Source of the DNA: Komagataeibacter xylinus
Lineage (GTDB): Bacteria; Pseudomonadota; Alphaproteobacteria; Acetobacterales; Acetobacteraceae
NCBI RefSeq assembly: GCF_031081985.1
Contig: NZ_JARWSK010000001.1
Location: 372,001 to 436,000 of the forward strand
Length of the DNA: 64,000 bases
Direction of reading: 5' to 3'
Shown here: piece after piece, positions 1 to 64,000 of the stretch
Numbering within the stretch: the first letter of the stretch is position 1
How the letters are laid out: each line of letters begins with the position of its first letter
The notes under the pieces: model-generated
Seen by the model: the letters and a program-made list of their open reading frames with translations, nothing else
Told to the model about the DNA's origin: nothing
Database searches by the model: none
Position numbers and translations under genes: made by a program

Positions 1-234
1 CTGCCTGTTGCAGCGCTGTTTTTGATGGCGGCCCTCAATGGCATGTTGAGTATCTTTGTTCGTCCCAAGCAGGCTATGTGGCGCAATCGGGCCTATTTTG
101 AAAGGCATGCCCATGAACTGACAACAGTTTATGAGGATGATGAGCCACTCATATTGCTCAGCTGCGTTGTGCGCCTGCGCGGGCAATGCGCCATAGCGCA
201 GGACTATTTTGAAACAACGTTTTTCCAGTTATAG
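1..234 (+). CDS. partial ORF, unknown (5' end outside window)
   Basis: The frame is open from the first base to a TAG at 232-234, so this may be the last 77 residues of a gene that begins to the left. The first residues are hydrophobic (LPVAALFLMAALNGML) and could end a membrane segment; the rest is mixed and charged. I recognise no family. The downstream DNA turns AT-rich at once and holds a hairpin repeat, as expected after a gene end. It could equally be a chance open frame. Confidence 0.3.
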   Translation: MPVAALFLMAALNGMLSIFVRPKQAMWRNRAYFERHAHELTTVYEDDEPLILLSCVVRLRGQCAIAQDYFETTFFQL

Positions 235-287
235 GCATGTAATCGCAATAATATATTTTTTAAAAGCAGATTATTAATAAATAAAAA

Positions 288-330
288 AGTTTTTGGTTAA
301 GCTTTTTTCAAAAAGCTTCAAATCATGTCG
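288..330. repeat. intergenic AAGCTT hairpin repeat
   Basis: A perfect palindrome with arms AAGCTTTTT and AAAAAGCTT sits at 299-318, preceded by AAGTTTTTGG. The same word set (AAGTTTTTGG, GCTTTTT, AAAAAGC) recurs around 2330-2385, 22983-23037 and 62100-62180, so this looks like one copy of a dispersed intergenic repeat. It may also act as a terminator. The rest of 235-435 is AT-rich and shows no gene. Confidence 0.5.
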
Positions 331-435
331 CCTTATTTGAAGCAGGGGGGCACCTGAAAAAATTTATTATTTATCAATAAATTGGTTTCAAACAATCTAA
401 AAGAATTGCCAATCATAAAGTCCAAAAATATCGCT

Positions 436-915
436 TCAGAACGCAGCGCAGCCCGGTGTGATGACCAGCCCCACGGAATCCTGCCCGAAGCGCTGGCGAT
501 AGGTCTGGCGTATCGCCTCAAGCCGCAACCTGAGATCGGGAGTGAGAGGGGTTGCCACCCATATGATGCGCGAAGGTTCGCGTATGATGCGCCCGCTGTG
601 TTCATCCCGCCATTGTCCGGTCATGCGCAGGACCGAAAAACCGTCGGGAAAACGCGGGGTGACGACGTCACGCACAAAACGGGTCCAGTCATGCTGGCTG
701 ACATGGCTTCCATCAGGGCGGTTGAGACCAAACAGCAGCGAGACCTGCACCATTGGCGTTGCCTGCAATGTCGTGCAGGCGACCTGTAGCGGATCGGGGG
801 CAGGCATCTGTGGTGCGCCTGCGTGGCCGGGTTGGCACCATGCGACCGTACTGGCCACAATGGTGGCGGCAGGCAGGCACCATCGCCTTGAAAAAACAAT
901 GGGCTGGCAACTCAT
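436..915 (-). CDS. DUF3574 family secreted protein
   Basis: A 159-residue protein with an N-terminal signal-like stretch (basic start, then a hydrophobic run ending near AGA around residue 33), so probably periplasmic. The body carries the pattern typical of DUF3574: VSLLFGLNRPDG, DWTRFVRDVVTPRFPDG and TGQWRDEHSGRIIREPSR. The family is small and of unknown function, often annotated as a lipoprotein, but I see no clean lipobox here. It lies downstream of the VOC gene on the same strand, with a hairpin between them, so it is probably transcribed alone. Family call fairly sure; function unknown. Confidence 0.75.
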   Translation of the reverse strand: MSCQPIVFSRRWCLPAATIVASTVAWCQPGHAGAPQMPAPDPLQVACTTLQATPMVQVSLLFGLNRPDGSHVSQHDWTRFVRDVVTPRFPDGFSVLRMTGQWRDEHSGRIIREPSRIIWVATPLTPDLRLRLEAIRQTYRQRFGQDSVGLVITPGCAAF

Positions 916-972
916 GGTCTGTATTCGTCCTGCCCGTTATGGGGCGTAGCGCAGTAGAAAGATTCAAAAGAA

Positions 973-996
973 CGCCGCCTTTCAAAAAAAGCGGCG
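973..996 (-). terminator. hairpin between VOC and DUF3574 genes
   Basis: Arms CGCCGC (973-978) and GCGGCG (991-996) enclose a CTTTCAAAAAAA loop. Read on the minus strand it follows the VOC stop codon by about 20 bases and is followed by a T-rich stretch (TTCTTTTG). It resembles a variant of the intergenic repeat at 2345 and 62117. Confidence 0.5.
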
Positions 997-1015
997 CCCG
1001 ATAAGCTGGCCGGGA

Positions 1016-1399
1016 TCAGGACTGGACGCGATAAAGCGCACACAGCTTGTTGCCGGTCGGGTCGCGCAGATAGGCCAGGTACAGGTCGCCATTGGGCATG
1101 TGGCGGATGCCCGGCGGGTCTTCGCAGGTGGTGCCGCCATTGGCCACGCCCGCGGCATGCCATGCATCGATGACTTCAGGCGAGGGGGCGGCAAAGCCGA
1201 TCGTGCCCCCGTTGGCGGCCGTGGCGGGCTGGCCGTTGACCGGCTTCGTTACGAGGAAAAAACCCGTATCGCCATTATAGACCAGTTTGCCCCTGGCATT
1301 GACGGTGGCGGCGGGCACGCCAAGGGTTGCAAATATGCTATCGTAGAATTTCTTCGCGGCTTCAATGTCGTTTGCGCCAACGGCAATATGGCTGAACAT
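1016..1399 (-). CDS. VOC family (glyoxalase-like) protein
   Basis: I take the ATG at 1399 as start because AGGGAGA lies just upstream; this gives 127 residues and the usual VOC beginning MFSHIAVGANDIEAAKKFYD. The single vicinal-oxygen-chelate domain spans the protein: an early His (residue 4), GFFLVTKPVNG in the middle, and a C-terminal DLYLAYLRDPTGNKLCALYR segment that normally supplies the metal-binding Glu/His region. Family members include glyoxalase I-like lyases, dioxygenases and drug-binding proteins, so the substrate cannot be read. A longer start at 1438 exists but has no good ribosome site. Confidence 0.85.
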   Translation of the reverse strand: MFSHIAVGANDIEAAKKFYDSIFATLGVPAATVNARGKLVYNGDTGFFLVTKPVNGQPATAANGGTIGFAAPSPEVIDAWHAAGVANGGTTCEDPPGIRHMPNGDLYLAYLRDPTGNKLCALYRVQS

Positions 1400-1600
1400 G
1401 CATTTTCTCCCTGAACGATAATAGTCCGGGGCAATCATGGCACGGCGTGCTGCGGGCCGACAACCGCCCCAACGCGATGCGCGTCGTAACGATGGGAATA
1501 GTCATGGACCCCGCATGCCATTTTTTGTAACATTCCGCCCAGGCCCGGATATCCGGGCCACGGAATACATGACAGACAGATTGCTCTGAAAAGGGAAACC

Positions 1601-2293
1601 ATGCGTTTTATCGCTTCACTGGCCGCCGTGGCGGGACTGCTCGCTGCACCACTGGGTGCCCACGCGGCATCGGTGCATACGGATTGGGAAAAGTTCAAGG
1701 CCACCCGTGCGTTCAATCATCTCTCGGCTGATGGGCAGCGCGCCATGCTCGACGTGCTCAACGCCAAGCAGGTGCTCGATGCAGGCCAGACCGATGCCGC
1801 CATTCCCGCGCTGTATGACGCGACCAAGCGCCTGACCGCCGCAGGCAAGGCCAGCACGCAGTTCATCGCCGCCGAAACCAGCCTTCACCCCGCCCCGCAG
1901 CACCCGGCGGCCCCTGGCCATGTGGCTGGCACCACGCCCGTGACCTGGATTCCGGTTGGCGGTGAAATCATTGGCAGCGAGACACTGGCCCCCGAGAAGA
2001 AGGCCGCCATTGCTACCGCCAACACCCAGCTCAAGGCAGGCCAGACCAAACAGGCTGCGCAGACGCTGCAGGTCGTGGGCGAGGATGCCGATTTCATCAT
2101 GGCGCTGACCGCCCTTGAACCCACGCAGGGGGCGATTAACCGCGCCACCGTCTTTACTGAGGCCCGTCACCCGCAGGAGGCTTCCGCAGCCCTCCAGCAG
2201 GTGCTTGATAACGTCGTATTCATCTCGGAAGATGTGTCCGAGACGCTGGCCCCTCCCGGCGCCAAGGCCCCGGCGGCACCTGCGCAGAAATAA
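1601..2293 (+). CDS. YfdX family stress protein
   Basis: A 230-residue exported protein: residues 1-22 form a clean signal peptide ending GAHA. The mature part alternates Ala/Gln/Lys-rich helices (ALYDATKRLTAAGKAS, IATANTQLKAGQTKQAAQ, ALTALEPTQGAINRATV), the pattern of the YfdX domain. In enterobacteria yfdX lies in an acid-inducible locus, so a role in periplasmic acid stress is plausible for an acetic acid producer; that is inference. The gene stands alone, with a strong hairpin repeat about 50 bases after its stop. Confidence 0.8.
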   Translation: MRFIASLAAVAGLLAAPLGAHAASVHTDWEKFKATRAFNHLSADGQRAMLDVLNAKQVLDAGQTDAAIPALYDATKRLTAAGKASTQFIAAETSLHPAPQHPAAPGHVAGTTPVTWIPVGGEIIGSETLAPEKKAAIATANTQLKAGQTKQAAQTLQVVGEDADFIMALTALEPTQGAINRATVFTEARHPQEASAALQQVLDNVVFISEDVSETLAPPGAKAPAAPAQK

Positions 2294-2344
2294 CCTGCTC
2301 CGGATGTAAAGGCCGTTTGGATCATTAAGATAAAGTTTCTGGGT

Positions 2345-2368
2345 GCCGCCTTTTTTCAAAAAGGCGGC
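2345..2368. terminator. bidirectional hairpin, intergenic repeat copy
   Basis: An 11-bp perfect stem, GCCGCCTTTTT against AAAAAGGCGGC, with a 2-base loop. It sits between the convergent yfdX-like gene (ends 2293) and the membrane protein gene (ends 2408), where a two-way terminator is expected. The surrounding GGGTGCCGCC...GGCGGCATTA is identical to the copy at 62117-62140. Confidence 0.75.
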
Positions 2369-2407
2369 ATTACTTTTGAAACGCTCAAGCCCCAAAGGCC
2401 AGGGTGG

Positions 2408-2878
2408 TTATTCCTCCCCGCCACCCACCTTTTTCTTTTCACGCTCGGCATCCACGCTCATGCGCTGGAATGCCCCAAGCGCAAGAACAATGAAGGTAGC
2501 CACCACCAGCAGGCTGGCAGGGTAGAGAATGGCAGCCGGTTCGCTTGTACTGGTCTCGAAAACGCCAACCAGCCCCTCAATGAACACCGCAATGATAATT
2601 GTGGTGATGAACTTGGTCAGGCTGGCCCGTGCCTCGCCCAGGCTTTTCTTGCCGCTGGTCTGGATTACTTCTTCTTCCACGAAGTATTTGGCCACGTCAA
2701 ATACCGCCACCGCAATCACGACATAGCTGATGGCCTGCAATATGGCGTTGCGCCCCATATGCCATGATTGCCCCAGCGCCCTGAGCAGGTCGAACATGCC
2801 AAATGTCAGCAGGAAGAGGGCCAGCATCATGAGCAGCAGGCTGGCGCAGGCAAAGGCGAGGCGGGACAGGTGTTGCAT
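2408..2878 (-). CDS. small integral membrane protein, unknown family
   Basis: The ATG at 2878 is preferred over 2995 because AAAGAGA precedes it and the protein then starts directly with a membrane helix; this gives 156 residues. Four hydrophobic segments are visible: residues about 7-30, 45-65, 85-108 and 118-138. Between segments two and three lies a charged loop, KYFVEEEVIQTSGKKS, and the C-terminus is very charged (DAEREKKKVGGGEE), probably cytoplasmic. I do not recognise a named family. It ends against the hairpin at 2345-2368, shared with the convergent YfdX gene. Confidence 0.65.
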   Translation of the reverse strand: MQHLSRLAFACASLLLMMLALFLLTFGMFDLLRALGQSWHMGRNAILQAISYVVIAVAVFDVAKYFVEEEVIQTSGKKSLGEARASLTKFITTIIIAVFIEGLVGVFETSTSEPAAILYPASLLVVATFIVLALGAFQRMSVDAEREKKKVGGGEE

Positions 2879-3185
2879 GTTTCTCTTTATCCTGATGCGG
2901 TAGCCCACGGGCATGGACTTCCTATCGCATGGTGCGGAGACGGGTTGCGGGCAAAGTTGGGGCTGCCGCTTCGCTTTATTATGGATCTGGCCCATATGAG
3001 GCGTTTCTGGTCCTGAATATTTATTTTTTATTTTCCACGGTCATGCCGAAACCGCCTGCCGGTTGCCCCGTTGAACCCACCACAGCGCATATTGCCGGGA
3101 TTGCTTTCTCACCACGGCCCCATGAGGCGGCGAGAAAAAACAAGGATTCCGTATCCGTGCTGTAATCTGAAAAAGGTGAATGATC
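2879..3185. other. intergenic region, divergent promoters
   Basis: About 307 bases between a minus-strand membrane protein and the plus-strand KGG protein, so it should hold both promoters. A short AT-rich patch (TATTTATTTTTTATTTT near 3019-3035) is the only obvious feature. I see no gene or clear operator. Confidence 0.4.
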
Positions 3186-3560
3186 ATGGCTTATCGCATT
3201 CCCATGCAAGAACGCACCCGTACTGCCTCCTTCGCACCGGCTGACAGCCGGGGCGGTGGGGGTGCCGGGCATAATCCCGGCAACTTCGCCAATGACCGCA
3301 AGAAAGCCTCCGAGGCGGGGCACAAGGGTGGCCAGCACAGTTCGGGCAATTTTGCCAAGGACCCCGAGCGCGCAGCCGAAGCGGGCCATAAGGGGGGCGA
3401 GCACAGCCCCGGCAATTTTGCCCATGACCCGGCAAGGGCCGCCGAGGCAGGCCACAAGGGCGGCCAGCACAGTGACGGCAATTTTGCCAAGGACCCCGAA
3501 CGTGCGGCGGAAGCCGGGCGCAAGGGCGGCCAGCATAGCCACGATCACGATAAGTCCTGA
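3186..3560 (+). CDS. KGG-repeat stress protein
   Basis: A 124-residue, very hydrophilic protein with four tandem 22-residue repeats of the form GNFAxDPxRAAEAGHKGGQH, each ending in the KGG signature of the KGG (stress-induced, GsiB/ConB-like) family. Such proteins are intrinsically disordered, glycine- and charge-rich, and linked to desiccation or general stress. The second ATG (3186) is chosen since AGGTG lies 7 bases before it, whereas it is almost touching the ATG at 3180. A His/Asp-rich tail (HSHDHDKS) ends the protein. It lies just upstream of a DUF4142 gene, with about 100 bases between them. Confidence 0.85.
   Translation: MAYRIPMQERTRTASFAPADSRGGGGAGHNPGNFANDRKKASEAGHKGGQHSSGNFAKDPERAAEAGHKGGEHSPGNFAHDPARAAEAGHKGGQHSDGNFAKDPERAAEAGRKGGQHSHDHDKS
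3279..3542 (+). repeat. four tandem 66-bp coding repeats
   Basis: Units start at 3279, 3345, 3411 and 3477, each exactly 66 bp and in frame, each beginning GGC AA(C/T) TT(C/T) GCC. They encode the KGG repeats. Units 2 and 4 are nearly identical, while unit 1 is the most diverged, which suggests internal duplication. Confidence 0.9.
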
Positions 3561-3658
3561 CTGATGCGGGGGCGCGGAATCCCTGCCGGGTTCCGCCTCC
3601 TGTCATTGCCCGGCGGGGCCGGGATAACACGGATTTCTGATCCATCTGGAGCAAAACA

Positions 3659-4192
3659 ATGAAAAAAAGCATGATGGTGATACTCGGGCTGATCGCCTGC
3701 GTGCCCGCGCCGGTCCTGGCCCAGTCCATACCCGAAAAGGCAGGCATCAATTCGCTGATGGGTGTTGCGCCCCGCACGGAGGACTTCATCAAGATTGCCA
3801 CTATCAGCGACATGTTCGAGATCCAGTCCAGCGAACTGGCATTGCAGGGCAACGACCCCAAGCTGGCCGCCTTTGCCAACCGGATGATAGAAGACCACAA
3901 GAAAACATCCGCTGCCCTGAAAGACCTCCTCCAGAGCAGTAACGTGCAGGTCAGTCCGCCCACTGGCATTGACGAGGCGCATCAGGACAAGCTCGATCAC
4001 CTCAAGACCCTGCATGGCCGCGACTTCGCCCTGCAGTACCGCGCCGACCAGATCGCGGGGCATGAAGATGCCGTCTCGCTCTTCCGCCGTTACGCGCAGA
4101 GCGGTGATAACGCAGCCCTCAAGACATGGGCAGGCAATACATTGCCCACGCTTGAAAACCACCTGCAGATGGCCAAGGATCTGCCCCAGTAA
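3659..4192 (+). CDS. DUF4142 domain secreted protein
   Basis: A 177-residue protein with a signal peptide (residues 1-21, ending VLAQ). The mature part fits DUF4142, a ferritin-like four-helix domain: FIKIATISDMFEIQSSELAL, AFANRMIEDHKKTSAALKD, LQYRADQIAGHEDAVSLFRR and a final ENHLQMAKDL helix. The family is common in periplasms of proteobacteria and described only as a putative outer membrane protein; its function is unknown. Start ATG at 3659 has GGAGC upstream. Its neighbours (KGG protein, YfdX) suggest a general stress setting. Confidence 0.85.
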   Translation: MKKSMMVILGLIACVPAPVLAQSIPEKAGINSLMGVAPRTEDFIKIATISDMFEIQSSELALQGNDPKLAAFANRMIEDHKKTSAALKDLLQSSNVQVSPPTGIDEAHQDKLDHLKTLHGRDFALQYRADQIAGHEDAVSLFRRYAQSGDNAALKTWAGNTLPTLENHLQMAKDLPQ

Positions 4193-4315
4193 ACACCTAA
4201 GTAAAGAAACCTAGGTAAAAAAAACCTCGGTCAAAACCCCCGGTAAAACATCAGGCACGCGCTTTTCCTGTTCGGGAGGCAGCCTGTATCAACGTCTGCC
4301 AAGGGAGTGTTTCCG

Positions 4316-4501
4316 ATGCAATACGGTCAAGACAAACAGTTGCGCGGTGGGGCGGCGAGCGACCCGCGCCGTGATACGCCCCTCGCCACCCCGGCGGAAA
4401 AGCGGCATGTCTTTATTGTGGGGGGCATGGTGGTGTTTTTTGTAACGCTTATCGTGCTGACATGCCTTTTCGCGCCCCATATCCCGCTGCCACGGTTCTG
4501 A
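4316..4501 (+). CDS. small single-pass membrane protein
   Basis: A 61-residue protein. AAGGGA nine bases before the ATG at 4316 favours that start over the in-frame GTG at 4307. Residues 1-30 are hydrophilic, then one helix follows (VFIVGGMVVFFVTLIVLTCL) and a short tail. No family recognised. A GC-rich hairpin follows 20 bases after the stop. Confidence 0.55.
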   Translation: MQYGQDKQLRGGAASDPRRDTPLATPAEKRHVFIVGGMVVFFVTLIVLTCLFAPHIPLPRF

Positions 4502-4520
4502 TCGTGGCAGCCTTGGCTGT

Positions 4521-4551
4521 AAAGCCGCCTTTTTTCAATCAGGGCGGCTTT
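4521..4551. terminator. hairpin between convergent genes
   Basis: Arms AAAGCCGCC (4521-4529) and GGCGGCTTT (4543-4551), 9 bp, with a T-rich loop. It follows the small membrane protein and overlaps the very end of the minus-strand gene at 4550, so it can serve both. It is related in sequence to the intergenic repeat family. Confidence 0.6.
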
Positions 4552-5206
4552 ATCCTTCCTGTCCAAGCCGGCTGGCTTCAGGGTCAAAGGCAATGTCGTT
4601 CCACGCTGTATCGAACCGCCATCCGGGCGGCAGGGCCAGATACCGCGCAAGCTCAGGCCGTGCCGCGGTGACATGACAGGCGTGGACGGTTTTCAGGCTG
4701 GCGATGTCATCATCATAGCGGTCGGTGGTGATCCACCAGCCTGACATATGGGGTGGGGACGCATAGCGCACGCCCTGTACTTCATCGCCCTCATAAACCC
4801 CATCGGAGATGACGATCAACTGTTCGGGCCCAGGCGGGGTGAACACGGCCTGTACGCTGCGGCAGGTGGCGTGCTGTTCTTCCCAGTAGGTCACGCAGGC
4901 ATCCACGCCGCTCTGTTCCTCCAGCCCGAAGGTGGGGCAGGCGGGCACGGGTTCATGAAAATCAAGGTAGCCGTCAGCCGCAAGCGCGCCACACGTGGCC
5001 CAGTAGCCGTAACGGATCGGGTCGTCCGGTTCTATGGGCCTGTGTTTTATGGTGATGCGCTCGATGGCGTGGCACAGGAAGTTTTCACACCCGGCAAGCA
5101 GGCGGGGCTGCGATACGGTGGCGCGTAATTCATGGCCGTTACTGTCGAGCAGTCCCGATGTGTGCAGGCTCAGGCCGTTTTTGATGATTTTTATGGTTGC
5201 GGTCAT
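4550..5206 (-). CDS. hypothetical protein, Imm33-like C-terminus (tentative)
   Basis: A soluble 218-residue protein without signal or membrane segment. The C-terminal third (SDGVYEGDEVQGVRYASPP, GWWITTDRYDDDIASLK, HVTAARPELARYLALPPGWRF) resembles the domain I know from Imm33-like immunity proteins; the N-terminal part, with several Cys residues, I do not recognise. Immunity proteins of this kind normally neutralise a contact-dependent or type VI toxin, but no toxin gene is next to it. It lies divergently from glgA with 225 bases between. Family call tentative, from memory of the motif pattern. Confidence 0.55.
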   Translation of the reverse strand: MTATIKIIKNGLSLHTSGLLDSNGHELRATVSQPRLLAGCENFLCHAIERITIKHRPIEPDDPIRYGYWATCGALAADGYLDFHEPVPACPTFGLEEQSGVDACVTYWEEQHATCRSVQAVFTPPGPEQLIVISDGVYEGDEVQGVRYASPPHMSGWWITTDRYDDDIASLKTVHACHVTAARPELARYLALPPGWRFDTAWNDIAFDPEASRLGQEG

Positions 5207-5358
5207 ATCCTGCCATTTGCATGTGGTGCCCTGTTGGGGACAATAATAACCACATCCGTATATATTGCAAATAATGACATGAAATTGCCACTTTTATTAA
5301 ACCGGGCAAGTAAAACGACTCCATGGACAGGATCACTTAACCGTGTGGGTGAGACTAG

Positions 5359-5372
5359 GGGTTTAATAACCC
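5359..5372. promoter_or_regulatory. GGGTT-TAAT-AACCC palindrome upstream of glgA
   Basis: A perfect 14-base inverted repeat, GGGTT TAAT AACCC, 60 bases before the glgA start. TTAACC words flank it on both sides (5337-5342 and 5374-5379). It could be an operator of the glycogen/trehalose operon or a weak hairpin in the leader. No regulator is identified. Confidence 0.3.
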
Positions 5373-5431
5373 GTTAACCGATACAGATCCAGAAATGGCA
5401 CCGGTTTCTCCTCCTGCAAGGAAACAGGCCG

Positions 5432-7066
5432 ATGATGAATGCGGTTACGCCTTTTTCAACCCCGATCCGCCTGCTTTCAGTCGCGGCAGAGATGTTTCCC
5501 TTCGTCAAGACCGGCGGGCTGGGCGATGTGGTGGGTTCCCTGCCACACGCGCTGGCCCCTTATGGCGTGGAGGTGACAACCCTGCTGCCCGGCTACCCCG
5601 CCGTCATGGCGGCATTGCCTGCGCGCGTGTCCGTCATGCACCATCCTGACCTGCTGGGGCACGAGGCCACGCTGTGGTCGGCCCATGTGGCCGGGCTGGA
5701 CCTGCTGGTGCTTGACGTGCCCGCCCTGTTTGATCGTCCTGGCAACCCCTATCTCGGCCCCGAGGGGCAGGACTGGCCCGATAACGGCATCCGTTTCGCC
5801 ACCCTTGCCCGCATGGCGGCGGATATTGCCTCAGGCCGCACGCCGCACCCGCGCCCCGACCTTGTGCAGGCGCATGACTGGCAGGCCGGGCTTACCGCAG
5901 CCTACCTGCATCATGACCAGCAGGCGGCTGAACGTGGCGGCCTGCCCGTGGTCACCCGCGTGCCGGTGGTCCAGACCATCCACAACCTTGCTTTTCAGGG
6001 GCGGTTTCCCGCCGGGTGCCTGACCGAATTCGGCCTCCCACCCGAGGCGTTCTCGGTCGAGGGATGCGAGTGCTATGGGGCCATCAGCTTCCTCAAGGCG
6101 GGGCTGTACCATGCCGATCGCATCACCACCGTCTCGCCATCCTATGCGCAGGAAATCCAGACGCCCGAAGGCGGCATGGGCCTCGATGGCCTGCTGCGCC
6201 ATCGCAGCGACCGGCTGGAGGGCATTCTCAACGGCATCAGCACCGACACATGGAACCCGGCCTCCGACCCGGCAGTGCATTTTCCCTACATGGTGGGCGA
6301 TACCGTGGGCCGCGCGCCCAACAAGCGCGACCTGCAGGCCGAATTCGGCCTGTGGGCTGACCCCGATGCCTTTGTGGTGGGCGTGGTCAGCCGCCTGACC
6401 GCGCAGAAGGGTATCGACCTTCTGGCTGACGTGACCCCGCGCCTGCTGGAAGGCAACACCCAGCTTATCGTTGTGGGCGAGGGCGACCGCGAGATCGAGC
6501 GCCGCCTCGCTGGCCTGCAACGCCAGTTTCCCGGCCGGTTCGCCTGCCATCTCGGCTATAGTGAATTCCTTGGCCACCGCCTGCCTTCGGCGGTTGATGC
6601 GCTGCTCATTCCCTCGCGCTTCGAGCCCTGCGGGCTGACCCAGCTTGGCGCGCTGCGTTATGGCGCGGTGCCGATTGCCGCCCGCGTGGGCGGCCTGGCC
6701 GACACCATTGTCAACGCCAATCCCGCAGCCGTGGTCCAGGGCGCTGCGACGGGTTTCCTGTTCACGCCCGTTGATGGCGAGACCCTGCTCGCTACCGTGG
6801 CGCGCGCGCGCCAGCTCTATCGGCGCAACCGCCGCATGTGGCGCCAGCTCCAGCTTACGGGTGCGGCCTATGACGTGTCATGGAACGACAAGGCCGCCCA
6901 TTATGTCAGGCTGTTTGCCGAGATGCTGGGCCTTGATGCGGGCGGCCGGGCGGATTCAAACGTGATCAGCCTGCCAGCAGGCCAACGTGGCCTGCGTGAG
7001 GGCCGCAGGCGGCGCATTGCGCGCAGGCCGCCCCGCCTGTCACGCGCGCTGGCCGTTCCCCATTGA
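5432..7066 (+). CDS. glgA: glycogen synthase (ADP-glucose type)
   Basis: Transfers glucose from ADP-glucose to the non-reducing end of an alpha-1,4-glucan. The N-terminal half carries the donor-binding signature KTGGLGDVVGSLP (about residues 26-38) within LLSVAAEMFPFVKTGG. The C-terminal GT-B half shows VVSRLTAQKGIDLL and IPSRFEPCGLTQLGALRYG with the catalytic Glu. At 544 residues it is longer than the usual 480; the extra lies at the C-terminus, which is very basic (GLREGRRRRIARRPPR). First gene of a six-gene operon; AAGGA precedes the ATG. No glgC for making ADP-glucose is in the window. Confidence 0.96.
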   Translation: MMNAVTPFSTPIRLLSVAAEMFPFVKTGGLGDVVGSLPHALAPYGVEVTTLLPGYPAVMAALPARVSVMHHPDLLGHEATLWSAHVAGLDLLVLDVPALFDRPGNPYLGPEGQDWPDNGIRFATLARMAADIASGRTPHPRPDLVQAHDWQAGLTAAYLHHDQQAAERGGLPVVTRVPVVQTIHNLAFQGRFPAGCLTEFGLPPEAFSVEGCECYGAISFLKAGLYHADRITTVSPSYAQEIQTPEGGMGLDGLLRHRSDRLEGILNGISTDTWNPASDPAVHFPYMVGDTVGRAPNKRDLQAEFGLWADPDAFVVGVVSRLTAQKGIDLLADVTPRLLEGNTQLIVVGEGDREIERRLAGLQRQFPGRFACHLGYSEFLGHRLPSAVDALLIPSRFEPCGLTQLGALRYGAVPIAARVGGLADTIVNANPAAVVQGAATGFLFTPVDGETLLATVARARQLYRRNRRMWRQLQLTGAAYDVSWNDKAAHYVRLFAEMLGLDAGGRADSNVISLPAGQRGLREGRRRRIARRPPRLSRALAVPH

Positions 7067-7123
7067 TGCGTCTGGCCCCCAACGTTCACAGCCAAACCCC
7101 TACAGCACAGTAAAGGCCCCGGC

Positions 7124-9343
7124 ATGCGGATCAGGCACGATGCAGCCCACTATGTCCTCCCCGATGGTATTGATGATCTTGTGCATGGGCGCAGTTCTGA
7201 TCCGTTTGCCATTCTTGGCCGCCACAACATGGGGCGTGTCGATGTCATCCGCGTGCTGTACCATGATGCGGCGCGCGTAAGGCTGGTGGTCGAGCGCCCG
7301 CGCGCCAGCCCGATCGAGCGCCCCATGCGGCGCATGAACGAGGCGGGGCTGCATGTCGGCACCATTCCCGCAGGGGCGCGCTATCACCTGAAAATCGTCT
7401 GGGCCGACGCGGTGGAGGAAACCGCCGACCCGTATTCATTCGGCCTGCTGCTTGATGAGGCGGAGCTGCGCCTGTTTGCCGAAGGTAGCCACCGCCAGCT
7501 TGATCACCTCATGGGCGCGCAGCCCATGGTGGTTGACGGCACGCCAGGCGTGCGCTTTGCCGTGTGGGCGCCCAATGCGCGGCGGGTTTCGGTCATCGGG
7601 GATTTCAATTTCTGGGATGGCAGGCGCCACCCCATGCGCCTGCGCCACAGTGCAGGGGTGTGGGAGCTGTTCATTCCCGGCCTCGGCCCCGGCGAGCGCT
7701 ACAAATTTGAGATCATGACGCGCGAGGGCCATATCCTGCCCCACAAGGCCGATCCCTTCGCCCGGTTTGCCGAGCGCCCGCCCGCCACCGCCTCGGTCGT
7801 GGCATCGCTTGCACCTTTTGCCTGGACCGATGCGGACTGGATGGCCACGCGCGGGCGCGCTCAGGCTACCGATGCGCCGCTGGCCATATATGAACTGCAC
7901 GTCCCCTCATGGCGCAGGCCCCAGGGCGACCCGGACCGCATCATGTCGTGGCGCGAACTTGCGGGCGAACTCATTCCCTACGTGCAGGCGGCGGGCTTTA
8001 CGCATGTCGAACTCATGCCTGTCATGGAATATCCGTTTGGCGGCTCATGGGGCTACCAGCCGCTCGGGCTGTTCGCGCCCTCCGCCCGGCATGGCACGCC
8101 GGCTGATTTTGCGGCCTTCATCGATGCCTGCCACGCAGCGGGCATCGGCGTGATCCTGGACTGGGTGCCCGCCCATTTCCCCAATGACGTGCACGGGCTG
8201 GCCTGTTTCGATGGCTGTGCGCTGTACGAGCATCAGGACCCGCGCGAGGGGGTGCACCGTGACTGGAACACCCATATCTATAATTTCGGCCGCCACGAGG
8301 TGCGTGGCTTCCTCATCGCCAGCGCGCTGATGTGGCTGGAGCGCTTTCATATCGACGGGCTGCGTGTCGATGCCGTGGCCTCCATGCTGTACCGCGACTA
8401 CAGCAGGCGGGAAGGGGAGTGGATCCCCAACATCCATGGCGGGCGTGAAAACCTTGAGGCCGTTGCCTTCCTGCGCCAACTCAACGAGACCGTGCGCGAA
8501 ACCTGCCCCGATGCGATGATGATTGCCGAGGAATCCACCGCCTGGCCCGGCGTGACCCGCCCGGTGGCGCAGGGGGGGCTGGGCTTTTCCTATAAATGGA
8601 ACATGGGATGGATGCATGACAGCCTGCGCTTCTTTGCGCGTGACCCGCTGTGGCGTGGCCATCACCTCAATGAAATCCTGTTCGGGCTGCATTATGCCTT
8701 CAGCGAGCATTTCATCCTGTGCCTGTCGCATGATGAAGTGACCCACGGCAAGGGCTCGCTGCTGGCCCGCATGCCCGGTGATGGCTGGCAGCGCCATGCC
8801 AATCTGCGGGTGTTTTTCGCCTTCATGTGGGCCCATCCGGGGCGCAAGCTGGTGTTCATGGGGGCCGAACTGGCGCAGGAGGCGGAATGGTCACATGAGG
8901 GCGAGCCGCCATGGCGCAGCCTGGATGATCCGCTCAAGGCGGGCATGCTGGGTCTCATCACCGATCTCAACCGCCTCTATCGCGATCTGCCCGCCCTCCA
9001 TGCGCTTGACAGCGACCCCGCCGGTTTTGCGTGGGTGATTGGTGATGACACCGCCAACGCCGTGCTGGCCTGGCTGCGGCTGGCGCCGGGCCATGCCCCG
9101 GTGCTGGTGGTGCTCAACCTGACCCCCGTGGTGCGCCATGGCTACCGCGTGGGCGTGCCGGTGGGCGGGCCGTGGCGCGAGCGCCTCAATTCCGATGCTG
9201 AGGCCTATGGCGGCAGCGGCGTGGGCAATGGCGGTGGCGTCATGGCGCAGCCCGAACCTTCTCACGGCCAGCCCTGCTCGTGCGTGCTGACCCTGCCGCC
9301 GCTGGCAGCGCTTTACCTTCAGCCTGCGGGAGAAGGATCATGA
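7124..9343 (+). CDS. glgB: 1,4-alpha-glucan branching enzyme
   Basis: Makes the alpha-1,6 branches of glycogen. The 739-residue protein has the full family layout: an N1 domain, a CBM48 domain ([21 protein letters not shown]), a GH13 barrel and a C-terminal beta domain. Barrel motifs: [51 protein letters not shown] with the nucleophile Asp, [14 protein letters not shown] with the acid Glu, and [13 protein letters not shown]. It lies 57 bases after glgA and overlaps glgX by four bases (ATGA), indicating translational coupling. Confidence 0.97.
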
Positions 9344-11469
9344 TGCGCTTCCCGCCCGCGCTTTCGCCCGGCAGCCCCACCCGCCTCGGCGCGTGCTGGG
9401 ATGGGCTTGGCGTCAATTTCGCGGTGTTCTCGGCCAATGCGCAGCAGATCGACCTGTGCATTTTCGACCCGCGCGACCGGCGCGAGATCGCGCGCTTTCG
9501 TCTGCCCGAATATACCGATGAGATATGGCACGGCTACCTGCCCGATGCCGAGCCGGGGCTGTTATACGGCTTCCGGGCCTTCGGGCCATACGACCCCGCC
9601 AACGGCCACCGCTTCAATCCGCACAAGCTGCTGATCGACCCCTATGCCCGCAGGCTCACGGGGCCGGTTTCATGGTCGGACACGCAGTTCGGCTACCGCC
9701 TGCACTCGCCGCGCGCCGACCTGTCCTTCGACCGACGTGACAGCGCGCCCTCCATGCCCAAATGCGTGGTGGTGAACGATGCCTATGAGTGGGAGGATGA
9801 CATCCTGCCCTGCGTACCGTGGGCGGATACCGTCATCATGGAGGCGCATGTCAGGGGCCTGACCATGCAGCGCGCGATGGAGCGCAACCCCCAGCCCGGT
9901 ACGTTCCAGGCCCTTGGCGCGCCCGAAATGATCGCGCACCTGCACAGGCTGGGAGTGACCACGCTCGAACTGCTGCCCATCCAGTGCTTTGCCCCCGAGC
10001 GTTACCTGATCGAGCGCAGGCTGACCAATTACTGGGGCTACAACACGCTGGCGTTTTTCGTGCCGCATGCGGGCTATCTGGCCAGCGGCTCGGCGCATGA
10101 ACTGCGCGCGGCCATCAGACGGTTGCACAAGGCGGGCATCGAGGTGGTGATGGACGTGGTCTACAACCACACCTGCGAGGGCAGCGAACTCGGCCCCACC
10201 CTGTGCTACCGCGGGCTGGACAACGCCACCTATTACAGCCTCGTGCCCGGTGATGAGCGGCACCTCATCAACGATACCGGCTGCGGCAACACGCTCAACC
10301 TGTCGCACCCGCGCGTGTTGCAGATGGTGCTGGACTCGCTGCGCTACTGGGCGGGCGAATTCCACATTGATGGCTTCCGCTTCGACCTCGCTCCGGTGCT
10401 CGGGCGCGAGCCCTATGGCTTCGATCAGGGATCAGGCTTTTTCGATGCCATCATCCAGGACCCCTTGCTGTCCACCCGCAAGCTGATTGCCGAGCCATGG
10501 GACCCCGGTCCCGGCGGCTACCAGTTCGGCAACTTCCCGCCCGGCTTTGCCGAATGGAATGACCGCTTCCGCGATACCACGCGGCGCTTCTGGCGCGGCG
10601 ATGGCCAGCAGCAGGGCGATATCGCCGCCCGCATCGCAGGCTCGGGCGACCTGCTCGACCATAGGGGCCGCAGGCCGTGGAGTTCGGTCAACCTCATTAC
10701 CGCGCATGACGGCTTCACGCTCGAGGACGTGGTCAGCTACGCCGAGCGCCATAACGAGGCCAACGGGGAAGATGGCCAGGATGGCAGCGCCGACAACAAC
10801 AGCGCCAACTGGGGTGTGGAAGGCCCGACCGATGACCCCGCCATCCTCGACCTCCGCGCCCGCGTGCAGCGTGCCATGATGGCGACCCTCATGTTCTCGC
10901 ACGGAACCCCCATGCTGCTGGCGGGCGATGAGTTTGGCCAGACCCAGAACGGCAATAACAACACCTACTGCCAGGACAACCCCACAAGCTGGCTGGACTG
11001 GAAGCGCGCCGCCTCGCCGCAGGGCCAGTTGATGACCGCTTTTGTCGCCCGCCTTGCCACGCTGCGCCGTGCCCACCCCTCGCTGCGGGCAGCGCGCTAC
11101 ATGCATGGCCGCCACAGGCCGCTGCCTGACATGCCCGATATCGGCTGGTTCGACCATGATGGCACGCCCATGGGGGTGGAGCAGTGGAATGACGAGACAT
11201 TCCACCTGCTTGGCGTGCGCCGCGCCAGCACCGGGGCCGATGGCGCGGTCGACATCACCTACATGCTGCTCAACCCCGGCGGGAGCGACGTGAACGCGAC
11301 CCTGCCTGCACCCGGAGGGCAGTGGACCCTGCTGCTCGACACCACGCAGCCCGAGCGGGCGGAACAGGCGCTGGGTGCGGATGTGCATGACATTACCGTG
11401 CCCGCCCACGGGCTTGTGCTGCTGGCTTTCGTGCCTGGCAGCGATGATGAGGCGGAGGATGCCGCATGA
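9340..11469 (+). CDS. glgX: glycogen debranching enzyme GlgX
   Basis: Hydrolyses alpha-1,6 branches of limit dextrins. I place the start at the ATG at 9340, overlapping the glgB stop, because GGGAGAAGG lies just before it; this gives 709 residues. CBM48 ([20 protein letters not shown]) precedes a GH13 barrel with [29 protein letters not shown] (nucleophile), [20 protein letters not shown] (acid Glu) and [17 protein letters not shown]. The residues and length match GlgX/isoamylase-type enzymes. It feeds linear maltodextrins to MalQ and TreY encoded downstream; it overlaps treZ by four bases. Confidence 0.96.
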
Positions 11470-13247
11470 GCACCCATTTCCAGTCTGACCGCTACGTCGG
11501 GGCCACGTTGCTCGATGCCGGGCATACCCGCTTCCGGTTCTGGGCGCCCTCATGCCACACGGTCCTGCTCGAGGCGCAGGGCCACGCGCCTGTTGCCATG
11601 GCCCGCGACAGGGAGGGGTGGTTTGAATGCGTGTTCCCCTGCGGGGCGGGCACGCGCTACCGCTACCGCGTGGCCCGTGACCTTGCCGTGCCGGACCCCG
11701 CCTCATGCTACCAGCCCGACGACGTGCGCGGACCAAGCGAGGTGGTCGATCCCGCCGCCTATGACTGGCAGCACGCCGCATGGCCGGGCCGCCCATGGCA
11801 TGAGGTGGTCATATACGAGGTGCATGTGGGCCTGATGGGTGGTTATGAAGGCGTAGCCCGCGACCTGCCGCGCCTTGCCGCCCTTGGCGTGACCGCCATC
11901 GAACTCATGCCGCTGGCCGAGGTGCCGGGCGGACGCAACTGGGGCTATGACGGCGTGCTGCCTTTCGCCCCGGAATCCGCCTACGGGCCGCCCGATGCGC
12001 TCAAGGCGCTGGTTGATACGGCGCACGGGTTGGGACTCATGGTGTTTCTCGACGTGGTGTACAACCATTTCGGCCCGGACGGGAATTACCTGGCTGACTA
12101 CGCAACGCCCTTCTTCAGGTATGACACGGCAACGCCGTGGGGGGCGGCGATTGATTTCGGGCAGGAGGCGGTCAGCCAGTTCTTTATTGATAACGCGCTG
12201 TACTGGCTTATGGAATTCCGCTTTGACGGCCTGCGGCTCGATGCCGTGCAGGCCATTGTGGACCGGGACTGGCTGATGGCGTTGCCTGCCATCATCCGCA
12301 ACCATGTCGAGCGCGGGCGGCATGTGCACCTGATCGTTGAAAATGAAAACAATGATGCCGGCCTGCTGCGTGCGGGCTATCGGGCCCAGTGGAATGATGA
12401 TGCCCATAACGCCCTGCATGTGCTGCTGACCGGCGAGGACGAGGGCTATTACGGCAATTTCGCTCCCGAACCGGCGCCTGCGCTGGCGCGCGTGCTGGCC
12501 GAAGGTTTTGCCTTTCAGGGCGAGGTGCAGCCGGTCAATGGCAAGGCGAGGGGCAGCCCGAGCGCTGACCTTGCACCGGACCGCTTCATCATCTTCCTGC
12601 AAAACCATGACCAGATCGGCAACCGCGCACTAGGCGAGCGGCTGGGCGTGCTGGCCACGCCACAGGCCCTGCGCGCGGCCTACGGGCTGGTGCTCCTGTG
12701 CCCGCAGGTCCCGATGCTGTTCATGGGCGAGGAATGGGGTTCGCGCCAGCCCTTCCTGTTCTTTACCGACTACAACCCGGCGCTCGGCCGGATCGTGCGC
12801 GAAGGGCGGCGGCAGGAATTTGCCGGTTTCTCGCATTTCGCCTCGGCGGAAAAACGCGATACTATCCCCGATCCCAACGCGCCTGAAACCTATGCCGCCT
12901 CGCGCCTCGACCCCCTCGAGCGCGATAAACCGGCCCACAGGGAATGGAACGCACAGATTGCGCAGCTCCTGGCCCTGCGCCACGCCGAGATTACGCCCCG
13001 CCTGCCCGGCGCGCGTGCCATGGGGGCGCAGGTGCTGGGCAGGGGGGCGGTTTTTGCCCGGTGGCGCATGGGCGATGGGGCGGTGCTGTCCATTGCCCTC
13101 AACCTGGGCGATGCGGCAGTGCCGCTGCCAGACATGCCGCAGGGGCGCTGCCTGCATGCGGTGCTGCCGCACGGGGTGGACCTGTTCTGCGCAACCCTGC
13201 CCCCCTGTGCCATGATGGCCTGCCTGAACGAGGCCGAGGATGAATAA
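11466..13247 (+). CDS. treZ: malto-oligosyltrehalose trehalohydrolase
   Basis: Releases trehalose from maltooligosyl-trehalose, the second step of the TreY/TreZ route. The 593 residues contain an N-terminal CBM48-like domain (RFRFWAPSCHTVLLEAQG), then the GH13 barrel: VIYEVHVGLMGGYEGV, MVFLDVVYNHFGPDGNYL, FRFDGLRLDAVQAI (nucleophile Asp), LIVENENNDAG (acid Glu) and FLQNHDQIGNRALGERL. The stretch MGEEWGSRQPFLFFTDY is typical of TreZ. It starts inside the glgX stop (ATGA) and overlaps malQ by eight bases, so its dosage is tied to both neighbours. Confidence 0.96.
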   Translation: MSTHFQSDRYVGATLLDAGHTRFRFWAPSCHTVLLEAQGHAPVAMARDREGWFECVFPCGAGTRYRYRVARDLAVPDPASCYQPDDVRGPSEVVDPAAYDWQHAAWPGRPWHEVVIYEVHVGLMGGYEGVARDLPRLAALGVTAIELMPLAEVPGGRNWGYDGVLPFAPESAYGPPDALKALVDTAHGLGLMVFLDVVYNHFGPDGNYLADYATPFFRYDTATPWGAAIDFGQEAVSQFFIDNALYWLMEFRFDGLRLDAVQAIVDRDWLMALPAIIRNHVERGRHVHLIVENENNDAGLLRAGYRAQWNDDAHNALHVLLTGEDEGYYGNFAPEPAPALARVLAEGFAFQGEVQPVNGKARGSPSADLAPDRFIIFLQNHDQIGNRALGERLGVLATPQALRAAYGLVLLCPQVPMLFMGEEWGSRQPFLFFTDYNPALGRIVREGRRQEFAGFSHFASAEKRDTIPDPNAPETYAASRLDPLERDKPAHREWNAQIAQLLALRHAEITPRLPGARAMGAQVLGRGAVFARWRMGDGAVLSIALNLGDAAVPLPDMPQGRCLHAVLPHGVDLFCATLPPCAMMACLNEAEDE

Positions 13248-15315
13248 CCGCACCCTTGTCGAGCGCGCCCGCCATGCCGGGCTGAGCCTGCGTTGGCGCG
13301 ATGCCGCGGGCGAGATGCACCGCGTCTCGAACGAGAGCCTGCGCCGCCTGCTGGCCGTGCTGGAAGGTCATGCCCCGCCGCCACGCCCGCGCGGGGCGCT
13401 GCCCGCCATGGTGGTGGGCGTTGCAGGGCAGGCGACCGTGCTGCCCCTGCCACCTGCTGATGCCGGGGGCCGGTTTCGCCTCGTGCTGGAAAATGGCGCG
13501 GAAATTGAAGGCAATTTGCGCCTGATGCGTGGCCACCCTGCGCTGCCCCCCGTGGGCGTGTGCGGCTACCACCGGCTGGAAGTGGGCGACACGCCCGCAA
13601 CCTTGGCCATTGCGCCCCCGTCCTGCCCGCGCGTGAGCCGGATTTGCGCAGGCGGCAGCGTGCGGGCATGGGGCCTGGGCGCGCAGGTTTATGGCCTGCG
13701 CATGGCGGGCGATGGCGGGATTGGCCATTTTGGCGCGGTTGAAACCCTGGCCCGCACGGCTGCGGCACGCGGGGCGGATGCGCTGGCCATCAGCCCGGCC
13801 CATGCCATGTTTGCAGCCCGCCCCGGGCAGTACAGCCCGTATTCGCCTTCCTCGCGCCTGTTCCTTAATGGTTTGCTGGCTGACCCGCATGCGGTGTTCG
13901 ACGCGGCAACCGTGCAGGCCGCCGTGGTCAGGGAGGGGGCGGATTATGTCGATACGCTCAGGCAGCTTGAGGATGCGCCGCTGATTGACTGGGCGCGGGC
14001 CAGCACATGCCGCTACCGGTTGCTCAGGCGGCTGTATGATGAGCGGATCGCGGCCAGTCCGCCACAGGCCATGCGCGACTTCCGCGCGGCCGGGGGGCGG
14101 GCGCTCGAGCAGCATGCCCTGTTCGAGGCGCTGCATGCCTATTTCTCCACCCGTGGCGAACGCGGCGGCGACTGGCGGCGCTGGCCTGTGCCCATGCGCC
14201 AGCCAGACAGCCCGGAAGTGGCGCGGTTTGCGCAGGAATTCGCCCATGACGTGACATTCCATGTGTTCGTGCAATGGCTGGCGGCCACCAGCCTTGCCCG
14301 TGCCTGCGCAGGCGCGCGTTCAGCGGGCATGCGCATCGGCCTGATCAAGGACATGGCGGTGGGCGTGGACCCCACGGGCAGCGAATGCTGGGCGCGCCAG
14401 TCCGAGTTCCTGCTCGGTGCAGGCATTGGCGCGCCGCCCGATGCGCTCAGCCCGCTGGGGCAGGACTGGGGGCTGACCACGTTTTCCCCCGCCGGGCTGC
14501 GGGCCACGGGCTACCGCGCCTTTATCGACACGCTACGTGCGGGCTTCGCCCATGGCGGGGGCTTGCGCATCGACCATGTCATGGCGCTGGAACGGCTGTG
14601 GATCATACCGCAGGGCGGCGCTTCGGCTGAAGGGAGTTATCTGTCCTTTCCCGTGCGCGACCTCATGCGGCTCGTCGCCCTTGAGGCCATGCGGGCCGAT
14701 GCCATGGTGATTGGCGAGGATCTGGGCACTGTCACCACCGCGTTTCGCAAGGCGGCGGGCGCGCATGGCATCATGGGCATGAACGTGCTGTTTTTCGAGC
14801 GCACGCCGCAAGGGGTGTTCAAACCACCCGCCACATGGTCGCCCCAGGCCACCGCCATGACCACCACCCATGACCTGCCCACGGTGGCAGGCTGGTGGCA
14901 GGGAACGGACATTGCATGGCGCGAGAAACTGCATCAGCTCCCCGTGGGCCTCGACCCCAATACCGTGCGTGACGAGCGTGAAAATGACCGCACCGCCCTG
15001 TGGTCCGCCCTGATGGACGACCGGCCTGCATCCGCCGCGCGGGGCAGGGGTGGGGAGAAGCCACCGCCAGATCCCACGGGAGCGGCAAGGGTGGTGGAGG
15101 AGGCCATCGGCTTCGTGGGCCGGGCCGCATGCCCGCTTGCCCTCATGGCGGTGGAGGACATGCTCGGCCTTGCCGAACAGCCCAACCTGCCCGGCACCAC
15201 GAGCGGCCACCCCAACTGGCAGCGCCGCTACCCTGGCATGACCGCAACCCTGCTGTCAGGGCATGATACGCGCCGGCGCTTCAACCGCCTGCGCGCGGGG
15301 CGTGCCCATGAATAG
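13240..15315 (+). CDS. malQ: 4-alpha-glucanotransferase (amylomaltase)
   Basis: Moves maltosyl or longer units between alpha-glucans, extending short chains so that TreY can use them. This 691-residue GH77 protein has an N-terminal extension of about 150 residues before the catalytic domain, as in many proteobacterial MalQ. Motifs: YSPYSPSSRLFLNGLLADP, IGLIKDMAVGVDPTGSECWA, GGGLRIDHVMALERLWIIP (nucleophile Asp), MVIGEDLGTV (acid Glu) and TTHDLPTVAGWW. The start overlaps the end of treZ and the end overlaps the start of treY by eight bases. Confidence 0.95.
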   Translation: MNNRTLVERARHAGLSLRWRDAAGEMHRVSNESLRRLLAVLEGHAPPPRPRGALPAMVVGVAGQATVLPLPPADAGGRFRLVLENGAEIEGNLRLMRGHPALPPVGVCGYHRLEVGDTPATLAIAPPSCPRVSRICAGGSVRAWGLGAQVYGLRMAGDGGIGHFGAVETLARTAAARGADALAISPAHAMFAARPGQYSPYSPSSRLFLNGLLADPHAVFDAATVQAAVVREGADYVDTLRQLEDAPLIDWARASTCRYRLLRRLYDERIAASPPQAMRDFRAAGGRALEQHALFEALHAYFSTRGERGGDWRRWPVPMRQPDSPEVARFAQEFAHDVTFHVFVQWLAATSLARACAGARSAGMRIGLIKDMAVGVDPTGSECWARQSEFLLGAGIGAPPDALSPLGQDWGLTTFSPAGLRATGYRAFIDTLRAGFAHGGGLRIDHVMALERLWIIPQGGASAEGSYLSFPVRDLMRLVALEAMRADAMVIGEDLGTVTTAFRKAAGAHGIMGMNVLFFERTPQGVFKPPATWSPQATAMTTTHDLPTVAGWWQGTDIAWREKLHQLPVGLDPNTVRDERENDRTALWSALMDDRPASAARGRGGEKPPPDPTGAARVVEEAIGFVGRAACPLALMAVEDMLGLAEQPNLPGTTSGHPNWQRRYPGMTATLLSGHDTRRRFNRLRAGRAHE

Positions 15316-18049
15316 CCGTGAGCCTGCCGCCCTAGTGCGGGCCACGCTGCGGCTGCAGTTCCGCGCGGGCATGACAATCGATGACGCAACCGCCCTTGTG
15401 CCGCAATTTGCCCGCCTTGGCATAAGCCATCTTTACGCCTCGCCCCTGTTTGCCGCCCGCCCCGGCTCGACCCATGGCTATGATACCGTGGCCTATGACC
15501 ACATCGACCCGGCACTGGGCGGCGAGGCGGCCCTGATCCGCCTGGCTGACCGGCTGCATGCCCACGGCATGGGGCTGATCCTTGATATCGTGCCCAACCA
15601 CATGGCCGTTGATGCCCATAATGCGTGGTGGATGGATGTGCTGGCCTGGGGGCAGGCTTCGGCGCATGCCACATGGTTCGACATCAACTGGCATGACCCG
15701 GATCTGCGCGGGCGGGTGCTGCTGCCCTTCCTTGATCGCCCGCTGCCCGAGGCAGTGGCGGCAGGCAGCCTTGTCCTGCGCCATGACGGGGATGGGGGAC
15801 TGTTCCACATCCATCACCATGAGCACAGCTTTCCGCTCAGCCCGGCCAGCTATGCAGCCCTGCTGGCGCAGGTGGAGGCCCCCGGCGCGCTGCTTGCGGC
15901 GTTTACCACCGTGGCGCTGCGCGGCGGGCCGGGGGCGGAAGCGGATTGCGCGCTGGCGGCCCTGCGCCACTGGGCGGCAACACAGCGCGGGCAGGCGGCC
16001 ATGGCGCGTCTTGCCAGCCTGCATGATGGATGCGACCCCGCAGGCCGCCTCCGGCTGGAACGCCTGCTGGCCGCGCAGCCCTGGCGTCTGGCCTGCTGGC
16101 GTGAGGCTGCGACACGGATCAACTGGCGGCGGTTTTTTGACATTACCGGCCTTGTGGGTGTGTGCGTGGAGCGCGCGGAGGTGTTCGAGGCGGTGCATGG
16201 CTATCTGTTCTCGCTGTATCAGCGCGGACTGGTTGACGGCGTGCGGGTCGATCATATTGACGGGCTGACCGCGCCTGCCGCCTACTGCCAGCGCCTGCGC
16301 ACCCGACTTGACGCACTGGCCCGCCTGCGCCCCGAAAGCGCCCTGCCGGGGGCTGCCATTTACGTGGAAAAAATCCTTGCCACCGATGAGAGCCTGCCTG
16401 CTGCCTGGCCGGTTGAAGGCACCACGGGCTATGACTTCATGGATCAGGTCTCCGCCGTGCTGCATGATGCGCGCGCGGCCCCTGTGCTGGATCGGCTGTG
16501 GGCGGCGTGCGGGCCAGATGCGAAAGCCTGCGGCCTGATTGCGCGCGCAGCCCGCGCGCAACTGCTGGCCGGGGGCTTTGCCGCCGAATTCGGGCACCTG
16601 ACCCGCCTGCTGGCCACGGCGCTGAAGGCGCGGGGGGCGGACTGCATGCCTGCGGCAGACCTGCGGGCCGTGCTTGAGGCCGTGCTGGTCTCCTTCGCGC
16701 TCTACCGCACCTATTTTGGCGATGAGGTGATGCATGACCATGCCGAAGATGGCGCGGCCCTGCACGCGGCCAGCACCGCCGCCCGGCCACGGCTGGCAGC
16801 CCAACTGCAACCGGTGCTTGATACGGTCGTGAGCATCCTGTCAGCCCGGCCGGAGCATGCGCCTGCGGCCTGCGTGCGCCGCGCCGAGCAGGCATTCGAG
16901 CACCTGACCGCGCCGCTGGCCGCCAAATCAACGGAAGATACGGCCTTTTACTGCTACGGGCGCCTGATCTCGCGCAACGAGGTGGGGTCCGACCCGGCAC
17001 GGCTCGGCCTTGCGGTTGCGGATTTCCATGCCGGTTGCACCACCCGTGCCCGCGCGCACCCCGCCGCCATGCTCACCACCGCGACCCACGACCACAAGCG
17101 TGGCGAGGACAGCCGCGGCCGCTTGGCCGTGCTGAGCGAGATGGCGCCCGCGTGGCATGGACAGGTCAGCGCGTGGTTTGCCCAAAACGGCGCGGAAACG
17201 GCGATCGGGCCAGACCGCATTGATGAACTGATGCTGTACCAGACCATGCTCGGTGCGTGGCCACTCACCCCTTTCGCCAGCGAGGGCGTGCGTGAGGCGT
17301 GGTGCGAACGCATCGTGCAATGGCAGACCAAGGCCCTGCGCGAGGCCAAGCGCCATACGAACTGGCTCGACCCCGACATGGCGTATGAGGAAGCCTGCAC
17401 GGCCTTTGTGCGCCGTCTTGTCGCCAACCCGGCTTTCATGGCGCAGATGGAGCGGGTGGTGGCGCAGATTGCCCCGGCGGGCGCGCTCAACGGGCTGGCG
17501 CAGACCCTTCTGCGGCTGACCACGCCCGGCGTGCCGGACCTGTATCAGGGCTGTGATTTATGGGATTTCAGCCTCGTTGACCCCGATAACCGCCGCCCGG
17601 TTGATTTCGGCCTGCGCCATGCGCTGCTCGAACACGCTGGCAGTTTTGATGCCTCCGCCGCCACATGGCGCACGGGCCAGGTCAAGCTTGACCTGATCCG
17701 GCGCATCCTGTCGTTTCGGGCACGCTATCCTGACCTGTTTGCCAGGGGGTACTACCAGCCGCTGGCGGTGGAAGGGGCGGACCGCGACCATGCCATTGCC
17801 TTCCTGCGGCAGCATGACGGGTTCAGCCTGCTGGTGGTGGCCCCGCGCCTGCCACTGGGCATGGAAATACAGGCCGATACGCTGGCGCTGGGGCGTGATA
17901 TGGCGCTGCGCGTGACCCTGCCGCAGCCAGTCGGCCCATGGCACAGCCTGCTGGGTGCCTTACCGGTGCAGGCCGCCGTGCCGTTTACGCGCGGGCAGGT
18001 GCCCCTTGTCTGCCTCGTGCATGATGCGGGTGGTCGGGGCTTGCCCTGA
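15308..18049 (+). CDS. treY: malto-oligosyltrehalose synthase
   Basis: Converts the reducing-end alpha-1,4 bond of maltodextrins into an alpha,alpha-1,1 bond, giving maltooligosyl-trehalose. The ATG at 15308, inside the malQ end, is chosen over 15263; it gives 913 residues. Landmarks: SHLYASPLFAARPGSTHGYD, LILDIVPNHMAVDAHNAWW, GVRVDHIDGLTAPAAYC (nucleophile), EKILATDESLPAAWPVEGTT, ATHDHKRGEDSRGRLAVLSE and TPGVPDLYQGCDLWDFSLVD. The last gene of the operon; together with TreZ it makes trehalose, an osmoprotectant. Its stop is one base from a convergent gene, with no terminator visible between them. Confidence 0.96.
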   Translation: MNSREPAALVRATLRLQFRAGMTIDDATALVPQFARLGISHLYASPLFAARPGSTHGYDTVAYDHIDPALGGEAALIRLADRLHAHGMGLILDIVPNHMAVDAHNAWWMDVLAWGQASAHATWFDINWHDPDLRGRVLLPFLDRPLPEAVAAGSLVLRHDGDGGLFHIHHHEHSFPLSPASYAALLAQVEAPGALLAAFTTVALRGGPGAEADCALAALRHWAATQRGQAAMARLASLHDGCDPAGRLRLERLLAAQPWRLACWREAATRINWRRFFDITGLVGVCVERAEVFEAVHGYLFSLYQRGLVDGVRVDHIDGLTAPAAYCQRLRTRLDALARLRPESALPGAAIYVEKILATDESLPAAWPVEGTTGYDFMDQVSAVLHDARAAPVLDRLWAACGPDAKACGLIARAARAQLLAGGFAAEFGHLTRLLATALKARGADCMPAADLRAVLEAVLVSFALYRTYFGDEVMHDHAEDGAALHAASTAARPRLAAQLQPVLDTVVSILSARPEHAPAACVRRAEQAFEHLTAPLAAKSTEDTAFYCYGRLISRNEVGSDPARLGLAVADFHAGCTTRARAHPAAMLTTATHDHKRGEDSRGRLAVLSEMAPAWHGQVSAWFAQNGAETAIGPDRIDELMLYQTMLGAWPLTPFASEGVREAWCERIVQWQTKALREAKRHTNWLDPDMAYEEACTAFVRRLVANPAFMAQMERVVAQIAPAGALNGLAQTLLRLTTPGVPDLYQGCDLWDFSLVDPDNRRPVDFGLRHALLEHAGSFDASAATWRTGQVKLDLIRRILSFRARYPDLFARGYYQPLAVEGADRDHAIAFLRQHDGFSLLVVAPRLPLGMEIQADTLALGRDMALRVTLPQPVGPWHSLLGALPVQAAVPFTRGQVPLVCLVHDAGGRGLP

Positions 18050-18050
18050 A

Positions 18051-18602
18051 TCAGGCGGTGGCGAGGGAACGCAGTTCGGTAAAGAGGATTTCCTTGCCGT
18101 CATAAACCGGCCGGTCGTAGCGGAAGCCGGTCAGGCTTTCGATCACGCTGACCGGTATGTCAAAAAACACATCCACGTTCTTGCACGTGCCCGCCTCGGC
18201 GCGGGCGGCTTCGATGATGGCGCTGCTTTCAGGGGGGAGGGTGCCGGTGCACTCAAGGTTATCGTGCCCCTTGGCGGCCTCGTGGGAAATGTTCCACCTA
18301 TTGTACATTTTCCCCTGGTCGTCATAGTCATGCCCGAAGCCGACGCTCATCATGGTTGTTTCCAGCACGCAGCAGCCCACGATGCTATGCCTGCACCTGA
18401 AAGGCAGGTGAAGCGGCTCACTGTCTGGCAGGTATTCACACTGGCTGGACCACAGGATGGTCCACCCCGTTGGCATGTCGGCGATGGAAAAATCGGCCTC
18501 GCGTGCTTCGTCCTCGATCCCGGTATCCTCAAATTCCATAAGGGCCAGTATTTCTTCACGGCGCACGCCATGGAACGCCAGATAGGATGCATTAAAACCC
18601 AT
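18051..18602 (-). CDS. conserved hypothetical protein, possible immunity-type
   Basis: A soluble 183-residue acidic protein beginning MGFNASYLAFHGVRREEIL. The pattern (a short N-terminal fold, then MPTGWTILWSSQCEYL, then a final FFDIPVSVIESLTGFRYDR) matches an unnamed family I recall from many bacteria, often near polymorphic toxin loci. I cannot name it or give it a function. It converges on treY with a one-base gap. Together with the Imm33-like gene at 4550 it flanks the glycogen/trehalose operon, but the two proteins are not obviously related. Confidence 0.6.
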   Translation of the reverse strand: MGFNASYLAFHGVRREEILALMEFEDTGIEDEAREADFSIADMPTGWTILWSSQCEYLPDSEPLHLPFRCRHSIVGCCVLETTMMSVGFGHDYDDQGKMYNRWNISHEAAKGHDNLECTGTLPPESSAIIEAARAEAGTCKNVDVFFDIPVSVIESLTGFRYDRPVYDGKEILFTELRSLATA

Positions 18603-18904
18603 TACTTAAATCCTGAATATTATATTCAACATATATAAAATGCCATAATATTAATAATCACGCAACCATGCCCATTACCTGTGCCTGCATGACGTAATGA
18701 GTGCCGAGCGCGTTTTTGCCCGGCTCTGGTTTGACGGCGCGACAGGGAAAATTTACTCTGCCGCGTCATACATGTATCAGGCCATGATGACGGATTTGAA
18801 AAAGCGGCATACAGAATATTTTCAAAAACGGATTTGCATGAATGATCCTGTCATGAAACTGGTGGATTTTTCGTGACAGGCACCCGGCAAGCAGAGGTTT
18901 GAAC
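18603..18904. other. AT-rich divergent intergenic region
   Basis: About 300 bases between the minus-strand gene ending its promoter side at 18602 and the DAO-like gene. The left 60 bases are very AT-rich, with ATATTATATT and AATATTAATA words, and suit a promoter for the minus-strand gene. I see no ORF with a ribosome site and no clear operator. Confidence 0.4.
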
Positions 18905-20188
18905 GTGAACGGTTTTCCTGACGACCCGAAAAACATGCCCCCCCGCCTGGGCCGGAGGGGGCTGTTTGCCGGTTCCCTGGCCCTTGGCGCGCTCGCCGGT
19001 GGCCGGTGGGCGTCTGTGCCTGCCGCCGCCGCGGCCCTGCGGCGCACGGCGGTGCCCGGCACGGTGCCCCTGCTTGTGCCCATGCGCCCCCATGCCGACC
19101 AGATAACCGATATCAAGGTCTGCCTGCGCCCGTTCCGCGCCGCAGGCCCGCGGCTCGATGTCGAGCGCGTGGGCGAGAAGGTGGTCATCCACAATTACGG
19201 CCATGGCGGCAGCGGGTGGTCGCTTTCATGGGGCTCGGCCGAGATGGCGGTGGGCAAGGCGGCGGCCCTGTCGCCCCGGCGCGTGGCGGTTGTGGGGTGC
19301 GGGGTGATTGGCCTGACCACGGCGCTGACGGCGCAGCGCGCAGGGCTTGATGTCACGATCTATACGCGCGACCTGCTGCCCCATACCCGCTCGGTCCGTG
19401 CCAATGGTAGCTGGACGCCGGATTCACGCGTGGCGCTGACCGCCCCCGCAGGGTCGCAATTTGCCGACACGTGGGAGCGGATGGCCCGCTATTCATGGAA
19501 AAGCTATCGCGATTACCTTGGCCTGCCCGGCAACCCGATCGACTTCCGGGACAGTTATGTGCTGTCCGACACGCCTTTTGACGCGCCGGAACCCGAGCCT
19601 GAAAATCCGGACCACAAGGGCGACTATGCCACGACCGGCATGCCGCAGCAATCAAGCGAGTTTGCCAGTTATGGCGAACGGATACGCGATATCATTCCAG
19701 CATCCGAACTGCTCTCCGCGCAGGAAAATCCGTTTGCGGTGCCCTATGCCCGGCGCGCGCCGCTGATGATCTTTAATTTCGGGGCGTATGGGCATCTCCT
19801 GCTGTCCGAATTTTATCAGGCGGGGGGGCGGATCGTCATCCGCGAGTTCCATACACCGGCCGACATGAAGAGCCTGCCCGAGCCGGTCATCATCAATTGC
19901 CCCGGCTATGCGGCGCGTGACCTGTGGGGGGACCGCTCGCTCATTCCCGTGCGTGGCCAGACCGCGTGGCTGCCGCCGCAACCCGATGTGGCTTATGGGG
20001 TGCGTTACAAGGGGGCCTCGGCGCTTTCGAAAAGTGATGGCTTGATGATACAGGGGTTTGACATGTCGGGCTTGGGTGAAATGGACGGCGTGGGCAACAG
20101 TTTTGAACATGCCGACCGTAGCGAGGCGGAAAAGGCGATTGGCATATTTGAAAATCTTTTTGCCCGTTTTCCCGCGGGGCAGGGCTGA
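18905..20188 (+). CDS. Tat-exported, circularly permuted D-amino-acid-oxidase-type flavoprotein
   Basis: A 427-residue FAD protein. AGAGG seven bases before the GTG at 18905 makes that the likely start, rather than the TTG at 18899. Residues 17-33 (RRGLFAGSLALGALAGG) form a twin-arginine signal, so the enzyme should be folded and periplasmic. Residues 73-110 hold CLRPFR and HNYGHGGSGWSLSWG, the segment that in normal D-amino-acid oxidases lies at the C-TERMINUS. The Rossmann motif VAVVGCGVIGLTTA (127-140), normally N-terminal, follows it. The order of the fold is thus permuted. It ends in the start codon of a cytochrome c gene. Substrate unknown. Confidence 0.85.
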   Translation: MNGFPDDPKNMPPRLGRRGLFAGSLALGALAGGRWASVPAAAAALRRTAVPGTVPLLVPMRPHADQITDIKVCLRPFRAAGPRLDVERVGEKVVIHNYGHGGSGWSLSWGSAEMAVGKAAALSPRRVAVVGCGVIGLTTALTAQRAGLDVTIYTRDLLPHTRSVRANGSWTPDSRVALTAPAGSQFADTWERMARYSWKSYRDYLGLPGNPIDFRDSYVLSDTPFDAPEPEPENPDHKGDYATTGMPQQSSEFASYGERIRDIIPASELLSAQENPFAVPYARRAPLMIFNFGAYGHLLLSEFYQAGGRIVIREFHTPADMKSLPEPVIINCPGYAARDLWGDRSLIPVRGQTAWLPPQPDVAYGVRYKGASALSKSDGLMIQGFDMSGLGEMDGVGNSFEHADRSEAEKAIGIFENLFARFPAGQG

Positions 20189-20628
20189 TGCGCGGCCTGC
20201 TCGCAAGGCTGCGTGATGCCGCGCTGGGGGCAGGGCTGCTGGCGCTGAGCGTGCAGATGGCCCATGCGGCACCGGCGCGGGCTGGTACATCCTATTACAC
20301 CCCCGCGCAGGCCGGGCGGGGGGCTACGGCCTACCAGCAGTTCTGCGCGGTGTGCCACGGGGCGGATCTGGGCGGGGCCTTTGACGTGCCGCCGCTTGTG
20401 GGGCGCTTTGCCGCCAACTGGTCAGGCGCACCGCTGGGCCAGTTGTTTGACTACATGTCAAAAGCCATGCCGCTTTTTGCCCCCGGCACGCTGACACCTG
20501 CGCAGAATGCGGATCTGCTGGCGTTCATGCTGCGTGAGAACGGCGCGCCCGCAGGCAGTCGTGATCTTACCCCCGAGAGGGTGAAAACCATGATATTTCC
20601 TAAAATGACTGCCGCCACCGTGAAGTAA
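20188..20628 (+). CDS. periplasmic cytochrome c, partner of the flavoprotein
   Basis: A 146-residue class I cytochrome c with a signal peptide ending AHAAPA (near residue 30). One haem site is present, CAVCH (residues 53-57), within YQQFCAVCHGADLGG; KAMPLFAPGTLT supplies a likely axial Met. The start ATG shares its A with the upstream stop (TGATG), so the two genes are translationally coupled. The cytochrome probably takes electrons from the flavoprotein and hands them to the respiratory chain, as dehydrogenase cytochromes of acetic acid bacteria do; this is inferred from pairing. Confidence 0.85.
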   Translation: MRGLLARLRDAALGAGLLALSVQMAHAAPARAGTSYYTPAQAGRGATAYQQFCAVCHGADLGGAFDVPPLVGRFAANWSGAPLGQLFDYMSKAMPLFAPGTLTPAQNADLLAFMLRENGAPAGSRDLTPERVKTMIFPKMTAATVK

Positions 20629-20646
20629 AGACAGGGCAGGGCGCGG

Positions 20647-20856
20647 CTAATGGTGAAGCATGCCCATGCCCGCCTGCATGGCGGTATGCAGCATGTCAGA
20701 CCACAGGCCGTTCCTGCCGCTCGGTGGCCCGCCTTCGGCCGGGGTGTCCATTTCCCGGCCGTTTGTAACGGGCAGCCCGTCATCATCAAGCGGCACGGAA
20801 CGGGCAGTACAGCCGGCCACCATCATGAAACAGGCCAGCATGGCGGCAGCCCGCAT
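20647..20856 (-). CDS. small lipoprotein, unknown
   Basis: A 69-residue protein whose first 16 residues (MRAAAMLACFMMVAGC) form a short lipoprotein signal with lipobox VAGC. The mature part is about 54 residues, polar then Met/His-rich at the end (MLHTAMQAGMGMLHH), which could bind metal. It converges on the cytochrome gene with only 18 bases between. No family recognised. Confidence 0.5.
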   Translation of the reverse strand: MRAAAMLACFMMVAGCTARSVPLDDDGLPVTNGREMDTPAEGGPPSGRNGLWSDMLHTAMQAGMGMLHH

Positions 20857-21180
20857 TCAACCCGGCCTGTTGATCTGGCTGTCTGATACAGCCATTGTCT
20901 CTGTTGCCCTGCGAACCAGGAAAAACATGCACGCTCCACGTCATTGCCCACGATTGACGCGATCTTAACGGGTGCGGCTGCGCAACAGCCGTAACGAAAC
21001 GTGATGTTTGATTGCGTCGTGTAAAAGGGGGCTGCATCACGGTACAGAGAGATTGCAGCCTCAGGCCGGAACCCGTGCTATGCTGCGACGTTGGATACGC
21101 GTGGCGGGAATACCCCACCGCACCAGCATAAACCTCGTGACAGTTCCAATACCCACAACGCAGATGCAAGGGAGATGGAC
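20857..21180. other. divergent intergenic region
   Basis: About 320 bases between the small lipoprotein gene and the next plus-strand small gene. It must hold both promoters. I see no additional ORF with a ribosome site, no strong hairpin and no clear operator. Confidence 0.35.
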
Positions 21181-21411
21181 ATGCCGAAGTCAGATCATGA
21201 TGTAAACATTCAGGAAGTTGAACTGCGGGCGATCAGCCTGTGGAACAAACAGCACCCTGACCGCCCGTGGCGGCGGCTGAGCAACCTGCATCGCTACCGC
21301 AGGACCACGCATGCCCTGCAGGGCATGCCCGCCTTTCCTGAAGAACAGGCGCAGTTCCGCTATCTCGCCACCCATGCCATGACCATGTCGCAAGCGAAAA
21401 GCTGCACGTGA
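21181..21411 (+). CDS. small hypothetical protein
   Basis: A 76-residue basic protein. AAGGGAG seven bases upstream marks the ATG at 21181 as the start. It is rich in Arg and His, with LWNKQHPDRPWRRLSNLHRY in the middle; no signal peptide or membrane segment. I do not recognise it. It stands alone between a divergent lipoprotein gene and a convergent exported-protein gene. Confidence 0.45.
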   Translation: MPKSDHDVNIQEVELRAISLWNKQHPDRPWRRLSNLHRYRRTTHALQGMPAFPEEQAQFRYLATHAMTMSQAKSCT

Positions 21412-21512
21412 AGCTGGGGCAGGGTAAACTGTTTCCTGTTTCTGATTGAAGCGTGACAAAGCGGGGCTGCGCGCAGCAGCCCCGCAAAAGGCATGTCATG
21501 ATGCGTCACGCC

Positions 21513-21821
21513 CTATTGCAGGGCGGACGGACTGCGCAGGTTCTGGTGGTTGGAAGACATGCCGGGACTGTCCGGGCCTTTATTGGCGGCGGGTTGGCGG
21601 GTCAGGGGCTGGTCGGGCTGGTTCGTGGGGTCTGGCCGTTCGCTCTTTTCGGGCAGCGGCACGGTCTTGCGGGATTGTGGATGCGCCCGTTCTATGGATG
21701 AGGGGGAATTATCTCCCGGCAGGTCCACGCTTTTGTCGGTCGGGTGTTTCTGGGCCAGGGCCACAGGCCCGCTGGCCATGAACACCACGCCCGTTACTGC
21801 AAGGGCAGAAATAATACGCAT
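21513..21821 (-). CDS. small exported protein, Pro-rich
   Basis: A 102-residue protein. AGAGGAC before the ATG at 21821 chooses this start over 21851. Residues 1-23 (MRIISALAVTGVVFMASGPV...) are a signal peptide ending ALAQ. The mature part is polar and Pro/Ser/Asn-rich without predicted structure (RPDPTNQPDQPLTRQPAANK), so probably an unfolded periplasmic protein. No family recognised. Confidence 0.5.
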   Translation of the reverse strand: MRIISALAVTGVVFMASGPVALAQKHPTDKSVDLPGDNSPSSIERAHPQSRKTVPLPEKSERPDPTNQPDQPLTRQPAANKGPDSPGMSSNHQNLRSPSALQ

Positions 21822-22072
21822 GTTGTCCTCTTTTCTTGTGTAAAGAAGCACGCATGGGTGAAAATGGCTTCGGGGCAGGCGCCCTGCTGGTCGTATCGTG
21901 CAGGCGCGGGCACAGTTCCGGTTGCGGCCTGAATATTATGGAATATGATTTTCCCAGAAATAATTTGAAACTTCATGAATGCGATCATGTTTGTGCTGCC
22001 ATATCCACGCCTTGGTGACAGCGTATGTCATCCATCGTCTGCCACCCCTGAAATGGTAATGGAGAGCAAGAC

Positions 22073-22963
22073 ATGACAATATCAGAACGGGAAAAAACGG
22101 ATTTCTTTGATTCCGATTTCTGCCAGCACAAGAATTTCTGGCAAAAACGTAAGGTTTCCGTCCTGACGGATATGGTATTTGATTTTCATAACCGGAAGTA
22201 TTCCCGCCATGTCAGGAATATTGCCCGCAGGCAGCCGGTGCGCAGAATTCTTGTTACATCCGTGCGGGTGCCAAAACGCGAGCGCATACTGCATGATGTG
22301 TTCAGGCGGCTGAGAAATACAAAGCACAAGGTGGATTTCGTTACAGCCCAGATGCGTGACAGGGGCAAGTTTGTCAATATCAATACAGCCCTCGCAACAG
22401 TAAAACTCCAGGATTATGACTGGGTGGTCATTACTGATGATGATGTTGCCCTGCCGCCGCGTTTTCTCGATGGGTTCATATCGCTCTGCGAGGTCATGGG
22501 GCTGAAAATATCCCAGCCCGCCCATCGTTACCATTCCTATACATCCTTTACGTTCAATTATCGCAAATGGAACAGCCTCGGGCGCATTACCCGGTATGTG
22601 GAAGATGGGCCGGTCACCGCCTTCCACCGTGATGCCATGGCCTATGTCTATCCTTTCCCCGAATTGCGCTGGGCGTGGGCGACGGACATCGCGTTCTGCA
22701 ACGCGGCACGCCACAATCACCATAATGTCGGCATTGTGGATTATACGGCCATAGAGCACCTCAAGCCCGCAGGGCAGGACTACCCCATGCAGGCGGCCAA
22801 GGCCGAGGCGCGGGAATTCCTGTCGCGCCAGGCGTTGCGGCCCGACCGGCGCGAACTGTTTCGCAACGTGGAAATCCTGCGCGATATCCAGCCCGACCAC
22901 CTGACCTATGATGTACCGTGTCAGACGGGCCTGCCCGCCACATGGCCTGTGGCCCGGCCCTGA
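22073..22963 (+). CDS. glycosyltransferase-like protein with DDD motif
   Basis: A 296-residue soluble protein. The central part, DWVVITDDDVALPPRFLDGF (residues 121-140), has the Asp-rich metal site of GT-A type glycosyltransferases and is close to the DUF707-like pattern; RWAWATDIAFCNAA further on resembles the acceptor-side Asp region. No membrane helix. The first third is visibly richer in A/T (Lys, Phe, Asn codons) than neighbouring genes, a hint of foreign origin. It has no glycan-synthesis neighbours, so the acceptor is unknown. Family assignment is by motif only. Confidence 0.6.
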   Translation: MTISEREKTDFFDSDFCQHKNFWQKRKVSVLTDMVFDFHNRKYSRHVRNIARRQPVRRILVTSVRVPKRERILHDVFRRLRNTKHKVDFVTAQMRDRGKFVNINTALATVKLQDYDWVVITDDDVALPPRFLDGFISLCEVMGLKISQPAHRYHSYTSFTFNYRKWNSLGRITRYVEDGPVTAFHRDAMAYVYPFPELRWAWATDIAFCNAARHNHHNVGIVDYTAIEHLKPAGQDYPMQAAKAEAREFLSRQALRPDRRELFRNVEILRDIQPDHLTYDVPCQTGLPATWPVARP

Positions 22964-22982
22964 TGCGGCATCGGCCTTTTCA

Positions 22983-23037
22983 AAAATACCCTGGAATTGT
23001 AAACGTTCCTGCCAAAGCTTTTTTGCAAAAAGCCTTA
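22983..23037. repeat. degenerate copy of the intergenic hairpin repeat
   Basis: AAGCTTTTTTGC followed by AAAAAGCCTT near 23014-23037 resembles the AAGCTTTTT/AAAAAGCTT palindrome at 299-318. It follows the glycosyltransferase stop and may work as its terminator. The copy is imperfect. Confidence 0.4.
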
Positions 23038-23059
23038 TGGATCAGGATATGAAACCGAC

Positions 23060-23365
23060 ATGACCCAGGGCCACGACCCGCTGCCCGCGCTCGAAAAGGA
23101 GCGTCTGGCCGTGCAGATCTGGCAGAATGCCTTTCGTGCAGCGGTGCTGGATCTTGATGAAGCCCAGCGCGCGGCGCTGCTGCGGCGGCTCGGGCAGTTC
23201 GGGCAGGTCATGACAAAAGGCCGCGACGGCGCCAGCCGCGTCAACACCCGCGCCGTGCGTGACCATGCGCTTGGCGTGCTGGCTGAAGTGACGCGGGCTG
23301 CCCGTGAGCCGGTGCCCCGCGCGCATGTGCCCCAATGGTGCCGCGATGCGCCCGATTGTGACTGA
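23060..23365 (+). CDS. small hypothetical protein
   Basis: A 101-residue Ala/Arg-rich, probably helical protein (RLAVQIWQNAFRAAVLDLDE, QRAALLRRLGQFGQVM), with a C-terminus containing two Cys (QWCRDAPDCD). No signal or membrane segment and no known family. Codon use fits the genome. The ribosome site is weak (AGGAT about 13 bases upstream). An opposite-strand frame of similar length exists, but its protein looks less natural (Ser/Arg rich). Confidence 0.45.
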   Translation: MTQGHDPLPALEKERLAVQIWQNAFRAAVLDLDEAQRAALLRRLGQFGQVMTKGRDGASRVNTRAVRDHALGVLAEVTRAAREPVPRAHVPQWCRDAPDCD

Positions 23366-23458
23366 TGCTGCATAACCATATGTATTCACACGGCTGTTGT
23401 CTGCCTGAGCCTGCCGGGCCATCATGGCGCGTGTAGGCATGATGAATGGAGGCAGGGC

Positions 23459-23917
23459 GTGATTGACCGTGAGTTGCAGGGGCAGTTGCTACGCCACATG
23501 GCCGATCAGGGCGGCATGGCCACCCTGCGGCCCGTGCAGGCGGCTGATGAAGAAAAATACGCCCGCAACCTGATGGACCTTGAATTGCAGGGCCTGTGCA
23601 AGGGCGGGGTGGGCATACGGCCCACGGGCCTTGGCATTACGGGCGAAACCAGCCTGACGCCTGCCGGGCGCGCTTACCTTGACCGGCCTGATGACATGCA
23701 CGTCACGCTATCGGGGCCTGAAACGATAAAAGCGCTGCGCCAGCGCATTGTCGATGATCCCGACCTGTCTGATACGGAGCGGCGCAGCCTTGATAGCGCG
23801 GTCAAGACCATGCACCCGCTGGCGCTCAAGGCGCTGGGGCAGGACCTGCTGACGCGGGCGGTGCAGCATGACCCTGAAGCCATACCACTTATTCGCAAGC
23901 ATGTGGGCAAACAGTAA
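23459..23917 (+). CDS. hypothetical protein, GTG start
   Basis: A 152-residue soluble protein starting at a GTG that has GGAGG eight bases before it. The N-terminal part resembles a small winged-helix layout (LLRHMADQGGMATLRPVQAA, NLMDLELQGLCKGG, then SLTPAGRAYLDRP), which would fit a DNA-binding or antitoxin-like role; the C-terminal half is helical (LSDTERRSLDSAVKTMHPLA). That reading is inference from pattern only. It is alone between two intergenic stretches. Confidence 0.55.
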   Translation: MIDRELQGQLLRHMADQGGMATLRPVQAADEEKYARNLMDLELQGLCKGGVGIRPTGLGITGETSLTPAGRAYLDRPDDMHVTLSGPETIKALRQRIVDDPDLSDTERRSLDSAVKTMHPLALKALGQDLLTRAVQHDPEAIPLIRKHVGKQ

Positions 23918-24204
23918 AGGCACACGGGGTAGATTGATTTTGCGGATATAAGATACATTGGTATAGAATTATTGCATAACTATTATGTAAATAAAAATTA
24001 AGTATAGCAAGTAATTTTGACTGATACAAAGTATAGGACAAAAGGGTAGGGCAATTTATTGCATATCTGCCCGGCTTCCCCGAGCCTGCGCTTTTGCATG
24101 CATCTCTGCGATAAAACGCGCCATCTGTCCGGGTGGCGGCGCATTTCTCGCCGTGTCTTCCCGGCGGTATCGGCAGGATCGAGCAGTCGGGACGGAATTT
24201 TAAA

Positions 24205-26682
24205 ATGCGCCATTCAACACAGACCGGCCAGCGGGGCGAGGCGGGGCATTTTTGCCCACGGGGCCGGTGGCGCAAGATCTGTGCAGCCCTGTTGCGCGCG
24301 GCTGTTCTGGGGCTGCTGGTCATGCTGGGAAGCTATGGGCCACACGCGGCCTGCGCGGCGGATGACGCTGCGGCACCTGCACCCACGCATGGCATGACCC
24401 CCGATCAGGCGCGGCAGGTGCTGGCAGTGATCAATGACCCTGCCCGTCGCGCCGAGTTTGAAAATACGCTTGCCGCTATTGCCTCACAGCTTCCCTCAGC
24501 ACCTGCCCCGGCCCCCGCAGCCCCTGCGCACGCGGCTGCCCCGGCGCAGGAACTGACCGTGCAGCCTGACAGCCTGGGCAGCGACCTTGTGCAGGACACC
24601 GAAGCCCTGCGGGCCAGCCTGATTGTGCAGGCGCAGCATTTTGTCGCCCTGTTCGGGGACCTGGCATTCGTTGTTCACTGGACCCATACCATCTTTGCCG
24701 ACCCGCAATCACGCGGCATCCTGCTTGATGCGGTGGGAAGGGCGACGCTGATCCTGCTGCTGGCGCTGGCGGCCGAGCATGGCGTGTCATTGCTGCTGCG
24801 CAAGCCGCTGCGCGGGGTGACGGCACGCGCGCTGGCAACTGAAAAACGCCTCAACCTGCCAGATGCCGCAACGACTGCGCCAGCTCCCGCCGCAACAGCC
24901 GGGCCTGACGCGGAAGGCACCGGCCAGCAGGCTGCCACCGAGCAGGACATGCAGGCCCAGCACGCCACCCTGCGCCTTTTGGCGCGCGTGCCCTATTCAC
25001 TGATGCACCTGCTTATCAAGCTGGTGCCGGTGGGGCTGTTCTTTGGTCTGGGCACCGGGTTTGCCTATGTGCTGACCACCACCCACCAGGCCATGCTGGT
25101 CACACTGACGCTGACCAACGCCTATGTAGTGGCGCGGGTGGTCTACCTGCTCATGGAAACGCTGTTCGTGCCGCACTCGCCTGCCATCCGGCTGTGCGGC
25201 GCCAGTGACCAGACGGCCTTCATGGTCACGCGCTGGCTCAACTTTCTGGTCGCCGCTCCCTCGGTCGTGGTGTGCCTGTCCACGCTGGGCGGCGTGTTTG
25301 ACATGCCAGCCCGCGGCACGGAGGCCATCATCCGCTCGGTCGTGCTGATCGAGCACGTGCTGGTGGCCATCTTTACGTGGCGGGTGCGCAGGCATGTCGC
25401 CTCGGCGCTGCAACCTTCGGCGCACCTGCTCCAGCAGCCGTTCTGGGCGTTCATGGGCCGCCTTGTGTACCTGTGGTGGGTGCCGGCCATGTTCTTCAAC
25501 TTCGCGCTGTGGCTGATCTGGGCCACCCACATCCAGGGTGGCTATGCGTGGATCATCCGCACGGTCATCCTGACCACGGCGGTCGTGATCCTGTCGCGGC
25601 TGTTCTCGGTGCTGGCCTATAATGTGCAGAACCGGCTGTTCCAGATCTCGCCCGCCATGGAGGCGCGTTACCCCGGCCTGCAGGCGCGGGTGAATTATTA
25701 TTACCCGACCGCGCGCAAGATACTGTCCTTCCTGCTGTCATTCGCCACCGCCATCCTGTTCCTGCAGGCACTCGGGCTGCCCGCCATCAACTTCCTGTTC
25801 CACGGCAAGCTGGGGCAGAAAATTATGGGCACGATCAGCTCGGTCATCATTGCCTATACGGTGGCCGTGTTCATATGGGAGGCGGTCAATGCGGTGTTGC
25901 AGGGCCAGATCGCGCGCTTCGAGAATTCATCACAGCAGGGGCGCGCGAGCCGCCTGCGCACCGTGCTGCCCATTATCAAGACCGTGCTGCTCGCGCTGAT
26001 CATCATCATCGTCGCGGTGACTACGCTTTCCCAGATCGGCATCAACGTGGCGCCGCTGCTCACGGGTGCTGGCATCATGGGTGCGGCCATCGCCTTTGGC
26101 GCGCAGAGCCTGGTCAAGGATTTCATCACCGGCTTCTTCATGCTGGTGGAAAACGCCATACAGGTGGGCGACTGGGTTACGGCGGGCGGCGTGTCGGGCA
26201 CGGTGGAGCATCTGTCCATCCGCACCCTGCGGCTGCGCTCGGTCAATGGCGACCTGCATATCATCCCGTTCTCCGGGGTGTCGTCCATTGCCAATACTTC
26301 GCGTGATTACAACCTTGTTGTGGTCGATGTCATGATCGACCTCAGCCAGGATACGGAGCAACTGACCAGAATACTGCAAGAAGAGCTGGCCGCCCTGCGC
26401 AAGATCCCGCGTTTTACGCACCTGATCCTGTCTGACTTCACGTTTCTGGGCATTGAACAGGCTGATGGCAATGGCGCGCGCTTTCTTGGCTCCATCCGCA
26501 CGGCGCCGGGGTCGAAATGGACCGTGTACCGGCAGTATTACAGCCGTGTTGCCGTGCGCATGAATGCCGAGGGCATCAAGTTCCCCGTGCCAAGCTATCT
26601 CAACTTCGTGGATAACTGGGCAGGCAACGAACTCAAGATCGATGCCGCGCCCAAGGCGCCCCCACAGCAGGGCCAGGGCTGA
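24205..26682 (+). CDS. large MscS-family mechanosensitive channel
   Basis: An 826-residue membrane protein that should open under membrane tension and release solutes at hypo-osmotic shock. A long N-terminal signal region ends near ACAADD. An Ala/Pro-rich periplasmic part follows, then about ten hydrophobic helices. The last carry the MscS pore signature with small residues (INVAPLLTGAGIMGAAIAFG, QSLVKDFITGFFMLVENAIQ), then the beta domain (VGDWVTAGGVSGTVEHLSIR) and a C-terminal alpha/beta part. The size is of the YbiO/YjeP class rather than the 286-residue MscS. ATG at 24205 is preferred; 24133 would give a poor leader. Confidence 0.88.
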   Translation: MRHSTQTGQRGEAGHFCPRGRWRKICAALLRAAVLGLLVMLGSYGPHAACAADDAAAPAPTHGMTPDQARQVLAVINDPARRAEFENTLAAIASQLPSAPAPAPAAPAHAAAPAQELTVQPDSLGSDLVQDTEALRASLIVQAQHFVALFGDLAFVVHWTHTIFADPQSRGILLDAVGRATLILLLALAAEHGVSLLLRKPLRGVTARALATEKRLNLPDAATTAPAPAATAGPDAEGTGQQAATEQDMQAQHATLRLLARVPYSLMHLLIKLVPVGLFFGLGTGFAYVLTTTHQAMLVTLTLTNAYVVARVVYLLMETLFVPHSPAIRLCGASDQTAFMVTRWLNFLVAAPSVVVCLSTLGGVFDMPARGTEAIIRSVVLIEHVLVAIFTWRVRRHVASALQPSAHLLQQPFWAFMGRLVYLWWVPAMFFNFALWLIWATHIQGGYAWIIRTVILTTAVVILSRLFSVLAYNVQNRLFQISPAMEARYPGLQARVNYYYPTARKILSFLLSFATAILFLQALGLPAINFLFHGKLGQKIMGTISSVIIAYTVAVFIWEAVNAVLQGQIARFENSSQQGRASRLRTVLPIIKTVLLALIIIIVAVTTLSQIGINVAPLLTGAGIMGAAIAFGAQSLVKDFITGFFMLVENAIQVGDWVTAGGVSGTVEHLSIRTLRLRSVNGDLHIIPFSGVSSIANTSRDYNLVVVDVMIDLSQDTEQLTRILQEELAALRKIPRFTHLILSDFTFLGIEQADGNGARFLGSIRTAPGSKWTVYRQYYSRVAVRMNAEGIKFPVPSYLNFVDNWAGNELKIDAAPKAPPQQGQG

Positions 26683-26690
26683 CAAAAAAA

Positions 26691-26716
26691 GCCCCTGCCA
26701 CGAACCGGGCAGGGGC
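26691..26716 (-). terminator. rho-independent terminator of the 26735 gene
   Basis: Arms GCCCCTGCC and GGCAGGGGC (9 bp, 8-base loop). On the minus strand the stem is followed by seven T residues, a textbook terminator for the minus-strand gene ending at 26735. On the plus strand it starts 9 bases after the channel gene's stop and probably serves that side too. Confidence 0.85.
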
Positions 26717-26734
26717 CTTGCAGGTTGTGCTGCG

Positions 26735-27040
26735 TTACGCGACGCGCAGCGTTACCTTGTGCAGTTCTTTTTCCACCTTCGCATCGGGGTGGCCTGCATG
26801 GAAGGCTTCAGCAGGCAGCAGCTTGAGGTCGGTAATGGTGTCGAGCGGCAGGACACTCCATTCACCCATGGGGGGCACGCGTTTTTCGTGGGCATCCTCG
26901 CCACGGTAGATCAGCACCTGCGGCTTGCCGTCGCGCTCGCCGAGTGCGTGGGGGGAGCCGATGTAGTTCTTGGCATCGAAAGTAAAACCGACAACGGTTT
27001 TCTTGCTGATGGCGTCACGAAGCATGTTTTCAACGGACAT
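26735..27040 (-). CDS. small hypothetical protein, WYL-like fold (tentative)
   Basis: A 101-residue soluble protein. The layout MLRDAISKKTVVGFTFDA, SPHALGERDGKPQVLIYRG, WSVLPLDTITDLKLL resembles a stand-alone WYL-type ligand-sensing domain (R..V.F.Y, EPHALG, F.LDRI..L), but the WYL tripeptide itself is absent. No DNA-binding part is attached. It has its own terminator at 26691-26716 and lies downstream of mntH on the same strand, 142 bases away. Function unknown. Confidence 0.55.
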   Translation of the reverse strand: MSVENMLRDAISKKTVVGFTFDAKNYIGSPHALGERDGKPQVLIYRGEDAHEKRVPPMGEWSVLPLDTITDLKLLPAEAFHAGHPDAKVEKELHKVTLRVA

Positions 27041-27182
27041 GGCTGTTTTCCATTCTGGCAGATATTGACACGTTCCCGCATGTTATAACGGGATGTGAGC
27101 GTTATAGCCTGTCTGGCACGGCACAGAAGAGGCAGGGGCGGTTCATTGTTGCAATACTGCCCTGCACGGGTCCGTGCCGTAT

Positions 27183-28550
27183 TCAGGAAACCGTATCGAA
27201 CAGCAGCTTGAAATTGAGTACGAGGATAACCGCCGTCACGATCCATGACAGGAGGGCCACGGGTCGCGATATGGCAAAAGGACCCATCTTGCGCCGGTCG
27301 GATACGAACATGACCAGTGGCACGACCGCAAAGGGCAGTTGCATGGACAGGACGACCTGGCTGAGCATGAGCAGCCGCCCCACGCCCTGGTCGCCATAAA
27401 GGGCGGTTACCGCCAGCACCGGGGCAATGGCCAGCCCGCGCGTGAGCAGCCGCCGCGCCCAGGGGGGCATATGAAGGCGCAGAAAGCCTTCCATGATGAT
27501 CTGGCCTGCCAGCGTGCCGGTAATGGTGGAGTTGGTGCCCGCCGCCAGTAGCGCCACTGCAAACAGCGTGGACGCAATGCCCAGCCCCAGAATGGGGGAG
27601 AGCAGGCGGTAGGCATCCTCGATCTCGGCCACGTCCTGATGGCCGCTGGTGTGAAAGGCCGCTGCCGCCACGATGAGGATGGCGGCGTTGATGAACAGCG
27701 CCAGCATGAGCGCGATCGTGCTGTCCCATGTAGCCCAGCGGATTGCGTCGCGCCGCCCCGGCTCGGTACGGGGAAAGGCGCGGGTCTGCACGATGGAGGA
27801 ATGCAGGTAGAGGTTATGCGGCATGACCGTCGCCCCGATGATGCCGATGGCGATATAGAGCATCTGGCTGTTGGTCACGATCGTGGTGCGGGGGATGAAC
27901 CCTGCCAGCATGGCGGCGAGCGGCGGGTGGGCTGCAATAACCTGCACCGCAAAGCACAGGGCGATGATGCTGAGCAGCCCGATCACGAAGGCCTCGAGGT
28001 AACGGAAGCCCCGGTTCATGAGAAAGAGCACGATAAAGACATCAAGCACCGATATGACCGCCCCCATGAGCAGGGATAGGCCAAACAGCAGTTGCAGCGC
28101 CACTGCCGTGCCGATGACTTCCGCCAGGTCACATGCCGTGATGGCCAGTTCGCACGCTAGCCACAGCACGATGTTCACGGCAGGGGGAAAGTGATCGCGG
28201 CAGGCCTGCGCCAGATCGCGCCCGGTGGCGATGCCCAGCCGGGCCGAGAGTGATTGCAGCAGCACGGCCATGAAGTTTGACAGTCCGATAACCGCCAGCA
28301 GCGTATAGCCAAACTGTGCGCCGCCCTGCAGGTCTGTGGCCCAGTTGCCGGGGTCCATGTAGCCGACCGAGACCATATAGCCCGGCCCCATGAAGGCCAG
28401 CAGCCGCCGCAGCCATGAGGCCCCGGCCTGCGGCACCTGCACGGAGGCAAACACTTCGGGCAGGCTGTTCTGGTCGGGGCTGGATGTTTTTTCAAACCGC
28501 CAGGCGGTGTGTTGGGTGGAGCGGGGCGGGGCAGGGTGGTCAGGAGGCAT
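27183..28550 (-). CDS. mntH: Nramp-type Mn(II)/metal transporter
   Basis: Proton-coupled uptake of Mn2+ (and Fe2+) across the inner membrane. The 455-residue protein has the eleven-helix Nramp pattern; the key metal-binding motif DPGN is in [17 protein letters not shown] (near residue 64), and the second half-site is [16 protein letters not shown] hydrophilic N-terminal 45 residues precede the first helix. It starts at the ATG at 28550; the AT-rich region upstream suits a metal-regulated promoter, but I find no certain Fur/Mur or MntR box. Manganese import fits with the peroxide defence genes at 34-37 kb. Confidence 0.93.
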
Positions 28551-28754
28551 GGAGTGAGCTAATCGTATCCGCTCACAATATGCAATACGCTATATTAAAT
28601 AGCACAAGAAAATATTATCAGGCTATGGTATGTTTAGGGGCAGGCGATACATCCCTTGTAAAACATGGTTTTTTCTGCCTTGGCGCAGAATGAAAATCCT
28701 GCAAGGATTATATTCGGCTGAATATTGTAAATATATTTTATAGAGAGACAGAAT

Positions 28755-29162
28755 ATGAAAAAATAAATAGAAATTTTTTATCAGGAAATTAGGTCACGCA
28801 CTGGTCGAGGCGGTCGGGGACGCATCAAAAAAGACGCTTTTGTATGTAGAAGGCGATGAAGGATATATTTCTGATGCCATTTACTTCCTCAATGATCATG
28901 GCACGATCGAATTGAGAATGTGCTCTGACGCATTGGAGGATTTACTGTCTGATTTCTGGTATGAATGCAAAAATAACGATACGCAAAATGTATGGAGAAT
29001 AATTCTATATAAAATAGAAAATAAAAAGATAAAGTTAGAATTCAGATAACGGATGAAGTCAATATTTATGAATATAATACTTATCGTCGCGATGCAGTAA
29101 AAGATTTTTTTGGGAAATCGGACGTCGATTATTCGTATATTTTACAACAAATGGAAAAATGA
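28755..29162 (+). pseudogene. decayed YezG/DUF600-like immunity gene
   Basis: Read through its lesions, this AT-rich stretch encodes about 134 residues of a YezG-type (DUF600) antitoxin: ATG 28755, MKK, then IEIFYQEI / GHALVEAVGDASKKTLLYVE, then ISDAIYFLNDHGTIEL, and finally DEVNIYEYNTYRRDAVKDFF to a TGA at 29160-29162. Lesions: a TAA at codon 4 (28764-28766), one extra base near 28791, and another frame change near 29050. Only 28840-29049 remains open. GC content is far below the genome, so it was probably acquired. No toxin gene is adjacent. Confidence 0.7.
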
Positions 29163-29324
29163 CAGCCATTAAGCGCATGTGGGGAGGTAAGCCCCAATCA
29201 TGCTGATGAAGAAACCGGCCGTAGCAGGTCTTACGTAATGCGCGTATATTTCAAAAAATAGCTGTATTTGCGATTATTCTGTAATCAACACTTAGGGTGC
29301 TGCCAGCCTGTACGGCTAGGCATC

Positions 29325-29364
29325 CATATGGCCACGGGGCATGGGTCTGCCGCGTGGCCATATG
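29325..29364. repeat. 12-bp perfect inverted repeat
   Basis: Arms CATATGGCCACG (29325-29336) and CGTGGCCATATG (29353-29364) with a 16-base loop. It lies just after the stop of the minus-strand RcnB-like gene, but no T tract follows on either strand, so it is either an unusual terminator or a protein-binding site. Confidence 0.5.
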
Positions 29365-29377
29365 CGTTCTGTTGCTT

Positions 29378-29857
29378 TTAGCGCATGCCACTGCCAAGCG
29401 TGGCGCTGACCACGCCCGCGATCACGCCGGTGGTGACAGCAGTCAGCAGGTACTGGTTGCCATAGCGCATCCACTGGTAGCCTGAAGGCGGGGCGGAAAG
29501 GCCACGGTGGCTCTGCCAGTCATTGACAATCCAGCGGCTGTTGCGCGGGCCATCATAACGCTCACCCTGATGCCACACGCGGTTCATGTCCGGGTTATTG
29601 TCATGCCAGCCGCCATCACGGTTGCCGCCGGGGCCTGCCATGCGGTGGTCGGGACCACCATGCGGGGCAGGGCGGGGCGCGGGGCCGCGATGATCGGGGC
29701 CTGCACGGTGTTCTTCATGCGGGCCTTCATGGCCAGCGGAGCCACCCATGCCGCCCGGACCGGGTGCCTGCGGCCCCCCAAAAGGCTGGGCCTGGGCAGA
29801 TGTGGCAAAGCCCAGCAGGCATGCTGCGCCAAGCGCCAGAAAAGAGTGTTTTTTCAT
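29378..29857 (-). CDS. RcnB-like periplasmic protein
   Basis: A 159-residue protein with a signal peptide (residues 1-23, ending AQAQ). A low-complexity Gly/Pro/His-rich middle (HEGPHEEHRAGPDHRGP) could bind metal. The C-terminal 60 residues are the RcnB domain: VWHQGERYDGPRNSRWIVND, GLSAPPSGYQWMRYGNQYLL, then a hydrophobic end (AVTTGVIAGVVSATLG). In E. coli RcnB is a periplasmic protein linked to nickel/cobalt efflux; many relatives have unknown roles, and no efflux pump gene is adjacent here. Confidence 0.82.
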   Translation of the reverse strand: MKKHSFLALGAACLLGFATSAQAQPFGGPQAPGPGGMGGSAGHEGPHEEHRAGPDHRGPAPRPAPHGGPDHRMAGPGGNRDGGWHDNNPDMNRVWHQGERYDGPRNSRWIVNDWQSHRGLSAPPSGYQWMRYGNQYLLTAVTTGVIAGVVSATLGSGMR

Positions 29858-30164
29858 TATGTTTACAGGCCTGATCCTGAGTGTTGGGTCAACCCTGATC
29901 CTGCGCAGTGCAGGCAGGGTTGAAAACGATTATGATTGCCGCATGGTCATGCTGCCATGCCGTCTGCTGCCCCGTGCAGCGTCATGCGGACATCACGGCA
30001 GGCGAGAGGAACAAGGTATCAGCATTATTCACTCAATCCGTTGCCATTGCGCTAATATATACAGGTATATTCATATCTGAAATATGGCAATTTCAATAAT
30101 TTTCGTAATAAGACGTGTCTGCTGTTATCATACGTGAATAAAATGGCACCCGTGCAATATCTTT
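29858..30164. other. intergenic region, no gene seen
   Basis: About 307 bases upstream of the RcnB-like gene and downstream of the acyl-CoA-dehydrogenase-like gene. The right end (30040-30110) is AT-rich. I see no ORF with a ribosome site or strong hairpin. Confidence 0.35.
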
Positions 30165-31325
30165 TTATCGCCCCGTGTCGAGCGCGATCCGCCCAGCGGC
30201 GGCCAGCGCCACATCGGCCTGCGGGGTATGAATACGCGCGCAGAGCACATTGCGGTAATGCCGCTCGAGCGGGTTATCCTGGCTCAGCCCCGGATTGCCA
30301 ATGGCGGCAAGGCCGAGTTCAACCGACTTTATGGCGTTTTCCGTGACCACGTACTTGGCCAGATTGGCCTCATGCGCGGGGTAGTTGCCGCTTTCGGCTC
30401 TGGTCAGCGCGGTTTCAATCAGGCTTTCATTGACCATCAGCAGGGCATCGATCTCGCCCAGCAGGGTCTGGAAACGCGGCAGCGTGGCCAGCGGCTTGCC
30501 CAGCGCGGTTGGCACGCGCTCATGCAGGAACGTAATCAGCCAGTCACGTGCTGCGCGGGCCACGCCATCATACAGGCTGGCAATGGCCAGTACATGCCCA
30601 AGCACCAGCGAGCCGTCGCGGTTGTGCCATTCTTCAGGCGCGCGCAGGTCCACCAGCGCCGTGTCGGGCAGTTCCACGTTATCGAACACGACCGTATGGC
30701 TGCCGGTAGCGCGCATGCCCATCTGGTTCCAACTGCGCTCTATGCTCACGCCGGGCAGGTTCAGGTCCACGAGCACCTGCCCCACGCGTGGCTCCGGCTC
30801 ATCGGTCGCAGCCCAGACCGTGCCCCAGCGCAGGGCGGTGGACCCGGTGGAATAGATCTTACGCCCGTTCAGCTGGGGTTTGCCATCAACCCAGGTAATG
30901 CGCGTGCCGGGCAGCCCCCCGCGTGAGGGCGTGCCCAGTTCAGGCTCGACCCGCAATGCATTGATCAGCGCGCCCTCGCGCAGGGCGGTCTCGATCACCT
31001 GCCTGCGCGCGGCCTGAGGCCAGTTGGTGGCCTTGGCAATGACGGCATGCTGCAGGTAATGCATGCCAACAATCAGTGCCGTAGTGGGGTCGCCTTTCGC
31101 CAGCGTGCCAATCACCTCGACAATCTGCCGCAGGCCGCCCCCCTGTCCGCCATCGGCGCGGGCTATGGTCAGGTCCAGCAGGCCCGCGTCGCGCACGTCA
31201 TCAAGGTTGTCGGTTGCAATCTCCCCCGACCGGTCATAAGCCGCCGCGCGCTGCGCAAAACGGGTTGCCATGTCCGTCAGGGTGGCTTTGCTCCATGCCG
31301 GGGTGGGGGCGGTTGTTGCGTTCAT
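30165..31325 (-). CDS. acyl-CoA dehydrogenase family flavoprotein (SfnB/DszC-like)
   Basis: A 386-residue soluble protein with the three-part acyl-CoA dehydrogenase fold: an N-terminal helical domain (RFAQRAAAYDRSGEIATDNL), a middle beta domain (KIYSTGSTALRWGTVWAA, SWNQMGMRATGSHTVVFDNV) and a C-terminal helical domain ending NPLERHYRNVLCARIHTPQA. That ending is typical of the SfnB/DszC branch, FMNH2-dependent monooxygenases acting on sulfur or nitrogen compounds, rather than true fatty-acid enzymes. No flavin reductase is next to it. A cluster of palindromes (31474-31522) lies upstream. Confidence 0.78.
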   Translation of the reverse strand: MNATTAPTPAWSKATLTDMATRFAQRAAAYDRSGEIATDNLDDVRDAGLLDLTIARADGGQGGGLRQIVEVIGTLAKGDPTTALIVGMHYLQHAVIAKATNWPQAARRQVIETALREGALINALRVEPELGTPSRGGLPGTRITWVDGKPQLNGRKIYSTGSTALRWGTVWAATDEPEPRVGQVLVDLNLPGVSIERSWNQMGMRATGSHTVVFDNVELPDTALVDLRAPEEWHNRDGSLVLGHVLAIASLYDGVARAARDWLITFLHERVPTALGKPLATLPRFQTLLGEIDALLMVNESLIETALTRAESGNYPAHEANLAKYVVTENAIKSVELGLAAIGNPGLSQDNPLERHYRNVLCARIHTPQADVALAAAGRIALDTGR

Positions 31326-31802
31326 GGATCACCTGTTTCCTTGCTACGGCTGTTCATGCCTGCGTGTGGGTGAAAGCACGCAGATGGTACCAAATGCCCC
31401 CTTTGGCGGGGAGAAGAAGCCTGGCGTGACAAGCGCCATATCTCGTGCCTGAACAGATACGGCAGAATTATAACACTATCAATAGTGATTTTATGGTTTC
31501 ACCATAATTAATGGTTCCATAAGGAGTGCCGTTTCGGCCCGGTCGGGCTGAAATCATAAAAGTATGCGGGCAGGCCGGGGGCTGCAAAGCGGAAAAAAAG
31601 ATTATACGCCCAAACGACAACAGCCCGAAAACGCTTATGTTCCGGTCACTTTTCCGCCTGCCGGGTCATCAGGGCCGCAGCGCGGCAGGCTGCGGGTCTG
31701 TTGTTTTTACGATATGACAAGGCAAGTAAAAAAATATCCGTTGCGCGCATATTGTCCTGCCGATAGGGCAGGGCGCGTGTTATACAGTGCTGCATTTATT
31801 TT
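31326..31802. other. 477-base divergent intergenic region
   Basis: Separates the minus-strand flavoprotein gene from the plus-strand CorC/HlyC gene. Apart from the palindrome cluster at 31474-31522 I see no gene; short frames here lack ribosome sites and family resemblance. Confidence 0.4.
31474..31522. promoter_or_regulatory. cluster of three short palindromes, candidate operator
   Basis: CACTAT-CA-ATAGTG (31474-31487), TTATGG-TTTCA-CCATAA (31491-31507) and ATGG-TT-CCAT (about 31511-31520) stand almost end to end, about 150 bases upstream of the flavoprotein start. The second and third share the half site TATGG. Such spacing suggests cooperative binding of a dimeric regulator; no regulator gene is adjacent. 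Confidence 0.45.
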
Positions 31803-33152
31803 GTGGGTGTTCTGGTGGTCCTGTTTTTTTCTGGCCTGATTGCGCTTGTGCTTCTGGTCGCGCTCAATATATTTATTTCGCTATCGGAAATATCATTTGC
31901 TGCCGCCCGTGATGCCCGCCTGCGTTCCCGCGCCGAGGCAGGGGACGAGCGGGCTGTCGCCTTCCTGAAATTGCGGCGCAACAGCGGGCAGGTCATGACC
32001 GTGTTGCAGATATGCCTCAACGGCGTGGGCGTGCTTGGCGGCATGATCAGTTCGCAAATGCTCTCGCCCTCGCTCACGCATGGCTTTACGCAGTGGGGCC
32101 TGAGCGAGGCCACGGCCGGGACGCTGGCCTCCGTGCTGGGGTTCATGCTTGTCACCGGCCTGTTCGTGCTGTTTGCCGATCTGCTGCCCAAACGCATCGC
32201 CATGAACGCGCCCGACAAGATCGCGCTGGCCGTGGGGTGGTTTCCCGCCCTGGCCTTGCGGCTGCTCTTTCCCATCGTGTGGGTGTTTTCCAAGGTGTCG
32301 GATGCAATCCTGCGCGCGCTGCGCATTCCCGCGGCCTCGGCGGTGGAACCGGTCACGCCCGAAGACCTGCGGGCCATCCTGGCTGCCGGCACCGCCTCGG
32401 GCGTGCTGCTTGAGCAGGAGCACCAGATGATCCAGAACGTGCTGGGGTTGCAGGACCGCTCCATCACCTCCGCCATGACCCCGCGTGACGAGATCGTGTT
32501 CCTCGACCTGCAGGAAACCACCGAGATGCAGAAGGTCAAGGTACGCGCCAAGCCTTATTCCCGCTATCCTTTATGCAATGGCGGGCTGGACAACGTGGTG
32601 GGCTCCATCCGGGCGGAAGACGTGCTGGCCGCCGTGGTGGACCGCGACCCCGCCAGCCCGCTGCCGCCCGTGCGCAAGGGTGACCCTTCGGCCGGGAGCC
32701 CGATCTTTCAGGTGCGCCGCGACGTGCTCTCGGTGCCCGAAACCATCAACCTGTGGGACACGCTGGCCCAGTTCGACATCCACGGCGTGGGTTTTGCGCT
32801 GGTGGTGAATGAATACGGGCTGGTAGTGGGGCTGATCACCTTCAAGGACATCATGGGGGCGCTGATGGGGGGCGTGGCCAACCCGTTCGAGGAGCAGTTG
32901 ATCGTGCGGCGCGATACCAATTCGTGGCTGATTGATGGCGCGGCCTCGATCGGGGATGTGCGGCGTGAACTCGACGCCAGCGACCTTGATGAAGCAGGGC
33001 CGTTCGATACGATCGGCGGCTTCATCATGCACCGCCTGCGGCGCATGGCGCGCAAGGCGGACCGGGTCGAGACGATGGGCTTCCGCTTTGAAGTGGTGGA
33101 CGTGGAAGGCTTTCGCATCAACCAGCTTCTCGTAACCCGCCTGAACGGGTAG
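31803..33152 (+). CDS. CorC/HlyC-type CNNM-CBS membrane protein
   Basis: A 449-residue protein: an N-terminal CNNM (DUF21) domain with four membrane helices (residues 1-150, including NIFISLSEISFAAARDARLR), a CBS pair (PRDEIVFLDLQETT, then FALVVNEYGLVVGLITFKDI) and a C-terminal CorC_HlyC domain (GGFIMHRLRRMARKADRVET). Relatives are linked to Mg2+/Co2+ export or resistance and sometimes annotated as hemolysins; direct hemolysis is doubtful. Start is a GTG at 31803; no good ribosome site is visible, but a stop lies in frame just upstream, and the hydrophobic segment begins at once. Confidence 0.85.
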   Translation: MGVLVVLFFSGLIALVLLVALNIFISLSEISFAAARDARLRSRAEAGDERAVAFLKLRRNSGQVMTVLQICLNGVGVLGGMISSQMLSPSLTHGFTQWGLSEATAGTLASVLGFMLVTGLFVLFADLLPKRIAMNAPDKIALAVGWFPALALRLLFPIVWVFSKVSDAILRALRIPAASAVEPVTPEDLRAILAAGTASGVLLEQEHQMIQNVLGLQDRSITSAMTPRDEIVFLDLQETTEMQKVKVRAKPYSRYPLCNGGLDNVVGSIRAEDVLAAVVDRDPASPLPPVRKGDPSAGSPIFQVRRDVLSVPETINLWDTLAQFDIHGVGFALVVNEYGLVVGLITFKDIMGALMGGVANPFEEQLIVRRDTNSWLIDGAASIGDVRRELDASDLDEAGPFDTIGGFIMHRLRRMARKADRVETMGFRFEVVDVEGFRINQLLVTRLNG

Positions 33153-33170
33153 CGGGCCTGCCCGCAGGCG

Positions 33171-33668
33171 TCAGTTATCTTTCTGGAGCATGGTGATGGA
33201 CTGATACTCCAGCACCGGACCGTCGTGAGGGGTTGATTTTATCTTGCCCGTCAGCGTGACCGACTGCCCCAGATAAGACGTGAACTCGCCGATTGAATTC
33301 TTCGGGTCATGTTCCGTGATCGGGAGGAACGTCGTAGGCGTTACGTTGCTGTCGTCAATGAAGTCGCCTTCTCCCGTGTTTTCAACTTCCTTGAGCCGGT
33401 AAGGCGTATCCGTTTTCAATACGGCGTATTTATAGTAAGAACCTGAGTGTTTGTCCCTGGTTTCAACAAACTCTATTGTGCCCTTGAGCGTAATATCGGC
33501 TCCGTCATCTACAGTAGTCGTGTAGTTTGGTGCGGAGTATTTAATAACCAGACTGGTGTCATTATCAGTGCCCGCATGGCTCGGGCTTGAAAAACCACAG
33601 AGAACGCAAGCAGGAATGATGAATGACGATGTGAAGATATTAGCCCATGAGACAACAGTGCGGCGCAT
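33171..33668 (-). CDS. secreted beta-rich hypothetical protein
   Basis: Starting at the ATG at 33668 (GGAAC upstream) gives 165 residues with a signal peptide ending SHAG near residue 32. The mature part looks like an OB-fold or similar beta barrel (DDGADITLKGTIEFVETRD, LGQSVTLTGKIKSTPHDGPV). GC content is lower and codons are less biased than in the neighbours, which hints at later acquisition. No family recognised. It converges on the CorC gene; a GCGGGC-CT-GCCCGC hairpin at 33152-33165 separates them. Confidence 0.55.
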   Translation of the reverse strand: MRRTVVSWANIFTSSFIIPACVLCGFSSPSHAGTDNDTSLVIKYSAPNYTTTVDDGADITLKGTIEFVETRDKHSGSYYKYAVLKTDTPYRLKEVENTGEGDFIDDSNVTPTTFLPITEHDPKNSIGEFTSYLGQSVTLTGKIKSTPHDGPVLEYQSITMLQKDN

Positions 33669-33837
33669 ATCAGGTTCCGGGCTTGTGTTGAAAGGAAGGG
33701 GCGAACCGAACACCGGCAGACGGCGCTCATCCACGTGGCAAAGCCTACTCTAAACGGAATTCCCTGATTGTCCAACGCGCTGGCGCCAAAGCCATGCGGC
33801 CTTTACTGCGCCTGTAGCCTGTCCCTGCATGGCCCCA

Positions 33838-34818
33838 TCAGTCCTTCTGCGGCATGTCAGGCTCGGGGGGCTGGCAAGTTCTGGCGGGGAAATGCGGCAG
33901 CGGGGTACAGCCTTCGGGCGTGTTGTTGCGCAGGCATGTGGCGAAGTCGGCAAAGGCGGCCCCGCGCGGGTCGGATGCGCGCCAGACCAGCCCGATCGTG
34001 CGGCTTGCGGCGGGAATGGGCTGGACCGTGATCAGCCCTTCCCACTCGCCACGGTTGCGTAGGGCAAGGCGGGGAATGAGCGAATAGCCTTCGCCCGCGC
34101 CAATCATGTGCCACAACATCTCAAGGCTCGCGGCCAGGCGCTCGGGCTCGTGGCTTGTTGATGACATGCCGCACAGGGCGAGTGCCTGGTCGCGCAGGCA
34201 ATGCCCGTCTTCCAGCAAAAGCAGGTCCGGCCCCTTCAGGTCGGGCATGGTCAGGTTTTTGCGCTCGGCCAAGGCATGCTCGGCGGGGAAGGCGGCGAGG
34301 AACGGCTCGCTGAACAGCGGCACGCTGTGAAAGCCCTCGCCGCTGACCGGCAGGGCCCCAAGCACGATATCGAGTTCATCATGGCGCAGCATGCGCAGCA
34401 TGATGTCGGTCAGGCTGTCGGTCAGGCGCAGTTGCAACTGCGGGTAGTTGCGGCGCAGCAGCGGCAGCAGGTTGGGCACGTAATAGGGGCCAAGCGTTGC
34501 AATCACGCCAATGCGCAGCAGCCCTTCAAGCGGGCCGGTGCGCACGCGCGCGGCCTCGATCATGGCGCGGGCCGCTGCCAGCACCTCGCGCCCCATGCCG
34601 ATCAGCCGCGCGCCATCGGGCGTGGGGGCGACGTGGCGGCGTGAGCGTTCGAACAGGACCACGCCCAGCAGGGCCTCGAGCTTGCGCACTTGCTCCGACA
34701 GGCCGCCCTGGCTCACGCCGCACCGCTCGGCAGCGCGTGAAAAGTTGCGCAGGTCGTCCACCGCCACAACATATTCGATATCACGCAGGGAGAGGCCGGA
34801 GAGAGGAATGTAGGTCAT
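33838..34818 (-). CDS. oxyR: hydrogen-peroxide sensing LysR regulator OxyR
   Basis: A 326-residue LysR protein: a winged helix-turn-helix (DLRNFSRAAERCGVSQGGLS, residues 22-41), then a ligand domain holding the redox switch LLLEDGHCLRDQALALC. The two Cys are nine residues apart, exactly as in OxyR, where peroxide oxidation forms the activating disulfide. It is divergent from ahpC-ahpF, the classic OxyR target, and a half site ATAG-N7-CTAT lies five bases before its start. The last 20 residues are Pro-rich and extend beyond E. coli OxyR (305 residues). Confidence 0.93.
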   Translation of the reverse strand: MTYIPLSGLSLRDIEYVVAVDDLRNFSRAAERCGVSQGGLSEQVRKLEALLGVVLFERSRRHVAPTPDGARLIGMGREVLAAARAMIEAARVRTGPLEGLLRIGVIATLGPYYVPNLLPLLRRNYPQLQLRLTDSLTDIMLRMLRHDELDIVLGALPVSGEGFHSVPLFSEPFLAAFPAEHALAERKNLTMPDLKGPDLLLLEDGHCLRDQALALCGMSSTSHEPERLAASLEMLWHMIGAGEGYSLIPRLALRNRGEWEGLITVQPIPAASRTIGLVWRASDPRGAAFADFATCLRNNTPEGCTPLPHFPARTCQPPEPDMPQKD

Positions 34819-34822
34819 GCGT

Positions 34823-34837
34823 ATAGATAGAACCTAT
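34823..34837. promoter_or_regulatory. OxyR half site, ATAG-N7-CTAT
   Basis: ATAG (34823-34826), seven bases, CTAT (34834-34837) match half of the OxyR consensus (ATAG-N7-CTAT repeated with N7 spacing). The second half (around 34845-34870) is degenerate, though CCTATC occurs at 34863-34868. It lies between oxyR and ahpC and can serve autoregulation and ahpC activation. Confidence 0.6.
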
Positions 34838-34960
34838 TTTGACCCATTTGTAAAAAGGTTTTTCCTATCACAGACATTGACAGAAACTGTTTCTGCGCAT
34901 TTCGTGGGCGTGGGATAAGACCCCGTCGATAACTGACACGCGAAACCAAGGAGCATTCCA

Positions 34961-35524
34961 ATGGCACGCATCAATGACTCGCTGAAACCGTTTACGACCG
35001 ACGCTTTCCATAACGGCCAGTTCATCAAGGTGACCGATGCCGACGTGAAGGGCAAATGGTCCGTCTTCTTCTTCTATCCGGCGGATTTCACCTTCGTCTG
35101 CCCGACGGAACTCGAGGACCTCGCTGATAATTACGCCGCCTTCCAGAAGCTGGGCGTGGAAATCTACTCGGTCTCGACCGACAAGCATTTCACCCACAAG
35201 GCATGGCATGACACGTCGCCCGCCATCAGCAAGATCAAGTATGTCATGCTCGGCGACCCGACGGGCCATATCGCACGTAATTTTGATGTGTATATCGAGG
35301 AAGCGGGCGTGGCCGATCGCGGCGCGTTCCTGCTCGATCCCGAAGGCAAGATCCAGTACATCGAGATCACGGCAGGCAGCGTTGGCCGCAGCGCCACCGA
35401 ACTGCTCTCCAAGATCGAGGCGGCTCAGTATGTCGCCTCCCATCCCGGTGAAGTCTGCCCCGCGAAGTGGAAGGAAGGCAGTGCTACGCTGACCCCCTCG
35501 CTCGACCTCGTAGGCAAGATCTGA
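34961..35524 (+). CDS. ahpC: alkyl hydroperoxide peroxidase subunit
   Basis: A typical 2-Cys peroxiredoxin of 187 residues that reduces H2O2 and organic peroxides. The peroxidatic Cys is in [17 protein letters not shown] (residue about 47), the resolving Cys in [11 protein letters not shown] near the C-terminus; [18 protein letters not shown] is the family signature. AAGGAG precedes the start. AhpF is encoded 84 bases downstream and OxyR divergently, so the unit is peroxide-inducible by known precedent. Confidence 0.97.
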
Positions 35525-35608
35525 TCCCGGCCTCTGGCCCGGCCCCGCGCAGGCGTGGACCGGGCCAGAACCCCGCACACCCTGCCTGAAAAAGTGGAGA
35601 GACGTGCC

Positions 35609-37192
35609 ATGTTGCAAGATTCCATCAAGACGCAGCTCAAGGGTTACCTCGCCAGCCTCGCGCACCCCATCGTGCTCGAAGCCTCGCTGGATGACACCCC
35701 GCCCTCGCGTGAGATGCATGAACTGCTGCACGAGGTCGCCGCCCTTTCCGACAGGGTGCAGGTCAGTGAACAGGGCGAGGCCACGCGCAGACCCTCCTTT
35801 GTCATCAAGCAGGCCGGGGCGAAGACGGGGGGCGTGAGCTTTGCCGCCATCCCCATGGGCCATGAATTCACGTCCTTCGTGCTCGCCATGCTGCAGGTGG
35901 GGGGGCATGCGCCCAAATTCTCCGATGACATGGTGGCCCAGATCCGCGCCCTGCCGGGGGAATACAATTTCGAGACCTACGTGGCGCTGTCATGCCAGAA
36001 CTGCCCCGACGTGGTGCAGGCGCTCAACGCCATGAGTGTCATCAACCCCAACATCCGCAACGTGACGATCGACGGTGCGCTGTTTCAGGATGAAGTGACG
36101 GCACGCAACATCATGTCGGTGCCGCAGGTCTACCTCAACGGCAGCCTGTTCGAGACCGGCCGCACCGATGCGGGCCAGATCCTGGCGAAGCTGGATGCGG
36201 ATGCACCAAAACGCGCTGCGGCAAAACTGAAGGATATCGCACCCTTTGACGTGCTGATTATCGGCAGCGGGCCTGCCGGGGCCTCGGCGGCAATCTACGC
36301 GGCGCGCAAGGGCGTGCGCACCGGGCTTGTGGCCGAGCGTTTTGGTGGCCAGATGATGGATACCGAAGGCATCGAGAACTTCATCTCCGTGCCCGAGACC
36401 ACCGGCCCCAGGCTTTCGGCAGCACTCGAAGCCCATGTCCGCGCCTATGATGTTGATGTGGTACCGGGCGAGGTTGCGACCGAACTCTTTCCCGCAGCCC
36501 ACCCTGGCGGCCTGCATGGCGTGGCGCTGGAAAGTGGCGCGATCCTGCATGCCCGCACCATTATCGTGGCCACCGGTGCCCACTGGCGCCACCTTGGCGT
36601 GCCGGGTGAGGAGGAATATCGCAATAAAGGTGTTGCCTACTGCCCGCATTGCGATGGCCCGTTCTACAAGGGCAAGCGTGTGGCGGTGGCAGGCGGTGGC
36701 AATAGCGGGGTAGAGGCGGCCATCGACCTTGCCGGTATCGTGGCCCATGTCACGCTGTTGCAGCGTGGCTCGCACCTCAAGGCCGACAAGGTGCTGTGCG
36801 ACAAGCTCGCCACGCTGCCCAACGTGACCGTGCTGACCGAGGCGCTGACCACCCGCATCGAGGGCAATGGCCGCAACGTGACCGGCCTGACCTATCGCGG
36901 TGGCGACGGGGCGGACCATCATGTCGATCTGGAAGGCGTGTTCGTGCAGATCGGGCTTCTGCCCAATACGGACTGGCTGAAGGACACGGTGGAGCGCAAC
37001 GCGTTTGGCGAGATCGTGGTCAATGACCACGGCGCGACCTCGGTGCCGGGCGTGTTTGCCGCAGGCGATGCCACCACCACGCCCTACAAGCAGATTGTCA
37101 TTGCCATAGGCGAAGGTGCCAAGGCGGCGCTCTCGGCATTTGACTACCTGATCCGCGTGCCGGCGCCGGTTGAGAAGAAGGTGCCAGCCTGA
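35609..37192 (+). CDS. ahpF: alkyl hydroperoxide reductase subunit F
   Basis: NADH-dependent flavoprotein disulfide reductase that recycles AhpC. The ATG at 35609, with GGAGAG before it, gives 527 residues, close to the usual 520. The N-terminal double thioredoxin fold carries SCQNCPDVV (CxxC); then come the FAD motif [19 protein letters not shown], the redox CPHCDGPF (CxxC) and the NAD-binding [21 protein letters not shown]-terminal [20 protein letters not shown] matches FAD contacts of the family. Operon with ahpC. Confidence 0.96.
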
Positions 37193-37364
37193 ACAGGGCT
37201 GGCCCTAAAGAAGTTTCCGTTGCCAGTCATATGAAGGCAACCCGCGTAGCTGCCTGCCGTTGGGCCAGAACAGGCAGCATGCAGGGGCCATCCCGTGCCC
37301 TCTCATCGGTCAATCGGGGCGCTGCTGCACGAAAGCCTGCATCATTTCGTACGGAGGCAGAGCA

Positions 37365-38756
37365 ATGGCCTACAGGACCGTCAATCCGTTTACCAACGAG
37401 ACCCTCGCCACATTCCCTGACCTGACAGATGCCGAACTGGCGCAGAAGCTTGATTGCGCCCAGGCAACCTATAAACAGTGGTCAAAACAACCCTTCAGCG
37501 CACGGGCGGCCATTGTGGGGCGCGCGGCCCAGCTCCTGCGCCAGAACAACGACCATTACGCCCGCCTGCTCACACTCGAGATGGGCAAGCTGTACCGCGA
37601 GAGCCTGGCGGAAGTCGAACTCTCGGCTGATATCCTGCAATATTACGCCGATCATGCCGAAGAATTCCTCGCCCCCCAGAAACTGACCGAAAAAAGCGGC
37701 CGGGGCGACAACGCCATGCTGATCAGCCAGCCGCTGGGCATCGTGTTTGCCATCGAGCCGTGGAACTTCCCGTATTACCAGCTTGCCCGCGTGGTTGGCC
37801 CGCAGTTCATGGCGGGCAACGTGGTGGTGGTCAAGCATGCCTCCAACGTGCCGCAATCGGCTGCCGCTTTCGAGCAGCTTTTCCGCGATGCCGGTGCGCC
37901 GGAAGGGCTGTACACCAACCTGTATGCCACGCGCGACCAGCTTGGCGAGATCATTGCCGATGACCGGGTGATTGGCGTGGCGCTGACCGGCAGCGAGGGG
38001 GCAGGGGCCATTGTGGCGGCGCAGGCGGGCAAGGCACTGAAAAAAACCACTATGGAACTTGGCGGGAGCGACGCCTTTATCGTGCTGGATGATGCCGATA
38101 TGGAGAAAGCCGTCAAATGGGCGGTGTGGGGGCGGATGAATAATGGCGGACAGTGCTGCGTTGCCTCCAAGCGCATCATCGTAGCGGATGCGATTGCCGA
38201 TGAATTTCTTGACCGCTTCGAGACCGCCCTCGCCAAACTCGTGCCCGGTGACCCGATGGATGAGAAAAGTGGCGTGCCGCCCCTGTCATCCCAGGCGGCG
38301 GCAGACCAGTTGAACGATCAGGTTGCACTTGCCGTCAAGCATGGTGCCATCGCCATCCGCGTGGGCGAGGCCCCGCCCGAGACCGGCGCTTTCGTGCAGA
38401 CAACCATCCTGACCGGCGTCACGCCGGAGAACCCGATCTTTCATCAGGAACTGTTTGGCCCTGTGGCCATGTTCTTCCGCGTGCGCGATGATGATGAGGC
38501 CATAGCGCTTGCCAACGACAACCCGTACGGGCTGGGCGGCTCGGTCTTCACCAGCGATACCGCGCGCGGCGTGCGGGTGGCCGAACAGATCGAGACCGGC
38601 ATGGTCTATATCAACCACCCGACATGGACCACATGTGACCTGCCCTTTGGCGGCGTCAAGCGCTCGGGGTTCGGCCGCGAACTCTCCTCGCTCGGCATTC
38701 AGGAATTCGTCAACAAGAAGCTGATTGACGTGGTGCCGATTGACGCGGCCCCATGA
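37365..38756 (+). CDS. NAD(P)-dependent succinate-semialdehyde-type aldehyde dehydrogenase
   Basis: Oxidises an aldehyde to the acid. The ATG at 37365 has GGAGG about ten bases upstream; 463 residues, a short form of the GabD/YneI class. Motifs: FAIEPWNFPYYQLARVVGP, VALTGSEGAGAIVAAQAG, the catalytic Glu in TTMELGGSDAFIVLDDAD and the catalytic Cys in NNGGQCCVASKRIIVAD; the end SGFGRELSSLGIQEFVNKK is typical of succinate-semialdehyde dehydrogenases of this branch. Substrate not provable here. It lies 172 bases after ahpF, perhaps with its own promoter. Confidence 0.85.
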   Translation: MAYRTVNPFTNETLATFPDLTDAELAQKLDCAQATYKQWSKQPFSARAAIVGRAAQLLRQNNDHYARLLTLEMGKLYRESLAEVELSADILQYYADHAEEFLAPQKLTEKSGRGDNAMLISQPLGIVFAIEPWNFPYYQLARVVGPQFMAGNVVVVKHASNVPQSAAAFEQLFRDAGAPEGLYTNLYATRDQLGEIIADDRVIGVALTGSEGAGAIVAAQAGKALKKTTMELGGSDAFIVLDDADMEKAVKWAVWGRMNNGGQCCVASKRIIVADAIADEFLDRFETALAKLVPGDPMDEKSGVPPLSSQAAADQLNDQVALAVKHGAIAIRVGEAPPETGAFVQTTILTGVTPENPIFHQELFGPVAMFFRVRDDDEAIALANDNPYGLGGSVFTSDTARGVRVAEQIETGMVYINHPTWTTCDLPFGGVKRSGFGRELSSLGIQEFVNKKLIDVVPIDAAP

Positions 38757-38785
38757 TCTCCTGACAAAAACTGCGGATGCTGCCT

Positions 38786-40324
38786 TTACGACGGATGGGG
38801 GGCAGCAGGCAGCACCGCACTTGCATGCGCGCCATCCATTGCCGCGGGCTGTGTCTTGGGCTGCGGGGCGGTGGCGGCAACGGGGGGCGCAGGCAGCCAG
38901 CCGCCTTCAAAGCCCGCGCGTTCAAGTCCCGTGCGGACATAGGGGCTGCGCTTCATCACGTTCCACACCAGCCCGCTGCGCCAGTTTTCAATCATGAGCA
39001 GGATCGGCCCCTGGTCGATGCCAAGATATTCGTGGTCGGTCCAGAATGTCTTTCCATCGTGAAAGCTGGGGTTGAACGCATCCACAAAACCATATTTGCC
39101 GTAAATCTGCTGGCCGTACCGCACCTTCATGTCGCGCAGGGTGGGGAGCACGATCTCGGGCGCGAAGGCTATGGAACCGGCCGCGGCAGTCGGCGCAATG
39201 GTGCCGTCATCAAGCGTGTAGTCACGCCCCGCGCCACGGGCGGAATAGGCCAGGAAATGCCGTGGCTGCCCATCAATCTGCTGCGTGGCGTCACCTGGGC
39301 CATCACACGCCGTCAGGCCCCACATCGTGGCGCTGTAGCCCTGCCATTTGCCAGGGTTGGCAATGGCATAGGCCTGCTGGGCATAGACCGCGCGGCGGCT
39401 GTTCTCGAAATAGTCGATCTGCTTTTCGCGCGTCCAGGCATCATGCAACCCGCGAAAGTCGATCCATGCATGGGTGTACTGGTGGCCGAATAGCGGGGCG
39501 AAGTTGAGAAAGGTCTGGCCGTAATAATCGCCCCAGCGCTGGTTGTTGGTGGCAAGCCAGGCCTGCCACGAGGCGGGTTCCAGCCCGTGGGTTGGCGCGC
39601 CGAGGGCAAGGATATAGGCCATCATGCCCTCGCTGTAGCCTTCCCAGTAATTGGGGATGAACTGGTGCTCGGGACTCCAGCCCATGCTCAGACGGTTATC
39701 GGGCCTGCGCATCCACTGCCAGTCCACGCGCGTGTACAGTCTATCCGCCAGGGTGCGGATTTCACGCTCGGGGGCGGTATCGCGGGTGTAATAGGCCTGC
39801 GCGAACAGCACGCCCTGCATGAGCAGTGATGTGTCGATGCTGGAGAGTTCGATATCGCGGTTGAAGCGCAGGCCGGTCGTGCGGTCGAGGAAGTGGTAGT
39901 AAAAGCCGTGATAGCCAGCGGCCCTGTCCGGGCTGTCATTCTGCGGGCTCTGCATCAGGTAGCGCAGGGTGGCAAGCGTGCGCTGCACCGCCTGCGTGCG
40001 GGTGATATAGCCACGCTCGGCCCCGATGCCATAGGCCGTCAGCCCGAAACCCACGGACGCGACACTGCTCAGGGTCTGGGGCGAGGGGTAGCGGTCGGGT
40101 ATGAGGCCGGTGCGCGGGTCGCCTGAATCCCAGAACCACTGGAAGGTGCGCCGTTCAAGGTCATTGACCATGATGGTGTCGGCATTCCCGGTCGTGGCGG
40201 GCGTGGGGGCGGCGGTCTGTGCAGGGACTGCAGGCGTCGTGGCCCAGAGGGGAGGAGTGGACGCGCAGCACAGCATTGCCGAGAGGGCTACGGCTGCATA
40301 GCCCCGCATGTGGGTAAATCGCAA
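38786..40324 (-). CDS. GH144-like (putative glucoamylase family) exported hydrolase
   Basis: A 512-residue exported protein; the start is probably a TTG at 40324, since AGGAG lies eight bases before it and 23 before the in-frame ATG at 40309. A signal peptide (ending near PLWATTP) is followed by the family domain: LERRTFQWFWDSGDPRTGL, GYHGFYYHFLDRTTGLRFNR, YNFAPLF-like NFAPLFGHQYTHAWIDFRGL, and KYGFVDAFNPSFHDGKTFW. The glucoamylase-like family (PF10091) includes endo-beta-1,2-glucanases of GH144, so a cyclic or linear beta-1,2-glucan is a possible substrate. A Pro-rich tail ends the protein. Confidence 0.82.
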   Translation of the reverse strand: MRFTHMRGYAAVALSAMLCCASTPPLWATTPAVPAQTAAPTPATTGNADTIMVNDLERRTFQWFWDSGDPRTGLIPDRYPSPQTLSSVASVGFGLTAYGIGAERGYITRTQAVQRTLATLRYLMQSPQNDSPDRAAGYHGFYYHFLDRTTGLRFNRDIELSSIDTSLLMQGVLFAQAYYTRDTAPEREIRTLADRLYTRVDWQWMRRPDNRLSMGWSPEHQFIPNYWEGYSEGMMAYILALGAPTHGLEPASWQAWLATNNQRWGDYYGQTFLNFAPLFGHQYTHAWIDFRGLHDAWTREKQIDYFENSRRAVYAQQAYAIANPGKWQGYSATMWGLTACDGPGDATQQIDGQPRHFLAYSARGAGRDYTLDDGTIAPTAAAGSIAFAPEIVLPTLRDMKVRYGQQIYGKYGFVDAFNPSFHDGKTFWTDHEYLGIDQGPILLMIENWRSGLVWNVMKRSPYVRTGLERAGFEGGWLPAPPVAATAPQPKTQPAAMDGAHASAVLPAAPHPS

Positions 40325-40490
40325 AGCCCGGTCTCCTGCCTGGTGCTATTGCATGCCGTTATGAATTCAGATCAGGCATGCTGGCAAGATGCGGGCATGG
40401 CTTTCGGTGCCGGAGTTGCATTGCAAATTGTAACGACTTGCCACGTGCTTCATGCATGCCCCGGCATGAAGCACGCAACAGGCACATCCA

Positions 40491-42008
40491 TCAATGCGTG
40501 GTGGCCGGGGCGGCAGGTGCTGCCTGCCAGCCCAGGCCGAGTGCCTTCTGCACGGCGATGTAATCCGTGGTCATGCTGGCGCGCGCCTGCGCCTGCTGCT
40601 GTTCGATCTGGATGCGCTGGCGTTCAACATCCAGCGCGTCGATGACCGAGAGCGTGCCCGCGCGCTGGCGCTGCTGGGCCAGTGTCCATGACTGGTCGGA
40701 AGCGGCGCGGGCCTCATCGAGCTTGAGCACGTATTCGCGCTGGTGACCAAAGCGCGACAGGCTGCCTTCCGCATCCTGCAGGGCCGCGAGCACGACGCTC
40801 TGGTAATGCGCCAATGCCGCGTCACGCCCGCCCTTCGCCTGCCCCACGCGCGAATTGGTGCGGGCAAAGTTCAGGATGCTCCATTCCAGTGTCGGCCCGC
40901 CCATGTAGGAAAAACTGTCACCCGAGAAGAACCGCTGCCCGTTCGCCCCGGTAAAGCCCACCGTGCCAAACAGGCTGATTTTGGGAAAATACTGGCCAAT
41001 AGCCTGACCGATCTGGGCATTATTGGCGGCAATGTCGCGCTCGGCCACGCGAATGTCAGGCCGCCTGCGAATCATGTCGGCAGGGTTGCCCACCGGCACG
41101 ACCGCAGGCGGCACCGGCACGGGGGCCGGGCTGGCCAGCATGGCGTCAAGCTGGCCGGGCTCGCGGCCCACAAGGGTGGCGAGCGCATCCATATAGCTGG
41201 CCTGCTGGGCCTTCATCGGGGCAATGGCGCCCTCGACCTGCGCAAGCTGGCCTGCAAAGCGGGCCACGTCCTCCTGCGATACGGTGCCCTGCGCGCGGCG
41301 CTGGCGGGTCAGGTCGAGCATCTGGCGCTCGATCGTGATCGTGCGCTCCATCAGCGCCAGACGGTTCTGCACATCACGCAGGCTGACATAGTTGCGGGCC
41401 ACATCGGCCACGAGCCGCAGCCTTGTATCGGCCATCTGCGCCAGTTGCGCCTCGCTTTGGGCGCGCGCGCCTTCATAGCCGCGCCGGTTGCCGCCAAAGG
41501 GGTCGATTTCCCAACTGGCGTCAAAACCAGCGCCATAGGAATCGGACTTGATGGCCGGTGGCAGCGTCATGGCCTGTTCGGCCCCGCTGCCGCCCAGCAC
41601 GGAGGTGATATCGCCGGTGGGGATGCGCGTGCGGTCCCAGAAGGCGGCCGCCCCGCCACCGGGGAAGAAGCCCGCAAAGCGCTCGCGCTGGGTAGCGCGG
41701 GCCGTGTGCAGGCGGGCTGCGGCCTGCTTCACGTCCGGGCTGTTATGCAGCGCGGTGGTGATGAGCGTGTTCAGGATCGGGTCATTGAGTCCGGTCCACC
41801 ACTGCGCCAGCGGCTCCTGCGCCGGGGTGCGCGTGGGGTCAGCGCGGTTGAAGGCCCGTGCGTGTTCCGCCACGGGGGCCACATGGGGCGGCCCCTTGTA
41901 GTCCGGCCCGACCGAGCAGGCGGCAAGGGGGAGGCTGGCAGCAACACCCAGCGCGAGGCAGCGTGGCGTGCGGCACAGGGAGGGGAAAAGGCGCGTCATA
42001 TCTATCAT
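40491..42008 (-). CDS. outer membrane efflux lipoprotein, NodT family
   Basis: The TolC-like exit duct of a tripartite efflux pump. A 505-residue protein with a lipoprotein signal (lipobox LAAC in SLPLAACSVGPDYKGP). The OEP domain appears twice: LNTLITTALHNSPDVKQAAA and, in the second half, PDIRVAERDIAANNAQIGQA, each with long helices (AEGSLSRFGHQREYVLKLDE). It is the last gene of an emrA-emrB-OMF operon; its start overlaps the emrB stop. Substrates unknown, presumably drugs or toxic organics. Confidence 0.9.
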   Translation of the reverse strand: MIDMTRLFPSLCRTPRCLALGVAASLPLAACSVGPDYKGPPHVAPVAEHARAFNRADPTRTPAQEPLAQWWTGLNDPILNTLITTALHNSPDVKQAAARLHTARATQRERFAGFFPGGGAAAFWDRTRIPTGDITSVLGGSGAEQAMTLPPAIKSDSYGAGFDASWEIDPFGGNRRGYEGARAQSEAQLAQMADTRLRLVADVARNYVSLRDVQNRLALMERTITIERQMLDLTRQRRAQGTVSQEDVARFAGQLAQVEGAIAPMKAQQASYMDALATLVGREPGQLDAMLASPAPVPVPPAVVPVGNPADMIRRRPDIRVAERDIAANNAQIGQAIGQYFPKISLFGTVGFTGANGQRFFSGDSFSYMGGPTLEWSILNFARTNSRVGQAKGGRDAALAHYQSVVLAALQDAEGSLSRFGHQREYVLKLDEARAASDQSWTLAQQRQRAGTLSVIDALDVERQRIQIEQQQAQARASMTTDYIAVQKALGLGWQAAPAAPATTH

Positions 42009-43531
42009 CCCACCGTCATGCCGGCGTCTTTGGGGAGGGGTTTGATCAGCATGACCAGCGGCAGCATGGCCAGCAATGCGATGCCAAATATCCAGAACAG
42101 GTCGCTATAGGTCATGACCGTGGCCTGCCGGGTAATGAGCGCGCTGAGGCGGGCAAGGCCAAAATGCTGCACGAAGTCCTGCCCGACCAGGGAGTTGGCG
42201 GTGACTGTTTCCTCGAGGCGGGCGGTGTGCAGGTCCAGCCTGCGGTCATGCAGGGTGGCGACCGCCGCCAGCCCGAACGAGCCGCCAAGATTGCGCGCGG
42301 CGTTGAACAGGCCCGATGCATCCTCGGCATACTGTATGGGCACGGCACTGGTCGCGGCCTGGTTGAGGAACAGCAGCGAGAAGAACTGGGCAAACCCGCG
42401 CACGATCTGTGACCAGAAGAAGTGCTCGCCCGCGCTGTCTGGCGAGAGATGGGCGTTCATGAAACAGCTCACCACATACAGGAACATGCCAAAGCCGATG
42501 GCGAAGCGGATGTCGAGCTTGCGCACCAGAATGGGAAACACCGCCAGCATGAGCAGCGTGGGCACGCCGCTGATGGCCGCGACCATGCCCGATTGCTCGG
42601 AATTGTAGTCCGGCACGGCGGCAAGGAACTGCGGTATGAGGTACAGGATGCCGTAAAGCGCCCCACCTACGCCCAGGCTGAGGATGAAAACGCCAAAAAA
42701 GCTTTTTTGCAGCAGTATTTTAAGGTGAATGACCGGCCGGGGCGAACGGAATTGCCCAATGACCAGCAGCACCATGCCGATGGCGCACATGACGCTGAGT
42801 TCACGGATCATGTCGGATTCAAACCAGCGTTCGCGCTGCCCTTCCTCCAGCACCACGGTCAGGCCGCCAAGGCCCATGATCAGGCCAGCCAGCCCGTAAT
42901 AATCCGTCTCGCGAAACGCGCCCCAGTCGATCTTGCCCGCAGGCAGGCCCACGAACAGCAGCACGCCAAGCCCGATGCTGATGGGCAGGTTGAGGAAGAA
43001 GGCATAATGCCAGCTCAGGTTCTCGGTCAGCCAGCCGCCAATCACCGGCCCGATCACGGGGCCAAGCACGGCGGTCATGCCAAACAGCGCAATGCCCACC
43101 GGGCGCTGGGCGGGCGGCAGGCGGGTGGCCACGATGGTCATGGCGGTGGGGATCATGGCACCCCCCGTAAAGCCCTGGCCCACGCGGCCGATGATCATGT
43201 GCAAAAGATTGGGCGACAGCCCGCACCACATGGAAAAGATGGTGAACAGCACGGCGGCGATGAGCAGGAAGTTGCGCAGCTTGAAAATACGCTCGAACCA
43301 GCCCGCCAGCGGAATCATGACAATCTCGGCCACCAGATAGGCGGTGGTGACCCATGTGCCCTCGCTGCTGCTGGCCCCGATCTCGCCCTGGATGGTGGGC
43401 AGAGCAGAGTTGACGATGGAGGTGTCAAGCGTTGCCATGAGCGCGCCGATGGTGCCTGCCGCAACCGCAAGCCAGGCGGCAGCATCCGCCTTTTCGGGCG
43501 GGGCCTGCTCTTCAGCCGGGGCGGCGGTCAT
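42005..43531 (-). CDS. EmrB/QacA-type MFS efflux transporter (DHA2)
   Basis: A 508-residue proton antiporter with fourteen hydrophobic helices. Motifs of the DHA2 group: LDTSIVNSALPTIQGEIGAS in helix 1, GRVGQGFTGGAMIPTAMTIV and a motif-C-like LGPVIGPVIGGWLTENLSWH. It moves substrates from cytoplasm or inner leaflet into the EmrA-like channel encoded just upstream. Overlaps emrA-like by four bases (ATGA) and the OMF gene by four, so the pump is made as a unit. Confidence 0.93.
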   Translation of the reverse strand: MTAAPAEEQAPPEKADAAAWLAVAAGTIGALMATLDTSIVNSALPTIQGEIGASSSEGTWVTTAYLVAEIVMIPLAGWFERIFKLRNFLLIAAVLFTIFSMWCGLSPNLLHMIIGRVGQGFTGGAMIPTAMTIVATRLPPAQRPVGIALFGMTAVLGPVIGPVIGGWLTENLSWHYAFFLNLPISIGLGVLLFVGLPAGKIDWGAFRETDYYGLAGLIMGLGGLTVVLEEGQRERWFESDMIRELSVMCAIGMVLLVIGQFRSPRPVIHLKILLQKSFFGVFILSLGVGGALYGILYLIPQFLAAVPDYNSEQSGMVAAISGVPTLLMLAVFPILVRKLDIRFAIGFGMFLYVVSCFMNAHLSPDSAGEHFFWSQIVRGFAQFFSLLFLNQAATSAVPIQYAEDASGLFNAARNLGGSFGLAAVATLHDRRLDLHTARLEETVTANSLVGQDFVQHFGLARLSALITRQATVMTYSDLFWIFGIALLAMLPLVMLIKPLPKDAGMTVG

Positions 43532-44658
43532 GGCCCGCCATCCGCCGCAGGCTCGACCAGCGTATCAACCGCGGCGGTAACCGACAGGCCGGGCACCAGC
43601 ACGGCGCGTTCGCTGCCTTCAGGCTGGATGCGGATGCGCACCGGCACGCGCTGCACCACCTTGGTGAAGTTACCGGTGGCGTTATCGGGCGGCAGCAGCG
43701 CAAACTGCGCGCCGGTGCCCGGCGCGAAACTCTCGACCGTGCCCTTGATTTTCGTGCCACCCAGCGCATCGACCGAGACTTCAACCGGCTGGCCGGGCCG
43801 CATGCGGCGGATCTGCGTTTCCTTGAAGTTGGCCACGAGGTAGAGGTCCTGCACCGGCACGATGGTCATCATGCGCGTGCCCACGGTGGCGTACTGCCCC
43901 ACGCGGGCGGTCTTGTCGCCCACGCGGCCATCAATGGCGGCGCGGATGGTGGTGGCGTCAAGATCAACCTGGGCCGTGCGCTGCTGGGCAATGGCCTGCT
44001 CGATGCGGGCCTGCGCCTGAAGGATCTCGGCGCTGTAGGTGGCAAGCTGGCGCTGGGCCGATTGCAGGCCCGCCGTGGCCTGGGCAAGCTGGGCATGGGC
44101 CTGCGCGCTGCTGTTGCGCAACTGGTCGTAATGTTCGCTGGTTTCGGCGCCGGTTGCGGCAAGGGCGCGGTAGCGGGCCACCTCGCGGTCGGCAAAATCG
44201 GCCTGCGCCTGGGCCGCCTGCACGCGGGCCTGCGCCTGCGCGATCTGGGCATCCTGCGCATCGATCTGGGCCTTGGTCTGGGTAATCGCGGCCTGTCCCT
44301 GATCGGCGAGCGCGCGGGCCTGCTCGAAGCGCGCGCGGGGGTCGCGCTCATCAAGGCGCAACAGGACCTGGCCCTTGCTCACCTTCTGGTTCTCGGCCAC
44401 CAGCACCTCATCCACAAATCCCGCCACACGGGTGGAAACCGTGACCTGGTCGGCCTGCAGGTAGGCATCATTGGTGGACTCGATGAAGCGCCCATGCATC
44501 CACCAATGCACCAGCCATATGGCAAAGGCGATGAGTGCCACGCCGCCAATACCGGCGAGCACCATCTTGCGCATGGTGGCCTTGCGCGGGTCTGCCGGTT
44601 TTTTGGGTGTGGCAGGCTGGCCTGCGGGGGAAGGATCGGTCGGGGGGGTGTCAGGCAT
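43528..44658 (-). CDS. EmrA/HlyD-type membrane fusion protein
   Basis: A 376-residue periplasmic adaptor. One N-terminal membrane helix (residues about 32-50, LAGIGGVALIAFAIWLVHWW) follows a Pro/Lys-rich cytoplasmic tail. Then a biotinyl-lipoyl-like domain (VAGFVDEVLVAENQKVSKGQ), a long Ala/Gln-rich coiled coil (QAQARVQAAQAQADFADREV) and a beta barrel (RAAIDGRVGDKTARVGQYAT). First gene of the operon and divergent from the TetR gene, which probably represses it. Confidence 0.92.
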   Translation of the reverse strand: MPDTPPTDPSPAGQPATPKKPADPRKATMRKMVLAGIGGVALIAFAIWLVHWWMHGRFIESTNDAYLQADQVTVSTRVAGFVDEVLVAENQKVSKGQVLLRLDERDPRARFEQARALADQGQAAITQTKAQIDAQDAQIAQAQARVQAAQAQADFADREVARYRALAATGAETSEHYDQLRNSSAQAHAQLAQATAGLQSAQRQLATYSAEILQAQARIEQAIAQQRTAQVDLDATTIRAAIDGRVGDKTARVGQYATVGTRMMTIVPVQDLYLVANFKETQIRRMRPGQPVEVSVDALGGTKIKGTVESFAPGTGAQFALLPPDNATGNFTKVVQRVPVRIRIQPEGSERAVLVPGLSVTAAVDTLVEPAADGGP

Positions 44659-44775
44659 GCGCCACCATTTATGGAACGGGTCGGTACGGTTCTGTTAGGA
44701 TGGACAATACGCTCCGGTCAAGCCACATAAAGCGCGGAGCCTTTGCCCTGACCGCCGCAGACCGGAAGTTTCACG

Positions 44776-45429
44776 ATGTCAAACGCCATGACCCGACCGC
44801 GCCGTTCAGGCCGCCCCACGCCTGCGGATTCAGCCCAGCTTGACCGTTACCTGCTTGAAGTGGCGGGCGGCCTGTTCATCGCCCATGGCTATGCGGGCAC
44901 GTCAATGGGGCAGATCGCGCGCGCGGCAGGGGCAAGCAAACAGACGCTGTATCATCGCTATGCCTCGAAGGAGGCGCTGTTCAAGGCGGTGATTACCCAT
45001 TTATGCGCGCAGCTTCTGGAGCACGATACGCAGGTTTCGCTGCGTGATCCGCTTCAGGCCCTGCATGCGGTCTGCCGCATGCTGCTCGACTTCATCATGC
45101 AGGAAGACGTGATCGCGACCTACCGCATGATGATTGCCGATGGCTACCGCTACCCGGCCCTGATCGACCATGCGATGAATGAAATCGTGGCGCCCTTTCA
45201 CCGCCGCATCATCAACCTGCTACGCGCGGCGGGGGCGGCGGGGCAGATCCCGCCCGGCCATGATACTGAACACACCGCCCGCCTGCTGACCGGCCTCATG
45301 ACCGGCTGGGCCATACAGCAGCGCCTGCTCGGGCGTAACCCGCTGCCCGATACGGCCACGCGCGCGGCTTATGTTGATGAAACGTGGCAATTCTTCCTGC
45401 ACGGCCTGGGCGGGCGGGCAGGGGCATGA
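44776..45429 (+). CDS. TetR family regulator, probable efflux repressor
   Basis: A 217-residue protein with the TetR helix-turn-helix at residues about 34-70 (FIAHGYAGTSMGQIARAAGA, SKQTLYHRYASKEALFKAV). The C-terminal part is helical and resembles the AcrR/TetR_C type (LLTGLMTGWAIQQRLLG). Divergent from the emrA-like gene with 117 bases between, the usual layout for a local repressor that releases DNA when a drug binds. I could not find a convincing palindrome in that gap. Its stop directly abuts the stop of the convergent YceI gene. Confidence 0.9.
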   Translation: MSNAMTRPRRSGRPTPADSAQLDRYLLEVAGGLFIAHGYAGTSMGQIARAAGASKQTLYHRYASKEALFKAVITHLCAQLLEHDTQVSLRDPLQALHAVCRMLLDFIMQEDVIATYRMMIADGYRYPALIDHAMNEIVAPFHRRIINLLRAAGAAGQIPPGHDTEHTARLLTGLMTGWAIQQRLLGRNPLPDTATRAAYVDETWQFFLHGLGGRAGA

Positions 45430-46044
45430 TCAGTCCTGTTTTTCAAATGCGCCAGCGATGGACAGCGTGACCTCGTCGCCCACCATGGGAAGGTAGGTAT
45501 TCATGCCGAACGCGCTGCGCTGGATGGTGGCTGTAGCCTGGAAGCCGACCGTATAGGCCTTGTCGAGCGGGTTGATGCCCGCACCCACATACTGCACCTG
45601 CAATACCACGGGGTGGGTGACGCCATGCAGCGTCAGGTCGCCGGTAACGCTGGCATGGTCGGCGCCGACCGGCACCACGCGGCTCGAAACAAAGGTGGCG
45701 GTGGGGTAGCGGGCGGTATCGAACCAGTCCTGCCCCTTGAGTTCGGTGGTCAGCACGGGGCTAGTGGTGATGATGCTGTCTATCGGGACGGTTACGTTCA
45801 GGCGTGAGGCGGCGGGCAGGGCGGGGTCAAGCCGCAATGTGCCCGATGCCCCCGCAAGCAGGCCCGCATACGGCGTAAAGCCCATATGCAGCAGCGAGAA
45901 AGCAATCTGCGTGTGGTCTGGCTCGACGCGGTACTGGCCGGGGCGCACATCGGCCGCAGGGGTTGCGGCGGCAAGCGGGGCAGAGGGCAGGGCAATGGCC
46001 AGCGCCGTGAGCAGGCAGAGGGGGAATTTCAGGCTCATGGGCAT
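45430..46044 (-). CDS. YceI family periplasmic lipid-binding protein
   Basis: With the ATG at 46044 (AAGGACAGG upstream; 46038 is an alternative) it has about 204 residues and a signal peptide ending PLAAATPA. The YceI domain is clear: YRVEPDHTQIAFSLLHMGFT, then TELKGQDWFDTARYPTATFV, GDLTLHGVTHPVVLQVQYVG and FQATATIQRSAFGMNTYLPM. The family forms a lipocalin-like barrel that binds isoprenoids such as ubiquinone or long-chain fatty acids. Encoded 31 bases after the dioxygenase gene, so probably one operon. Stop to stop with TetR, zero-base gap. Confidence 0.9.
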   Translation of the reverse strand: MPMSLKFPLCLLTALAIALPSAPLAAATPAADVRPGQYRVEPDHTQIAFSLLHMGFTPYAGLLAGASGTLRLDPALPAASRLNVTVPIDSIITTSPVLTTELKGQDWFDTARYPTATFVSSRVVPVGADHASVTGDLTLHGVTHPVVLQVQYVGAGINPLDKAYTVGFQATATIQRSAFGMNTYLPMVGDEVTLSIAGAFEKQD

Positions 46045-46075
46045 CCTGTCCTTACAGGCGAAGGGGAAGCACGCC

Positions 46076-46882
46076 TTAGCCAAAGCGGAAGCCGGACAGT
46101 GCCTTGCCCATGATCGTATCACTGTAGTCACGCCTGCCAAGGTCATTTCCTGCCGCCCCGGCGGCGAAGACCAGCGGCAGAAGGTGCTCTGGCGTGGGGT
46201 GGCAGATACGCGCGCCCGGTGCCTGCGCCCAGTGGGTCAGGGCCTCGGCGCGGATGGGGGGCGGGGATTCCACCGCCCGCGCAAGCCATGTGTCGAACGC
46301 GCGCGAAGGGGCATCGGATTGCGGGTCGCGCCCCATCAGGTGGCGCACGTTGTGGTAGCTCATGCCGGTGCCCACGATCAGGATATTGCGCGCCCGCAGT
46401 GGCTGCACGGCGGCCCCCATGTGCAGGGTATGGGCCGCGCTGCATTCACGCGGGAGCGAGAGTTCCACCACGGGAATATCCGCCTGCGCGAAGGCCAGCA
46501 TGAAGGGAATGAACACCCCATGGTCAAACCCGCGCCCGGCATCGGCCTCACCGGGCATGCCCGCGCGGGCCAGCAGGTCAAGCACCTCGGCAGCGAGCGC
46601 GGGTGCGCCGGGGGCGGGGTATTGCAGGTGGTAGGTGTGGGGTGGAAAGCCGTCATAATCATAGATCAGCGGCGGGTGCGCGGCTGAAGTCACCGTTGGC
46701 ACCCCCGTCTGCCAGTGGCCGGACATGACCACGATGCCATCGGGCCGGGCAGGCAGGGTGGCGGCAATGCCGCGCAGATGGGCGGCCATGTGGTCCCACG
46801 TATCGGGCCAGTCCATGAAAAAGCACGGTCCACCGCCATGCGGCACGAACAGCACCGGCTGGCGGGGTGGGGATGGTTCCAT
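46076..46882 (-). CDS. LigB/DODA-type extradiol ring-cleavage dioxygenase family
   Basis: A 268-residue cytoplasmic protein; GGGAG nine bases upstream favours the ATG at 46882. The family layout is present: VLFVPHGGGPCFFMDWPDTW with the metal His near the start, IVVMSGHWQTGVPTVTSA, PGEADAGRGFDHGVFIPFML with another His, and VGTGMSYHNVRHL. Relatives (YgiD) are zinc/iron enzymes acting on DOPA or other catechols; a true substrate is not evident. It precedes YceI on the same strand. The region just upstream carries fragments of the intergenic repeat (around 46936-46988). Confidence 0.85.
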   Translation of the reverse strand: MEPSPPRQPVLFVPHGGGPCFFMDWPDTWDHMAAHLRGIAATLPARPDGIVVMSGHWQTGVPTVTSAAHPPLIYDYDGFPPHTYHLQYPAPGAPALAAEVLDLLARAGMPGEADAGRGFDHGVFIPFMLAFAQADIPVVELSLPRECSAAHTLHMGAAVQPLRARNILIVGTGMSYHNVRHLMGRDPQSDAPSRAFDTWLARAVESPPPIRAEALTHWAQAPGARICHPTPEHLLPLVFAAGAAGNDLGRRDYSDTIMGKALSGFRFG

Positions 46883-47037
46883 GAGGGCGTTCTCCCGCTG
46901 TCGGGTCATGACAGGATGCTGTTTGAAAATAACCTGTTTCGGAAAAAAGTCTCAGGTGGCGCGTCTGTTCACCAGAAACGTTTTTGACACCATGCAGGTT
47001 CTCTCAACGGCAGGCCATGCGGAGCGCACTCATGGCA

Positions 47038-47069
47038 GACAGGGCCGGATAAGCAATACCGGCCCTGTC
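47038..47069 (-). terminator. strong hairpin after the 47078 gene
   Basis: Arms GACAGGGCCGG (47038-47048) and CCGGCCCTGTC (47059-47069) form an 11-bp perfect stem with a 10-base loop, eight bases after the minus-strand stop. No T tract follows, so termination efficiency is uncertain. Confidence 0.6.
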
Positions 47070-47077
47070 ACGGGATT

Positions 47078-47335
47078 TTACTTGCCGCAGCTTTTTTCGA
47101 ACTCGTTATGCACGTCCTGCTCGTTGATTTTTATTTCTCCGCGATAGACCGACTGGGGCTTGAGGTCCACGCGCGCGCCGCCAACCGTGACGGTGGTGTC
47201 GGAATTGATTTTCCACTCTCCCGAAGGCTCCTTGGACACGGACTTGCAGTAATCGGGGTGGCCCTGTGCGAAGGCCGGGGTGGCCAGCGCGATGGCTGCT
47301 ACGGTGGCGAGAATGGAAGCAGAGCGGATCATCAT
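47078..47335 (-). CDS. small secreted protein, unknown
   Basis: An 85-residue protein with a signal peptide (residues 1-23, ending AFAQ). The mature 62 residues carry two Cys (DYCKSVSK and FEKSCGK) that could form a disulfide in the periplasm, plus a beta-rich middle (INSDTTVTVGGARVDLKPQ). No family recognised. A strong hairpin follows. The frame, signal peptide and codon use make it a credible gene. Confidence 0.65.
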   Translation of the reverse strand: MMIRSASILATVAAIALATPAFAQGHPDYCKSVSKEPSGEWKINSDTTVTVGGARVDLKPQSVYRGEIKINEQDVHNEFEKSCGK

Positions 47336-47470
47336 GGTCAGTCTTCCTCATTTATTTGCTGGTTATTGTCGATTCATCGACCTGATGAGTGTGCATGGGT
47401 AAATGTGGCGAGTGTTTGGCAACAAAAAGTTACAAACCTCATATTCAGGATAGGGCCGTCCCGCTACCGC

Positions 47471-48691
47471 TCAGAATTTGATCTGGAAAAGCGACATGAC
47501 GGCATGAAAATGCTCAGGCGCCCTGCCGCCGTTTTCCTGCCCGTATTCATACTGCACGGTGGTGCGGATGATGGCGGTGGGCCACCAGTTCAGGGCGAGC
47601 GAGCCAGTCTGCTGGCTGCCGCCATGCACGGTGGCTGAATCCAGATTGACCTCGGAATAGCGGGCCGCGACTTCCAACACGCCATAGCCGTTGCACAATA
47701 CATCCTGCCCCCGCGCGCATGTGGGGGAGGAAAAGGCGGCGCTACGCCCTTTCCACTGGCGCGGCGCGCCATTGATCGTATAGGCCAGCATGCCATACCA
47801 GCCATGAAAATTCAGGTTCTGGCTGCCAGCAGCAGGGCTGGTGTCGAGCATGATGTCATAACCCTCGCCCTGAAACAGCAGCCGCTTCCACGCCACGGCG
47901 ACCTCCGCGCCAAAGGCCCCGGCGGATGTGGCGGCAAGGCGGCCGGTATTGAGGTATTTCGAGACCGTGCCGGTATTGAGTTCAGGGTTGTCAGATAAGG
48001 CAATGGCCGGGGGGCTATGCGTCATGGAAGCCGGGCGGAACACCCATTCCCCCGAAATGCCGGCATGCACCACCACGTCATGGCTGCGCACCGGCAGCCC
48101 CACAAGGCGGAAGGCCATGGCGCGCTGGTTGCCATCCTCGCCCGGGCCTGCGGTGCCAGCCGTGGCGGAAAGGGCAAAATGGTAGCGCCTGCCATAGGCC
48201 TCCGCCTGCACGGCCTGGCGTTCGATACCGGTGGCGAGGTTGCGGGTAATGGTGGAAATGCTGGAGCGCTCGACAAAAACCGTATCGCCCTGCGCCTGCA
48301 TGGATTCAAGGCCAAAGCTGGGTTTGAAGATACCGGCGGTAAAGACGAAATGCCTCAGCCCCGTATAGGAGACCTGCCCCTCGAACAGCCGCATGGGGCC
48401 ATTGGGGGCTGGCCCGAAATCCCATATCGCGCCAATTTCCACCTGGTCATGGATATTGACGCGCACGCCGTTGCGCAGCCGCGCCCCGCGCGCGCCGGTG
48501 CCGGGGTGGGCGGGGCCAGCCGAGACAAAGCCCCCCGTATCAAGCTGGTCGGTGGCATAGGGCCGGATTGTCACGCCATGCAGCCTGACCACGGGCACGC
48601 TCTGGGCATGCGGGGCCGCCACCGGCACACAAGCTGCCGCCATTGCCACCGAGAGGGATGCCAAGCATCCGGTTTGCAGCCGACATGCCAA
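47471..48691 (-). CDS. OprP/OprO-type porin
   Basis: A 406-residue outer membrane protein with a signal peptide ending PHAQ and a terminal Phe (SLFQIKF), the usual beta-barrel ending. The pattern RLRNGVRVNIHDQVEIGAIW, FVFTAGIFKPSFGLESMQAQ and FVERSSISTITRNLATGIER matches phosphate-selective porin (PF07396) relatives, with alternating strands to the end. Specificity unknown. The start is a TTG at 48691 in the longest frame; an internal GTG/ATG near residues 16-17 would shorten the signal peptide, so the exact start is unsure. Confidence 0.8.
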   Translation of the reverse strand: MACRLQTGCLASLSVAMAAACVPVAAPHAQSVPVVRLHGVTIRPYATDQLDTGGFVSAGPAHPGTGARGARLRNGVRVNIHDQVEIGAIWDFGPAPNGPMRLFEGQVSYTGLRHFVFTAGIFKPSFGLESMQAQGDTVFVERSSISTITRNLATGIERQAVQAEAYGRRYHFALSATAGTAGPGEDGNQRAMAFRLVGLPVRSHDVVVHAGISGEWVFRPASMTHSPPAIALSDNPELNTGTVSKYLNTGRLAATSAGAFGAEVAVAWKRLLFQGEGYDIMLDTSPAAGSQNLNFHGWYGMLAYTINGAPRQWKGRSAAFSSPTCARGQDVLCNGYGVLEVAARYSEVNLDSATVHGGSQQTGSLALNWWPTAIIRTTVQYEYGQENGGRAPEHFHAVMSLFQIKF

Positions 48692-48795
48692 GGTGCGTGC
48701 TTTCTCCAGCCATGACCGATGGGGCGGGATAGCATGACAGGCAGGGCAGGGTATCTATCAAAAAATTGCGTGGACGGCCCGCGCGTGGGTGAAGG

Positions 48796-50730
48796 TTACG
48801 TGATGACCGGCCTGTCATTGACCACGCGCCCGTCCACCGCGCAGGCCTGCTGATGCTCGAGCGGGTGGTCACTGGCGCGCAGCACCCTGCCGTGGCGTGT
48901 CGTGCCAAAACCGGGCTCATAACGGCCTTCGGTCCACACGGGCTGGCCCGCAATCATGACGTGGCGCACCACGCCTGTGGGGCGGTTGATGACCTGTCGG
49001 CAGCCAAATTCGGAGCGGTGCACGAATTCATAGGTTTCCTCCGGGTTCCATCGCCGCAGGGCCTCGGGGTCGATCACGCACAGATCGGCCTGCGCGCCCA
49101 CCCGCAACCTGCCTGCGTTGAGGTTGAAAAAGTCAGCCGGCAGGCCGGTCAGGCGGTGGATGGCAAGCGCCACCTTTTCGGGCCCGTCAGGCTCGGCGAT
49201 CTTGAGGAAGCGCAGGTTACCATCATAAAACGCGATATTGGCCAGATGCGCCCCGCTATCGTTGAATCCGGGCAGGGTCTGCGGGTTGAACAGCAGCTTT
49301 TTCAGTTGCGCGGGATTGCGGTTGGCGAAAGTGGTTTCCCACCGCAGGTCCGTATCCCACTGCCGCAGCAGGTGCAGGAGGAAGGTGGCATCATCGCGCA
49401 CGGGGTCGGGGAAGGTGGCGAAGAATGCAGCCTCCGCCGTATTGGCGGCACCCTGGCGGCCCTTGGTGTGCTGCCAGCGCACAAGGCGCTCATAGGGGGC
49501 AAGCAGCGTCTCGCCCTGCCAGTTGGCAAGCGGGCATTCGGCCACTTTCATGTCGGCCAGGCTGCGGGTCAGCACGGTTTCTTCCTGGCGCATCAGGCGG
49601 CGCAGGCGGTCGAATGTCCAGCCAGACTTGCCCTTGAGCCACATCTCGCGAAAGCCCGCGATCCATTCCGGGTCGTTGAGAATGCGCGCCCGCCCCGCGC
49701 GGTCATCAAGTTCGAGTTCATTCAGGGCGCGCAGTTGCGGTATTTCATCGGCAATGGGGTTGATCGCCCCGTCACTCCAGATGCGGAACGAGGCGGCCAG
49801 CACCTGAAAGCGGAACATGCCGCCGAGCAGCCTTGAATTGAGTATGGCCGAGAGCATGAGACACATCGAGACGGCAGCGCGGTTGGTCTGCAGGTCGATC
49901 GCGGCGAGCACCGTGGTCTTGAGCGGGCGGCCAAACAGCCTGCCGCTGGTGAGCAGGAAGCTGCGCACGGCATCGACAATATCATCCTTGGGCGGTGTGG
50001 CCTGCCACACGCGCCCGTAGCGGCGCACGACCCCGGTCAACTGCTTCAGTTCGCGGAAGCTGGCATATTGCGTGGGAATCTTGCGTTTCTTGTGCGGGTC
50101 GTTCGCCAGGAAATGAAAGGGCAGGGCATCGGTTGAAAAACCGGCATAACCCTGCGCCATGCCCGCATCGACCAGCCGCTCCATGCGCGCGCGCTCGCGC
50201 CGTGTCGGGCGGCGCGAGATGGAATCGCGCAGGCCCATCACTTCGATGCGCAGCATGGAATGCGGAATGAGCGGTACCACGTTGGGGCCAAGCTTCAGGC
50301 CCGAAAGATGATCGAGATAGCTTTGTGAATCCGACCAGTCACATGCATCGGCCACCTTGGCCAGCACGCTCTTGGGCATGTTCTCCACGCGGGCAAAGCA
50401 GTCCACGATCGGGTCTTCACCCTCGCGGCGCTGGTTGCCATAGGTCACGCCAATGGAGCAGTTGCCGATCACGACCGTGGTGGTGCCGTGGCGCACGACT
50501 TCGGGCAGGGCGGGGTCGAGTTCAAGCTCGAGGTCGAGATGGGTGTGAATGTCGAGCAGGCCGGGCATGAGCCACAGGCCGTCGCAGTCGATCTCGGTCG
50601 TGTGGCTGTCGGCAACCAGCATATGGCCTATGGCGGAGATCCTGCCCGCTGATACGGCGATGTCGGTTCGGGTGGGGCTTGCGCCCGTGCCATCGAAAAA
50701 CAGCGCATTGCGGTAGATGGTATCGGGCAC
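48796..50730 (-). CDS. N-acyl-D-amino-acid deacylase-like amidohydrolase
   Basis: A 644-residue member of the amidohydrolase/D-aminoacylase family. The GTG at 50730 is taken as start because GGAG lies six bases before it. Landmarks: the N-terminal beta domain and metal motif LMPGLLDIHTHLDLELELDP, then RHGTTTVVIGNCSIG, PLIPHSMLRIEVMGLRDS, the late FNDSGAHLANIAFYD and a final WTEGRYEPGFGTTRHGRVLR. The family removes acyl groups from N-acyl-D-amino acids or opens cyclic amides. It is longer than classic D-aminoacylase (about 480-490), with inserts. Divergent from a BASS transporter gene. Confidence 0.8.
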   Translation of the reverse strand: MPDTIYRNALFFDGTGASPTRTDIAVSAGRISAIGHMLVADSHTTEIDCDGLWLMPGLLDIHTHLDLELELDPALPEVVRHGTTTVVIGNCSIGVTYGNQRREGEDPIVDCFARVENMPKSVLAKVADACDWSDSQSYLDHLSGLKLGPNVVPLIPHSMLRIEVMGLRDSISRRPTRRERARMERLVDAGMAQGYAGFSTDALPFHFLANDPHKKRKIPTQYASFRELKQLTGVVRRYGRVWQATPPKDDIVDAVRSFLLTSGRLFGRPLKTTVLAAIDLQTNRAAVSMCLMLSAILNSRLLGGMFRFQVLAASFRIWSDGAINPIADEIPQLRALNELELDDRAGRARILNDPEWIAGFREMWLKGKSGWTFDRLRRLMRQEETVLTRSLADMKVAECPLANWQGETLLAPYERLVRWQHTKGRQGAANTAEAAFFATFPDPVRDDATFLLHLLRQWDTDLRWETTFANRNPAQLKKLLFNPQTLPGFNDSGAHLANIAFYDGNLRFLKIAEPDGPEKVALAIHRLTGLPADFFNLNAGRLRVGAQADLCVIDPEALRRWNPEETYEFVHRSEFGCRQVINRPTGVVRHVMIAGQPVWTEGRYEPGFGTTRHGRVLRASDHPLEHQQACAVDGRVVNDRPVIT

Positions 50731-51008
50731 GCAGGTCTCCAGGGGGATAAAAGGCAGATAACATGACGGGACAGTATTGCGGCGTATTGATGGCATTGCC
50801 CCGGCTCATACCCCTGTTTCAACCGCCAGCGGGGCGCAGGGTTGCACGCCGGGGTGCTTGCGTAAACCACCGTAACGTCAGGATCGGCGCAATACAGGCT
50901 GTTCACGCGCAGGGCGGGCCGCTATGCACACCCCCTTGGTCGATGGGCGTGGGGCAGGACAATGATGGCGATGGATGTCGGGACAGGGCGAACGTACGGG
51001 GTAGGCGC

Positions 51009-51920
51009 ATGCTGACGCGGCTTTTTCCCGTCTGGGCGGTGCTGGTTTCGCTCGCGGCCGTTCTGGTGCCCGGCCCCTTTTTGCGCGTAACGCCCGCCAT
51101 TACCCCGTTGCTGGCCTTCATCATGTTCACCATGGGGGTCACCCTCACGCCTGCTGATTTCGCACGCATCGCGCGCAGGCCCGCGCCGGTGCTGGCGGGG
51201 GTGGGGCTGCATTACCTTGTCATGCCACTTGCGGCATGGGGTATTGCGCACATGCTGCGCATGCCGCCCATGATTGCCACGGGCATGGTGCTGGTGGGCT
51301 GTGTCTCGAGCGGCACGGCATCGAATGTCATGATCTATCTTTCACGCGGCGATGTGGCGCTTTCGGTCAGTATCAGCACGCTGTCCACGCTGGTGGGCAT
51401 CATCGCAACCCCGCTTCTGACCCGGCTTTATGTTTCGGCGGGCGTGAGCGTGGATAGCTGGGGCCTGTTTCGTAGCATCATGGAGATGGTGGCCCTGCCG
51501 GTGTGCGGCGGTGTTGCGGTCAATACGCTGTGCCCGCGCTTCATCCGCCGCATCTCGCCCGCGTTGCCGCTGGTGGCCATGGTGTCGATCATGATCATCA
51601 TTGGCAGCATCGTGGCTGGCGTGCGGCCCGCCCTGGCCAGTGTCGGCCCCATCGTGCTGCTGGGCGTGATACTGCATAACGCCATCGGGCTTGCGGGCGG
51701 TTACTGGGGGGGCAGGCTGCTGGGCTTTGATGAAAGCGTATGCCGCACGCTGGCGCTGGAAGTGGGCATGCAGAACTCGGGCCTGGCCGCGACACTGGGG
51801 CGGGTCTATTTCTCGCCGCTGGCAGCGTTGCCCGGCGCGGTCTTTTCGGTCTGGCACAACATATCCGGCTCGGCGCTGGCGGCTTTGTGGGCCGGGCGGC
51901 CGCCCCGCAAGTCGGAATAA
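51009..51920 (+). CDS. bile acid:sodium symporter (BASS) family transporter
   Basis: A 303-residue protein with about ten membrane helices. The signature is clear: [60 protein letters not shown] and [20 protein letters not shown]. Relatives move small organic acids with sodium (e.g. pantoate carriers). The ATG at 51009 is preceded by GGGGTAGG and removes an 82-residue unlikely extension. Divergent from the deacylase gene, so it may import or export its substrate or product; this is inference. Confidence 0.88.
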
Positions 51921-51986
51921 CCTTCCGGGTGCAGGCCGCGACAGGGCGGAGCATGCCGCAACACATGCCCCGCCCGTATGGGATGG

Positions 51987-52175
51987 TCAGGGCATGGGTG
52001 TTGTGTTCGGCGTGTGGAACAGCAGGAACAGTGCTACGATCAGGATGATGATGGGCAACAGCCCCAGCCCGTTGAACCCCGTACTTCGGGGGCCGCCGTA
52101 CCAGCCGGAGCGATAGCCATACCCACCCCCGCCAATGGCGAAGATGATGAGTGCGATGATAAGAAGAGTCAGCAT
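51987..52175 (-). CDS. DUF3309-like small membrane protein
   Basis: A 62-residue protein from the ATG at 52175 (GCGGAG upstream) with two hydrophobic segments (MLTLLIIALIIFAI and LLPIIILIVALFLLF) linked by a Gly/Tyr/Arg loop (GGGGYGYRSGWYGG). This is the pattern of small DUF3309-like proteins of alphaproteobacteria; function unknown. Confidence 0.6.
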   Translation of the reverse strand: MLTLLIIALIIFAIGGGGYGYRSGWYGGPRSTGFNGLGLLPIIILIVALFLLFHTPNTTPMP

Positions 52176-52298
52176 GGGATGTACTCCGCAAAATGCCTGC
52201 TGACCCAACGTGGTCCCATATGGATGGTTCCGCCAAGCTGCCGGTGGCACAGGGGCGTTTTCCGTTTTTCAGTACTGCATGCCTGTTGGGCAACCGGC

Positions 52299-53228
52299 TC
52301 AGACAACAGGGGTAGGCAGGGGTTTGCCAGTAAAGTGGGCGGCAAGGTTGGCTACCACCAGTTGCCCCATGGCCAGCCGGGTTTCGACCGTGGCGCTGGC
52401 GCGGTGGGGTTGCAGCACGGTGCGCGGTGATGCGCGCAGGGCCTCGGGCACGTCGGGTTCATGCGCAAAGACATCCAGCCCCGCGCCGCCCAGCGTGCCT
52501 GCCGCCAACGCGGCCACCAGTGCTGCTTCATCCACGATCGACCCGCGCGCGATATTGATCAGCACGCCATCCGGCCCAAGGGCCGCGAGCACGGGCGCAT
52601 TGACCAGATTGCGCGATCCTGCGCCCCCTGATGCCGCCACAACCAGCGTATCCACGCCCTGTGCAAGCGTGAGCAGGTCCGGCACGAACACGCAGCCCGG
52701 CAGGTGCATGTCATGGCGGTCGGTATAGGCAATGGCCATGTTGAATGCCCGTGCCCGCGCGGCTATGGCCTGGCCCACATGCCCCATGCCAAAAATGCCC
52801 ATGCGGCGGCCCGATACCCTGTGGCCCAGCGGCGGGGCCGGGTCGTGGCCCCATGCGCCCGCGCGCACGTAGCGATCCGATTCAGGCAGGCCGCGCAGCA
52901 GCGACAGCAGCAGCCCCATGGCCATGTCCGCCACGTCATCGGTCAGCACGCCCGGCGTGGTGGTGACCCGGATGCCCCGCCTGCGGGCTTCAACCAGATC
53001 GACCGCATCGGTGCCAATGCCGTTGATGGCGATGATTTCAAGCCCCGGCAGGCTGTCCATCACCGCACGGGGCACGCCCGTGCCGCCCCCGGTGGCAATG
53101 CCGCGTATGCGCCCGGCCACATCCGCCGCCACCCCGGCAGGCCCAGGCCGGTACACGACATAAGCGGCCTCAAGCTGTTTCTCGATGGCGTCCATCATGG
53201 GTTCAAGCAGCAGGATTTCGGGCTTCAT
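52299..53228 (-). CDS. D-isomer 2-hydroxyacid dehydrogenase
   Basis: A 310-residue NAD(P)-dependent reductase of 2-keto acids such as glyoxylate or hydroxypyruvate. The ATG at 53228 has GGAAG eight bases upstream. The Rossmann part is MGIFGMGHVGQAIAARARAF; catalytic residues are Arg in NIARGSIVDEAALVAAL, a Glu in DVFAHEPDVPEALRA and a His in TVLQPHRASATVETRLAMGQ. It closely matches the GhrB/GRHPR-like branch. Encoded 19 bases after the FAH-family gene, so the two share a transcript and perhaps a pathway. Confidence 0.9.
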   Translation of the reverse strand: MKPEILLLEPMMDAIEKQLEAAYVVYRPGPAGVAADVAGRIRGIATGGGTGVPRAVMDSLPGLEIIAINGIGTDAVDLVEARRRGIRVTTTPGVLTDDVADMAMGLLLSLLRGLPESDRYVRAGAWGHDPAPPLGHRVSGRRMGIFGMGHVGQAIAARARAFNMAIAYTDRHDMHLPGCVFVPDLLTLAQGVDTLVVAASGGAGSRNLVNAPVLAALGPDGVLINIARGSIVDEAALVAALAAGTLGGAGLDVFAHEPDVPEALRASPRTVLQPHRASATVETRLAMGQLVVANLAAHFTGKPLPTPVV

Positions 53229-53247
53229 GGCCATGTCTTCCGCAGGG

Positions 53248-54009
53248 TCAGGCAAGGTGGGCATGCACCGTGCCAATGGAGGGAAAGCTTGCGCGCACAT
53301 CGGTGTCATGCACCACGAACATCGTGCCGGTTGTCGAGCCGGTCGTGACCAGGCACCCCGCCTCGATGCCCGGCCCACGCCGCGCGGCATGATTGGCCAG
53401 CCACACCAGCAGGCGCAGCGGGTCACCCGCACTGTTGCCGCCCACATGCTCGACCACCGTGCGCCCGTTTATGGTCAGGCTGACGGGCTCGCCGGTGGGG
53501 TTGACGCCGCGCCAGTCCGCAAGGCCGGGGCCTGCGATCAGCGCGCCATGGCTTTGGTGGTCGGCGGTGTGGAGCAATTTGTGCTGCGAGCCGGGTTTTT
53601 CAAACCGCGTATCTACAATCTCGATCATGGGGTGGATCGAGCCGATGGCCGCCATGACCTCATCCGCCGTCCATTCCGCCGCGCGTGGGGGGAGGGCCTT
53701 GGCAAAGCGGTAACCGATTTCGGCTTCCACGCCCAGGTGGCGGCAGACATAGGCGGGCACGGTATCGCCATCTTCAAAGATCGTGGCGGCATGGATGGGG
53801 GCTGCGAACGGCTCGGACTGCGGGGTTTCGGCGCCCACCTTCCACCCCCGTATTGGCCCGAGATGCAGCCCCACCGCATCCTGCACCGCATAGGCATCGG
53901 CCAGGGTGCGCGGGGTCAGCGCTTCATGCACGCTGGCGAGAGGATCGGTTTTGCGCTGCCTGACCGCAAGAAACAGGTCGGCCAGACTGGTCGGGGCAGA
54001 AGGGGGCAT
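53248..54009 (-). CDS. 2-keto-4-pentenoate hydratase / FAH family protein
   Basis: A 254-residue protein; GGAAAAGAG before the ATG at 54009 sets the start. It shows the hydratase pattern: DAYAVQDAVGLHLGPIRGWK, HLGVEAEIGYRFAKALPP (acidic metal ligands), IEIVDTRFEKPGSQHKLL and a final TGTMFVVHDTDVRASFPSIG. Relatives hydrate 2-hydroxypenta-2,4-dienoate in catechol meta-cleavage, or decarboxylate related acids. First gene of a two-gene unit with the 2-hydroxyacid dehydrogenase. A LigB-type dioxygenase lies 7 kb away, but a shared pathway is not shown. Confidence 0.82.
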   Translation of the reverse strand: MPPSAPTSLADLFLAVRQRKTDPLASVHEALTPRTLADAYAVQDAVGLHLGPIRGWKVGAETPQSEPFAAPIHAATIFEDGDTVPAYVCRHLGVEAEIGYRFAKALPPRAAEWTADEVMAAIGSIHPMIEIVDTRFEKPGSQHKLLHTADHQSHGALIAGPGLADWRGVNPTGEPVSLTINGRTVVEHVGGNSAGDPLRLLVWLANHAARRGPGIEAGCLVTTGSTTGTMFVVHDTDVRASFPSIGTVHAHLA

Positions 54010-54096
54010 GGGGTCTCTTTTCCGGGTCGCCGTTATGTTTGTGACCGGCATGGTGGCATATCGCCCCGCGCAAGACCATACATCCCCCCCGTCCGT

Positions 54097-55485
54097 TTAC
54101 TTTTGCAGGCACACGGGCAACGGTGCCCTTGTGCGCATGAGCATGGAACCTGCCACCATCACGGCCATATTGACCGCCACGCCAATAAAGCCCGGATTCA
54201 TACCCCACAGGTCCAGCGGCCACGCCATCAGCCCGACACTGACAATAACCCCCGCGATCAGGCCCGCCACAACGGCCTCGCCCTTGATGCCCCTGAAGAA
54301 CAGGAAAGCCAGGACCACCGGAATAAGCTGGCTCTGTGCTGCGTAATACAGGTTGATGACATGCGAAACCAGTTGTGAGGAAAGTGATGCCCCTGCAACC
54401 GAAAGCAGCAGGTAAACCGCAACCGTAAGGCGCGTGCCGCGTCGCTGCTGGTCTTCATTGAGGTTCTTGAGCAGGTTGCGGGTCATGATGGGCCCGATGG
54501 CGATGCACAGCCCCGCCAGCAGCACCAGCCCTGACAGCGCCGCCCCTGCCACCACGATGCCGACCAGCCAGGGTGAGAAGAGCGCACGCGCCAGCGCCAT
54601 GAACACGTCATTGGCGGAATTGACGGGGATGTTGCTCCATTTGGCGAAACATGTGGCAATGATAAGCACGGGAAACATGAGCATGTGCAGCGGCATCAGG
54701 ATCTGGTTGCGCCGGATGGTCCGGTCCGAGCGCGCGGTAAACAGGAAGGTGAAGCTCTTGGGCGCAATATTGAACGCCACGGCCTGCATGATGATGGTGG
54801 TGATGGCAAAGACCTGCTCATGCGCGTCAAGGCTTGTGGCATGGAATGCGGTAGGTTTTACATGGCCCGTCGCCAGGTTCCAGATCGCCACGCCGCCCAC
54901 TGCGATGACCGAAAGCAGCAGGATCCCGTCCTTCATCACCGATACATAGGCAGGGGCGCGAATACCGGCAAACGCCACGTAACAGAAGGCAAGCAGGGCG
55001 GCGCAGCCCAGCACGCTCCATTGCGGCAGGTGAATATCAAGGCTCTGCAACGCCAGGATGAGCCCGGTAAACTGCATCTGGCCCACCGGTAGCATGATCA
55101 GCAGACAGAAAATGCCGAAGATAATCTCGAGCGCCCGGCTGTTGAAATGCGCACGGATCAGGTCGGGCAGGGTAATGGCGTCGTACTGCCTGCCAGCGCG
55201 CCATATCCATGGGTTCAGAAAATAGCCCACGCAGTAACCCAGTAGCATGTAGCCCAGAAACCACACCATGGAAGCCGGGCCATGCGCATAGATGCCACCG
55301 GGCAGGCCAATGACGGTGCCAATGCCGTAACTTTCACCCACCGACAGGAAGAACAGCAGGAAACCGCCAAAGCCGCCCGATGCAATGAAAAACTCCTTCG
55401 CGCTCGCATGCCCATGCCCGCGGGCAGCAAACAGGGCGAGCGCCAGTGAAAGCGCGATAACGATGGAAAAGGTCAGTAAAGCCAT
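54097..55485 (-). CDS. sodium:solute symporter (SSS family)
   Basis: A 463-residue carrier with about 12-13 membrane helices. SSS features: ESYGIGTVIGLPGGIYAHGP, FLGYMLLGYCVGYFLNPWIW, DAITLPDLIRAHFNSRALEI and VLLAGLCIAIGPIMTRNLLK. The ATG at 55485 follows AAGG and lies right after the DUF3311 stop, so the two are coupled. The family takes up carboxylates, amino acids or similar solutes with sodium; the substrate here is unknown but may belong to the surrounding catabolic genes. Confidence 0.9.
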   Translation of the reverse strand: MALLTFSIVIALSLALALFAARGHGHASAKEFFIASGGFGGFLLFFLSVGESYGIGTVIGLPGGIYAHGPASMVWFLGYMLLGYCVGYFLNPWIWRAGRQYDAITLPDLIRAHFNSRALEIIFGIFCLLIMLPVGQMQFTGLILALQSLDIHLPQWSVLGCAALLAFCYVAFAGIRAPAYVSVMKDGILLLSVIAVGGVAIWNLATGHVKPTAFHATSLDAHEQVFAITTIIMQAVAFNIAPKSFTFLFTARSDRTIRRNQILMPLHMLMFPVLIIATCFAKWSNIPVNSANDVFMALARALFSPWLVGIVVAGAALSGLVLLAGLCIAIGPIMTRNLLKNLNEDQQRRGTRLTVAVYLLLSVAGASLSSQLVSHVINLYYAAQSQLIPVVLAFLFFRGIKGEAVVAGLIAGVIVSVGLMAWPLDLWGMNPGFIGVAVNMAVMVAGSMLMRTRAPLPVCLQK

Positions 55486-55489
55486 GGTG

Positions 55490-55699
55490 TCAGCCTTTTT
55501 CGTCGGTGCGCGCGTCAATGAAATACCAACTGACCGCCATGCACAGGCTGGACAGGAAAAGCCATGCGAACACCCACCACATGATGATCGGCAGCCCGAT
55601 GAACACCCGGGTGCTGTTGCCCAGCATGGGAATGGCGCCAAGCACCGCGACAGAGGGCAGGACCAGGCCGCACAGCACCGAGAGTATGTTTTTCAGCAT
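55490..55699 (-). CDS. DUF3311 small membrane protein
   Basis: A 69-residue protein with two membrane helices (VLCGLVLPSVAVLGAIPML and IIMWWVFAWLFLSSLCMAVS) and a charged end (DARTDEKG). DUF3311 proteins commonly precede SSS-family symporters, as here with a four-base gap, and are thought to be accessory subunits. Confidence 0.82.
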   Translation of the reverse strand: MLKNILSVLCGLVLPSVAVLGAIPMLGNSTRVFIGLPIIMWWVFAWLFLSSLCMAVSWYFIDARTDEKG

Positions 55700-55747
55700 G
55701 GCATGTTTCCCGCCAGTTGCATGTGAAGGTATTGCCTTATTTCAAAA

Positions 55748-58249
55748 TCAGAACCGGATCGATGACTTTATGTAATAATATCCGCCAAAGAACCCGTAAG
55801 GCGACGAATAGGGATAGATGAAGGCTCCGGAATAGGATGCCGCCGCCGCCTGTGACGTATGGTTGGGATAATAATTGAACAGGTTGTTGGCACCCGCCGC
55901 GATATGCCACCGGTCAAATACGTTGTAACCGACCTCAAGGTTGGTGATGTAGCCCGGCCGTGTCAGCGTCCAGTCCTTGGTGGCAAGCGAGGGAGAGGCG
56001 ATGAACACGGTCTGCCCGTAACGCTGCTCCTGCACCGAGACCGACAGCCTGCCGATATTCCACAGCACGCCCAGCGTTTCACGGTTGCGGGGCGAGGAAT
56101 CCAGCAGCACGCTTTTCGCCACGTTGTTGAAATAGCTCAGGTTGAGGTTCTGCAGCACCGAGGGCGTGGCATTATAGCTGCCGATCTCGGTATCCGAGAA
56201 ATTCACGCCAACGTTCACGCGCACCGTGCCCGCGTGCCTGGGGTGGAAAGTATAGTCGAGATTGACATCGCCACCATTGGTGACTGTATTGACCGGATTG
56301 GCGAAATACTGGACATACTGCACCCCGTTGATGCCCTGGCCTGCAAGGATGTTCTCCACTGCGCTGCCGCCGAATTTGGTTGTATTGGCGATACGGTCAT
56401 TGATGGCGATACGGTACAGATTGGCGGTAATATGCATGTTGTTGACGGGCGTTGAATCAATACCGATGCTGTAGCTGCGCGAATACTCGCCAGACAGGCC
56501 GCTGGAACCGAGCGCGCGCGCACCATTGCTGTTGCTGGGCAACTGGGCCGAGGCATAGGTGGGCGAGGTAATGGTCAGGTAATAATTCATCTCGCCAAGC
56601 GTAGGCGGCCTGTATCCGGTGTTGAAATTGGCGCGTATGGCAAACCGTCTGGTAAAATTGTAGCGCGTCGCAACAGAACCGGTCTCGACCGTGGCCATGC
56701 TGGAATAGCTGGCCACGCGCCCGCCGAGCGACCATTCCCATTTCGGGGTGAGGTAAAAGTCGAGGTTGGCATGCCCCTCATAGATATCGCGTGAGGTGGC
56801 GCTGGCATTTTCAGGCGATGTGCCGATATGGCCCGATGCGCCTGCCGTGGTCGGGTTGCCGGCATGGGGGCCATCAAGGATGGCCACGCCACCATTGGCC
56901 CAGGACTGTGTCTCGCCCGCGATCAACTGGTAGCTTTCATGGCGGTAGTCGCCGCCAAATTCGAAGTTGATGGGCTTGGGCAGCAGCGCGGTATTGAAAT
57001 TGCGCGAGATCTTGAAACCTGAATCGAATTCCGAGTTGACGTAGGAGCCATCATAAAAATTCTTCTGCGAGGCCAGGCCGTAGGTCGGATTATCAGAGTT
57101 GAGGGTGCTGTCGCGCTCGTCATCGCGGCCGAAGGTCACAAACGCATCCCAGTGCCATGCCTTGCGAAAGCTGCCCCGCACGCCACCCGTTACCTCGAAA
57201 TCGTTTTCCGTCATGCCCATCTGCGGCGCGAAACCAAGCGGATAAAGGGCCCGCACGGTGGAATCATTGGACTGGGTCCGTACGGCCTGGGGAGTGGTGA
57301 CATCACGGTGGGAATATGTGTCGGTGGTGTAGAGTTCCATGTTGTGGCCCAGCGGCAGTGCACCGTTCATGCTGAATGTTTCGAGCATGGTGCGGCCCGA
57401 GCCGAGAATGCGGTTGATGTCCGTGCCCATTGCCGCAGCCCGGGGGTCGGGGCTGCCATTGGCCAGTGGCAGGAAGGTCGATCCGGTATAGGGGCCCGAG
57501 CGGTTTGCAGGCTGGGTGTGGGTGACCTGCCCTGCGAAGTCGAGGTAACCGCCGGAATGCCCCAGCTTTACGGCATAATCTGCCGCACCATCCACGCCCA
57601 CGCCATCACCGGCATAATAACCGCTATCCTGTATGGAAAATGAGCCGCCCGAGGTATTGTGCTTGAGCACGATATTGACCGCGCCCGCAATCGCATCCTG
57701 CCCGTACAGCGCGGTTGCCCCTTCCTCGATGACTTCCACATGATCGATGGCGCTCATGGGAATAAGGGCGAGGTCGGCCGGTTCCGTTCCGTAATTGGGG
57801 CCTGAGTTGATGTTGACGTTGGAACTGCGGTGGCGGCGCTTGCCGTTGACGAGGATCAGCGTCTGGTCGGCCGAGAGGTTGCGCAACTGCATGGTGCGCA
57901 CGAACCCGTTGGCACCAATGCCGCTGAAAGAGGGCGAACTGACCGAGGGCGCAAGCTGTTCAAGTGCCGCAATCACATTCGTCTGGCCGGTATTTTTCAG
58001 TTCATCGGCTGAAATGACCTGCACGCTCGTGGTGCTGTGCTGGCGGGTGCTGACCGATCCCGCGCGGTTGACCGTCTGGCTGCCCGTAACGGAAATGCTT
58101 TCCGCCTTTGCGGACGGGCTGGCCTGCAGCGCCTGTGCCCTGGCCTGTGTGCCCGTCGTGGCCGTGGCGGCTCGGGCAGTGGCGCCCTCCGTGGCGACCA
58201 TGCCAGCCAGGACAGTAGTTGTAAGAACAGTTATGCGATACCCTGACAT
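55748..58249 (-). CDS. TonB-dependent outer membrane receptor
   Basis: An 833-residue receptor importing an unknown large or scarce substrate with energy from TonB. It has a signal peptide (residues 1-28), a plug domain (VISADELKNTGQTNVIAALE, QTLILVNGKRRHRSSNVNIN, DHVEVIEEGATALYGQDAIA) and a 22-strand barrel ending YYYIKSSIRF with a terminal Phe. The early SISVTGSQTVNRAG resembles the TonB-box region. It lies 48 bases before the DUF3311 gene on the same strand, so outer and inner membrane uptake of one substrate may be linked. Confidence 0.92.
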   Translation of the reverse strand: MSGYRITVLTTTVLAGMVATEGATARAATATTGTQARAQALQASPSAKAESISVTGSQTVNRAGSVSTRQHSTTSVQVISADELKNTGQTNVIAALEQLAPSVSSPSFSGIGANGFVRTMQLRNLSADQTLILVNGKRRHRSSNVNINSGPNYGTEPADLALIPMSAIDHVEVIEEGATALYGQDAIAGAVNIVLKHNTSGGSFSIQDSGYYAGDGVGVDGAADYAVKLGHSGGYLDFAGQVTHTQPANRSGPYTGSTFLPLANGSPDPRAAAMGTDINRILGSGRTMLETFSMNGALPLGHNMELYTTDTYSHRDVTTPQAVRTQSNDSTVRALYPLGFAPQMGMTENDFEVTGGVRGSFRKAWHWDAFVTFGRDDERDSTLNSDNPTYGLASQKNFYDGSYVNSEFDSGFKISRNFNTALLPKPINFEFGGDYRHESYQLIAGETQSWANGGVAILDGPHAGNPTTAGASGHIGTSPENASATSRDIYEGHANLDFYLTPKWEWSLGGRVASYSSMATVETGSVATRYNFTRRFAIRANFNTGYRPPTLGEMNYYLTITSPTYASAQLPSNSNGARALGSSGLSGEYSRSYSIGIDSTPVNNMHITANLYRIAINDRIANTTKFGGSAVENILAGQGINGVQYVQYFANPVNTVTNGGDVNLDYTFHPRHAGTVRVNVGVNFSDTEIGSYNATPSVLQNLNLSYFNNVAKSVLLDSSPRNRETLGVLWNIGRLSVSVQEQRYGQTVFIASPSLATKDWTLTRPGYITNLEVGYNVFDRWHIAAGANNLFNYYPNHTSQAAAASYSGAFIYPYSSPYGFFGGYYYIKSSIRF

Positions 58250-58351
58250 CCCGGCCTCCTGTTATCCAGACTTCATGACTGTGATGAATTTGCAAGTTAT
58301 TACAGTATCGTAATGATGTGGGCGCAAAAATATGCAGCCGTAGCCATGGGT

Positions 58352-59851
58352 TCAGGATGAACCCATGGCTGCCGTTTCCGTAACGGGGGCGTCCGCATCC
58401 GTCCATTCATCGCCCTGCAGGTCCGGCACGGCAAAGTTGCGCAGGTTTTCAAAATGGATGGCGCGATCTTCAACAAACAGGCTGCGCACCACCCCGCGCG
58501 CCAGACGGTCGGCGCCATCACTGATGGCGGGAATGTCACCACTCACCTTGCCATGTGACAGTGTTGCGGGGAACGTGAAGCAATAGACATGCTTCAGGCC
58601 GGGGCAGGCACCGGGCACGTTTTCCTGAAACGAGAAATCGGGCGCCAGGTCCGGCGAGGCCTTGAGTTCCATATCGGCCTTTCCCTCAAGCGACCCATCG
58701 GCAGGCGGCACGAAGCGCTCTCCCCAGAAGCGGATGAAGGGGGCGATCTTCTCCAGTTCCGGGCGGGATTTGATATCGACCCAGAAACCGGTTGCGAAGA
58801 TGATGAAATCCTCATCATACGTGCCTTTGGGCGTGGTCAGGCGCACATGCCCGCCTTCCTCGGCCAGCGTGCGGATCGGGCTGCCCAGATGGAAATGGGC
58901 GTTCGCATGCCGTGACACGCGCAGCACGCTGGCGCGTGGCGGCGGCGTCTGGGCCGAGAGCGTGTAATCAAGGAAGCGCCATTTCCATTCATCAGGCAAC
59001 CCGGCAAAGCCATGCACCACGCCCTGGCTGCCGATGCCGTTGAACTTGTGCACGCGCGGGAAGTCGGGGCGGCGCACAAACATGTCCAGCCGCCCGCAGC
59101 CGGTCTCGAGTGCCGTGGCGGCGTTATCCATGGCCGATGCGCCCCCCCCGATTACGGCAACCCGCTTGCCCTTCAGCGCCGCGAAGTCGATGTTTTCCAT
59201 CGAATGGGCCCAGTAGCGCTTGGGTATGGTCCGGGCGATGGCGGGAATATAGGCCCCGCCCATGCCATCACGCCCGTTGGCCAGAACAACCCGGCGTGCC
59301 AGCATCGTTTCTTCCCCGGTGCCGGTTGTAATCGTCAGGCGCACATAATCGGGGTTGCCTGCATCGATCATTTTAACTGTCGTGTCGTTGCGCACCGGCA
59401 GTTCCAGAACCTTGCGCACCCAGACCAGATACTCCATCCACATCGCGCGCGGAATCTTGTCGAGCGCGCGCCATGCCTCCAGCCCGAACCGGGCTTCATA
59501 CCAAGCCCGGAAGGTCAGCGCGGGCAGGCCCATGGCGGGCCCGGTCAGGTCCTTGGGCGAGCGCAGGGTTTCCATGCGGGCGTAGGTGATCCACGGACCT
59601 TCCCGGCCTGCGGGCGCGCGGTCAAGCACCACCTGGTTATGAATACCGTAGCGTTTGAGCATCGCGCTGGCCGTAATGCCTGCCATGCCGCCGCCAATCA
59701 CCACGACATCCCATATCCGTTCGCCGTCCACCGTGCGGGGGGGCACCCATTCCTTTGCCGGGATCTGGAGCCATTCCATATCCTGCCGCAGGCGCGCTTC
59801 AAGCGCGGGCAGGCCGGATGGGGAGGCGGGTTTGTGTGCCGTATCGTGCAT
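58352..59851 (-). CDS. flavin-containing monooxygenase
   Basis: A 499-residue NAD(P)H/FAD enzyme. AAGGA seven bases before the ATG at 59851 decides the start over the TTG at 59857. The FAD motif is VVVIGGGMAGITASAMLKRY, and the NADP motif is VAVIGGGASAMDNAATALE; DEDFIIFATGFWVDIKSRPE is the usual late signature. FMO-like enzymes oxidise S, N or carbonyl groups (including Baeyer-Villiger type), and this protein lacks clear markers to choose. It lies next to a LysR gene on the same strand and upstream of the TonB receptor gene. Confidence 0.88.
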   Translation of the reverse strand: MHDTAHKPASPSGLPALEARLRQDMEWLQIPAKEWVPPRTVDGERIWDVVVIGGGMAGITASAMLKRYGIHNQVVLDRAPAGREGPWITYARMETLRSPKDLTGPAMGLPALTFRAWYEARFGLEAWRALDKIPRAMWMEYLVWVRKVLELPVRNDTTVKMIDAGNPDYVRLTITTGTGEETMLARRVVLANGRDGMGGAYIPAIARTIPKRYWAHSMENIDFAALKGKRVAVIGGGASAMDNAATALETGCGRLDMFVRRPDFPRVHKFNGIGSQGVVHGFAGLPDEWKWRFLDYTLSAQTPPPRASVLRVSRHANAHFHLGSPIRTLAEEGGHVRLTTPKGTYDEDFIIFATGFWVDIKSRPELEKIAPFIRFWGERFVPPADGSLEGKADMELKASPDLAPDFSFQENVPGACPGLKHVYCFTFPATLSHGKVSGDIPAISDGADRLARGVVRSLFVEDRAIHFENLRNFAVPDLQGDEWTDADAPVTETAAMGSS

Positions 59852-59863
59852 GAGCAATTCCTT

Positions 59864-60862
59864 TTACAAGGTCACGTTGGTGCCGGAGCAGGCATCGGGG
59901 TCAAACTGGCGGCGCATGATTTCTTCGAGGCGGGAGAGGGGGTGTTCCATGAAATCAGGCAGCATGGCGGCGGCTGTCTCGCGCAGGGCATCGGACAGGC
60001 GCGCCAGCAGGGGCGAGAGTGGCCGCCCGCCCGAAGAAATGGCGCCAAAGTAAAAGGGGATGTCGATATCAAGGGGCCTGATCACGACCCCTTCAATCGG
60101 CAGGCCCCAGGCCGAGACCGGATCAATGACCGCCACACCCAGCCCGGCGCGCACGGCCGCGAGGGCAGTCACGCTGGCGTTCGTGTCGATCATGGAATCA
60201 GCTGAAAGGCCTGCAGCGCGAAACGCGGCATTAATGCGCGGCCGCAGGCGGAACGGGTTGGCCGTGGCGATGAGGTGGTGGTGCTGCAGATCGAGCAGGC
60301 GCACCTTCTTGCGTTTGGCCAGCGGGGCATTGGCGGGAAGGGCCGCGACGCAGGCTGCTTCCCCGATCCACTGAATATCGACGCCGGGATTATCGATAGG
60401 CAGGCTGGAGACGCCAAAATCGGAATTGCGCGAACTGACCGCCTGGACCACGCTTTCGGCGAGCATGGAATGGATCTGTATCTTGCGCGGAACGACGTCG
60501 CCATCTGTCATCCGCACCAGTGCCTGCGGCACCAGTGAGGCGCAGATGGCGGGAATGGCGGCGATGTCGATGGGACTGACCTCGCTCAGGGCAATGGCTT
60601 CGGCACGTTCCTTGATGTGGTTCAGCCCCATGAGGAAGCGTTCGACCTCGGCATGGAACTGCACCCCCTGATCGGTGGGGAAGATGCGCGGACCATTACG
60701 GTACAGCAGCGGAAAGCCAAGGTTGGTTTCCAGGTCCTGTATGGCCCGGCTCATTGTGGATTGCGAACGCCCCAGCAGGCGGGCAGCATTGGTGATGCTG
60801 CCGGTGGACATGACCGCCGCAAACGCATCGAGCTGTTTTATGTCGAGAGTCTCAATATCCAT
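59864..60862 (-). CDS. LysR family transcriptional regulator
   Basis: A 332-residue protein with an N-terminal winged helix-turn-helix (FAAVMSTGSITNAARLLGRS, QSTMSRAIQDLETNLGFPL) and a periplasmic-binding-like effector domain. It ends 12 bases before the flavin monooxygenase start on the same strand and is divergent from the CMD pair, so it can control both sides. A GATGCGCATC palindrome (60876-60885) lies right before its start. The inducer is unknown. Confidence 0.9.
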   Translation of the reverse strand: MDIETLDIKQLDAFAAVMSTGSITNAARLLGRSQSTMSRAIQDLETNLGFPLLYRNGPRIFPTDQGVQFHAEVERFLMGLNHIKERAEAIALSEVSPIDIAAIPAICASLVPQALVRMTDGDVVPRKIQIHSMLAESVVQAVSSRNSDFGVSSLPIDNPGVDIQWIGEAACVAALPANAPLAKRKKVRLLDLQHHHLIATANPFRLRPRINAAFRAAGLSADSMIDTNASVTALAAVRAGLGVAVIDPVSAWGLPIEGVVIRPLDIDIPFYFGAISSGGRPLSPLLARLSDALRETAAAMLPDFMEHPLSRLEEIMRRQFDPDACSGTNVTL

Positions 60863-60875
60863 ATTTGCATAGTAA

Positions 60876-60885
60876 GATGCGCATC
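60876..60885. promoter_or_regulatory. GATGCGCATC palindrome in LysR/CMD divergent region
   Basis: A perfect 10-base palindrome, 14 bases upstream of the LysR start and within the 153-base divergent gap. It may be part of the autoregulatory LysR site. The T-N11-A form is not unambiguous here. Confidence 0.3.
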
Positions 60886-61015
60886 ATGATAATCAATAAT
60901 AAAATGCAGCATGCGGGCATTTAATGTATTGCGATGCAGGAAGCGCATGATAGCCTGCGCCCATACCCCACTGTCGCTCGCCTGCGGGCAGCGGCCCATC
61001 AAGAAGTGGAAAGCA

Positions 61016-61513
61016 ATGTCCAACCCATTCTCGACATTCGGTTCTTTGTCGGAACGATCCTGTTCCGCTGAGGTAAAGGCGGCGCTGGCGGAACGCGCGA
61101 AGATCATGCAGTTGTGTGATGCCAGCGGGCAGGCCGTCGTCACCCCCGCCGCGTGCGGCAACCTGCCCCATGCCCAGCGCTGCGCCATTGCCATCCGCAT
61201 TGCGCGGGCCAATGGCAGTGAAGAACTGGCCACGACATACGCTACCCTGCTCGCCACCATGCAGCCCGCCCCCGCGGTCGCGGCCATTGCGGATGGTGCC
61301 GGGGGTGCGGATGCGCGGGAGGCGGCCATCCTGTCCTATGTTGATACGGTTACGCTCACGCCAGCCAAGGCCAGCCGTGCGCATATTGATGCCCTGCTGG
61401 GCGCGGGCCTGACCGATAGCGACGTGGTCAGCCTGGCCGAACTGGTCGCGTGCATCAATTTCCAGGCCCGCGTGCTGGCAGGCGTCCGCCTGGTCGAGGA
61501 GACATTCGCATGA
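61016..61513 (+). CDS. CMD domain protein, Avi_7170-like
   Basis: A 165-residue protein of the carboxymuconolactone-decarboxylase-like (AhpD) superfamily, similar to the group known as the Avi_7170 family: QAVVTPAACGNLPHAQRCAI, AIRIARANGSEELATTYATL, ILSYVDTVTLTPAKASRAHI. It overlaps the second CMD gene by four bases (ATGA). The typical CxxC pair is missing; Cys residues occur singly. Such pairs are found beside flavin oxidases/monooxygenases and peptide-type ABC transporters, as here. Reaction not known to me. Confidence 0.75.
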   Translation: MSNPFSTFGSLSERSCSAEVKAALAERAKIMQLCDASGQAVVTPAACGNLPHAQRCAIAIRIARANGSEELATTYATLLATMQPAPAVAAIADGAGGADAREAAILSYVDTVTLTPAKASRAHIDALLGAGLTDSDVVSLAELVACINFQARVLAGVRLVEETFA

Positions 61514-62091
61514 AGCCCGTTACCCGCTTTACCACCGACACGCTTGGCTGGGAGCCGTACATCACCCCGGTGGATTATGACACGGCAACCCCTGCGCAGC
61601 GCGAGGCTCTGCAGGAAACCCCTTCGCACCGCAAGGTCTCGAAATACACGCTCACGCTCGCGCATGACCCCGAGAGCCTGAAATACCGCTCGCCGCTGTT
61701 CAACCTGATCATGTACGGCAAGGCCGGCCTGCCACGCGCGGAGCGCGAACTTGCAGCGGTGGCGACATCGGTGGTGAACCACTGCATTTACTGTGGCTCG
61801 GTCCATGCCGCGCGTTATATCGAGCTGACAAAACGCCCTGAGGTGATGGATGCGATCTTTACCGATGGCACCAAGGCTGAAATCGATGAATATTCACAGG
61901 GCCTGTTCGACTTCGCGGTTGCCCTGTCCAAAACGCCGGTTGCGGCCACGCAGGCTGACATGAACCATGTGCGCGATCTGGGCTTTACCGCCCTGCAGGC
62001 GCTCGACCTTGTGCTGGCCAGCGCCATTTTTGGCTGGGCCAACCGGCTCATGCACACGCTGGGGCAGGCAGTGGAACCTGCCGAATCCTGA
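61510..62091 (+). CDS. alkylhydroperoxidase-like protein, Avi_7169-like
   Basis: A 193-residue AhpD-like protein. The redox motif CIYCGSVHAARY (CxxC with the following His) sits near residue 97, as in AhpD-type peroxidases; the context ELAAVATSVVNHCIYCGSVH matches the group annotated as Avi_7169 family. The start codon overlaps the stop of the previous gene, so both are made together and may form a complex. The hairpin repeat at 62117 follows. Confidence 0.82.
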   Translation: MKPVTRFTTDTLGWEPYITPVDYDTATPAQREALQETPSHRKVSKYTLTLAHDPESLKYRSPLFNLIMYGKAGLPRAERELAAVATSVVNHCIYCGSVHAARYIELTKRPEVMDAIFTDGTKAEIDEYSQGLFDFAVALSKTPVAATQADMNHVRDLGFTALQALDLVLASAIFGWANRLMHTLGQAVEPAES

Positions 62092-62116
62092 AAAAAACGG
62101 ATAGAAGTTTTTGGGT

Positions 62117-62140
62117 GCCGCCTTTTTTCAAAAAGGCGGC
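62117..62140. terminator. bidirectional hairpin, intergenic repeat copy
   Basis: Arms GCCGCCTTTTT and AAAAAGGCGGC, 11 bp, identical to the copy at 2345-2368. It separates the CMD pair from the convergent ABC transporter genes and is followed by GCTTTTTGAAAAAAG, another word of the repeat family. Confidence 0.75.
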
Positions 62141-62189
62141 ATTATTTGAAGCTTTTTGAAAAAAGTCTCACCAGAAACCTTGTTCTGTT

Positions 62190-63179
62190 TCAAACCTTCC
62201 GGTGTTCCCCGCCAAGCGGGTAGTGGCAGGCCACTTCATGGCCGGGGCGGATGGCGCGCAGCAGGGGTTCCTCCACGCCACACCGCACCTGCGCCTGCGG
62301 GCAGCGCGTGTGAAACCGGCAGCCCGCAGGCCGGTTGACGGGGCTGGGCACGTCGCCGCGCAGCAGCATGGCAGGGGCGGCTCCCACCACGGGGCGCGGC
62401 ACGGCGGCGGTCAGGGCTGCGGTGTAGGGGTGGGCGGGTGCATGCAGCACGGCGTCCGTCTCGCCACATTCCACAATCGCACCAAGATACATGACCGCGA
62501 CACGCGTGGAGATCTGCCGCACCACCGCAAGGTCATGCGCCACGAACACATAGGTCAGCCCCAGCCGCGCACGCAGGTCGGCAAACAGGTTGACGATCTG
62601 GGCCTGCACCGAAACATCAAGCGCCGAGACCGGTTCATCGGCCACCACCAGCCGGGGCGAGAGCGCAAGCGCGCGGGCAATATTGATGCGCTGGCGCTGC
62701 CCGCCCGAGAAGGCATGCGGATACCGCGCAAGCGCCGAGGCAGGCAGGCCGACCAGCGCCATGAGTTCGTGCAGCCGCGCGGTGATCGTGGCCGCCGTGC
62801 GTCTGCGCCCGTCGGGACCAGGGTGCACGCGCAGCGGCTCGGCCAGCAGGTCGCCAACGCGTCGGCGCGGGTTAAGCGCTGCGGTGGAGTTCTGGAACAC
62901 CATCTGCATGCCCGGACGCAGCGGGCGCAGCTTTCGTTCGCTCAGGGTGGTGATGTCGCGGCCTTCAAACAGCACCTGCCCTGATGAAACATCATCGAGG
63001 CGCAGCATGCACCGCCCCAGCGTGGATTTGCCGCAGCCTGACTCGCCCACCAGCCCCAGCATCTCGCCGGGCATGACGCGCAGCGATATGCCATCAACCG
63101 CCTTGAGCTTCTGCCCACGCGGCAGGCGGTAGGTCTTGCGCACGTCGCGCAGTTCCAGCACGGGGGTGAATGGGGTCAT
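62190..63179 (-). CDS. dipeptide/oligopeptide-type ABC transporter ATPase
   Basis: A 329-residue cytoplasmic ATPase of the DppF/OppF type. Walker A is GLVGESGCGKSTLG, the signature is FSGGQRQRINIARALALS, Walker B is LVVADEPVSALDVSVQAQIV and the H-loop VFVAHDLAVVRQIS. The last 70 residues (AVPRPVVGAAPAML, PAGCRFHTRCPQAQ with Cys) are the oligo/dipeptide C-terminal extension. Its start overlaps the stop of the other ATPase gene (ATGA). Whether it carries peptides or another substrate is not clear. Confidence 0.92.
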   Translation of the reverse strand: MTPFTPVLELRDVRKTYRLPRGQKLKAVDGISLRVMPGEMLGLVGESGCGKSTLGRCMLRLDDVSSGQVLFEGRDITTLSERKLRPLRPGMQMVFQNSTAALNPRRRVGDLLAEPLRVHPGPDGRRRTAATITARLHELMALVGLPASALARYPHAFSGGQRQRINIARALALSPRLVVADEPVSALDVSVQAQIVNLFADLRARLGLTYVFVAHDLAVVRQISTRVAVMYLGAIVECGETDAVLHAPAHPYTAALTAAVPRPVVGAAPAMLLRGDVPSPVNRPAGCRFHTRCPQAQVRCGVEEPLLRAIRPGHEVACHYPLGGEHRKV

Positions 63180-64000
63180 GGTTGCGTGGCCTGTGCGGTG
63201 GCGCGGGGTGGCAGGGGCGTGCCCTCGGCGGGGAGTACGCAGGCCGCCTGCTGCCCCGGCCCGATGCTGGCCAGGGCTGGCGGGGCAGGCAGGCAGGTGG
63301 CATGCACATGCGCGCAGCGCGGGCCGAAGGCGCAGCCTGCCGGGCGCTCCCGCGGCGTGGGCGGCAGGCCCGCAATGGCGGGCAGGCGGTGCGGGCGCGG
63401 GCCGTAAAGCGGGGGGATGGAGTCCAGCAGGGCTGCGGTATAGGGGTGGGCAGGCCGGGCGAACAGGGTGGCGGTCGGGCCGCTTTCCGCCATGCGGCCG
63501 GAATAGAGCACGAGCGTGCGCGCGCAGGTCTGGGCCACCACGCCCATATCGTGTGTGATGAGCAGCACGGAGGAGCCGTGGCTGTGGCGCAGGCCACGCA
63601 GCAGCTCAAGGATCTGGGCCTGCACGGTTACGTCAAGGGCGGTGGTTGGTTCATCGGCAATCAGCAATGTGGGGTTGCATGACAGCGCCATGGCAATCAT
63701 GGCACGCTGGCGCAACCCGCCGGAGAGCTGGTGCGGGTAACGCTGCGCCGTGCGGGCGGGGTCGGGCACGCCCATCTCGGCCAGCAGTTGCACCGTGCGT
63801 GCCCGCGCGGCCCGGCGCGAGAGGCGCTCATGTGCGCGGATCTGCTCATCAATCTGCCAGCCAATGGTATAGACCGGCGTGAACGCCGTCATGGGGTCCT
63901 GAAAGATCATGGCGATGTCACGCCCGCGCAAGGCCCGCAGGGCGCGCGGGGCCATGCCCACCAGTTCCTGCCCGCGAAAGCGCGCCGAGCCACGGACCTG
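63176..64000 (-). CDS. dipeptide-type ABC transporter ATPase, partial
   Basis: The C-terminal 274 residues of a DppD/OppD-type ATPase; the N-terminus lies beyond the right edge, as the frame stays open to base 64000. Present here: the Q-loop (AMIFQDPMTAFTPVYTIG), signature QLSGGLRQRAMIAMALSCNP, Walker B LLIADEPTTALDVTVQAQIL, H-loop LLITHDMGVVAQTC and the C-terminal extension with CAFGPRCAHVHATC. It pairs with the DppF-type gene directly downstream; the permease and binding-protein genes are probably outside the window. Confidence 0.92.
   Translation of the reverse strand, partial: QVRGSARFRGQELVGMAPRALRALRGRDIAMIFQDPMTAFTPVYTIGWQIDEQIRAHERLSRRAARARTVQLLAEMGVPDPARTAQRYPHQLSGGLRQRAMIAMALSCNPTLLIADEPTTALDVTVQAQILELLRGLRHSHGSSVLLITHDMGVVAQTCARTLVLYSGRMAESGPTATLFARPAHPYTAALLDSIPPLYGPRPHRLPAIAGLPPTPRERPAGCAFGPRCAHVHATCLPAPPALASIGPGQQAACVLPAEGTPLPPRATAQATQP

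Follow-up and report, generated by a model that had tools for sequence, protein, structure and literature searches.

A circularly permuted D-amino-acid-oxidase-type flavoprotein with a Tat-like signal and a cytochrome c partner gene in Komagataeibacter xylinus

In ordinary oxidases of the D-amino-acid/D-aspartate oxidase (DAAO/DASPO) family the Rossmann motif is N-terminal and the FAD loop is C-terminal, yet in a protein encoded in the window (the whole 64,000-nucleotide stretch of Komagataeibacter xylinus DNA analysed here) this order is reversed, although the protein has the HNYGHGG loop of the family at residues 96-102 and, in R75, the equivalent of its Arg-283. The question that this locus raises is whether the gene encodes a true circular permutant and, if it does, where such a chain order came from and what the enzyme might do. 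A sequence-only reading had placed a 427-residue protein at 18905..20188, with CLRPFR at residues 73-78, HNYGHGGSGWSLSWG at 96-110 and VAVVGCGVIGLTTA at 127-140, and all of these positions were confirmed: the coding sequence begins with GTG at 18905, its stop codon occupies 20186-20188, and the motifs follow one another in the order Tat-like signal, CLRPFR, FAD loop and only then Rossmann motif. The features of the locus are as follows.

18905..20188, plus strand: coding sequence of the Tat-type exported, circularly permuted D-amino-acid-oxidase-type flavoprotein (from sequence, Pfam and PDB matches, rotation and model)
18905..19048, plus strand: residues 1-48, Tat-like signal (LGRRGLFAGSLALGAL) and cleavage region (from sequence; mostly low pLDDT)
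19088..19267, plus strand: residues 62-121, the C-terminal part of an ordinary DAO (substrate Arg strand, FAD loop, last helix)
19121..19138, plus strand: CLRPFR, residues 73-78, R75 corresponding to pig R283 and R78 to pig R286
19190..19234, plus strand: HNYGHGGSGWSLSWG, residues 96-110, FAD/substrate-amine loop
19235..19279, plus strand: residues 111-125, joint from the old C-terminal helix to the old N-terminal strand (helix 108-120, strand 126-130)
19283..19324, plus strand: VAVVGCGVIGLTTA, residues 127-140, Rossmann dinucleotide-binding motif (Pfam DAO profile from residue 126)
19946..19960, plus strand: PVRGQ, residues 348-352, equivalent of pig PGRGQ (R199, Q201) by alignment
20117..20164, plus strand: residues 405-420, last helix before the new C-terminus (AlphaFold model)
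20188..20628, plus strand: exported one-haem cytochrome c (PF13442, E 7.7e-12; TGATG overlap with the flavoprotein stop)

When the window protein was compared with PDB chains by phmmer, R. emersonii DAAO (7ct4) was matched with an E-value of 1.8e-14 in two exchanged pieces, residues 118-360 of the query falling on 17-246 of the oxidase and residues 18-117 on 268-370. The same exchange was observed in the other four alignments listed, including those to human DASPO and pig DAAO, and residues 62-121 were matched to parts of 7ct4 268-370, 6rkf 282-330 and 1dao 302-324. A profile of 60 relatives in native order matched 7ct4 with E 1.3e-30 and DASPO with E 4e-27, in both cases as exchanged pieces, and human DAAO with about 1e-23, where only the best stretch is tabulated. 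The Pfam DAO superfamily model (PF01266) matched the native chain with 77.2 bits (gathering cut-off 27.9), the best stretch ending at 298; when the protein was rotated in silico, placing residues 118-427 before residues 58-117, a single match to Pfam DAO covered positions 1-350 of the 353 in the profile, with 87.6 bits. A relative, L015, behaved likewise (123.1 bits rotated vs. 112.3 native). The total phmmer score did not gain from rotation (52.7 bits rotated vs. 56.6 native), two stretches becoming one. Both the exchanged pieces on PDB chains and the single Pfam match after rotation bear out the claim that the C-terminal piece of a DAO here stands ahead of the Rossmann motif.

The motifs concerned are strongly conserved: in an alignment of 60 sequences, the most distant of which has 33% identity to the window protein, R75, P76, R78, H96, Y98, G99, H100, G101 and G102 do not vary, nor do the three Rossmann glycines (60/60). 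The joint at residues 111-125 contains no extra linker domain, and the distance from motif to motif, which ranges from 33 to 39, is 34 in 112 of the 129 permuted proteins that are non-redundant. These 129 proteins represent 173 permuted loci, the window included, and in the open frames around the gene the GHG[GSA] loop occurs at most once in any of them. The second, C-terminal HNYGHGG-like loop that would have spoken against the sequence-only reading was thus not found, and, as none of the 173 loci carries two such loops, no duplication-type intermediate is seen in that set. A Mesorhizobium locus, L158, was considered as a fission intermediate and ruled out, since a frameshift within the Rossmann motif interrupts its reading frame; this plasmid copy of a signal-less permuted gene (5974-7037) is annotated as two FAD proteins. 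A PROSITE-like DAO signature proved too strict to be of use: of the permuted tree rows it matched 35 of 56, among them the window protein, and of the canonical rows 4 of 6.

Structure prediction, which the sequence-only reading had proposed as a check, points the same way. The AlphaFold model of the window protein has a pLDDT of 89.6 and a pTM of 0.85, with strands at residues 69-78, 86-89 and 92-96 and a helix at 108-120; block means of pLDDT for residues 61-130 are 95-99, which are confidence values rather than a spatial superposition on DAO. Judged by model comparison, the overall fold is like that of solved DAAO, with model residues 125-421 matching pig DAAO 1-269 while the part before about residue 120 is left unaligned by the sequential aligner. 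The VIA structural match stops at model residues 420-421, i.e. at DASPO 263 or DAAO 269, and the new C-terminus sits where an ordinary DAO runs on towards the Arg-283 strand. For the families listed by VIA, the matches between the model and other structures of the DAO superfamily run in canonical order. In the 50 Foldseek alignments listed (300-365 columns, TM 0.36-0.51 by query length, rmsd 3.9-10.4) the permutation is unclear, whereas it is visible in the VIA ranges.

The former C-terminal block, consisting of the Arg-283 strand, the HNYGHGG loop and the last helix, is now N-terminal and joins the Rossmann strand directly; the loop before the Arg-283 strand holds the new ends. Two homologous segments are exchanged, the old ends are joined and neither segment is duplicated, and we regard it as practically certain that the window gene is a circular permutant of the DAAO/DASPO family. 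One may also consider that a chance DAO-like motif precedes an ordinary DAO-superfamily protein with a C-terminal FAD loop of its own. We found nothing in favour of this, beyond the sequential aligner, which alone places just residues 123-421; against it stand the exchanged segments, with an E-value of 1.3e-30 together, the lack of a second loop in the open frames of 173 loci, and motif residues that never vary among 60 proteins. Such an arrangement is hardly credible and, at the level of sequence, is refuted already.

Permuted relatives are widespread. Matches at E 1e-10 were found in 11 of 19 genomes of the genus (its own genome included) and in 15 of 60 relatives in all, matches at E 1e-30 were found in 47 of 299 sampled genomes of the order, and a genome_contigs scan gave at least 592 pattern matches, at least 554 of them related stretches. 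The relatives studied are the best 80 of these 554 or more, ranked by a native-order query and thus with a bias towards permuted members. Homologues were to be collected and their order compared, and in these best 80 the order is permuted without exception (80/80); they span Alpha-, Beta- and Gammaproteobacteria, Acidobacteriota and one Verrucomicrobiota MAG. With a permuted member in an Actinomycetota record (Nonomuraea, L150) added, the lineage extends over Pseudomonadota, Acidobacteriota, Verrucomicrobiota and Actinomycetota. A rotated query made from L015 matched 15 of the 299 genomes, and the 13 besides the window's and L015's own were all permuted; a canonical query from Vibrio matched three of the 299, each time at a permuted locus. 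Canonical-order DAO genes are nevertheless present in Pseudomonadota (Vibrio plasmid gene L149), and 37 Burkholderia plasmid records that match canonical queries are candidates for further ones. In the plasmid records whose annotation was seen, permuted proteins are called merely "FAD-dependent oxidoreductase". One genome of the family (G123) has partial matches on contigs C72 and C74 (profile 256-393 and 256-392), in frames of 144 residues, one of which runs from a contig end; these may be decayed genes or assembly breaks.

How often the permutation arose was judged from a tree of 56 permuted rows, rotated in silico, and 8 canonical ones. Permuted and canonical rows part on one branch (100/94, present in 100% of 200 bootstrap trees), with an SH-aLRT of 99 once the two longest rows are dropped. 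Given this single branch, and the canonical order of other DAO-superfamily structures, one permutation is the simplest history, and a single origin followed by long descent is very probable. More than one origin would be a surprise, although several observations could be read that way: the tree has just 8 canonical rows, of which two are long branches; support for the split drops to 91/78, and to 90% of bootstrap trees, with a distant, DadA-like root in a 30-row set; and the distance from GHG to GxGxxG is four longer in the clade that splits off first (36 in L132, L137, L150 and L151) than in the main clade (32). Against these stand the one branch, at 100/94, and the motif distance shared by 112 of 129 non-redundant proteins, which bears on the main clade only.

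The first split within the permuted group sets L132, L137, L150, L151 and L157 apart from all other permuted rows. L137 has a Tat-like signal, while no signal peptide is visible in the other four, Nonomuraea and rhizobia among them. This matters for the suggestion that joining the old ends and opening the chain elsewhere frees an exported N-terminus. The signal itself is as had been described: RRGLF near the N-terminus of the window protein is followed by a hydrophobic stretch, which is Tat-like, with pLDDT below 50 at residues 1-6, 10-16, 22-39 and 41-48 of the model. The suggested link did not survive, since permuted relatives without a signal peptide exist within the first-splitting group; permutation and export are thus separable, and we rejected export as the cause of permutation. 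In L026, an exported-looking neighbouring flavoprotein of a different family (PF01593) has a KRDLL signal with an ordinary N-terminal Rossmann motif right behind it. By patterns of our own, 78 of 81 genes (the best 80 of at least 554 loci plus the window) have a Tat-like signal, two of the remaining three (L090 and L093) being cut by the contig start, and 45 of the 78 have a lipobox, so that many of these proteins are probably lipoproteins. The window protein, with no cysteine in residues 1-48, has no lipobox.

For the active site we aligned 46 rows of the exported main clade and 19 others, with pig DAAO as the ruler for numbering. At the positions of R283 and R286 every row has Arg (46/46 and 19/19), and G313 is invariant. 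In the passages of PMC6697736 that deal with substrate binding, R. emersonii DAAO holds the carboxylate through Tyr244 and Arg308 and the amine through Gly335. The equivalent of this tyrosine (pig Y228) lies in a variable loop, and on the present alignment it is Tyr in only 5 of the 46 exported rows, with a Ser aligned there in the window protein, as against 8 of 9 canonical rows, 5 of 5 in the L132/L150 clade and 5 of 5 in the L015 group. Relative to DAO, the exported main clade also shows T44 as R (42/46), Y55 as D (36/46) and G281 as C (45/46). Because the tyrosine is lost in the exported clade and kept in canonical and other permuted rows, a change in substrate choice is probable. The exported branch seems to have a rebuilt active site, and the substrate may consequently differ from classical D-amino acids.

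What the enzyme may be connected to is suggested by its neighbours, above all the cytochrome c gene, whose start codon shares one base with the flavoprotein stop (TGATG). A homologue of this cytochrome lies directly downstream of the flavoprotein in 13 of the best 80 of at least 554 loci (L017-L027, L030 and L031), and also directly after the permuted gene in Kozakia. Eight of the 13 are in the tree (L018-L022, L024, L027 and L030), where with the window and Kozakia L154 they make up one clade of 10 rows (100/100). In L094 a CxxCH open frame about 150 bases downstream is unrelated to the partner cytochrome by tblastn, and was not counted. Within the best 80 no neighbour is common to the whole set, those other than the cytochrome being scattered. 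A secreted RidA is found near the permuted gene in 6 of these 80 loci (PF01042 in both that were tested), in L032 directly downstream and with a TonB-type receptor directly upstream. Relatives of beta-lactamase-fold serine hydrolases occur in 7 of the 80, directly downstream in the four Dyella loci (Pfam tested in L081). A second flavoprotein-cytochrome pair adjoins the permuted enzyme in L026 (3769-5830) and L029 (3250-5449), where an exported-looking flavin amine oxidase has its own cytochrome c (PF01593 tested in L026). An exported-looking Amidohydro_3 protein (PF07969) follows the cytochrome in L023; its nearest NCBIfam model, below cut-off, is NF006560, once named D-glutamate deacylase. 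The signal-less rhizobial members are followed by a gene for a TPP enzyme in every plasmid locus (3/3); one of these enzymes was tested, and its nearest model, with a score below cut-off, is indolepyruvate/phenylpyruvate decarboxylase.

In Kozakia, the permuted enzyme and the cytochrome c belong to a cluster that also encodes a LysR regulator, two beta-lactamase-fold serine hydrolases, a DadA-like dehydrogenase and an S9 peptidase; the genes for an S15-type hydrolase and a TonB receptor lie on the opposite strand. This plasmid cluster (L156, 8305-21749) looks like a D-peptide utilisation island.

Further genes were noted by eye. APC-type amino-acid permeases lie beside the permuted gene in Caulobacter (L047, 2741-4159) and, on the opposite strand to it, in Niveispirillum (L074, 7222-8652). 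In the window, 28 kb from the permuted gene, a 666-residue amidohydrolase (48796-50796, minus strand) resembles N-acyl-D-amino-acid deacylases and is possibly part of D-amino-acid metabolism. Just upstream of the flavoprotein gene ends a glycogen/trehalose-type run (5432-18049, plus strand) with glycogen synthase, branching and debranching enzymes and malto-oligosyltrehalose synthase, three genes of which are also upstream in L017 and L018. The 183-residue gene between this run and the flavoprotein (18051-18602, minus strand) had no Pfam match at E 1e-4.

The explanation that we favour as a whole, with moderate confidence, is a Tat-exported permuted DAO-type amino-acid dehydrogenase that is cytochrome c-linked in this clade. 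That it is an exported amino-acid dehydrogenase is likely, its substrate and acceptor being putative. The enzyme would be exported folded by Tat and would bind FAD as DAO does; R75 would hold the amino acid carboxylate while hydride is taken from the alpha carbon. In the clade of acetic acid bacteria and sphingomonads, electrons would then pass to the cytochrome c encoded directly after and on to the respiratory chain, making the enzyme a periplasmic amino-acid dehydrogenase, most likely for D-amino acids, and the imino acid would be hydrolysed spontaneously or, in some genomes, by the secreted RidA. We consider it reasonably probable that the permuted enzyme oxidises an amino acid, somewhat less so that the cytochrome c is its electron acceptor, and an even bet that the substrate has the D configuration.

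Alternatively, the permuted fold may act on a substrate other than a free D-amino acid, such as an N-substituted or L-amino acid, a peptide-terminal D-residue or a 2-hydroxy acid. We give this a smaller yet appreciable chance: the Y228 equivalent is not Tyr in 41 of 46 exported-clade rows, the changes at T44, Y55 and G281 are in its favour too, and peptidases and TonB receptors adjoin the permuted gene in some loci. As to the acceptor, a homologous cytochrome c is adjacent in just 13 of the best 80 of at least 554 loci, so that the others need another acceptor or oxygen. The enzyme could instead be an oxidase that uses oxygen and produces hydrogen peroxide on the outer side of the membrane, for defence or competition, with the cytochrome c incidental. 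The nearest solved relatives are indeed oxidases, and 67 of those 80 loci lack the adjacent homologue, but the start/stop overlap of the two genes and the presence of the cytochrome in 10 of 10 rows of one tree clade argue against incidental placement, and we think an oxidase unlikely. Putting the dehydrogenase reading and the history of the family together, we tentatively picture one ancient permutation that gave rise to a separate DAO-type lineage, in which a signal-less branch may feed 2-oxo-acid decarboxylation. The exported branch would have rebuilt its active site, losing the carboxylate Tyr and gaining an Arg and an Asp, and in one clade it may have turned into a cytochrome-c-linked enzyme of the periplasm that dehydrogenates D-amino acids from peptides or acylated D-amino acids.

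The window protein shares with DAAO/DASPO (1kif, 6rkf, 7ct4) the Pfam DAO fold, the Rossmann motif, PVRGQ, the equivalents of Arg-283 and Arg-286 and the HNYGHGG loop. It differs from them in its circular permutation, its Tat-like export signal and cytochrome c partner gene, and the loss of the Y228 equivalent, which it has in common with most of the exported main clade. DadA-type D-amino-acid dehydrogenases (NF001933) also belong to the Pfam DAO superfamily and carry out the respiratory D-amino-acid oxidation proposed for the window protein, but the latter scores only 28.5 bits on that model (cut-off 383); the DadA-like protein of Kozakia scores 361 bits, and its Pfam DAO match (4-394 on 1-352) is canonical in order. 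The flavoprotein-cytochrome c dehydrogenases of acetic acid bacteria, such as gluconate dehydrogenase, pair an exported FAD subunit of the GMC family with a three-haem cytochrome. As in the window, the gene for their exported FAD subunit adjoins a cytochrome c gene, whereas the putative pair in the window combines a DAO-type flavoprotein with a one-haem cytochrome. Natural permutation has been described in extracytosolic bacterial flavoproteins with an FMN-bind1 domain; in the passages of PMC11334425 that describe them, this domain has flavinylation sites and is not a DAO, and the C-terminal helix alone is displaced. Among the open-access papers listed in our literature searches, no title or opening of an abstract names a permuted DAO, the FMN-bind1 group being the sole permuted flavoproteins that we met.

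What is new here is the chain order and perhaps the electron route, while the DAO fold, and probably the DAO chemistry, are known. To our knowledge, it is rare for a whole catalytic flavoprotein to be circularly permuted in nature and for the new order to be fixed in a single lineage that spans several phyla. DAAO is among the best studied flavoenzymes, and fold, FAD binding and catalysis can therefore be compared directly between both chain orders. The finding also points to a family of exported oxidoreductases that is annotated without specific function, and to a possible new route for bacterial respiration of D-amino acids in the periplasm. In this organism, if the enzyme is wired to the cytochrome, as is probable, the cell could gain energy from amino acids outside its membrane.
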